Positions 1 through 34,691 of a stretch of 34,691 bases of DNA are shown in pieces. The stretch is from Gemmatimonadota bacterium (lineage in GTDB: Bacteria > JBHIER01 > G020348925): NCBI GenBank assembly GCA_020348925.1, contig CP070758.1, positions 1,515,318-1,550,008 of the forward strand. Direction: 5' to 3'. Both the position numbers and the translations under genes were made by a program. Below the pieces are notes generated by a model that saw only the letters and a program-made list of their open reading frames with translations, did not search any database and was not told the origin of the DNA. Numbering within the stretch: the first letter of the stretch is position 1; every line of letters begins with the position of its first letter.

Positions 1-517
1 TGACAACAGTGCTGTCACCATGTTGGACATCCCAGGCCTGAGGTGCTTGTATTTGAATGAGATGTTGTTGGTAATCGAACAACGAGTCATTGGGGATTTC
101 ATTCATAGTAGGCGCACAAACAGGTTCCGCATATTCCACGCTCGGATCCTTGGCAAATTCACGAGCCACAGTGACAGGGTCGAAATCTGTGGAAAAAGAG
201 AGAGAATATATTCTCGATATATCCGGTAATCCGGAACCTTTGGGTATAGGTTTGTGCTTGAACCGTTTTCTCACCTTCTGCACGGAGAAACGGCTTAATT
301 TTTCATCGAAAGAAGAAATTCCCGTCACCTTTAGATGCTTCATACCCTTGGCTATAATATTGGGTTTAAACTTCACCACAATCTTTCCTGGCTCGTAAAG
401 AGGTGCTGTTCTTTTTTCAGGAAATCGATGTCCCGAAATTTCTTTGCCTGGTGCTCGAACAACAATGATTACAAGAACACACAGTGCGGCGACAACACAT
501 TTCATACTTTGTCCCAT
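1..517 (-). CDS. Subtilisin-like (S8) serine protease, N-terminal part, cut by window edge
   Basis: The frame is open from the ATG at 517 to the window edge (172 residues seen). An AGGAGG site at 524-529 lies six bases from this ATG. Residues 7-21 are a hydrophobic signal segment. Residues 41-52 (YEPGKIVVKFKP) and 124-132 (DPSVEYAEP) are the usual first and last strands of the inhibitor-like prodomain of secreted subtilases. Residues 142-149 (PNDSLFDY) and 159-172 (PQAWDVQHGDSTVV) are the stretch that normally runs straight into the catalytic Asp motif, which would start just outside the window. Family knowledge therefore predicts an exported endopeptidase made as a zymogen. The catalytic triad cannot be checked here, and the C-terminal sorting domain, if any, is also outside. 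It is the last visible gene of the minus-strand series and has its own good ribosome site. Confidence 0.88.
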   Translation of the reverse strand, partial: MGQSMKCVVAALCVLVIIVVRAPGKEISGHRFPEKRTAPLYEPGKIVVKFKPNIIAKGMKHLKVTGISSFDEKLSRFSVQKVRKRFKHKPIPKGSGLPDISRIYSLSFSTDFDPVTVAREFAKDPSVEYAEPVCAPTMNEIPNDSLFDYQQHLIQIQAPQAWDVQHGDSTVV

Positions 518-607
518 TGGTTTCCTCCTGTGAGTATTGAATGAAATGAATCTTCTAAGGCACAATAGGGTAATATATTATAAAAACAAAGATGAAAAAG
601 GCGGTGC

Positions 608-1324
608 TCATGGTTCCTTCCATTTTTCTAAGAACACAAAATGGGAAAGAGGCTTACGGACAGGAGGAAGAGGTTCATGAGCCGGATAGCCAATGGCAAT
701 GATCGCCATAAGTTGGACATCTTGTGGTATCTCAAGTAGGGTCTTAATTTTCTCTTCAACAATGAGCGGCCCTCCCATCCAGAGAGATCCCAAGTCCAGA
801 GCTGTCGCGGCTAAGAGAATGTTTTGGCATGCAGCAGAGACACCCTGGATGTTGTGTAAATTTTCGATATTTTCCCACCCTTTGTCCATATCGATATGGC
901 GGATATCACAAAAAACAAAGATATGCACAGGAGCTGAAAACACACTGGACCAATATGAATTCATTCTTTCTGAGGGAATCCCTTTCGTCTCATAGAACCC
1001 TTTCAACGTGTCCATCAGCACTTCTCGGATATCGTTTTTCGTTTCTCTATTTCGAACAATCACAAACTTCCATGGCTGGTCATTGTTGGCCGAGGGAGCC
1101 CATGAGGCTGCTTTTAGGAGTATCTCAATCATTCCTGGATCGACATCTTTTTCTTGGAATTTTCGAATGCTTCTACGTTCTTTGATCGCTTTCAAGATCG
1201 GATTCGTTTCGAATGGTGAACTTTCAAACAGTTCCGTTCCCTCAGAATACAGAGCTCTATTGAATATGAACATCAGAGCGAATGAGAAGACAATCACAAT
1301 CAGAAAGAATCTATGCATCCTCAT
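608..1324 (-). CDS. Nitroreductase-family flavoprotein with N-terminal membrane anchor
   Basis: A 238-residue protein of the FMN-dependent nitroreductase family. The FMN-phosphate motif RRSIRKF is at residues 50-56 and the typical APSANNDQPWKF stretch at 76-87. The C-terminal half keeps the family pattern (LGSLWMGG, then MAIIAIGYPAHEP). Such enzymes transfer electrons from NAD(P)H to nitro compounds, quinones or other small acceptors; the substrate here is unknown. Residues 5-21 form a hydrophobic segment after a short basic start, so the enzyme is probably anchored to, or exported across, the inner membrane, which is unusual for a family that is mostly cytoplasmic. The start is supported by a GAGGAGT site at 1331-1337. 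It follows the kelch gene by 42 bases on the same strand, so co-transcription is likely. Confidence 0.85.
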   Translation of the reverse strand: MRMHRFFLIVIVFSFALMFIFNRALYSEGTELFESSPFETNPILKAIKERRSIRKFQEKDVDPGMIEILLKAASWAPSANNDQPWKFVIVRNRETKNDIREVLMDTLKGFYETKGIPSERMNSYWSSVFSAPVHIFVFCDIRHIDMDKGWENIENLHNIQGVSAACQNILLAATALDLGSLWMGGPLIVEEKIKTLLEIPQDVQLMAIIAIGYPAHEPLPPVRKPLSHFVFLEKWKEP

Positions 1325-1366
1325 CAGTTTACTCCTCTTTTCAATGTAATTTTACCTCTTTCAGTA

Positions 1367-3877
1367 TTATTTCATGATGAGACATTTTCTTGTTTGAGAA
1401 CAATCGCTCGTTTTCAATTTGTAGAAATAAATTCCTGAGGCGAGTGAGTTGCCGGCATTATCCAATGCGTCCCAAGTGACCCTGTAATGTCCTGCTGCGT
1501 TGGTATCATTCACTAATGTTGCCACTTCTCGCCCCAGGATATTGAATACACAGAGTTTCACCACACTCTCATGAGGCAGAGCGTACTCGATAATTGTCCG
1601 AGCGTTAAAAGGATTGGGATAATTCTGAGTCAGGATGAACTCTTTGGGAATATATATTTCTTTGACAAGAGTCATCAGCATTTTAAAATCTTCTTTTGAA
1701 AAATGGGATTCCAGAGATTGGAAATATTTGAAGACTTTGGACGAGATTTTAACTGTTTCAGCCGATGTACATGAACCAATCCCGAGAACGACGTTCACAA
1801 TACCTATTGCATCGATAATATCTACGGCTCCGTCCCCGGTGCAGTCGGCCGCCCATTCTTGAGATTCCGTTGGCTCTGTGGACCCCAGTATGATGTTTAC
1901 AACAGCAAGCACATCCAGAATGTCTAAACTCCCATCCTGATTCACATCTCCCTTGAAGGGGACGTAGTTGAACCATTGTACAATGTTGTTTAATAGCGCT
2001 CCACGGATTTCATCATCGTCTCCAGTTGTAGCCCGAATGCCTTCGAGTCCGAGGGCGAAATAGACCAGTTTGTAATCACCATCGTATTTGATGGCTGCAA
2101 CTTCTTGAGAAGAGTAATAATGAAGGATGGAGCTTGCCCCTTCACGAGGAGTGATAACACTTGGAGAAGTTTGATTCACATCTATTGTGAACAAGTTGAA
2201 ATCGCCGGTGATGGGATCCCCATCCACCGCGGTTAGGAATGTCTCCTCTATTGTATCATTTACGTAATCAGCGTGAAGATAATTTGCATAAAAGAGTGCA
2301 TCATCCAGCGAGCCATTTTCCACTAAATCATAACCTATGTTTTGGCCAAAGAGGATAAGACAACCCCCTCTCTCAAGATAGCTGGCAATGAGTGTTTGTT
2401 CATTCGGAGTAAGAGTGCTGTCCCGGTCATCACCTGTAGACCAGATCATTGTTTCATACCCCGACACGTCAAAGCAGAAACAGTCTTTGGACTGCGTATC
2501 CACATAACGGTACACGTTTCCTCCGGCATACAAACACGCATCGTAATATTCTTCTGAAGAGGAGCCGCCATCGTCGTCGACTAACAGAAGAAATGGATGT
2601 CCTGTCTGAAAATTGAATGTTAACGTGTCCGCATAATCACTTTCTTCCGATACGTAGACATAGGCCGTCGCCCAATGAGACAAGAAGTCTGGATAGGCAA
2701 TCAGGCGAAAGGGCGTGTTTGTGTTTCCGGTTGGGTGAAAAGGTTCAATTTCTTCATATACAGAATGTCCGTCTTGCACAATAATATGTTCATCCTCAAC
2801 GTACAATTCTGCTCTGATGTCGGTCGCGGCATACCCGATATTTTCGAGAAGCACGATGAGATTTGCGGATTCACCAGGAGTGAGAACCCCGTCCTTATTT
2901 CCCTCGCTGTCGTCAATAGTATATCCTGAGGTGTGGAGCAGTGGTCTTAAAAAATCGCTGACTTCTTCGTTTGCAGTCAAATACGGCAGCCCCCCTTCCG
3001 CCAACGGTACGGACCCTGTTATGGCGTATAACTTATCTTCCACTACTTCAGCTGTTAATCCTTCACGACGTGTCGGCATGGGTGCCCAGTGTGTCCATCG
3101 ATCATGCACCGGATCATACGATTCGAATTCGTTCGAATTTCCACCACGTCCTCCAACCACGTAAATTCTGCCGTGGACGACTCCGATTCCGCTTCCTCCT
3201 CTCGGTGTTGGCATAGGGCTTTTTGCAGTCCATGTTTTGGAAAAGCTATCATACTCCTGGACTAGGTTAGAACTCCATCCTCCAATCAAATACACTTTGC
3301 CGTTAGCGTGAGCAGTCATAAACGTAGATCGTGCTTGAGGCATAGTCACGTCTGCTTTCCAAGAATCGCCAGCGGGATAATATTTTTCCACAACATTTTC
3401 TTCCGCTTGAACTCCCAGTCCACCAAATACGAAAATAGTATCGTTGATGGCTACTCCTCCTGCCCAACCTCGAGGTGTCGGCATTGAAGTTTTTGACGTC
3501 CAACGATCGCTCTGGGGATCGTATTCCTCCACGTCGTCCAGGGCATAGTGGCCACCGGCAAAGGAACCACCACGTCCACCGATGGCATAGATTTTATCGT
3601 TCACGACTTCTGTTACCAAGCCCCACCGTGGCGTCAACATAGGAGCCTTCATTTCCCACGTGTCAGTTTCAGGATCGTACATTTCAACCGTGGGTAGAGC
3701 TCCATATGGATTAATACCCCTCTGACCACCTATGACGTATATCTTTCCGTTCAAGACGACGGAGGCTGGATTCCAACGCTCTGTGAGTATTGGCGCTCTC
3801 GGTGTCCACGTTTGAGATAAACCAACGGTATAAAAACTCACGAATATGAGAGTTATCATGAGACTCTCCTTTTTCAT
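1367..3877 (-). CDS. Secreted kelch-repeat protein with dockerin domain and type IX secretion sorting tail
   Basis: 836 residues. Residues 1-21 are a signal peptide; a GAGGAG site lies eight bases before the ATG. Residues about 30-305 contain six kelch repeats (each with a YxIGG-like strand, then a Y/DP..D.W pattern), which should close a six-bladed propeller. A CARDB-like beta domain follows, then a module beginning LLLVDDDGG that resembles a GATase-like fold, then a dockerin type I domain at about 640-705 (KGDVNQDGSLDILD, then DCTGDGAVDIIDA). After a linker come NYPNPFN near 750 and ASGIYFYKL near the end, the hallmark of a T9SS C-terminal sorting domain. It is thus predicted to be exported by Sec, moved through the outer membrane by type IX secretion and anchored or released at the cell surface. 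Its middle and dockerin parts are paralogous to the neighbouring selenoprotein. Ligand unknown. Confidence 0.9.
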   Translation of the reverse strand: MKKESLMITLIFVSFYTVGLSQTWTPRAPILTERWNPASVVLNGKIYVIGGQRGINPYGALPTVEMYDPETDTWEMKAPMLTPRWGLVTEVVNDKIYAIGGRGGSFAGGHYALDDVEEYDPQSDRWTSKTSMPTPRGWAGGVAINDTIFVFGGLGVQAEENVVEKYYPAGDSWKADVTMPQARSTFMTAHANGKVYLIGGWSSNLVQEYDSFSKTWTAKSPMPTPRGGSGIGVVHGRIYVVGGRGGNSNEFESYDPVHDRWTHWAPMPTRREGLTAEVVEDKLYAITGSVPLAEGGLPYLTANEEVSDFLRPLLHTSGYTIDDSEGNKDGVLTPGESANLIVLLENIGYAATDIRAELYVEDEHIIVQDGHSVYEEIEPFHPTGNTNTPFRLIAYPDFLSHWATAYVYVSEESDYADTLTFNFQTGHPFLLLVDDDGGSSSEEYYDACLYAGGNVYRYVDTQSKDCFCFDVSGYETMIWSTGDDRDSTLTPNEQTLIASYLERGGCLILFGQNIGYDLVENGSLDDALFYANYLHADYVNDTIEETFLTAVDGDPITGDFNLFTIDVNQTSPSVITPREGASSILHYYSSQEVAAIKYDGDYKLVYFALGLEGIRATTGDDDEIRGALLNNIVQWFNYVPFKGDVNQDGSLDILDVLAVVNIILGSTEPTESQEWAADCTGDGAVDIIDAIGIVNVVLGIGSCTSAETVKISSKVFKYFQSLESHFSKEDFKMLMTLVKEIYIPKEFILTQNYPNPFNARTIIEYALPHESVVKLCVFNILGREVATLVNDTNAAGHYRVTWDALDNAGNSLASGIYFYKLKTSDCSQTRKCLIMK

Positions 3878-4149
3878 TGTATCATCTCCTCTGTGAAGTG
3901 GGTGAAAAAGTTAAAAGGAATAACATACTCACAGCCGGTAAGAGGTGCTTTCGGGTTGGAGTATGATTTTATCGCGTCAGACAAAGTTTTACTTCAGAAG
4001 AACCATGCTCTTCGTGTGTGTGAAGTCTCGTGCTGTCAGTACTCAAACAAGAAACAAAATAACGTGTCCATTTTTCATGTTGATGGACCTCCATTTCCGT
4101 TAAAATTATAATGCGTCTACACCTGTTCGTTCCATAAAGTGTTATTTAG
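3878..4149 (-). other. 272-base spacer with a possible 11-codon ORF
   Basis: No convincing gene. On the minus strand a TATAAT-like box (4105-4110, without a good -35) precedes a strong GGAGGT site at 4087-4092 and an ATG at 4078. That ATG opens an 11-codon reading frame (MKNGHVILFLV) ending in TGA at 4043. The peptide looks like the start of a signal sequence, so it could be a leader peptide, the stump of a decayed exported gene, or chance. Reading through the TGA gives 17 more codons with no recognisable motif. The spacer could carry a separate promoter for the kelch gene. Confidence 0.3.
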
Positions 4150-5871
4150 TCAGGGAAGACATGTTCCAATTCCCAAGATCACGTTGACAATTCCAAGTGC
4201 GTCGAAAACATTCACCATTCCATCGTCGTTGCAATCGGCGGTCCAGGATTCCGTATCCGTCGGATCACTAATTCCTAAAATGATGTTTACTGTTTGGATC
4301 ACGTCCAGTATATTGATTGCGTCATCACCGTTAACATCTCCCTTGGTCGGAACATACCGCAGCCACTGGATGATCTTGTTCATAAAAATTCCTCGGAACT
4401 CATCATCATCCCCACTCATCGTCCGGATCCCTTCAAAGCCGAGAGCAAGATAGACGACCTTATGGTTTCCTTCATATTTGATAGCGGCAGTCTCGCGGCA
4501 CATGTGATAGACAAGTATTGGACTTGCTCCCTCCCGCGGAGTTATAACGCTGAGGGAGGATTGGTTTTCGTCGATTGGGAGAAAAGGGAAGTCAGCGGTG
4601 ATGGGATCGCCCTGGATTCCACACAGAAATGATTCCTCAATCGAATCACTGACATAGTCAGCATGGAGATAGTTGACGTGGAAGAGTGAATCATCCATTG
4701 AGCCATGTGTCACCAAATCAAAGCCTATGTTCTGGCCAGAAATGATGAGATGACCTCCTCCGTCAAGGTATTCAGTCAAAAGATCTTGCTCCTTTGCAGT
4801 GAGGGTGCTGTCCTGTTCATCACCCGTAAACCAAATTAGGATTTCATATTCTGAAAGATCTAATGATTGAATATCTTGGGATCTCATGTCCCATTCGTGG
4901 TGCACTTTGTCTGCGTGGAACAAACATCTCTCGTAATATTGCTCGTAAGACATTCCACCATTATCATCAATCAAGAGTATGTCCGGATTCCCCACAGGCA
5001 AGCGAAAAGTAAAAGTATCTTTATGACTTGGCTCTGTGTCAATCACGAGTTCGAGTGAAGCATAATGAGGCCCGGAAGCAAGATCCAAACCGATGATGAA
5101 GGGATCATGAGAATTGTTGCCGCTTCCGTGACCGGGGATCGTATTAAAAAGAGTTTCATCTTTTTCTAAGATGATATGTGTGTCTTCACTCTCCAAGCTT
5201 CCTCGCAGATTACTCAAAGAGGGCTCGATGCAGGCGTTCTCTAATTCAACAAACAGATGTGCTGTTTCGCCACAGTTGAGTATAGCATCACTATTGCCTT
5301 GTGAGTCGTCGAGCATCACCTGGATCATTCGTATTTTTTTTGCCAAATACCTATCGATTTGACTTCGCATGTAGGATTCGTCGAATTGATCGGGGTAGAA
5401 AAACTTGAAATCCTGAAATTGCATAAAGCGATCAACAATAATAAAGACAGGCCATCCACCCCCAAACCGTTCACAGACGTGGCCGGTTGAGTCGTACACC
5501 ACAGTATACGTAACGCCATGTCTGTTTACCCAATTCTGTACTGTTGACAATTTTGCAGTCATGCCGATAGAGATGATTTGAAAATCCTGGTCTTTTAATT
5601 CTTGCCAGAGATTATTTTCGAGATGCGGAGCCTCCGCATTGCAGGTCGGTCACCCTGAATGCCAAATATGGAGCAGGATAACATCGCCTGTGTAATCGTA
5701 CAGAGAGATGCTATCACCGACTGCTGATGGCAGGGTAAAATTATCCACAACATCTCCAATTTCATAATCCTGCGCTGAAGATGATGAATGGTGTGTATCT
5801 GAAAAACTGACTCCGTAATAAAGGAGAAAGAGACTAACCAGGAATTTTGGAAGATGAGGATTTGTTATCAT
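4150..5871 (-). CDS. Exported thioredoxin-like (TlpA-type) selenoprotein fused to a dockerin-bearing tail
   Basis: A 573-residue reading frame if the in-frame TGA at 5650-5652 is decoded as selenocysteine (residue 74); an ordinary gene caller splits it in two. The start at 5871 has GGAG seven bases upstream and a signal peptide (residues 1-24). Residues 36-175 are a TlpA/AhpC-type thioredoxin fold. The sequence around the TGA reads IWHSG-U-PTCNAEAPHLE, where TlpA proteins have W-C-x-x-C-x-AE-x-PHLE, so U74 falls exactly on the first redox cysteine and C77 on the second. Frame and homology continue without a break on both sides, and a hairpin suited to be a SECIS lies just downstream. After residue 190 come a CARDB-like domain, the LLIDDNGG module (about 295-505) and a dockerin (about 508-572), paralogous to the kelch protein but without its T9SS tail. 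Predicted role: an extracytoplasmic thiol/disulfide or peroxide-handling protein. It follows the TPR gene by 39 bases. Confidence 0.84.
5623..5652 (-). promoter_or_regulatory. Bacterial SECIS candidate of the thioredoxin-like selenoprotein
   Basis: Reading the minus strand, the UGA codon (5652-5650) is followed after ten bases by ATGCGG-AGGCT-CCGCAT (5639-5623), a perfect six-pair stem with a five-base loop; two more loop bases can pair. The loop starts 16 bases after the UGA and has G as its second base. Both agree with what is known of bacterial SECIS elements, which sit inside the coding region immediately 3' of UGA and present a G in the apical loop. The loop is close to the AGGUCU loop that I recall for E. 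coli fdhF. Confidence 0.75.
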
Positions 5872-5910
5872 GTTTTGTCTCCGTTTTATTTTATCAAAGA
5901 ATTGAAGCAT

Positions 5911-7380
5911 TCATGAGGTCCCTTTGATTTCAGAGAATCTTTGTTTCGTTTCCTCAACTTGTGGAATCCCTTCATCACAACCGTCCATAATCAGCAAGAA
6001 TTTCTCCATTTCTGAAACGGCTTTTTGAATATGACCGAGTTCATCATAGATGCGACCCAACAGATATCGGGAGTGCGAATAGTTGGGATTAATCGCTACG
6101 ACCTTTTCCAATTCGGCGATCGCCTTATCCGTGTCGCGGCTTTTGAAAAGAGCTTCGGCGAAAGCAGTTCGAAAAAAGACCTCCTCTCGCGGCCAGAGCG
6201 GTTGAGCGAGAATATTTTGAAAGTGCTCAATCGCTTTGTCATGAGTCCCGTTCGCTGACGCGATCTTCGCGGACAAATGACCGACATACATCTTCATCCT
6301 CAGAGTATAGAGTTCCCCGTACCTCTCGTGAACATCTCGTTGTTCTTCCTGGAGTATGAGATGCTCCAACTGTTCCCTTTGTTCGACGGCTTTATGGACC
6401 ACTCCCAATTCAGTGTAATTCAAACCCATGAGCCATTTCAGAATGTAGAGCTGGGGACCATCGGCCGGAATCTTTTCCAGGAGAGATAACGATTGCTCGT
6501 AGTCACCCCTTTCGTAATGGGTTCGTGCTATCTGTATCTGACTGCTGTTTCGAATCCATTGGTTTGTACTTGTCGCAGCTCCTTTCTCAAAGTAGCTGAT
6601 GGCTTTTCTATACATACCTTTATATTGATACGCTCTCCCCAAGTGATCGATGGCAAAGGCAAAGTCGGGCTTGAGGACCCGTGCTTTGTTAAATTCCGTG
6701 ATCGCTTCATCATATCTTCCCATGATGAGATATATTTCTCCTAAACTATCATGAGGATTGGGTTGATCGGGAGACAGAAAAACATACTTTTTCATATTGG
6801 CTATTGCCTTATCGTAATGACTAAGGTAGGCATATGCGTATCCGAGCTGGTTGTAGGCCGGAGCATAGTTGGGATCTATCTTAAGAATACGTTCGAATTC
6901 TATTATTCCTTTTTCATATTGTCTGAGTCTGAGATATTCGTTGCCTCGATACTCATAGGGTTCTATGGCCTTCGAATAACGTTGGGCCAGTTTTTCGATC
7001 ATCTCCCGAGCTGTCGTGTAATCGCGGTTTGTATGGGCATTGTGAAAGGAGATGATGAGCTGCTCTTTTTCCGTAGTATTCGGAGCAAGTTCGACCGCCT
7101 TTGCGAGAGCCTCTCTTGCCTCTTCGATTCGACCGTAGTTACGGCAACTCACGCCTAACCTGCAAAAGGCCATAGCAAACCCGGTATCCAGTTGTGTCGC
7201 CCGTTCAAAACAGGCGAGCGCCTCTTCAAAATAAAATTTGTTCGCCAGTTCTATCCCTTTCCGATACTTCATATATGCTTCTGCAGAATTGGTGGTGACT
7301 TCCCTCTTGTCTCGGAGACCGTAGGCCAGGGCAACAATGAGTGCTACAACACATGCGACAATTGCTCCTTTCTTCATCAT
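5911..7380 (-). CDS. Membrane-anchored tetratricopeptide-repeat (TPR) protein
   Basis: 489 residues from the ATG at 7380, chosen over the longer frame from 7407 because AAAGGAGG (7389-7396) lies eight bases before it. Residues about 4-20 form a single hydrophobic anchor, after which the protein is almost wholly helical TPR units of about 34 residues (for example FYFEEALACFERATQLDTGFAMAFCRLG and YDKAIANMKKYVFLSPDQPNPHDSLG style repeats), roughly ten copies. TPR arrays bind protein partners, so this is best read as a periplasm-facing scaffold or assembly factor. It is the first gene downstream of the sigma-54 promoter at 7416-7431 and is followed closely by the thioredoxin-like selenoprotein, so the two are probably made together. 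No enzymatic motif is seen. Partner unknown. Confidence 0.85.
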   Translation of the reverse strand: MMKKGAIVACVVALIVALAYGLRDKREVTTNSAEAYMKYRKGIELANKFYFEEALACFERATQLDTGFAMAFCRLGVSCRNYGRIEEAREALAKAVELAPNTTEKEQLIISFHNAHTNRDYTTAREMIEKLAQRYSKAIEPYEYRGNEYLRLRQYEKGIIEFERILKIDPNYAPAYNQLGYAYAYLSHYDKAIANMKKYVFLSPDQPNPHDSLGEIYLIMGRYDEAITEFNKARVLKPDFAFAIDHLGRAYQYKGMYRKAISYFEKGAATSTNQWIRNSSQIQIARTHYERGDYEQSLSLLEKIPADGPQLYILKWLMGLNYTELGVVHKAVEQREQLEHLILQEEQRDVHERYGELYTLRMKMYVGHLSAKIASANGTHDKAIEHFQNILAQPLWPREEVFFRTAFAEALFKSRDTDKAIAELEKVVAINPNYSHSRYLLGRIYDELGHIQKAVSEMEKFLLIMDGCDEGIPQVEETKQRFSEIKGTS

Positions 7381-7415
7381 GACGACAACCTCCTTTCTCT
7401 TATGCAAAGAGTACT

Positions 7416-7431
7416 TGCAAAACCAATGCCA
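7416..7431 (-). promoter_or_regulatory. Sigma-54 (RpoN) promoter of the TPR/selenoprotein operon
   Basis: The minus strand reads TGGCATTGGTTTTGCA. Against the known -24/-12 consensus TGGCACG-N4-TTGCA it has both invariant doublets (GG and GC) with exactly ten bases between them, TGGCA complete at -24 and TTGCA complete at -12. Transcription would start near 7404, leaving about 24 bases that include the AAAGGAGG ribosome site before the ATG at 7380. The gene for a sigma-54 activator lies directly upstream, which fits. Confidence 0.8.
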
Positions 7432-7553
7432 GATGCACGGTTACTGTGGTAACCTATTAATTATTAAAGTATTATATTTTATTTTTAGGATGATGTGTTC
7501 CCGCTTATGTAATGTATCGTTACACAGGAAAACTTTGGGATGGTAACGAGAAA

Positions 7554-8891
7554 TTACACCGATAAGCCGTACTTTTTGATTTTTCGATCCAACGTCGGAC
7601 GGGAGATGTCCAAGAGTTCACACGTCTTCTTTTTATTGTTGTTCGTATATGTGAGAATTTTAGCGATGTATTCTTTTTCCATTTCAGCCAGAGTACGCAA
7701 TCGTTCAGATACTATTCTTGGCTCCTTGTCCTCGGAAGATGGGAGATATTCCATGAGTAGGACATCACTCTTGGCCATAATAACTGCGCGTCGCAGAACG
7801 TTCTCTAATTCTCGAACGTTCCCTTTCCAGGGTTGGTTTACGAGAAAATCCATCACATCGGGAGCCACTTTACGAACGTTTCTATCGAATTCTATGTTGA
7901 TTTTGTCCAACAAGAATTCGACCAAGAGAGGAATATCTTCACGGCGCTCTCTCAGTGGTGGAACATAAATTTCGATAACTTTGAGCCGGTAGTATAAATC
8001 CTCACGAAATTGTTCCTGCTGGATCATGTGTTCGAGATCTTTGTTCGTGGCTGTAACGATTCGAGCTTCTGAAGTAAGGGTCTGGGTTCCGCCAACCCGT
8101 TCGTACTTTTTTTCCTGCAGGACTCGCAGAAGCTTGGCCTGAATGTTGAGTGAGATATCGCCAATCTCATCGAAGAAGAGCGTGCCTCGTTCGGCCAGTT
8201 CACATTTTCCTTTCTTCGTCGCAACCGCTCCTGTGAAAGCGCCTTTTTCGTGACCGAACAGCTCGCTTTCAAAGAGGGTTTCTGGAATGGCCGTGCAGTT
8301 TACGGCGACAAAAGGTTGTTTTCTGCTCATACTGTTATAATGAATAGCCTTGGCAATGAGTTCTTTACCCGTTCCGCTTTCCCCGCGTATGAGGACCGTT
8401 ACTCGACTCGTCGAAGAGGAACCAATTGTCTTAAAAATCTCCCGCATAGATTTGCTTTGGCCGATAATATTATTCAGTTCGTACTCCTGAGAAATTTCCT
8501 TCAGTAGAGTATTCATCCTCCGATTGAGATCTAGATTTTCCAAAGCCCGTTGAATCGTACATTCGATTTCATCGAGGTCGATGGGTTTCCGTATGTATTC
8601 ATACGCGCCCAATTGCATGGCTCTGATAGTCGTCCGCATGTCATCATAGGCAGTGATAATGACGACAGAAATATTCTCGTTGATTTCTTTGATCTTTTCG
8701 AGAAGGGTGAGACCATCCATTTTGGGCATTCGAATATCCAAAATAACCACATCGGGATTCTCATTTTTGACTTGAGCCAAACCTTCTTCACTATCTACGG
8801 CTGTCGAAACGTAATATCCTTTCTCCGTAAACGTAATCTGTAATGTTTCACATATAGACCTATCGTCGTCGATAACAAGAATCGATTTCAT
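7554..8891 (-). CDS. NtrC-family sigma-54-dependent response regulator
   Basis: 445 residues with the full three-part NtrC layout. Residues 1-120 are a receiver domain (acidic pocket D8-D10, phospho-acceptor D52, T80, K102). Residues about 140-375 are an AAA+ domain with Walker A GESGTGKE at 170-177, the sigma-54 contact motif GAFTGA at 217-222 and Walker B FFDEIGD at 239-245. The last 45 residues are a Fis-type helix-turn-helix (TCELLDISRPTLDRKIKKYG). Once phosphorylated it should bind upstream sites and drive sigma-54 RNA polymerase by ATP hydrolysis. Its start codon overlaps the stop of the kinase gene (ATGA), so the two are translationally coupled and are a cognate pair. The nearest evident target is the sigma-54 promoter at 7416-7431. 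Confidence 0.96.
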   Translation of the reverse strand: MKSILVIDDDRSICETLQITFTEKGYYVSTAVDSEEGLAQVKNENPDVVILDIRMPKMDGLTLLEKIKEINENISVVIITAYDDMRTTIRAMQLGAYEYIRKPIDLDEIECTIQRALENLDLNRRMNTLLKEISQEYELNNIIGQSKSMREIFKTIGSSSTSRVTVLIRGESGTGKELIAKAIHYNSMSRKQPFVAVNCTAIPETLFESELFGHEKGAFTGAVATKKGKCELAERGTLFFDEIGDISLNIQAKLLRVLQEKKYERVGGTQTLTSEARIVTATNKDLEHMIQQEQFREDLYYRLKVIEIYVPPLRERREDIPLLVEFLLDKINIEFDRNVRKVAPDVMDFLVNQPWKGNVRELENVLRRAVIMAKSDVLLMEYLPSSEDKEPRIVSERLRTLAEMEKEYIAKILTYTNNNKKKTCELLDISRPTLDRKIKKYGLSV

Positions 8892-11368
8892 GAAACAACC
8901 TCCTTGCCTTGAACCAAGGGAAGGAATACGGAGAAGAGAGTCCCGTGGTTTTCTTTGCTGTTCACCTCGATAATCCCATCATGCTGTTCGATAAATTTGA
9001 GCGAATTCGTCAAACCGAGTCCGGTACCATCAGCTCGCGTTGTAAAAAAAGGATTGAATATATTCTTTATATTTTCTTCTGAGATCCCAGGTCCGTTGTC
9101 TGAAATATCAATCTGAACCATTTCTCGTTCATTCTTCGATGTCACATTCGTTCTCAGATCTATTTTACCTCGTTCATTGAGAACCTGAACTGCATTCATA
9201 AGGAGATTCAAAATAACTTGGCTGAGCTTATCCTGGTCTGCTGTGATTATGGGTACATTCTGAGAAAATGTTATTCGTACCCGAATGGCCTTTTTTTTCA
9301 TTTCCTCATGAAGCAACCTCAAAGTATTCTCCAAGATAGTATGAACGTTCACCGGTTGCACTTTGAGTGGAGCTGGCTTGGCAAAGTTCAAAATACCCTG
9401 AACCAGGTTCTCCAGTCGGTCTACCTCCGAAAGGGCAATCTCAAATCGCCTTGTGCTTACGGGTGTGACGCTTATTTCTTTTGATAAGCTTTGGAGGTTC
9501 ATTTTGATGGCCGTCAGTGGATTTCGAATCTCGTGAGCCACGCCTGAGGCCAATTGTCCCAATGAAGCCAACCTCTCAGCGTGGAACAACTTTTCCTTTG
9601 CTCTCGCTATACCTTCCACAAGCCGTATGTTTTGAATGGCTAATGCTGCTCGACCGGCTAAGGTAGACAGCCACTCCCGATCCATCTTCGAGTAAATATC
9701 CCCGGAACGTTTCTCTCCCAGTATCACTATTCCTAGCAATTCGTGTTTCTTTACCAGAGGAATCAGGAGAACCGCTTTCAAACGGTTGAGGTTTTTCTGA
9801 GTGTGTTGTGAGAGTTGTCTGAATTCTCTCTTTCCCGAGATCTCCTCCCATGACAGGGGATGATCCTTTAATGGTTTGAAAAGAGAAACGATATCCTCGT
9901 AATCGAATGCAACCGTATTCGTGAAGTCACTCGGGAATCCTCTGCTCAATGATACGGTAAAGCGTTTTGATTCTGATGGCATGATGAATAAAGTCGCATG
10001 GTGCGCGTGCATAGTCGAGTGCATCTCGTGAAACACAAATTCAAGGAGCTGATCCAGTTCGCCGAATGAATTCATTTTCTCTGTCAATGTCTCGATCGTC
10101 TGATGAAAATCATAGTCCTTTCTGTAAAACGTTCTATCGATAAATTTTTGAATCATCTCTCTGGCAGGTGCAAAAAGAATGGCGATGATGATGACCGAGA
10201 GAAAGACGATGACGAAACTCTCAACACCCGTCACTTTTTGAAATAATCCTCCGGCAACGTTAACCAGGAGTATGTAAACTCCCAAAAGGAATCCTGTCAG
10301 CACAGTGTAGACGAGACTTCGTTTGATAATAACGTCGATATCCATCATCCGATATCTCACGATACAGTAACCAAAGGAGAAGGGAATCAGGGTCATTGGA
10401 AAGACTCCAAAAAAAAGATAGTCCGTATTGTGAAAAACACTCACAAAAACGATTCCAAAAATCAAAAAGGGGACGAGCCCCATCGTTATCCCCCAGAGGA
10501 GCATCTTAATCTGCCGCTTGCTCACCGGATCTTGGGAAAAAAAATATGAATGGATCAAGCTTCCTATTCCCAAAATGAGGTAGAGACCTAACAATGACCA
10601 ATTGAGAAGGTTAATATCCAGGGCTTCGAAAGATCTTCTCAGACCGAACAATTGGTGTACGGTGAAACGGATGTGGAGGATAGGTGGAATAACGTAAATG
10701 AGATACAAGAGATATCGTCGTTTGGTAAGAATATTTTTGCGCTGTGGAAAGATGAGAAAAAAGTGAAGAAAGAAAGCGGGGAGAAGGAAAAGGGAGAAAG
10801 CACCGGCGTTCTGGACGAAGAGATCGACCCAATAATAGGATGAACGACGAAGATGGCAGACGAGAAAAATCATAAAGGCCAGGCACATCATGTAAAAAAG
10901 TTGAGGGACTCGCTCATGAGGTTTTCTCAGAAAAATATACAAGCCAATAATGAAAAAGATAAATCCCAAAATACTGTAATAGGCGTATTGGAAGTCGGCT
11001 GTCCGATACGTATCTAAAATGAGATCGAAGTTTAAGATGTCGTTGCCCCTTTGAATAAGATAGGGGACAGTCGAACCGACCTTCTGCTGAATTAAAACTT
11101 TTGCAGCCTCCTTCGGTGAGGTGACGATGCGGTTGGCGATTCCCAATATAATGTCGTCTTTTTTCAACCCGGCTCGATCGGCAGGGCCGTCAGGGACGAT
11201 ATCCACAATCTTCACCTCGTCGTATCCCAGAAGCCAAACACCACCATCGTTTGGCTTTTGAGAGAACATGTCAATGATACTCATGACTGCCACAACAATG
11301 GCCAGCAAACCAATGATCAGCAGAAGATTTCTGATACGAGTTTGTCTTGGAGAAGTCATGTTCTGCAT
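8888..11368 (-). CDS. PDZ-containing multi-pass membrane sensor histidine kinase
   Basis: 826 residues. A membrane helix at about 14-34 is followed by an extracytoplasmic PDZ domain (about 52-108, with VDIVPDGPADRAGLKKDDIILGI). Then come a block of about eight membrane helices (about 125-400) ending in the RYRMMDIDVIIKRSLVY and FAPAREMIQKFIDRTFYRKDY pattern common to a class of multi-pass kinases, a GAF-like domain (about 440-580), and a HisKA domain with H-box HEIRNPLTAIK (phospho-acceptor His 612). An ATPase domain carries the N box (LLMNAVQ), DNGPGIS and TGLGLT. It should phosphorylate the adjacent NtrC-type regulator. A PDZ domain at the sensor end suggests that it reads exposed C-termini of misfolded or processed exported proteins, but that is inference. 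The start has no strong ribosome site, and an ATG three codons later is possible. Confidence 0.92.
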   Translation of the reverse strand: MQNMTSPRQTRIRNLLLIIGLLAIVVAVMSIIDMFSQKPNDGGVWLLGYDEVKIVDIVPDGPADRAGLKKDDIILGIANRIVTSPKEAAKVLIQQKVGSTVPYLIQRGNDILNFDLILDTYRTADFQYAYYSILGFIFFIIGLYIFLRKPHERVPQLFYMMCLAFMIFLVCHLRRSSYYWVDLFVQNAGAFSLFLLPAFFLHFFLIFPQRKNILTKRRYLLYLIYVIPPILHIRFTVHQLFGLRRSFEALDINLLNWSLLGLYLILGIGSLIHSYFFSQDPVSKRQIKMLLWGITMGLVPFLIFGIVFVSVFHNTDYLFFGVFPMTLIPFSFGYCIVRYRMMDIDVIIKRSLVYTVLTGFLLGVYILLVNVAGGLFQKVTGVESFVIVFLSVIIIAILFAPAREMIQKFIDRTFYRKDYDFHQTIETLTEKMNSFGELDQLLEFVFHEMHSTMHAHHATLFIMPSESKRFTVSLSRGFPSDFTNTVAFDYEDIVSLFKPLKDHPLSWEEISGKREFRQLSQHTQKNLNRLKAVLLIPLVKKHELLGIVILGEKRSGDIYSKMDREWLSTLAGRAALAIQNIRLVEGIARAKEKLFHAERLASLGQLASGVAHEIRNPLTAIKMNLQSLSKEISVTPVSTRRFEIALSEVDRLENLVQGILNFAKPAPLKVQPVNVHTILENTLRLLHEEMKKKAIRVRITFSQNVPIITADQDKLSQVILNLLMNAVQVLNERGKIDLRTNVTSKNEREMVQIDISDNGPGISEENIKNIFNPFFTTRADGTGLGLTNSLKFIEQHDGIIEVNSKENHGTLFSVFLPLVQGKEVVS

Positions 11369-11528
11369 GTTTGAGATGAGTTTGCCGAATATGGTGTTTC
11401 AAAATTGGAGACAGATGTGACAGATGTTAATACACAGGAGGTTCTTATGATGCTGACCAGCAACGTCTGTTTCCTACCGTCTGCGAAGAATTGGACATCA
11501 TGACTATACAATTATGTTTCAGAAAAGG

Positions 11529-11544
11529 TGCAAAAATTTGCCCA
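11529..11544 (-). promoter_or_regulatory. Sigma-54-like promoter upstream of the kinase-regulator pair
   Basis: The minus strand reads TGGGCAAATTTTTGCA, with GG and GC separated by ten bases and TTGCA at -12; the -24 element is TGGGC rather than TGGCA. Predicted transcription begins near 11517, giving a leader of about 150 bases before the kinase start. If used, the two-component pair would activate its own synthesis. Weaker than the site at 7416-7431. Confidence 0.5.
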
Positions 11545-11652
11545 ATTTTCGAAGAAATGGAATTTCTTGATTCATCATCCGTGTTCTGAGATGTGGATGG
11601 GAGAGGGAAGAGAGATCGTGTATGGTGATGAGGCTGAAGATAAATCCCTTTG

Positions 11653-11680
11653 TTGACCTACGTAGGAGATGCCGTATTAT
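11653..11680 (+). promoter_or_regulatory. Possible sigma-70 promoter on the plus strand
   Basis: TTGACC (11653-11658) is followed after 16 bases by TATTAT (11675-11680), in an AT-rich setting. It faces right, into a stretch with no supported protein gene but with stacked inverted repeats (11773-11845), and converges on the end of the minus-strand metal operon. It could drive a small RNA or be a chance match. Confidence 0.35.
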
Positions 11681-11772
11681 ATATAAATATTTGATAAATG
11701 TATATTAATCACAAATACTTAGAAAGAAAGAGAGGCTGGACACATATTCTCAGACAGGTGGGCGTGCACAAT

Positions 11773-11845
11773 CCTCCCAGTACAATGTTGGGAGGGGGTA
11801 TCGGAATCTCATGTCCCTTCCCGAAGAAAAGTTTTTTATTCTTCG
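11773..11845. other. Competing hairpins in the gene-free stretch 11369-11899
   Basis: Three inverted repeats overlap or follow each other: CCTCCCA/TGGGAGG (11773-11779 with 11789-11795), GGGAGGGG/CCCTTCCC (11790-11797 with 11815-11822, one G-U pair) and CGAAGAA/TTCTTCG (11822-11828 with 11839-11845), with a run of six T at 11832-11837. The first two share bases and exclude each other, as in attenuators. On the minus strand they lie about 55-130 bases beyond the end of the metal operon, where a transcript end would be expected. The rest of the stretch shows only the two promoter-like sites listed separately. Confidence 0.35.
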
Positions 11846-11899
11846 ATTCTTCAACCCCTGAGTGCTTGCACGCTTCAACCAAAACTGTATCAAGCGATC

Positions 11900-12562
11900 T
11901 CAATCCGAGAGGCACCATCGATACCCAAGAGAAATTGCAGGATCCCGGGTTTCGACGAGAAGGCCCGCAATTGTGAACCAGTCTGTTGGGATCCACGAAA
12001 GCCCGAGGTGGAAATTACGACCGTCATAGCTGACAAAGGAACTGAGCCGTTCTGTCACTGTTGCGGTGAGTCCGGCCAGACCGAAGCAACGTTCAAAGTC
12101 GGGAACCAGGCTGGTGAATCCTCCGGACAGACGGAAGGCATATCCCTCGTTGAATTCCCAAGATTTTGTGAGCTGTGCGAAGATCGATTGGTCGCTCCCA
12201 CCTGTCTGAACACTTCCGGTACCCAAGATCAGTCCCGGTCGCCAGCCGTCTTCAATCTCTGAGATGGGATGAATTCGGGCGCCCCAGATGGGTTTCTCAG
12301 CCTCTATCGTATACCCAATCCCCACATCCAGCCAGGGGACCACTCCGTACCGTAAGTTTGAGACTCCTTTTTCCTCTTCTCCTGTTGGAAGATACATGAC
12401 AGTGGCAAGAAGCGTCCTCGGAGTTAACAGAGCTCCTGTGTTATCCCCGGAACCGGAACAGACCGGACAGGATGGACCACATTCCTGTGCCTCTGGACAG
12501 TTCAATAACCCAAAGAGTACAATGACGCATACTGCGAACACTTTTTTCATAATCACCTTCAT
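11900..12562 (-). CDS. Small exported beta-barrel-like protein of the metal efflux operon, function unknown
   Basis: 220 residues. An N-terminal signal peptide (MKKVFAVCVIVLFGLLNC, with a possible lipobox-like end) is followed by a Cys-rich stretch ECGPSCPVCSGSGDNTG that could hold a soft metal ion. The rest alternates polar and non-polar residues with many Gly, Trp and Tyr, and ends in an aromatic-rich strand (ISLGYRWCLSD), as outer-membrane barrels do. I do not recognise a named family. The gene starts 12 bases after the RND pump gene and is clearly the last gene of that operon, so a part in metal export or sensing at the outer membrane is a fair inference. The start at 12562 has AGGAAA upstream; an internal ATG four codons later, with AAGGTG before it, is an alternative. 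Confidence 0.7.
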   Translation of the reverse strand: MKVIMKKVFAVCVIVLFGLLNCPEAQECGPSCPVCSGSGDNTGALLTPRTLLATVMYLPTGEEEKGVSNLRYGVVPWLDVGIGYTIEAEKPIWGARIHPISEIEDGWRPGLILGTGSVQTGGSDQSIFAQLTKSWEFNEGYAFRLSGGFTSLVPDFERCFGLAGLTATVTERLSSFVSYDGRNFHLGLSWIPTDWFTIAGLLVETRDPAISLGYRWCLSD

Positions 12563-12574
12563 GTCGGTTTCCTG

Positions 12575-15500
12575 CTATTTAAAATTGTTGCTGTCGCTCT
12601 GTTTTTTTGCCCCCCATTTCTCAAACAAGACGGGCAGGACAATCATGTTCAAGACGGTGGAGGTGAGCAGTCCACCCAGAACCACGACAGCCAGAGGAGC
12701 CTGAATCTCGTTCCCCGGTCTGCTGCCGGCGAAAGCTAACGGTGTCAGGGCTAGACCCGTGGTCAGGGCCGTCATCAGAATTGGGCTGAGACGTTCCAGC
12801 GAACCATTGATGACGGCGTCTCGGACTTCCTGACCCTGGGAAATGAGCATGTTATAGTGCGATACCAGGATGATGCCGTTGCGAACCGATATGCCAAAAA
12901 GCGTGATGAATCCGACAATGGAGGCGATACTCATCTGTCCGCTGGTGACGGCCACGGCAATGATCCCTCCGATCAGGGCCAGGGGCAGATTGATTAAACT
13001 TAAGAGCACCTGACGGAAATTCTTGTATTGCAAAAAGAGGCTGATACAGATAAGAATCAGTGAAAGAATACTCAGCAGACTGATGACCCGCCGTGCCTGG
13101 GCTTCGCTTTCGAACTGTCCACCGTACTCGATATAATATCCCTGGGCGAGATCGATGTTCCGCTCAATGGTGCCCCGGATATCATCAACCACATCAGTGG
13201 CACCCCGGCCGGTCACATTGCACTGGACCACCAATTTTCGCATCACGTTCTCCCGGCTGATGTAATTCGGCCCGTGGTCGATGGTGATGTCCGCCACCAT
13301 CTCAAGGGGGATGCGAGCCCCGACGGGTGTGTCGATGAGACTGTTGCGAACACCGCTCAGGTCATCCCGAAAGGGCACGTCGTAGCGGACGACCAGATCG
13401 TGCTGGTTCTGTCCTTCGTACACCTCGGAGACCACCTGGCCGAGAAAAGCCGTGTCGATCAGGTCGTCGATATCGGCCATGGTTACCCCATACGCGGCCA
13501 TCTTCCGGCGATCGGCCCGGATGCGCACCTGGGGGATGTCCATCTGGAGATCCATGGACAGGTCCGCCACACCTGGTATCGGTTCGATGAGTTGTTGGAT
13601 CCGATTCCCTATGGTCCGCAACTCCTTCAAGTCCGTACCGAAGATTTTAATGGCAATATTGGCCCGGGTTCCTGACAGCATATGGTCGATGCGGTGGCTG
13701 ATGGGTTGACTGAGAGTAGCGACGGTTCCCGGCAGAAGATTCAATTTTCTCCGAACCTTCCCTAACAGGTCGTCCCGTGAAATGCCGTCATTGTCGATGA
13801 CGATCTCCATCTCCGCCGCATGGGAACCGAGGGAGTGTTCGTCCAGTTCCGTGCGACCGGTGCGGCGGCTAACCGAGAGGATTTCGTCTATTTCGAGCAA
13901 AACCCCTTCGGCCATGTGTCCGATTCGATCCGATTCTTCGAGGGCGGTTCCGGGTATGGTTGCGATACTGATATTCAGCGCCCCCTCATTGAACTCGGGT
14001 AGAAACGACCGGCCCAGAAAGGGAAAGGTCCCGATGGCAGCAACGAGTATCATCACCGCTGCCAGAATGATGAAGCGCTTATGACGAATGGCGAATTCCA
14101 GAACCGGACGGTACACGGACTGAAGCTGTCGAACAATCCAGGGTTCCCTGTTTTTTTTATGTCTCACGTTTCGAAGCAGGAGGGAGCACATGGCCGGAGT
14201 AACCGTCATGGCCACCACGAGGGAGGCAAAGATGGCTGATACGTAAGCCAATCCCAGGGGTTGAAGCAATCTTCCTTCAATACCACTGAGGAAAAAGAGG
14301 GGCAGGAAGACGACAATAACGATGAAGGTGGCGATGGTTATGGGTGCCCGTATTTCGGACGACGCGCTGAAGACGACCTCGAGAAACGGCTGCTGAGCCT
14401 CTGCCGGCTGTTGACGATTCTGCCGCAGGCGACGAAATACGTTTTCAACGTCAATAATGGCATCATCAACCAAGGCTCCAATGGCGATGGCTATACCCCC
14501 CAGGGTCATCGTATTAATAGTGAGATCGAAAAACCGCAGGATGAGAATTGAGAAAAGAAGGGACAGGGGGATGGCGACAATGGCAATGATGGTTGAGCGA
14601 ATATTGCTCAGGAAGAGCAGGAGAATAAGGACGACCAGGAGGGCGCCATCGCGCAGGGCATGAACGACGTTACTCACGGCCCGGTCAATGAAATCGGCCT
14701 GCCGGAACAGGTCTCTGTGAAGCGTTACGCCGTCCGGCAATGTGACTGTGATGTTGTCAATCACCTCGTTTAAATGTTCGGTCAGTTCCAGGGTGTTGAC
14801 GTCGGGTTGCTTGGCCAACGTAATGAGAACGCCCTGCTGGGTGTTGATGGAGGCCTCTCCGATTTTTGTCGCCGGCCCGATCTGGACGCGGGCAATATCG
14901 CGAAGGAGAATGGGAACGTTGTCTCTGACCGTCACAACGGTCTGTTCCAATTCCTGCAGTTCCTGAATCCGTCCCAGACCGCGGATGAGGTATTCCTGTC
15001 CTGAATGCACGTAGAATCCTCCGGCAGCATTGAGATTGGCCCCCTGGGCCGCCCCGATCACTTCATGCAAGCTCAGATCATATTTTCGCAGCAGGTCGGG
15101 ATTGATGAACACCTGGTACTGTTTCACTTCTCCGCCGTAGACCTTGACCTGGGCCACTCCCGGCACGGCCAACAGACGGCGGCGGATATCAAAGTCCGCC
15201 AAGGTGCGCAGGTCCATGAGTGATGTTGTCTCACTGGTCAAGCCGATGGTCAAAATCTCTCCCACGAGTGAGGTGATGGGGGCCAGGGTGGGCTGGTCCA
15301 CACCTTCTGGCAGCACGGCCTGGACCATCTGCAGCTTTTCATTGACGATTTGACGGGCTTTATATATATCCGTGCCCCAGTCGAATTCCACCCAGACCGC
15401 GGAAAAACCCTGGACCGATGTGGATCGCACCCGGCGTACCCCGCTGGCGCCATTGACGGCCGTCTCAAGCGGAAAGGTCACCAGCCGCTCCACCTCCTCG

Positions 15501-15673
15501 GGGGCCATCCCGTGGGCTTCGGTTAAAACGGTGACAGTCGGCGCGGTCAGGTCGGGAAAGACGTCCAGAGGGGCGCGGATCGCGACAAATGCTCCGTAGG
15601 CAAACAGGATGAGGGCCGCAAGTACGACGATCCAGCGATTACGGATACTGGTGCGAATGAGTTTATCTAACAT
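12575..15673 (-). CDS. cusA: Heavy-metal efflux RND pump (CusA/CzcA family)
   Basis: 1032 residues, the normal length for a heavy-metal RND permease. The N-terminus has membrane helix 1 (about 14-34) followed by the family signature APLDVFPDLTAPTVTV and the PEEVERLVTFPLE stretch. The helix-4 proton-relay region reads GALVDDAIIDVENVFRRL at about residue 400, with acidic residues in place. Two large periplasmic loops and the second half (SIASIVGFITLFGISVRNGIILVSHYN) are complete. It uses the proton gradient to drive metal ions out through the adaptor and channel encoded just upstream. The metal (Cu/Ag or Zn/Co/Cd) cannot be read with certainty; the periplasmic segment around RIDHMLSGTRANIAIKIFG has Met and His nearby but I cannot place the CusA methionine triad. 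A GGGGGAG site lies directly before the ATG. Confidence 0.93.
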   Translation of the reverse strand: MLDKLIRTSIRNRWIVVLAALILFAYGAFVAIRAPLDVFPDLTAPTVTVLTEAHGMAPEEVERLVTFPLETAVNGASGVRRVRSTSVQGFSAVWVEFDWGTDIYKARQIVNEKLQMVQAVLPEGVDQPTLAPITSLVGEILTIGLTSETTSLMDLRTLADFDIRRRLLAVPGVAQVKVYGGEVKQYQVFINPDLLRKYDLSLHEVIGAAQGANLNAAGGFYVHSGQEYLIRGLGRIQELQELEQTVVTVRDNVPILLRDIARVQIGPATKIGEASINTQQGVLITLAKQPDVNTLELTEHLNEVIDNITVTLPDGVTLHRDLFRQADFIDRAVSNVVHALRDGALLVVLILLLFLSNIRSTIIAIVAIPLSLLFSILILRFFDLTINTMTLGGIAIAIGALVDDAIIDVENVFRRLRQNRQQPAEAQQPFLEVVFSASSEIRAPITIATFIVIVVFLPLFFLSGIEGRLLQPLGLAYVSAIFASLVVAMTVTPAMCSLLLRNVRHKKNREPWIVRQLQSVYRPVLEFAIRHKRFIILAAVMILVAAIGTFPFLGRSFLPEFNEGALNISIATIPGTALEESDRIGHMAEGVLLEIDEILSVSRRTGRTELDEHSLGSHAAEMEIVIDNDGISRDDLLGKVRRKLNLLPGTVATLSQPISHRIDHMLSGTRANIAIKIFGTDLKELRTIGNRIQQLIEPIPGVADLSMDLQMDIPQVRIRADRRKMAAYGVTMADIDDLIDTAFLGQVVSEVYEGQNQHDLVVRYDVPFRDDLSGVRNSLIDTPVGARIPLEMVADITIDHGPNYISRENVMRKLVVQCNVTGRGATDVVDDIRGTIERNIDLAQGYYIEYGGQFESEAQARRVISLLSILSLILICISLFLQYKNFRQVLLSLINLPLALIGGIIAVAVTSGQMSIASIVGFITLFGISVRNGIILVSHYNMLISQGQEVRDAVINGSLERLSPILMTALTTGLALTPLAFAGSRPGNEIQAPLAVVVLGGLLTSTVLNMIVLPVLFEKWGAKKQSDSNNFK

Positions 15674-15685
15674 GATCTCCCCCGA

Positions 15686-17248
15686 TTAATGAATGTGTCC
15701 GTGTCCAATACTGCCCGTGTTCATTGAGGCCAGCTTCAGCAGGTAGGCACCTGTACTGACGACCCGTTCGCCGGCTTCAAGACCCTCACTGATGGCCGCC
15801 ATGCCTTTGAAGACACCGCGAACCCCGACCTGGCGCTTTTCAAAGGATTCACCTTCGACCTGAACAAAGACGGACTGTTGACCGATCTCATCCAGAATGG
15901 CGGTTTGAGGCACCACAACGGCGGCATGACTGACGGATGTATAGATGTTGACCTGTAGGATCTGTCCGATTTTCAGGGTGTTACCCTCGTTGCAGATCTC
16001 AAACAGAACCGGAATGGTCCGGCTGTGGGGATCCATCAATTCACCCCTGTTGATCAACGTGACGTGCTCTTGTTCAAGACACAGGGTGTTCCGCTGACCG
16101 GGAATGTGCACCTCCAGGCCGCTGCTTTCCTCGATGCCGTAATAGTCTTTCTCATAGACGTCGGCCCGGACCCAAACCACGGAGGGATCGATGATGGTGA
16201 GCAGTTTTTCACCTGAGGCGACGATCTTTCCGGGCATGATGTTCATTCCTGAAACAAAGCCCCGAATGGGTGCCCGCAGCACCATGTGGATCTGGGCGCT
16301 GTTATCATCCACGAACGGTTCTGCGCCATAGGCCCCCAGGACGGATTCAATAGCTGCCTTTTCGACGAAGTAGGTCTGTCGATAGCCCTCAAACTCCCTT
16401 TGGGAGATAGCCTCGCGTTCCATCAGTGCCTGAGCCCTACGAAAGTCCTTTTCCGCCCGCTGGAAACTGAGCTGTCGTTCCGTCCAAGAGTTGGAACTGC
16501 CCATGGAGGGGCTGAGCGTAATCAGTATGTCTCCCTGTTGTACCCGGCTGCCAGGAACTACCATTTTCCGATTCAACTTCGGATCGACGAAGGCATCGAC
16601 CGGAGAGACAATCTCCGAAAAACGCTGCTGCTGGGGAATAACTTCAGCCACAGCCGGGACAGATGTTCTGATCTCCTCGACTCGGCTGAGCACAGTGGCG
16701 AAATCCGTCTTCCATTGCTGCTCTTTCAGGAATTGAACCTCTTCGTGATGTTCTTCATTTTCATGATGGTCGTGTTCGTCCGCATCCTCCCCGGTGTGGC
16801 CGTTTTCATCCTCGAACGCATGATCCTCATCTTGCATATGAATTTCACCAACCTTAAAGGTTTCCCGTATTTTCTCCGTTTGAACATTCAGGTCCAAGTG
16901 ATAGTGGTCGTGGTGAGGTAATGTCACATCCAGGAGGTAAATGCCGTCCCTGGCCGGTTTCTCTTCGGCAAAGCGGAGAGACTCTTCATCTGGGGATGTG
17001 AATTCCAGTTCGACCCGTCCCTCAAGAACCGGCTTGAAGTCTGCCAGTTTCGTTAGGTGGATGATGAAGTGTGACGGTTCGCCGGGAGTGATTTCTTCAT
17101 ATTCCATGAACAGTTCAAGTTGGTCCGTCCACATGGTGACGGCAACCATCTCCTGATCATGGGCGTGTTGATCTTCCGTGTTGGATTGTGGCTTGGTGGC
17201 ACAGGTCAGCACACACAGACTGAAAAAGAGTAGGAGTGCTCGTTTCAT
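15686..17248 (-). CDS. cusB: His-rich periplasmic adaptor (membrane-fusion protein) of the metal efflux pump
   Basis: 520 residues. The N-terminus is a signal peptide ending in LTC, so it may be a lipoprotein, although Thr before the lipobox Cys is unusual. Residues about 35-135 form an extra beta domain that is not part of minimal adaptors. A strongly His/Asp/Glu-rich linker follows (DEHDHHENEEHHEE near 160-175), then the barrel-sandwich and helical-hairpin regions of HlyD/CusB adaptors (VVPGSRVQQGDILITLSP; QRAEKDFRRAQALMEREAISQREFE). The extreme C-terminus is again His-rich (GHGHIH). It should bridge the RND pump and the TolC-type channel and pass metal to the pump. The gene lies 12 bases before the pump gene and 14 after the channel gene. 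AAGGAG lies six bases from the ATG. Confidence 0.92.
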   Translation of the reverse strand: MKRALLLFFSLCVLTCATKPQSNTEDQHAHDQEMVAVTMWTDQLELFMEYEEITPGEPSHFIIHLTKLADFKPVLEGRVELEFTSPDEESLRFAEEKPARDGIYLLDVTLPHHDHYHLDLNVQTEKIRETFKVGEIHMQDEDHAFEDENGHTGEDADEHDHHENEEHHEEVQFLKEQQWKTDFATVLSRVEEIRTSVPAVAEVIPQQQRFSEIVSPVDAFVDPKLNRKMVVPGSRVQQGDILITLSPSMGSSNSWTERQLSFQRAEKDFRRAQALMEREAISQREFEGYRQTYFVEKAAIESVLGAYGAEPFVDDNSAQIHMVLRAPIRGFVSGMNIMPGKIVASGEKLLTIIDPSVVWVRADVYEKDYYGIEESSGLEVHIPGQRNTLCLEQEHVTLINRGELMDPHSRTIPVLFEICNEGNTLKIGQILQVNIYTSVSHAAVVVPQTAILDEIGQQSVFVQVEGESFEKRQVGVRGVFKGMAAISEGLEAGERVVSTGAYLLKLASMNTGSIGHGHIH

Positions 17249-17262
17249 TTTAGTCTCCTTCG

Positions 17263-18492
17263 TTAGAGTGATATGAGAGTTTCTCCGATCAAAGCTTCAA
17301 GAGCAAATACGATCCGATAATATCCGGCTAAATATTCATAATAGTTTTCTATGGTCTCCTGATATACCATGATTCCGTTCACGAGATCGCCGATGTCGAG
17401 GAATCCCTCACGAAAAGCAAAGACAGTATTTTCCATGGTGTCGTCAAGTCCCTCGAATGTCCCTCCATTGGTCTGGAAGAATGATGCGTACTCGGCGATG
17501 GATTGCCGGTGCCGGTTTATTGTACGGTTCAGTTGCTGCCGGTACACCTCGAAATCGATAACGGCCGCTTCATAATCTATCCGACCCTGTTCGATCTTGG
17601 GGCGATTCCGGTCGAAGATCGGCAGCGGTAGGGAGAGGCCGATGACATAGCCTTTGAAATCTTCACCGACCTCTTTGTAGCCGCCGGCTACATGCATTTC
17701 CGGGAGAATGCTCATTTTCTCCAGGGCGATCTTTTTTTTCAAAGATTGTTGTCTGTGGACGTGGGCCTGATATTCGGGATTCTGTTCGAGATTCTTTAAT
17801 GCCGATTCGATCCCTGCTGGATTGTGAGGAATAAAATCTATGGGAGTTGTCAGGATCATATTCTGTTTCTCACTCAGTCCGAGATCGGTTTTGAAGTGAT
17901 CGGTAAACTGGCGGTGCTGTTGGTTGAGGGAGTTCAAGCTGCCGCGGATGTTCATCAGCGATAGGTGTAGGAGCTGCTGATGGAGATCGGAAATCAAACC
18001 CTCCTGGTACTGATCGGCTGCATAGTCGGACATGTCGTCGACCAATGTTGCCAATCGACCCAACCGCTCACGTTTCATGTTTGTGAGTTGAAGTTCGACG
18101 TAGCTTGACTTCAGTTCCGCCATGAGGAAGAGGAGCTCGGCATCACGCTTCGCACCAGTTGCAGAGAGGTGTTCTTTCTGTGTCGCTTTGTGCTGAGCAT
18201 GAACCCAGGGCATCGTAACATCCTTGCCCAGCATGAAAGCCGTTTCCTGCTCATCATCAAGGTCGTTGCTGAGCCGCTCCGCTTCGAATTCAAATTCTGG
18301 ATTGCGCCATTGGAGTGCTGCCTTGCTTTCGGCGACTTCCCTGTCGAATGTGTTTTGGATCAACTTGGCGCGCGGTGCATGCTGCAGGGCATATTCCTGA
18401 ACCTCGCCCAGGGCAAGTCGGACTGTAGTTTCTTGTGCGTGGACAGAACAGGCAAGGAAAGAGAACATCGTAATTATTTTAAGCACATTCAT
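17263..18492 (-). CDS. TolC-family outer-membrane channel of the metal efflux system
   Basis: 409 residues from the ATG at 18492. This start was chosen because AGGAGA lies just upstream and residues 1-19 (MNVLKIITMFSFLACSVHA) are a clean signal peptide; the frame extends further upstream but without either. The mature part shows the two related halves of TolC/CusC proteins: LGEVQEYALQHAPRAKLIQNTFDREVAESKAALQWRNPE at the start and, later, GYVIGLSLPLPIFDRNRPKIEQGRIDYEAA. These form the long coiled-coil barrel and the outer-membrane strands. It is the exit duct for the adaptor and pump encoded next. First gene of the tight three-gene core; a His-rich gene precedes it by 138 bases, and an inverted repeat in that gap may be an operator. 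Confidence 0.9.
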   Translation of the reverse strand: MNVLKIITMFSFLACSVHAQETTVRLALGEVQEYALQHAPRAKLIQNTFDREVAESKAALQWRNPEFEFEAERLSNDLDDEQETAFMLGKDVTMPWVHAQHKATQKEHLSATGAKRDAELLFLMAELKSSYVELQLTNMKRERLGRLATLVDDMSDYAADQYQEGLISDLHQQLLHLSLMNIRGSLNSLNQQHRQFTDHFKTDLGLSEKQNMILTTPIDFIPHNPAGIESALKNLEQNPEYQAHVHRQQSLKKKIALEKMSILPEMHVAGGYKEVGEDFKGYVIGLSLPLPIFDRNRPKIEQGRIDYEAAVIDFEVYRQQLNRTINRHRQSIAEYASFFQTNGGTFEGLDDTMENTVFAFREGFLDIGDLVNGIMVYQETIENYYEYLAGYYRIVFALEALIGETLISL

Positions 18493-18544
18493 AAAAAATC
18501 TCCTGTGTCCGTGTGGAACTTCTTTATTCGAGTACGCTGTTATT

Positions 18545-18570
18545 GTGTACCGAAACGTATACAGGTACAC
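18545..18570. promoter_or_regulatory. Dyad GTGTACC-N12-GGTACAC upstream of the efflux genes
   Basis: A perfect 7+7 inverted repeat with a 12-base centre that itself contains the palindrome GTATAC. It sits 53-78 bases upstream of the channel start codon, where an operator for a dimeric metal-responsive regulator would be expected. A shorter hairpin (TCTGGT/ACCAGA, 18582-18598) lies next to it, without a T run. The rest of 18493-18630 shows nothing else. No regulator gene is in the operon. Confidence 0.4.
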
Positions 18571-18630
18571 TCATACTGTTTTCTGGTCACACACCAGATA
18601 GTGGTTTGAAAGAATGTTTATGGAAGATGT

Positions 18631-19089
18631 TTAGAAATGAACAGGAGGGCCCCTTGTGGTGCGATCCGAATGCCACTCAGGAGGAGGGGGGATGTTGTGT
18701 GATTCAAAAGGGTAATATCGTAAAGGTATATATTCGGTTTCACCGTCTGCTGTCGGTAAAATGTGAAAGAGGTAGAGTTGCCTCTCATGAGTTGGGAACC
18801 AATCGCGCAGGTTCTTCGGGCTGGGTTGGTAGAATTCGGTGTCATTGGTTTGGGTGTGCGGTTGATGGTGACACTCGTGATGATCAGAGTGATCTTCAGC
18901 GGGGAGAGGACACGGTGTTGGTGGATGAAAAATGAATGAAATTTCTTTCCCCGTGTCTGTTTCGTGAGCGTGAATATGGACATGGGGGTATACGACGGCG
19001 AAGAGTATGTAGAAAACCGCTGCCCAAAGTGCAGATATTTTTGAAAGCGAATACTTTTTCACATCAATCCTATATATTGGTACATACAT
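18631..19089 (-). CDS. Small His-rich membrane protein at the head of the metal efflux operon
   Basis: 152 residues from the ATG at 19089; a TTG three codons earlier is the alternative and neither has a strong ribosome site. One hydrophobic segment (about 17-34) is followed immediately by HVHIHAH and later by DHSDHHECHHQPH, so a metal-binding periplasmic part anchored by one helix is likely. The C-terminal third is Pro-rich with no motif I can name. I do not recognise the family. Placed 138 bases before the TolC-type gene and on the same strand, it is best explained as a periplasmic metal buffer or sensor for the efflux system. Its high His content and its fit with the adaptor's His-rich linker support that it is a real gene. 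Confidence 0.65.
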   Translation of the reverse strand: MYVPIYRIDVKKYSLSKISALWAAVFYILFAVVYPHVHIHAHETDTGKEISFIFHPPTPCPLPAEDHSDHHECHHQPHTQTNDTEFYQPSPKNLRDWFPTHERQLYLFHILPTADGETEYIPLRYYPFESHNIPPPPEWHSDRTTRGPPVHF

Positions 19090-19235
19090 TTTTCTCAAAG
19101 ATAAGGGAAAGGTCGTCCAAAAGCAACATCAAATCTCACCCCAAAGCTTTGTTACCTTGTTGTGTTGAACGCTCTTGGGCGAATTAAGTTTCCTGTGAAT
19201 GGATAAAAAGGGGACAAGTTGCTTTTTTGCCTGGA

Positions 19236-19302
19236 TTTTTGCCACGGAGGCACAGAGATCCCGTTGAATATGTAATTATCCCACGGGGAGACACGGAGAA
19301 TA
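19236..19302. repeat. CACGGAG-type intergenic repeat, two copies
   Basis: TTTTGCCACGGAGGCACAGA (19238-19257) and CCACGGGGAGACACGGAGAA (19281-19300) are two versions of one motif. A third, decayed copy lies at 23362-23393 between two hdr genes. Such elements are usually dispersed, non-coding genomic repeats. The wider region 19090-19968 contains no supportable gene. Confidence 0.55.
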
Positions 19303-19429
19303 ATACAATTTACGTCATTCGGTTACGGTGACGAAACCCACATTGTTTGGCAACTACTTATTTTGTTTCATTTTGTGTAGTTTCCCGATCGCCCGGTATA
19401 TGTATGCCAGGCGAATAGTATCGATCGTT

Positions 19430-19503
19430 CAGGAGATGTCTCCTGGACGAAAAATAACCGGGGATTAAATCCCTCTCCGTCGATCAGGGATGCAGCGCCC
19501 TGA
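19430..19503. repeat. Three consecutive perfect hairpins
   Basis: CAGGAGA-TG-TCTCCTG (19430-19445), GGGATT-A-AATCCC (19461-19473) and TCAGGG-N8-CCCTGA (19484-19503) follow each other with short single-stranded links. This could be a structured non-coding RNA or a REP-like repeat cluster. No promoter that would fit is evident. Confidence 0.5.
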
Positions 19504-19541
19504 CAATCGTAAGGTACAAAGAGAAATACTGCTTTAATAAC

Positions 19542-19725
19542 AGAATCCCCTCTAACTCCCCTTTGAAAAAGGGGAGGACCTTTGGGAAAGAATCCCCACT
19601 GACCTTTTTTAAGAAAAGAGATGACTTTGCGTATAGAATCACCTCTGACTCTATGAAACACAAGGAGTGGACTTTTGGAATGAACCCCTCTGACAGCGCT
19701 GCGTAAAAAGGGAGGACTTATGAAT
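19542..19725. repeat. Four degenerate tandem repeats of 45-47 bases
   Basis: Units begin near 19542, 19589, 19635 and 19680, each with GAA(T/C)C(C/A)CC, then TGAC or TAACTC, and ending in an (A)GG(A)G(T/G)GGAC-like stretch. The first unit holds the hairpin CCCCTTT-GAA-AAAGGGG at its centre. There is no variable spacer between units, so this is not CRISPR. It looks like an ageing palindromic repeat array. Confidence 0.5.
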
Positions 19726-19885
19726 ATTATTAAAAACCTGTATAAATATTCATATTTCAGGAACTCTCTCCTGGGACGATGGCTTATGAATACGAGGCAG
19801 GTATCTACTTGGGAATAAGGACTTAGCGGAGACTTGGCATTTTTGCTCAAAGGCTTTGGAAGTGAAGCTTCAAGGAATTTTTTTC

Positions 19886-19915
19886 TTGGATTTAGTCCTT
19901 AGAATGTATTATATT
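19886..19915 (+). promoter_or_regulatory. Weak sigma-70-like promoter candidate for the hdr cluster
   Basis: TTGGAT (19886-19891), 18 bases, then TATATT (19910-19915), about 50 bases before the first hdrC start. The -35 match is poor. The 10-base palindrome TGAAGCTTCA lies just upstream at 19863-19872 and could be an operator. Offered because no better promoter is seen before the cluster. Confidence 0.3.
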
Positions 19916-19968
19916 TACGCTCTTTCTTTTGGGTTCTTGACAATGTTTTTGGACCTTTGGAGGAGAAA

Positions 19969-20376
19969 ATGAGAGCTGTTATTTCCACAAGACAGGTCAG
20001 AAGTGAGTTCGTTGCGCGGGTGCAGGACCTCAGCGGCCAGGATCTGCTGGGCTGCTACCAGTGCGGGAAGTGTTCTGCCGGCTGCCCCATGACGGAGGAG
20101 ATGGATATCATTCCCAGCCAGGTCATCCGTCTCTCTCAACTGGGGCAGGAGGAGGACGTGCTCAACTGCAAGACCATCTGGCTGTGCGCCACCTGCTACC
20201 AGTGCGGAACCCGGTGTCCGAAGGGAATTGACTTTTCGAAAATCGCCGAGGCTCTACGGTATCTGGGCATGGGGAAGGAGAAGGAAGTATGCGGACCAAA
20301 CCACATTCCCACTGAAATCATCGCCGAAGCACCGCAACAGGCTTTGGTCAGTACTTTTCGGAAACAAGGATTATGA
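19969..20376 (+). CDS. hdrC: Heterodisulfide reductase subunit C-like ferredoxin (first copy)
   Basis: 135 residues from the ATG at 19969, which has GGAGGAG at 19959-19965; an upstream TTG overlaps that site and is unlikely. Two [4Fe-4S] motifs are complete: C29-x2-C32-x2-C35-x3-C39 (CYQCGKCSAGCP) and C73-x2-C76-x2-C79-x3-C83 (CATCYQCGTRCP). This is the HdrC pattern, a cytoplasmic electron wire between HdrA and the CCG subunit HdrB. Shorter than archaeal HdrC but within the bacterial range. It is first in the plus-strand cluster and is followed by a 94-base gap with a heptamer repeat, then hdrB. Confidence 0.93.
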   Translation: MRAVISTRQVRSEFVARVQDLSGQDLLGCYQCGKCSAGCPMTEEMDIIPSQVIRLSQLGQEEDVLNCKTIWLCATCYQCGTRCPKGIDFSKIAEALRYLGMGKEKEVCGPNHIPTEIIAEAPQQALVSTFRKQGL

Positions 20377-20378
20377 TA

Positions 20379-20437
20379 CAAATTCCAAATCCGAAATCAA
20401 AAATCCAAAATTCAAAATCCTCAACGCAAAATCAAAG
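20379..20437 (+). repeat. Heptanucleotide (AAAATCC-like) repeat
   Basis: About eight successive 7-base units such as CAAATCC, AAAATCC, AAAATTC and AAAATCA fill the gap between the first hdrC and hdrB, all in one heptad register. The same kind of array occurs at 32136-32190 inside the end of an HdrA-like gene. It resembles the short tandemly repeated heptamers known from cyanobacteria, which is a likeness only. Confidence 0.75.
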
Positions 20438-20470
20438 TAAAGCTTTATTAATAATAAGGCGGAGATACGA

Positions 20471-21394
20471 ATGAAGGTTTCTTACTATCCCGGTTGTACA
20501 TTGAAAGATAAAACGACAAATCTCGACGATTCGACCAAGGCGGCGGCTGAAGCGCTGGACATCGACATGGTGGAACTGCCCGAATGGACGTGTTGCGGGG
20601 CGACGCATCCTTTGACCGAGGAGAAGATCATCAACCTCGTGCCGCAGATCCGGATTTTGAGCAACGTCCGCACGGAGGGCAACGATTCCGTCACGACAAC
20701 GTGCGCCTTCTGCTATAACACACTGAAGCGGGCGAACAAAGCCGTCATCGATGATCCCATCAAGCGCCAGCGGATGAACGCCTTCCTCAAAGACGATAAA
20801 CGAATCCCGGAATATGACAAGGAGACGGTCTACGATTTCAAGGAATACAACGGCGAGACCAAGGTGGTCCATTTCCTCGAAATATTGAGGGACACTATCG
20901 GTTTTGAGACGTTGTCGAACAGAGTGACCAAGAAGCTGGAGGGATTGAAGGTCGCCCCGTATTACGGGTGCCAGCTTCTTCGCCCCCCTGAGGAGGTGGA
21001 CCTGGACGATCCGGAGAATCCGAGCATTCTGGAGGATTTTCTGAGGAGCTTGGGTTGCGAGGTGGTGAACTTTCCCTTCAAGAGCGAGTGTTGCGGATCG
21101 TATCTGTCGCTCTCGGCTCCGGATGCTGCCACAAGGGCCTCGCATACTATTTTGAGATCGGCTTTGAAGAACGGCGCCGAGGCGGTGACCCTGAGCTGTC
21201 CACTGTGCTATTATAATATGGACAAGCGCCAGGACAATATTCTCAAGCTGTATGCGGATTTCAGCACAGTTCCGGTTTTCTTTTTCACGCAGCTTCTGGC
21301 CCTGGCTCTGGGAGTTGACGAGTCGGTTATGGGCTGGAACAAACATCACATCGATCCCACTCCGCTGTTGAAGGAGAAAGGATTTCTCTCTTAG
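20471..21394 (+). CDS. hdrB: Heterodisulfide reductase subunit B-like, two CCG domains (first copy)
   Basis: 307 residues. It has both cysteine-rich CCG units, each with a lead Cys, a CCG and a CxxC. The first is YYPGC, then WTCCGA, then CAFC; the second is YYGCQLLRP, then SECCGS, then CPLC. In archaeal HdrB these ten cysteines hold two unusual non-cubane [4Fe-4S] clusters that cleave the CoM-CoB disulfide. In bacteria the substrate is unknown and may be another disulfide or a protein partner. All ligands are present, so a catalytic role is plausible. GGAG lies a few bases before the ATG at 20471. Forms an HdrC-HdrB-HdrA set with its neighbours; seven bases separate it from hdrA. Confidence 0.94.
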   Translation: MKVSYYPGCTLKDKTTNLDDSTKAAAEALDIDMVELPEWTCCGATHPLTEEKIINLVPQIRILSNVRTEGNDSVTTTCAFCYNTLKRANKAVIDDPIKRQRMNAFLKDDKRIPEYDKETVYDFKEYNGETKVVHFLEILRDTIGFETLSNRVTKKLEGLKVAPYYGCQLLRPPEEVDLDDPENPSILEDFLRSLGCEVVNFPFKSECCGSYLSLSAPDAATRASHTILRSALKNGAEAVTLSCPLCYYNMDKRQDNILKLYADFSTVPVFFFTQLLALALGVDESVMGWNKHHIDPTPLLKEKGFLS

Positions 21395-21401
21395 AGGTAC
21401 T

Positions 21402-23351
21402 ATGCCACAGAAAAAGATCGGGGTCTTTGTCTGCCACTGCGGCATCAATATCGCCAGTGTCGTACAGATCGAAGAACTTGTAAAACGGCTCCAGGAATCC
21501 TCCGGAGTTTATTATGCCACGGATTACAAGTACATGTGCTCCGAGCCGGGCCAGGCCTCGATCCGCGATGCCATCAAGGAGAAGGAACTGGACGGCATCG
21601 TTGTCGCCTGCTGCTCTCCCTCGCTCCACGAGCTCACCTTCCGGCGAACAAGCTCGAGTGTTGATCTGAATCCGTACCTGTGCGAGATTGCCAACATCAG
21701 GGAGCACTGCAGCTGGGTCCATTCGGACAGTACCCTCGCCACGGAAAAAGCACAGGAGATTATTGAGACGATCGTGGAGAAAGTGCGGCTGGACGAAGCC
21801 CTCGATCCGATAAAGGTTCCGGTCAATAAGAGAGCGATGGTTATAGGCGGCGGGATCAGTGGCATTCAGTCGGCTCTGGATATTGCCGACAGCGGTTACC
21901 CCGTCATCCTGGTGGAGCGCGAGGCGGCCATCGGCGGTCACATGGCCGAACTGTCGGATACGTTCCTCACCCTTGAAAAATCTTCCGAACTCCTCTCCGC
22001 GAAACAGAGGGAGGTTTCTGTCCATTCGAATATACAGTTACTCACATATTCTGAGGTTGAAGATTTAGACGGATATGTAGGCAATTTCAAAGCCACCATA
22101 AAGAAGAAGGCGAAGATGGTCGATTGGGACAAGTGCGACGGGTGCGGGAAATGCATTGCGGTGTGCCCGGTCAAGGTTCCCTTCGATCAGGAGCATCCTC
22201 TGGGCAAGGAAAACGCTATTTATCTGCCGCTTCTTGAGGCTGGCCCGAAGAGGGTCGTTATTGATAAGGGTATCTGTCAACATTTCAGTGGTGAGTGCTC
22301 GGAGTGCCAGACGGCCTGTCCCAAGAGCGCGATCCATTTTGATGAGCAGGATGAGACCCTGGAGGAGGAGATCGGAGCCGTCGTCGTTGCCACTGGCTAC
22401 AGTATGTACCCGAAGGACCGGATAGGCGAATACGGTGTTGACGGGTGCGAGGATGTGATCGACGGACTACAGTTTGAGCGTATGCTGGCCGCTTGGGAGC
22501 GGGGTGAGGGACCTCTGAGACGACCGTCCGACGGCAAGACCCCGCGGGATGTCGTCTTCGTCCAGTGCTCCGGGTCAAGAGACCCGGAGCACGCCATGCC
22601 CTATTGCTCGCGGATCTGCTGTATGTATACGGTCAAAGAGGCCATGGTCTACCGAAAGGCCGTCCCTGATGGACAGGCATATGTCTTCTACATCGATATC
22701 CGGACCGGTGGAAAGGGCTGCGAGGAGTTCACCCAGGGGGGGATTGCGGATAACAGACTCATCTACATGAGGGGGAAGGTCTCGAAATTGTATAGGGAAG
22801 GGGACAAGGTGGTCGTCTGGGGTGTCGATACCTTGATGGGCAAGAAGGTGGAGATAGCGGCCGATCTTGTGGTACTGGCCACAGCCACAGTGCCCAGCCC
22901 CGGAGCCAAGGAACTGGCTCAGAGACTCAAAGTATCGGCGGACGATTACGGTTTTTTCCAGGAGGTTCATCCGAAGCTGAGGCCGGTGGAAAGCCCCACA
23001 GCAGGCATCTTTCTGTCCGGTGCGGCGCGGGCGCCTATGGATATCCCGGAGTCGATCATGCACGCCTCCGGTGCGGCCAGTAAGGTCCTGGCCCTGTTCT
23101 CCCAGGACGATATTTCACACGAGCCCATTGTGGCCTTTGTGGATGAGGACTACTGCTCGGGTTGCGGCGTGTGCGTCGAGACCTGTCCCTACGGAGCGCG
23201 CGAACTGCAGGGCAGAAAACGGGTGGCCAAAGTGATTGAGGTCCTGTGCCAGGGGTGCGGCGCATGTATCGCGGCCTGTCCCAACGGTGCCTGCCAGCAG
23301 CGGAACTTTCAAGCGGAGCAGTGTCTGTACATGCTCGATGCAGCCCTATGA
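21402..23351 (+). CDS. hdrA: HdrA-like flavoprotein (first copy) lacking the conserved CxxC cluster ligands
   Basis: 649 residues with the bacterial HdrA layout: N-terminal domain (IGVFVCHCGINIA), FAD Rossmann fold (MVIGGGISGIQSALD near 147), inserted ferredoxin (C245 onward, CDGCGKCIAVCP), the C..CSECQTACP segment, and two C-terminal [4Fe-4S] motifs (CSGCGVCVETCP, CQGCGACIAACP). HdrA is the flavin-bifurcating core of Hdr complexes. The odd point is residues 188-205: where relatives read FPTLDCSQC, this protein reads FLTLEKSSE, so the two Cys ligands are Lys193 and Glu196. Other frames do not restore the motif and homology resumes at once (HSNIQLLTYSEVE), so this is substitution, not frameshift. 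It may be a non-bifurcating or altered-potential HdrA. It is the last gene of the first C-B-A set. Confidence 0.92.
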   Translation: MPQKKIGVFVCHCGINIASVVQIEELVKRLQESSGVYYATDYKYMCSEPGQASIRDAIKEKELDGIVVACCSPSLHELTFRRTSSSVDLNPYLCEIANIREHCSWVHSDSTLATEKAQEIIETIVEKVRLDEALDPIKVPVNKRAMVIGGGISGIQSALDIADSGYPVILVEREAAIGGHMAELSDTFLTLEKSSELLSAKQREVSVHSNIQLLTYSEVEDLDGYVGNFKATIKKKAKMVDWDKCDGCGKCIAVCPVKVPFDQEHPLGKENAIYLPLLEAGPKRVVIDKGICQHFSGECSECQTACPKSAIHFDEQDETLEEEIGAVVVATGYSMYPKDRIGEYGVDGCEDVIDGLQFERMLAAWERGEGPLRRPSDGKTPRDVVFVQCSGSRDPEHAMPYCSRICCMYTVKEAMVYRKAVPDGQAYVFYIDIRTGGKGCEEFTQGGIADNRLIYMRGKVSKLYREGDKVVVWGVDTLMGKKVEIAADLVVLATATVPSPGAKELAQRLKVSADDYGFFQEVHPKLRPVESPTAGIFLSGAARAPMDIPESIMHASGAASKVLALFSQDDISHEPIVAFVDEDYCSGCGVCVETCPYGARELQGRKRVAKVIEVLCQGCGACIAACPNGACQQRNFQAEQCLYMLDAAL

Positions 23352-23361
23352 GTCTGGAGTA

Positions 23362-23393
23362 TTTGCCATAGAGGCGCAGAAATTCAGAGAAGA
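23362..23393 (+). repeat. Decayed copy of the CACGGAG-type repeat
   Basis: TTTGCCATAGAGGCGCAGAA followed by ATTCAGAGAAG matches the copy at 19238-19257 (TTTTGCCACGGAGGCACAGA) with a few changes. It fills the 47-base gap between the first hdrA and the second hdrC. Confidence 0.5.
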
Positions 23394-23398
23394 ATAAA

Positions 23399-23932
23399 AT
23401 GGGTGATACCAATTTATTAGACTATGTGATACAAAAGAGCGGTCAGGACGTGTTGTCCTGCTACCATTGCCAGAAGTGTGCTGCCGGCTGCCCGGTAGCA
23501 CCTTTCATGGACATTCAGCCCAACGTCATCCACCGCCTGCTGCAATACGGACGGGACGATGAGATTTTAAAGAGCGCCACCATCTGGATCTGCGCAGCCT
23601 GCGAGACCTGCGGTGCCCGCTGCCCCAACGATATCGACATCGCCAAGGTGAACGATGCCTTGAAACAATATGCCGTCAGAGAGGGCATCAAGGGGAAAGA
23701 GAAGGGGATGCCGGCCATGCACAACGCCTTTCTCTCGGGAATTGAAAAGCGCGGGCGGATGCACGAGGTGAGTCTCATCCGGGAACTGCGCATGAAGACC
23801 GGCGGACTGTTCAAGGATATGAAATTGGGCATCAAAATGTTCAAATTGGGCAAGCTGCCCCTCTTTTCTGAAAAGGTGAAAAATATGGGTGAGATCAAGA
23901 AGCTGTTTGAAAAAGCGAGGAGGGCCCAGTGA
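23399..23932 (+). CDS. hdrC: Heterodisulfide reductase subunit C-like ferredoxin (second copy)
   Basis: 177 residues with two complete [4Fe-4S] motifs, CYHCQKCAAGCP near residue 17 and CAACETCGARCP near 60, then a basic helical C-terminal half (EKGMPAMHNAFLSGIEKRGRMHEVSL) that is usual in bacterial HdrC and absent from the first copy. It should relay electrons between HdrA and HdrB. Its stop overlaps the GTG start of the next gene by four bases, so the two are translationally coupled. The ribosome site is weak, and a repeat remnant lies directly upstream. Confidence 0.93.
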   Translation: MGDTNLLDYVIQKSGQDVLSCYHCQKCAAGCPVAPFMDIQPNVIHRLLQYGRDDEILKSATIWICAACETCGARCPNDIDIAKVNDALKQYAVREGIKGKEKGMPAMHNAFLSGIEKRGRMHEVSLIRELRMKTGGLFKDMKLGIKMFKLGKLPLFSEKVKNMGEIKKLFEKARRAQ

Positions 23933-24792
23933 CCGACAACGGAGCGACGTATTCCTACTATCCGGGCTGCTCCCTGCACGGGACCTCGAGGGAGTATGAT
24001 GCTTCGACCCAAGCCGTGTGTGCCGAGCTGGGTATCGAGCTGAAGGAGCTTTCAGACTGGGTCTGCTGCGGGGCCTCATCAGGGCACAGTTTGGACGAGA
24101 CACTCAACATCGGCTTACCGGCCCACACCTTAAAACTGGCTGAAAAGGAGGGCATGGATGTGGCTGTGCCCTGCGCAGCCTGCTACAATCGGCTCAAAGT
24201 GGCAGAGCATGCTCTGCAGGAGAAAGAAGGCGTGAGAGAGCAGATGAAGGATCTCCTCGATTATGAGTTTCAGGGGACGGTGCAGGTTCTCAATTTGGTG
24301 GAGCTGATCAAGGACAGAGTGGGACTGGAGAAAATACGGTCGAAGGTTGTGAAGCCCCTCACTGGTTTGAAAGTGGTCTGTTATTACGGCTGTCTCCTCG
24401 TTCGGCCGGCGGAGGTGACCCATTTTGACGATCCCGAGCATCCTCGCAGTCTGGATGAGATCATGGAGGCCGTTGGCGCCGAAGTCCTCAACTGGTCGTA
24501 CAAGACGGAATGCTGCGGTGGAAGCCTTTCCCTGACCCGGGACGATATCGTCAAGGGTTTGGTCGACGGCATTGTGGACATGGCCAAGGAGGCAGGGGCT
24601 CAGGCCATCGTCACGCTCTGTCCCCTGTGTCTGGAGAACCTGGAGATGCGGCAGAGCGATGGCACATACCCGGTGTTCTACTTCACCGAACTGTTGGGCG
24701 TCGCCTTTGGGCTCAAAGAGAGCGAACATTGGCTGAAGAAACATTTGGTTGATTCGACATCCTTAATGAAATCACTGCGGTTGTTATCATGA
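23929..24792 (+). CDS. hdrB: Heterodisulfide reductase subunit B-like, two CCG domains (second copy)
   Basis: 287 residues starting with GTG at 23929, inside the stop of hdrC (GTGA). Both CCG units are complete: YYPGCSLHG, WVCCGA, CAAC; and YYGCLLVRP, TECCGG, CPLC. It is clearly related to, but well diverged from, the first copy, so the two pairs are not a recent duplication. It should carry the non-cubane clusters at one end of the electron path. Its own stop overlaps the start of the giant HdrA fusion (ATGA), which points to equal production of the three subunits. Confidence 0.94.
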   Translation: MTDNGATYSYYPGCSLHGTSREYDASTQAVCAELGIELKELSDWVCCGASSGHSLDETLNIGLPAHTLKLAEKEGMDVAVPCAACYNRLKVAEHALQEKEGVREQMKDLLDYEFQGTVQVLNLVELIKDRVGLEKIRSKVVKPLTGLKVVCYYGCLLVRPAEVTHFDDPEHPRSLDEIMEAVGAEVLNWSYKTECCGGSLSLTRDDIVKGLVDGIVDMAKEAGAQAIVTLCPLCLENLEMRQSDGTYPVFYFTELLGVAFGLKESEHWLKKHLVDSTSLMKSLRLLS

Positions 24793-27700
24793 TAAAAAAG
24801 ATCGAAAACGAAACAGTAGGATCGGTATTGATCGTCGGTGCCGGCATCGGCGGCATGCAATCGGCTCTGGATCTGGCGGAGTCGGGATTTAAAGTCTATT
24901 TGCTCGACGCCTCTCCGGCCATCGGCGGGACCATGTCGGCCCTGGACAAGACCTTTCCCACCAACGACTGCGCCATGTGCATCATGTCGCCGAAACTGGT
25001 GGAGTGCGGCCGTCATTTGAACATAGAGATCATCACCTGGGCCGATGTGGAGTCCATCCAGGGTAAACCCGGCAACTTTACGGTCGATATTACCCATCAT
25101 CCGAGATACGTCGATTTGGAAAAATGTACGGGCTGCGGCGAGTGCGCCGAAAAGTGTCCGGTTGTCGTGTTGAACGAGTTCGACGAGGGTGTTGGCACAC
25201 GCCATGCCATTTATCGTCTCTATCCGCAGGCCATTCCGAAGACATTTATTATAGATAAAGGTGACCCGCCACCGTGTCGGATCACCTGTCCTGCCGGGAT
25301 CAATGTCCACGGCTATGTAGCCCTCATCTCTCAGGGGAAGTTCAAGGAGGCCTTGGATCTCATCCGTGAGCGGATGCCCTTTCCGGCCATTTGCGGACGG
25401 GCCTGCCATCACCCCTGCGAGCAGGAGTGCAACAGGGGTGACGTCGATCAGCCCATTGCCATTCGACAACTGAAAAGGTTTGTCTCGGATTACATGGCCA
25501 ATAAAGAGGAGGACAAACCCGAAAAGTTGACGCCGACGAAGGAGGAGAAGGTGGCCATCATTGGCGCAGGACCGACCGGATTGACGGCCGCCGGCGATCT
25601 GCTCCAAATGGGCTATCCTGTAACGGTCTTCGATGCCGAGGATGGGCCTGGAGGGATGATCAAAACATGTCTCCCGGATTACCGTATTCCCAAATGGAGC
25701 AACGAGTACGATGCCGGCCGGATTCTCCAGATGGGTGTGGAACTGACGCCGAATACGAGAATCGGACAGGACCTTACTATCAATGATTTGAAAAAGAAGG
25801 GCTACAAAGCCTTTTTTGCCGCCATCGGCGCCCAGGAGGGGAGATCGTTGCCCTTGGAGGGTATCGATTCCGAGAACGTGTACATAGGGATTCCTTTCCT
25901 GAAGGACGCCAAGGCCGGCAAGAAGATCCCTCTGGGTGATAAAACGCTGGTCATTGGTGGCGGGAACGTGGCCATCGATTGCGCCAGAGTGGCCCTCCGT
26001 CTCGGGTCCAAGGAGGTCCACATGGTCTGCCTCGAAACCCGGGATCTGACGTCGAAGGATCGTATGCCGGCCCACGACTGGGAGATCGAAGAGGCCGAGG
26101 AGGAGGGGATCATTGTACATCCCTGTCTGGGACCGGAGCGAATTGTGACCGAAAACGGAAGGGCAACCGCTCTTGAAACGATCGAGTGCACCTTTGTCTA
26201 TACGGAGGACGGTGTTTTTCAGCCGCAATTCGGGGAGTGTTCGGAAGAAGCGATCGATTTCGACACACTCATTGTCGCCATCGGGCAGCAACCCGATTTT
26301 ACCGGCTTCGAGGATATCGAAACGACACCCTGGAAGACCTTCAAGGTCGATGAGATAACCCTGGAGACGAATGTGCCCGGTATATTCGCCGGTGGCGATG
26401 TGGCTTCAGGCCCGGCTTCCGTTGTTGAGGCCGTGGGTCAGGGGCACGAGGCGGCCATATCCATCGATCGGTATTTACGCGGTGTCGATCTCAAAGAAGG
26501 AAGGGAGAAGGGGGAGATCAAGACGGCCGAAAAGCCGGAGAAGCCCGTCGAGATCAAGGAGCGGGCCGACATGCCCAAGCGTCCGGGTTCCGAGCGAGCC
26601 AGAGATTTTGACGAGGTCGAACTGCCCTATCCGGCGGAAGAGATCGTCATCGAGGAGGCCAAACGGTGCCTCAACTGCAGTATCTGCTCCGAGTGCATGG
26701 AGTGCGTCCGGGCCTGCGAGGCCGACGCCGTCGATCATCTCCAGGTGGAGCGAAAGAGTACGATCACTGTGGGTGCCGTTATTCTCAGCCCCGGCTTCGA
26801 TCTGTTCGAGGCCGAGCTGAAGGGCGAATACGGCTACGGCGTCTACCATAACGTCATCAGCAGCATGCAGTTCGAGCGCATCCTCAATGCCTCCGGGCCC
26901 TTCGAGGGAGAGATTCTCAGGCCGTCCGATAACAAACATCCGAAGAAGATCGCCTTCATCTCCTGCGTCGGTTCCAGGGACATCGTCTGCGGGCAGGAGT
27001 ACTGTTCGTCCGTGTGCTGCATGTACTCGACGAAGGAGGCCATCATCGCCAAGGAGCACGAATCCGAAATAGAACCGACTGTATTCTACATGGATATGAG
27101 GGCTTTCGGCAAAGGTTTCGACCGATACTTTAAGAGTGCCCAGGAGAAATACGGTATTCGATACATTCGCTGCATGGCCTCCAAGGTGATCGAGATGCAG
27201 CAGACGAAGAATCTGAGGATCAAATATCTCAAGGAGGACAACACCTTTGAGGAGGAAGAGTTTGAACTCGTTATTCTGGCCACAGGCATCACACCCTCTC
27301 AGAAGGTGAAGGAGTTGGCCCAGCGCATCGGGCTGGGTCTCAACGAATATGATTTCTGCCTGAAACAGGGCTTTTCACCGACGGAGACGGCCACGCCCGG
27401 CATTTTTGTCGGCGGCGCTTTTGCCGAGCCCAAGGATATTCCCGAGACCGTTATTGAAGCCAGCAGTGCCGCCGCTGAGGCATCGCGTTTACTGGCGCCG
27501 GCCCGGGGAACGCTGACGACGAAAAAAGAGTATCCGGCGGAGAAGCCTTTTACCGAGGACGAGCCGCGCATCGGCGTCTTCATCTGCCGCTGCGGCAGGA
27601 ATATTGGCGGATACATGGACATCCCGGCCATTGTCGAGCATGCGATGACCTTACCCCACGTAGTCTTTGCCGGTGAAAACCTGTACACGTGCTCCCAGGA

Positions 27701-29222
27701 CTCTCTGGAGAAGATCAAATCCGAGATCGAGGAGCACGAGCTGACCCGCGTCGTCGTGGCTTCCTGTACCCCTCTGACCCATGCGCCGCTTTTCCGGGAC
27801 ACCATCCGCGAGGTCGGGCTGAATCCTTATCTCTTCGAGATGGCCAGTCTCCGCGAGCACGTCTCCTGGGTCCATATGAACGAGCCTGAAAAAGCCACGG
27901 ACAAAGCCAAGGAAGTCGTGGCCATGGCCGTGGCCAAGGCGGCGCTTCTGACGCCCATTGAGCAAGGGTATTTCGACTTAAACAAACAGGGTCTCGTTCT
28001 GGGTGGGGGGCTGGCCGGAATGACGGCAGCCCTCTCGCTGGCCGAACAGGGCTTTGCTGTCCATCTCGTGGAGAAGGAGAGCGAGCTGGGTGGGCATCTG
28101 GCTCATATCTACCGCACCATTGACGGCAAGGATGCCCAGGAACTTTTGAAAAAGATGCGGCAGGATGTTGAGGGACACGAGCTCATTCATGTCTATAAAG
28201 ACGCTGAGGTGAAGGAGATATCAGGGTACCTGGGGAATTACACCACGACCGTTTCCCTAAAAAAAGAGGAGAAGACGGTCGAGCTCAATCATGGTGTGGC
28301 CATCATCGCCACTGGAGCACATGAATACGAACCGAAAGAGTATCTCTACGGTCAGAATTCAAATGTGGTTTCCCAGGCGGACTTGGAAAAACGACTCGTT
28401 GAGGGCGACGTCTCCGGTGTGAACAAGGTTGTGATGATCCAGTGTGTTGGCTCACGAGATGACGATCATCCCTACTGCAGCCGGATCTGCTGTACCCAGG
28501 CTGTGAAGAATGCGCTAAAACTGAAGGAATTGAACCCGGATACTGAGGTGGCCGTTCTGTACCGCGATATCCGGACCTACGGTTTCCGCGAGAAGTATTA
28601 CCTCGAGGCGAGACGGAAAGGGGTGCTCTTTATCCGCTATGATGAGGAGCAAAAGCCCGACGTGACGCAAGAGAACGGCGGGCTCAGCGTAAAACTTATT
28701 GATCCGGTCGTCGGAGAGGAGGTGCGCTTTGATCCGGATCTGCTGGTGCTCAGCACCGGCATGTACGGAGAGAACGACGACCTGGCCCAGATCTTAAAAC
28801 TCCCTCTGACGGAGGACGGTTTCTTCATGGAGGCCCACACGAAAATTCGACCCCTCGACTTCACCGCCGACGGCATGTTCCTGTGCGGCCTGGCCCATTC
28901 ACCCCGGACTATTGAGGAGACCATTGCTCAAGCAAAAGGAGCATCCATACGGGCCGTGACCATACTTTCCAAGGATAAAATTCAGGCCAAAGCCGAAATA
29001 CCCATGGTCAACGAGAAGTGGTGCAGCGGGTGCGGTGTGTGCGAGCTGGTCTGTCCCTACGATGCCCGAAAGGTCAACGAGGAGATGAAGATCGCGGAAG
29101 TGGTGGAAGTTCTGTGCCAGGGCTGTGGGGCCTGTGCCACGGCCTGTCCCAGCGGTGTGACTCAGCAGAAGAATTTCGAAAAAGAAGAAGTCTTTACGAT
29201 GATTGACGCTGCGCTCACGTGA
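24789..29222 (+). CDS. hdrA: Giant HdrA-GltD/NfnB-HdrA fusion flavoprotein
   Basis: 1477 residues. Residues 10-155 are the first half of an HdrA (FAD motif GAGIGG 17-22; cluster ligands C61, C64, C73; ferredoxin C113, C116, C119, C123). At about 160 a whole glutamate-synthase-small-subunit/NfnB-type unit is inserted: iron-sulfur domain with C163, C167 and C202, C206, C210, C214, an FAD fold (GAGPTG 259-264) and an NAD(P)H fold (GGGN 390-393). HdrA resumes near 625 (C627, C630, C633, C636, C639, C643) and runs to about 905. A second HdrA-like part begins near 925 (C933, C935) and ends with two [4Fe-4S] motifs (C1412 onward; C1443, C1446, C1449, C1453). The protein therefore has three flavin folds or more and a built-in pyridine-nucleotide site. 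Family knowledge suggests flavin-based bifurcation between NAD(P)H, ferredoxin and a third partner. Overlaps hdrB by four bases; mvhD follows. Confidence 0.93.
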   Translation: MIKKIENETVGSVLIVGAGIGGMQSALDLAESGFKVYLLDASPAIGGTMSALDKTFPTNDCAMCIMSPKLVECGRHLNIEIITWADVESIQGKPGNFTVDITHHPRYVDLEKCTGCGECAEKCPVVVLNEFDEGVGTRHAIYRLYPQAIPKTFIIDKGDPPPCRITCPAGINVHGYVALISQGKFKEALDLIRERMPFPAICGRACHHPCEQECNRGDVDQPIAIRQLKRFVSDYMANKEEDKPEKLTPTKEEKVAIIGAGPTGLTAAGDLLQMGYPVTVFDAEDGPGGMIKTCLPDYRIPKWSNEYDAGRILQMGVELTPNTRIGQDLTINDLKKKGYKAFFAAIGAQEGRSLPLEGIDSENVYIGIPFLKDAKAGKKIPLGDKTLVIGGGNVAIDCARVALRLGSKEVHMVCLETRDLTSKDRMPAHDWEIEEAEEEGIIVHPCLGPERIVTENGRATALETIECTFVYTEDGVFQPQFGECSEEAIDFDTLIVAIGQQPDFTGFEDIETTPWKTFKVDEITLETNVPGIFAGGDVASGPASVVEAVGQGHEAAISIDRYLRGVDLKEGREKGEIKTAEKPEKPVEIKERADMPKRPGSERARDFDEVELPYPAEEIVIEEAKRCLNCSICSECMECVRACEADAVDHLQVERKSTITVGAVILSPGFDLFEAELKGEYGYGVYHNVISSMQFERILNASGPFEGEILRPSDNKHPKKIAFISCVGSRDIVCGQEYCSSVCCMYSTKEAIIAKEHESEIEPTVFYMDMRAFGKGFDRYFKSAQEKYGIRYIRCMASKVIEMQQTKNLRIKYLKEDNTFEEEEFELVILATGITPSQKVKELAQRIGLGLNEYDFCLKQGFSPTETATPGIFVGGAFAEPKDIPETVIEASSAAAEASRLLAPARGTLTTKKEYPAEKPFTEDEPRIGVFICRCGRNIGGYMDIPAIVEHAMTLPHVVFAGENLYTCSQDSLEKIKSEIEEHELTRVVVASCTPLTHAPLFRDTIREVGLNPYLFEMASLREHVSWVHMNEPEKATDKAKEVVAMAVAKAALLTPIEQGYFDLNKQGLVLGGGLAGMTAALSLAEQGFAVHLVEKESELGGHLAHIYRTIDGKDAQELLKKMRQDVEGHELIHVYKDAEVKEISGYLGNYTTTVSLKKEEKTVELNHGVAIIATGAHEYEPKEYLYGQNSNVVSQADLEKRLVEGDVSGVNKVVMIQCVGSRDDDHPYCSRICCTQAVKNALKLKELNPDTEVAVLYRDIRTYGFREKYYLEARRKGVLFIRYDEEQKPDVTQENGGLSVKLIDPVVGEEVRFDPDLLVLSTGMYGENDDLAQILKLPLTEDGFFMEAHTKIRPLDFTADGMFLCGLAHSPRTIEETIAQAKGASIRAVTILSKDKIQAKAEIPMVNEKWCSGCGVCELVCPYDARKVNEEMKIAEVVEVLCQGCGACATACPSGVTQQKNFEKEEVFTMIDAALT

Positions 29223-29233
29223 AAGGATTCATT

Positions 29234-29653
29234 ATGGAGTTCGAACCGAGAATAATTGCCTTCGTGTGTAACTGGTGCACCTATGCTGCCGCCGATCTGG
29301 CCGGCACGTCGCGAATTCAATACCCGACCAACGTCCGCATCATCAGGTTGATGTGCTCCGGTGCGGTCGATCCTGTCTACATCATGAAAGCCCTTCTGGA
29401 GGGTGCCGACGGCATCCTGGTGGGTGGGTGACACCCGGGGGATTGCCATTACCAGTCTGGTAATTACAAGGCGCGACGGCGCATCGCCATCCTCAAGACG
29501 ATTCTGGGGGATTTGGGTATTCCCGATAGTCGGGTTCGTCTCAAATGGATCAGCGCCAGCGAAGGCCGGGAGTTTGCGAATACGATCACGACCATGGTTG
29601 ATGAGTTGAAGCAGTTGGGACCGAGTCCCTTCAAGACGATGTGGGAGATATAA
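29234..29653 (+). CDS. mvhD: MvhD-type [2Fe-2S] connector subunit, selenoprotein
   Basis: 139 residues if the in-frame TGA at 29429-29431 is read as selenocysteine (residue 66). Without this the product stops at 65 residues and loses half the domain. The text around it is VGG-U-HPGDCHY, where relatives have GCHPGDCHY, so U66 replaces a conserved cysteine. Before it are FVCNWCTYAAADLAG and MCSG, after it SGNYKARRR and the usual C-terminal helix. MvhD carries a [2Fe-2S] centre and joins HdrA to a hydrogenase or dehydrogenase; Sec at this position is known, as I recall, in some methanogens and Deltaproteobacteria. The ATG at 29234 is preferred (AAAGGA six bases upstream) to a GTG at 29219. It follows the HdrA fusion by 11 bases. 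No hydrogenase gene is nearby, so its partner is probably the FrhB-like protein encoded next. Confidence 0.92.
29429..29464 (+). promoter_or_regulatory. Bacterial SECIS candidate of mvhD
   Basis: After the UGA, ATTACC-AGTCT-GGTAAT (29448-29464) forms a perfect six-pair stem with a five-base loop. The loop begins 22 bases after the UGA and has G at its second position. Both fit the known bacterial SECIS layout. It has the same stem length and the same AGNCU loop as the hairpin of the thioredoxin-like selenoprotein at 5623-5639. Confidence 0.8.
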
Positions 29654-29664
29654 AGGAGTGACTC

Positions 29665-30756
29665 ATGGCAATTCCTTTGAAAGACAATAACTTTGTGGAA
29701 ACACTCAACGAATTTTTTAAAGGACTTATCCAAAAAAAGGTGGTTGATGCTCTCCTCCTGCCTCAGGCCGTTCTGTCGGGAAAGAGCTTCGCCCATACAC
29801 TTATCACAAATCCGGAGCAAATTCAGCACGCCGCACCTTTTTTACCGATCCTCATGGTGAACGGGGCGAAAGTCCTTTCTTCGCTGACCGCCTGGGATCC
29901 GGGCAAGACCATCGGTGCCGTACTGCGGGCCTGCGAGATGCGGGCCTTGATTGAACTGGCCAAGCTCAAGCAGGCCAGCCTGGACCGCGTCGTTCTCATT
30001 GGGGTCGATTGTTTGGGAACCGTCGAATCGGCCGAATTCGAGAAGATGGTCGAGGGGAACGGTGATTTTAAAGTTGAGGAGTACCTTTCCGGTCTCCTTT
30101 CCGGAAAAACGAATACTTTGAGAAAGGCCTGTCAGATGTGCCCGTATCCGGTCCCTCTGAATGCGGCCATGACTATCGGTTTCATCGGCGTCGATCCGAA
30201 GAAAGAGATCTATGTCCACGCTGGAGATGAGATCGCTCAACAGCTTGGCATCGATAAGGGGAGTGCGCCGGCCCAGCGAGAAGAGACGGTTTCCAAAATA
30301 CGGGAAGAGCGGACAAAAAAGCGGGAGGAATTTTTGGTCGAGCTTAAGGAACGAATCAAAACCGTGCCTGATCTCTTGAATGCGTTTGCCCGGTGCAAGC
30401 GGTGTTACAATTGCCGTCAGGAATGTCCCATCTGTTACTGCAAGGAGTGCGTTTTCCTGACCAATGTCTTCGAGCACAAACCGGAGCAGTATCTGAAATG
30501 GGCCCAGCGCAAAGGGGCCATCAAACTGCCCTACGAGACACTGCTCTTCCATTTGACCCGACTCAACCACATGGTCTTCTCGTGCATCGAATGCGGATTG
30601 TGCACGAGTGCCTGTCCCAACGATCTCCCGGTCTACGATCTGTTTCAGTATATGGGAAAGGACGTCCAGGCCCTCTTTGAGTATATTCCAGGTATGAACG
30701 TTGAGGAGGAACCGCCTGTGTGTACCTTTCGGGAGGTGGAGCTCGATCCGAAATAG
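29665..30756 (+). CDS. FrhB/FdhB-like iron-sulfur flavoprotein with C-terminal ferredoxin motifs
   Basis: 363 residues. The first two thirds match the F420-hydrogenase/formate-dehydrogenase beta-subunit family (RACEMRALIELAKLKQ with C90; VLIGVDCLGT; CQMCPYP with C156, C159). A Cys-dense segment follows: C244, C247, C250, C254, C257, C259, C262. A ferredoxin motif (C307, C310, C313, C317) comes near the end. Such proteins bind a flavin and pass electrons between a soluble carrier and an Hdr or hydrogenase complex; whether the carrier is F420, NAD(P)H, ferredoxin or none is not visible. AGGAG precedes the ATG. Placed between mvhD and an HdrA, it is likely the module that exchanges electrons with MvhD in place of a hydrogenase. 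Confidence 0.85.
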   Translation: MAIPLKDNNFVETLNEFFKGLIQKKVVDALLLPQAVLSGKSFAHTLITNPEQIQHAAPFLPILMVNGAKVLSSLTAWDPGKTIGAVLRACEMRALIELAKLKQASLDRVVLIGVDCLGTVESAEFEKMVEGNGDFKVEEYLSGLLSGKTNTLRKACQMCPYPVPLNAAMTIGFIGVDPKKEIYVHAGDEIAQQLGIDKGSAPAQREETVSKIREERTKKREEFLVELKERIKTVPDLLNAFARCKRCYNCRQECPICYCKECVFLTNVFEHKPEQYLKWAQRKGAIKLPYETLLFHLTRLNHMVFSCIECGLCTSACPNDLPVYDLFQYMGKDVQALFEYIPGMNVEEEPPVCTFREVELDPK

Positions 30757-30776
30757 TGAAGAATAAGGCTATATCC

Positions 30777-32228
30777 ATGAGCACTCGTGAAAAAAATAAG
30801 GGGCCAACGGTAAAAGACATCGAGACTCCCGTCGATCCAACGGTGGTGACCCGGGCCCTCGTCATCGGTGGCGGTATTGCCGGAATTCAGGCCGCCCTCG
30901 ATATTGCCAACAGCGGCTACGAGGTCATTCTGGTGGAGAGAGAACCCTCCATCGGGGGACACATGATCCAGCTCTCCGAGACCTTTCCCACCCTCGATTG
31001 TTCCCAGTGCATTCTCACTCCCAAAATGGTGGAAACAGGCCAGCATTCGAACATCCATCTCATGACCTATTCCGAGATCGAGGAAGTGCATGGTGAGGTC
31101 GGCCACTTCAAGGTCAAGATTCGGAGAAAGGCCGCCTATATCGATTGGGACAAATGTACCGGTTGTGGCGTATGCAGCGAGAAGTGTCCGAAGAAAGTTC
31201 CGGCGGAATTTGAGCGTTTCGTCGGCGTTCGGAAAGCGATCTATACGCCGTTTCCTCAGGCGGTCCCGAATAAGCCGGTCATCGATCATGCCAATTGCAT
31301 CTTTTTCCAGAAGGGAAAGTGCAAAACGTGCGAGAAGTTTTGCGATGCGGGTGCCCTGTGTTGGGAACAGGAGGATACCATCATCGAGGAGGAAGTGGGG
31401 GCCATCGTCGTCGCCACTGGCTTTGATCTCTACCCTATGGTCAATCTGGGTGAATACGGAGGAGGACAGATCAAGGATGTGATCGATGGCCTTGCCTTCG
31501 AGCGACTGCTTTCGGCCTCCGGTCCGACCAGTGGCGTGGTGAAGCGTCCTTCCGACGGAATGGAGCCGAAAGAGGTCGTATTTATCCAGTGTTCCGGTTC
31601 GAGAGATCCTGAGAAAAACTTGCCCTATTGCTCCAAAATATGCTGCATGTATACGACGAAACATGCCATGCTGTACAAACACCGTGTCCATGACGGGCAA
31701 CCGTATGTTTTTTACATCGACGTGCGGACGGCCGGGAAGGGGTACGAGGAATTCTACCAGAGAGCCGTCGATGAGGAGGATGTCATCTTTTTCAGGGGAA
31801 AGGTTTCTCGCCTGTTTGAAGAGGATGGCAAGGTGATGGTCTGGGGGGCCGATACGTTGACGGGCAAGAAGATCGAAATTGCTGCCGACCTTGTTGTCCT
31901 GGCCATGGCCATGGTCCCCAGTGAGGGAACGGTCGAATTGTTCGAGAAATTGAACATCCCAGGTGATGCCGAAGGGTTCTTTTCCGAAGCCCACACCAAA
32001 ATGCGACCTTTTGAAAGCTCTGTTCCCGGCTATTTCCTGGCCGGCTGCGGTCAGGGGCCAAAGGATATTCCCGAGGCCGTCGCTCAGGCCAGTGGTGCAG
32101 CCAGCAAGGTGATTATACTCTTTGCAAGGGCACAGGGAAATCCAAAATCCAAAACCCAAAAATCAGAAGCAGAAATCCAAAATCGAGACTCAGACGTTGA
32201 CGATAGTAGAGATAATTCATTGGGATAA
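30777..32228 (+). CDS. hdrA: Short HdrA/QmoA-like flavoprotein with a repeat-encoded C-terminal tail
   Basis: 483 residues from the ATG at 30777 (AAGG upstream); GTG starts at 30720 and 30756 would overlap the previous gene and are less likely. It has the HdrA core only: FAD motif (ALVIGGGIAGIQAALD), intact ETFPTLDCSQC ligands, a ferredoxin (CTGCGVCSEKCP), the C..CKTCEKFC segment and the C-terminal FAD part (GYFLAGCGQGPKDIPEAV). It lacks both the N-terminal domain and the two C-terminal ferredoxins, so it must pass electrons to a partner, probably the FrhB-like or FrdB-like neighbour. Residues 454-483 (GNPKSKTQKSEAEIQNRDSD and on) are coded by a heptamer repeat array and are absent from normal relatives; the true domain ends at ILFARAQ. 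Confidence 0.9.
   Translation: MSTREKNKGPTVKDIETPVDPTVVTRALVIGGGIAGIQAALDIANSGYEVILVEREPSIGGHMIQLSETFPTLDCSQCILTPKMVETGQHSNIHLMTYSEIEEVHGEVGHFKVKIRRKAAYIDWDKCTGCGVCSEKCPKKVPAEFERFVGVRKAIYTPFPQAVPNKPVIDHANCIFFQKGKCKTCEKFCDAGALCWEQEDTIIEEEVGAIVVATGFDLYPMVNLGEYGGGQIKDVIDGLAFERLLSASGPTSGVVKRPSDGMEPKEVVFIQCSGSRDPEKNLPYCSKICCMYTTKHAMLYKHRVHDGQPYVFYIDVRTAGKGYEEFYQRAVDEEDVIFFRGKVSRLFEEDGKVMVWGADTLTGKKIEIAADLVVLAMAMVPSEGTVELFEKLNIPGDAEGFFSEAHTKMRPFESSVPGYFLAGCGQGPKDIPEAVAQASGAASKVIILFARAQGNPKSKTQKSEAEIQNRDSDVDDSRDNSLG
32136..32190 (+). repeat. Heptanucleotide repeat forming the 3' end of the short hdrA
   Basis: Units such as AAATCCA, AAATCCA, AAACCCA, AAAATCA, then AAATCCA and AAATCGA in the same heptad register; the same family as 20379-20437. 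It lies inside the reading frame and is translated as a polar tail before the stop at 32226-32228. Confidence 0.75.
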
Positions 32229-32244
32229 AACGAGGTGATGTGAC

Positions 32245-33015
32245 ATGGCAGAGGCAAAGGCGAAAGAAGCGAAGACACAAACCGAAGTTTCCGGAGGGGC
32301 GCAGCTCGTTTCCATCTACATCATGGGGGAGCGGTACATGGTGCCGGACAGCTTGACGATCCAGAAGGCTTTGGAATTTGCGGGGTATCAGTTGGTGCGG
32401 GGGTGTGGGTGTCGGGGCGGTATTTGTGGAGCCTGCGGAACGGTCTACCGGATGCCCGGATCCTATCGTATAGAGGTGGGATTGGCCTGCCAGACTGTGG
32501 TAAAAGCAGACATGCACCTGACCCAGATCCCTTTCTTCCCGGCCAACAAGGCCACGTACAATATCGATGAGCTGAAGCCGGAGGGTTCGTATGTGGCCAG
32601 TCACTATCCGGAGCTCTTCAAGTGCGTCGGCTGCAATACGTGTACCCGGAGTTGCCCCATGGACATCGAAGTCATGGAGTACATTTCCCAGGCGATTCGG
32701 GGTAACATCGCCAGAGTGGCCGAACTCTCCTTCGATTGCGTCATGTGCGGACTGTGCACGGCCCGGTGTCCTGCTGAGGAAGTTCAGTACAACGTGGCCA
32801 TCCTCTGCCGGCGGCTTTATGGCAAGCATGTTGCGCCGAAAGCCGAACACCTTGCTCTGGCCGTGAAGAATGTTGAAGAGGGGAAATATGATGAGGGACT
32901 TAAAGAATTGATGTCGGCCAGTGAGGAGGAGCTGAAAAAACTTTACGTGGCGCGCGAAGCGGAGCCTGAGATGGCCGACGAATTCTGGGAACCAGAGAAG
33001 AAAGAGTATTTGTAG
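32245..33015 (+). CDS. FrdB/TfrB-like iron-sulfur subunit
   Basis: 256 residues. Residues about 20-105 are a [2Fe-2S] ferredoxin domain with CRGGICGACG and a later LAC, as in fumarate reductase and succinate dehydrogenase B subunits. Two motifs follow, CVGCNTCTRSCP near 130 and CVMCGLCTARCP near 167, each with four cysteines, plus one further Cys (ILCRR). The protein ends soon after in a charged helical tail. It lacks the CCG domain that archaeal thiol:fumarate reductase TfrB carries at its C-terminus, and there is no membrane-anchor gene beside it, so a soluble enzyme that draws electrons from the Hdr parts is the natural reading. A GAGGTG site lies before the ATG. It pairs with the FrdA-like gene downstream. 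Confidence 0.9.
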   Translation: MAEAKAKEAKTQTEVSGGAQLVSIYIMGERYMVPDSLTIQKALEFAGYQLVRGCGCRGGICGACGTVYRMPGSYRIEVGLACQTVVKADMHLTQIPFFPANKATYNIDELKPEGSYVASHYPELFKCVGCNTCTRSCPMDIEVMEYISQAIRGNIARVAELSFDCVMCGLCTARCPAEEVQYNVAILCRRLYGKHVAPKAEHLALAVKNVEEGKYDEGLKELMSASEEELKKLYVAREAEPEMADEFWEPEKKEYL

Positions 33016-33060
33016 TCTGAGGAGTGCGAGAATTATATGTTATTGTATCACAATCAGGAG

Positions 33061-33128
33061 ATTCCCGCATTCGCGGGAATGACATAGAGGAACAGTGCAA
33101 TGACTGTCATGCCTGTAAATACAGGCAT
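33061..33128. repeat. Two hairpin repeats in the frdB-frdA gap
   Basis: ATTCCCGC-ATTC-GCGGGAAT (33061-33080) fits the pattern ATTCCC-N8-GGGAAT of the dRS3 repeat known in Neisseria and seen widely elsewhere; read on the minus strand it gives the familiar SFPRMRES peptide text. ATGCCTGTA-AA-TACAGGCAT (33109-33128) is a second perfect hairpin. Neither is followed by a T run, so they are repeats rather than terminators, although they could stabilise the 5' part of the message. Confidence 0.65.
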
Positions 33129-33204
33129 CTCCACAATTCTGAAATGAAATCAATCGCAAATTTTGAGATAATTTTTTGAATAATACAAATAAGGAGTATT
33201 GGTC

Positions 33205-34691
33205 ATGCCGTACACGCCTGAGTTGAGAGAATTAATCAAGGTTGTTGAAAAGACGAGGCCGGCCCGTATTGAGCGGAAACGGAAGGGGCAGGAGTTTCCT
33301 GAATTATCTTTGGCCGAGCGGCAGGAACGGCTCAAGAAGTACCACCCTGACTTCATCGATGGAACCCGCCGCGAAATAAAGGCCGGACCGAACAAGGGGT
33401 ATGCCATCGCCCATGAGTATGTGAACATACTGGAGGCATACAGCCGGGTCAATCCTGATGTCATCGATCTCACTCAGGCGGACCATGAGACCGATGTGCT
33501 CGTCATCGGTGGAGGTGGTGCCGGGACAGCCGCCGCCCTTTTAGCCCAGGAAAACGGTTGTAAAGTAATTATAGCAACGAAACTTCGCCACGGCGACGCC
33601 AATACCATGATGGCCGAGGGGGGTATCCAGGCGGTCACGAAAACGGAGAAGGATTCACCCTATTATCATTATCTGGATGTGCTCGGTGGTGGTCACTTCG
33701 TCAACGATCCGGAACTGGTGAAGACGTTAGTGACTGAGGCTCCCAAGGTGATGGGGTGGCTGGAGGATTTGGGGGCCATGTTTACCAAGTTCGAGGACGG
33801 TCGGATGAAGGCATTGCACGGCGGTGGCACCAGCCGGAAACGTATGCACTACGCCGGTGATATCACCGGTGCCGAAATTATGCGAACCATCCGGGATGAG
33901 GCCAGGAACCGATCTGACAACATCAAAGTACTCGAATTTTCTCCTGCCGTTGAACTTGTACTCAATGACAAGGGTCAGTGTGCCGGGGCTGTTCTCTATA
34001 ACATAGAGACCGAGGAGTACTTCTTTGTCAAGGCCAAAGCGACCATACTGGCCACAGGGGGATCGGGTCGACTGCACATACAGGATTTCATGACGACGAA
34101 TCATTACGGTGCCACGGGCGATGGGCTCATTCTCGGGTACCGCGCCGGCGTGAAGATCAATTTTCTTCATACCGTGCAGTATCATCCCACAGGTGCTGTC
34201 TTTCCCGAGCAGGCTGAGGGACTGCTCATCACGGAAAAATTTCGAGGGGCCGGTGCCAATCTCGTCAACATTGAGGGTGAGCAGTTTGTGTATGAGCGCG
34301 AGCCGAGAGATGTTGAGGCGGCTTCTATTATCCGGGAGTGTTCCCAGGACGTCGGCAAGGGCGTGCCGACACCGACCGGGAAGCAGGGTGTCTGGCTCGA
34401 TTCGCCCATGATTGACATGCTCGAAGGGGAGGGGACGGTGAGGCAGGAGTTTCCGGGCAAGTGGAAGATCTTCAACCGCTACGAGATCGACATCACAAAG
34501 GAGCCGATGCTTATTTTCCCGACGCTGCACTATCAGAACGGCGGCTTGGAGATCAACTCGAAGTGTGAGACGAGTGTTCCAGGCCTCTATGCTGCCGGTG
34601 AGGTGGCCGGTGGCATACACGGTGAGAACCGGCTCATGGGCAATTCGCTGCTCGATGTGACCGTCTTCGGTCGGATTGCCGGTGTCAGTGC
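33205..34691 (+). CDS. FrdA/SdhA/TfrA-like flavoprotein, cut by window edge
   Basis: 495 codons seen; AAGGAG at 33191-33196 supports the start. Residues 1-90 are a family-specific extension (PELSLAERQERLKKYHPDF, then PNKGYAIAHEY). The FAD fold begins at VLVIGGGGAGTAAALLA. Residues needed for fumarate/succinate chemistry are all present: QYHPTG (H327), ITEKFRG, PRDVEA (R368), LHYQNGG (H442) and HGENRLMGNSLLD (R476). The His that holds FAD covalently in SdhA/FrdA aligns with Asn133 (ANTMMAEGG), so the flavin is probably not covalent. With the FrdB-like gene it should form a soluble fumarate reductase or succinate dehydrogenase fed by the Hdr machinery, comparable to thiol:fumarate reductase of methanogens. 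L-aspartate oxidase-like activity is less likely because of the neighbours. The C-terminal helical domain is outside the window. Confidence 0.9.
   Translation, partial: MPYTPELRELIKVVEKTRPARIERKRKGQEFPELSLAERQERLKKYHPDFIDGTRREIKAGPNKGYAIAHEYVNILEAYSRVNPDVIDLTQADHETDVLVIGGGGAGTAAALLAQENGCKVIIATKLRHGDANTMMAEGGIQAVTKTEKDSPYYHYLDVLGGGHFVNDPELVKTLVTEAPKVMGWLEDLGAMFTKFEDGRMKALHGGGTSRKRMHYAGDITGAEIMRTIRDEARNRSDNIKVLEFSPAVELVLNDKGQCAGAVLYNIETEEYFFVKAKATILATGGSGRLHIQDFMTTNHYGATGDGLILGYRAGVKINFLHTVQYHPTGAVFPEQAEGLLITEKFRGAGANLVNIEGEQFVYEREPRDVEAASIIRECSQDVGKGVPTPTGKQGVWLDSPMIDMLEGEGTVRQEFPGKWKIFNRYEIDITKEPMLIFPTLHYQNGGLEINSKCETSVPGLYAAGEVAGGIHGENRLMGNSLLDVTVFGRIAGVS

Follow-up and report, generated by a model that had tools for sequence, protein, structure and literature searches.

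The DNA analyzed here, a 34,691-nucleotide stretch of a Gemmatimonadota genome (the window), includes two minus-strand ORFs of 86 aa (5650–5910) and 470 aa (4150–5562) in its ORF listing. These ORFs raise the question of whether the TGA triplet at 5652–5650 ends a small gene or is read as an amino acid within a larger one and, in the latter case, what kind of protein is made.

A single gene with one internal UGA codon

When TGA is taken as a residue the two ORFs fuse in one frame from 5910 to 4150 on the minus strand, with the triplet at 5652–5650 as the sole internal stop. This single joined frame bears out the proposal of an earlier reading, made from the sequence alone, that the ORFs represent one gene split by an in-frame UGA. 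Translation probably starts at the ATG at 5871, with a Shine-Dalgarno-like GGAG (5879–5882, minus strand) read from the sequence 7 nt upstream; an alternative ATG is situated at 5910. The UGA is residue 74 counting from the former start and residue 87 counting from the latter. From 5871 the gene (4150–5871, minus strand) has 573 codons, one of which is the internal UGA, and is terminated by TGA at 4152–4150. Its translation begins with a hydrophobic leader, a probable signal peptide region that we identified by eye (5779–5871, minus strand; the end is approximate). Under standard annotation the gene is divided between a tiny protein and a dockerin protein that lacks its head, and as a consequence the family is easily missed.

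The UGA lies within a TlpA/ResA-type thioredoxin-fold domain (AhpC-TSA/Redoxin; 5431–5760, minus strand), which was delimited by a profile match and by alignment to solved structures. In a profile search with the joined protein, the match to AhpC-TSA (PF00578) extended across the UGA (2e-17, 63.6 bits, versus a curated cut-off of 26), consistent with the earlier claim of homology on either side of the codon. Solved ResA/TlpA proteins align through the UGA and place it on the first Cys of the CxxC motif (WHSG-U-PTC), exactly where it had been assigned before. Based on the joined frame and the homolog alignments, the UGA (5650–5652, minus strand), read as selenocysteine (Sec), opens a UxxC motif, U-P-T-C; with this motif and a profile score over the cut-off we assign the region as a TlpA/ResA-type oxidoreductase domain. 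The conserved Pro of GGGWP occupies the cis-Pro position of such domains.

The ResA/TlpA/DsbE thiol-disulfide oxidoreductases have their fold, the position of the CxxC motif and sequence similarity in common with the Sec-TlpA domain, but have Cys where this gene has Sec. Most of these enzymes are single-domain proteins that are periplasmic or membrane-anchored. A ResA-like family with Sec, NF041054 (ResA-like WAxxUGC motif-containing protein), has weak similarity across the domain, but differs in length and motif spacing, and the score of our protein (22.9 bits) is far under the cut-off of 300 for that family. Nine AhpC-TSA matches were detected in the genome, two of which have a UGA.

Conservation of the UGA codon

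A UGA at the identical codon was found in TlpA domains from genomes related to the source genome at no level below the domain Bacteria. Named carriers include one bacterium each from candidate division KSB1 (L089), Krumholzibacteriia (L090) and candidate division CSSED10-310 (L092), together with an uncultured bacterium (L091). Homologs of the TlpA domain have Cys, as the sequence-only reading had anticipated, or Sec at the residue corresponding to 74, and Trp and Gly are absent from this position.

The UGA is kept in all ten full-length relatives, that is, proteins having the TlpA domain together with the same middle region, from seven genomes and three phylum-level groups. These ten are the window gene, one gene from the KSB1 record (G001), two each from G051, G098, and G100 (one of the G100 pair corresponds to L091) and one each from G099 and G101. 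No Cys form was seen among them, which suggests that Sec is not an optional feature of the full-length family but a requirement. Decay after the UGA codon, which had been named as the sign of a pseudogene, was seen in none of the homologs examined. Several relatives from other lineages carry a T9SS-type sorting tail in the place of the dockerin, so the front part is conserved while the delivery tail changes.

One of the full-length copies in G098 (L138, G098:C95) reads UPPWC, with the second Cys displaced by one residue and the Sec codon retained. The KSB1 genome also encodes a protein (L086 1726–3747, minus strand; G001:C85) that has another thioredoxin-like front with a UVYC motif, followed by the middle region of the full-length relatives and then a sorting-type tail.

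A covarying hairpin downstream of the UGA

Downstream of the UGA is a bSECIS hairpin (5623–5639, minus strand) with a 7-bp stem, AUGCGGA/UCCGCAU, and a GGC loop that begins 17 nt after the codon. The tight hairpin noted earlier is indeed at the right distance, as it falls within all of the published bSECIS limits: a loop of 3–9 nt, a stem of 4–16 bp, a G in the first two loop positions, a spacing of 16–37 nt and an MFE of ≤ −7.5 (PMC13188914). Of the TGA triplets in the window, 2.2% satisfy these limits, and the folding energy of the hairpin was not unusual relative to shuffles (z −0.05 to −1.55). The weight we give to this hairpin is based on the conservation of its register and its covariation across species, not on energy alone. 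For 14 Sec sequences, standard pairs in the common helix register amounted to 74.5%, versus 54.7 ± 3.4 after column shuffling and no more than 49 in slid registers; the register itself came from the sequence of the window, and the slide control is somewhat biased in its favor. The covariation score of the helix in the same 14 sequences was 0.452, versus 0.161 ± 0.043 in column shuffles, with double changes in six of the seven pairs. Paired stem positions numbered 5.4 of 7 in 13 Sec homologs and 2.6 of 7 in 13 Cys homologs (p = 0.0015, with relatedness ignored). A search of the genome with a covariance model of the helix returned two clear places, both of them training sequences, with nothing else near them.

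Selenocysteine machinery in the genome

Sec insertion at the UGA depends on selA, selB, selC, and selD, and all four are present in the genome (5.04 Mb, one contig). We identified a tRNA-Sec with the anticodon UCA, selB (396 bits in a profile search), a SelA frame directly before selB that was recognized by eye from its translation, and selD (372 bits), whose own frame is interrupted by a UGA in the motif CAGUASK. In the panel, selB scored over the cut-off in all eight other genomes that have TGA-containing TlpA-type matches (for six of them the precise place of the TGA was verified), but also in 15 of 19 comparison genomes without such matches. Its presence fails to discriminate between genomes with and without the UGA and is a matter of consistency, not proof. 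The tRNA-Sec gene (L001 1501–1599) comes immediately downstream of a TlpA-domain gene of the Cys type (L001 392–1438), at ~404,270–405,470 of the genome.

The middle region and the dockerin

Between the Sec-TlpA domain and the C-terminus is a middle region of ~320 residues to which no CARDB or other Pfam/NCBIfam model matched, and for which no sequence match was found in the PDB. Based on paralogs and a low-confidence model, we divide it into an unannotated beta-sandwich (Ig/CARDB-like) region (4996–5313, minus strand) and an unannotated alpha/beta region that begins at LLIDDNGG (4366–4995, minus strand). An AlphaFold2 model from a four-row alignment had a mean pLDDT of 51, and Foldseek searches with this model gave weak matches to mixed folds (TM about 0.1–0.2 on the query). 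The earlier description of this region as CARDB-like is thus an approximation: a beta-sandwich is visible in the low-confidence fold, but there is no CARDB profile match. As a module, the region may serve in binding or have a structural role. A module of this type (~320 aa, Ig-like plus alpha/beta with LLIDDNGG) recurs ~40 times in the genome, usually just before a dockerin; copies in the window are at 4366–5313 and 1766–2956, with about 40 further places elsewhere in the genome.

The protein ends, as had been claimed, in a type I dockerin (4183–4344, minus strand), which matched Dockerin_1 in the profile search of the joined protein (1.6e-7, 31.8 bits, versus a cut-off of 22.9) and whose two calcium-loop repeats (DVNGDDAINILD and DCNDDGMVNVFD) are intact by eye. 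Cohesins are present in the same genome, in keeping with a cohesin-dockerin system. There are 81 cohesin matches, with several in some proteins, and more than 100 dockerin matches on very different proteins, which for one bacterium, with no close relatives among the genomes compared, is, judged from these profile matches, a very large cohesin-dockerin network. Non-cellulosomal cohesin-dockerin systems such as those of ANME archaea likewise have many dockerins on non-cellulolytic proteins along with multi-cohesin proteins (PMC9012536). In the portion of that paper considered here no selenoprotein cargo is described, and "selenocysteine" appears only in relation to FdhA.

A second Sec-TlpA-dockerin gene is located at ~2,673,000 of the genome (L079, 3923–4630). 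Its product is 236 aa in length, with a UGFC motif and its own dockerin, and a Cys TlpA gene adjoins it. In the window, a TPR-repeat gene (5911–7407, minus strand) precedes the Sec-TlpA-dockerin gene on the same strand with a gap of 39 nt, and the two are possibly co-transcribed. Downstream (1367–3877, minus strand) is a paralog, identified by sequence comparison, in which a Kelch propeller is followed by a middle region 50% identical to that of the Sec-TlpA gene, then by a dockerin and finally by a T9SS-type sorting tail. Near the window (L125 1895–7447; genome about 1,509,800–1,515,350) is a gene for an 1850-aa cysteine-rich, exported-type protein with cohesin and dockerin matches and a T9SS-like C-terminal tail; this protein is a possible substrate or scaffold partner.

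Relation to known selenoproteins

UxxC selenoproteins of the TlpA/Prx-like type are already established as a class, as the sequence-only reading had recognized: a 2026 review lists PF00578 UxxC, cd02966 UxxC, and Redoxin PF08534 UxxC in its table (PMC13188914). The window gene resembles these in its domain family, in having Sec for the first Cys of CxxC and in its downstream bSECIS. It differs in that its Sec domain fronts an exported-type multidomain protein, whereas the review table has no fusion to a dockerin, a T9SS tail or an Ig/alpha-beta region. In the open-access literature searched we found no selenoprotein with a dockerin or T9SS tail and none within cohesin-dockerin assemblies at the cell surface. 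The Sec-bearing TlpA domain is therefore known, and what appears to be new is the predicted architecture of leader, Sec-TlpA domain, Ig-like/alpha-beta region and dockerin. The earlier reading knew of no such architecture; this held for the dockerin in that literature, but needs to be qualified, since lineages elsewhere do have relatives, several of them bearing T9SS-type tails where this gene has a dockerin.

Proposed function and alternatives

Considering the proposed mechanism as a whole, we think it reasonably probable that the gene encodes an exported selenothiol-disulfide oxidoreductase whose Sec-TlpA domain is tethered at the surface by cohesin-dockerin pairing. SelB and the Sec-tRNA(UCA) would decode the UGA, with the hairpin immediately after it as the guide, and the product would then be exported. 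By analogy with the TlpA/ResA family, the Sec of UxxC would attack a disulfide, to be resolved by the Cys three positions on, and the C-terminal dockerin would anchor the redox domain to surface proteins of its own cell that bear cohesins. The export, the redox direction, the substrate and the pairing of this particular dockerin with a cohesin are the steps that we infer.

Somewhat unlikely, in our estimation, is that the selenoprotein is a soluble periplasmic or released oxidoreductase whose dockerin is no cohesin tether and only stabilizes the protein or binds calcium. Dockerins occur on a wide variety of proteins in this genome, and the relatives have other tails, so docking would be dispensable for the core function; however, the many cohesin matches, the seemingly intact calcium loops and the dockerins on two separate Sec-TlpA proteins argue for a tether. 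A peroxiredoxin-like peroxidase in place of a disulfide oxidoreductase is improbable. The best Pfam match is to the AhpC-TSA family and Sec is common in peroxidases, but the UxxC sits at the CxxC position of ResA/TlpA, and the best matches among solved structures and in NCBIfam are of the ResA/TlpA/DsbE types.

That the gene encodes a genuine selenoprotein is, on the sequence evidence, almost certain. A pseudogene, a sequencing error or two separate genes with the UGA as a real stop would accord with the normal use of this stop elsewhere in the genome, but is extremely improbable given the same codon in independent genomes, the covarying hairpin, the full Sec machinery and an intact frame beyond the UGA that is 50% identical to a paralog. 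An altered code in which UGA is Trp or Gly genome-wide would equally leave the frame open, but is scarcely credible, as TGA terminates 8 of the window's 16 other main genes and is internal in none, and homologs carry Cys at the UGA position, where neither Trp nor Gly was seen. Pseudogene, sequencing error and altered code are thus practically excluded by the conserved UGA, the covarying hairpin, the intact downstream frame and the normal TGA stops.

Returning to the tethered oxidoreductase, a broader proposal that we advance tentatively, as possible rather than probable, is of a surface-displayed, always-Sec family in which Sec-TlpA and the Ig-like/alpha-beta module are combined with interchangeable tails (dockerin or T9SS) for delivery out of the cell, with selenium chemistry inside an extracellular cohesin-dockerin complex. 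If true, selenocysteine would be located beyond the cytoplasm, at the cell surface in little-known bacterial lineages and as a part of cohesin-dockerin assemblies. The genome encodes two DsbD/CcdA-type membrane proteins, which could be the electron source for the periplasm. A CcdA-type membrane gene is situated beside a Cys TlpA gene and a DUF1573-like gene (L126 1262–2543; genome about 3,581,260–3,582,540) and is a candidate for electron supply.
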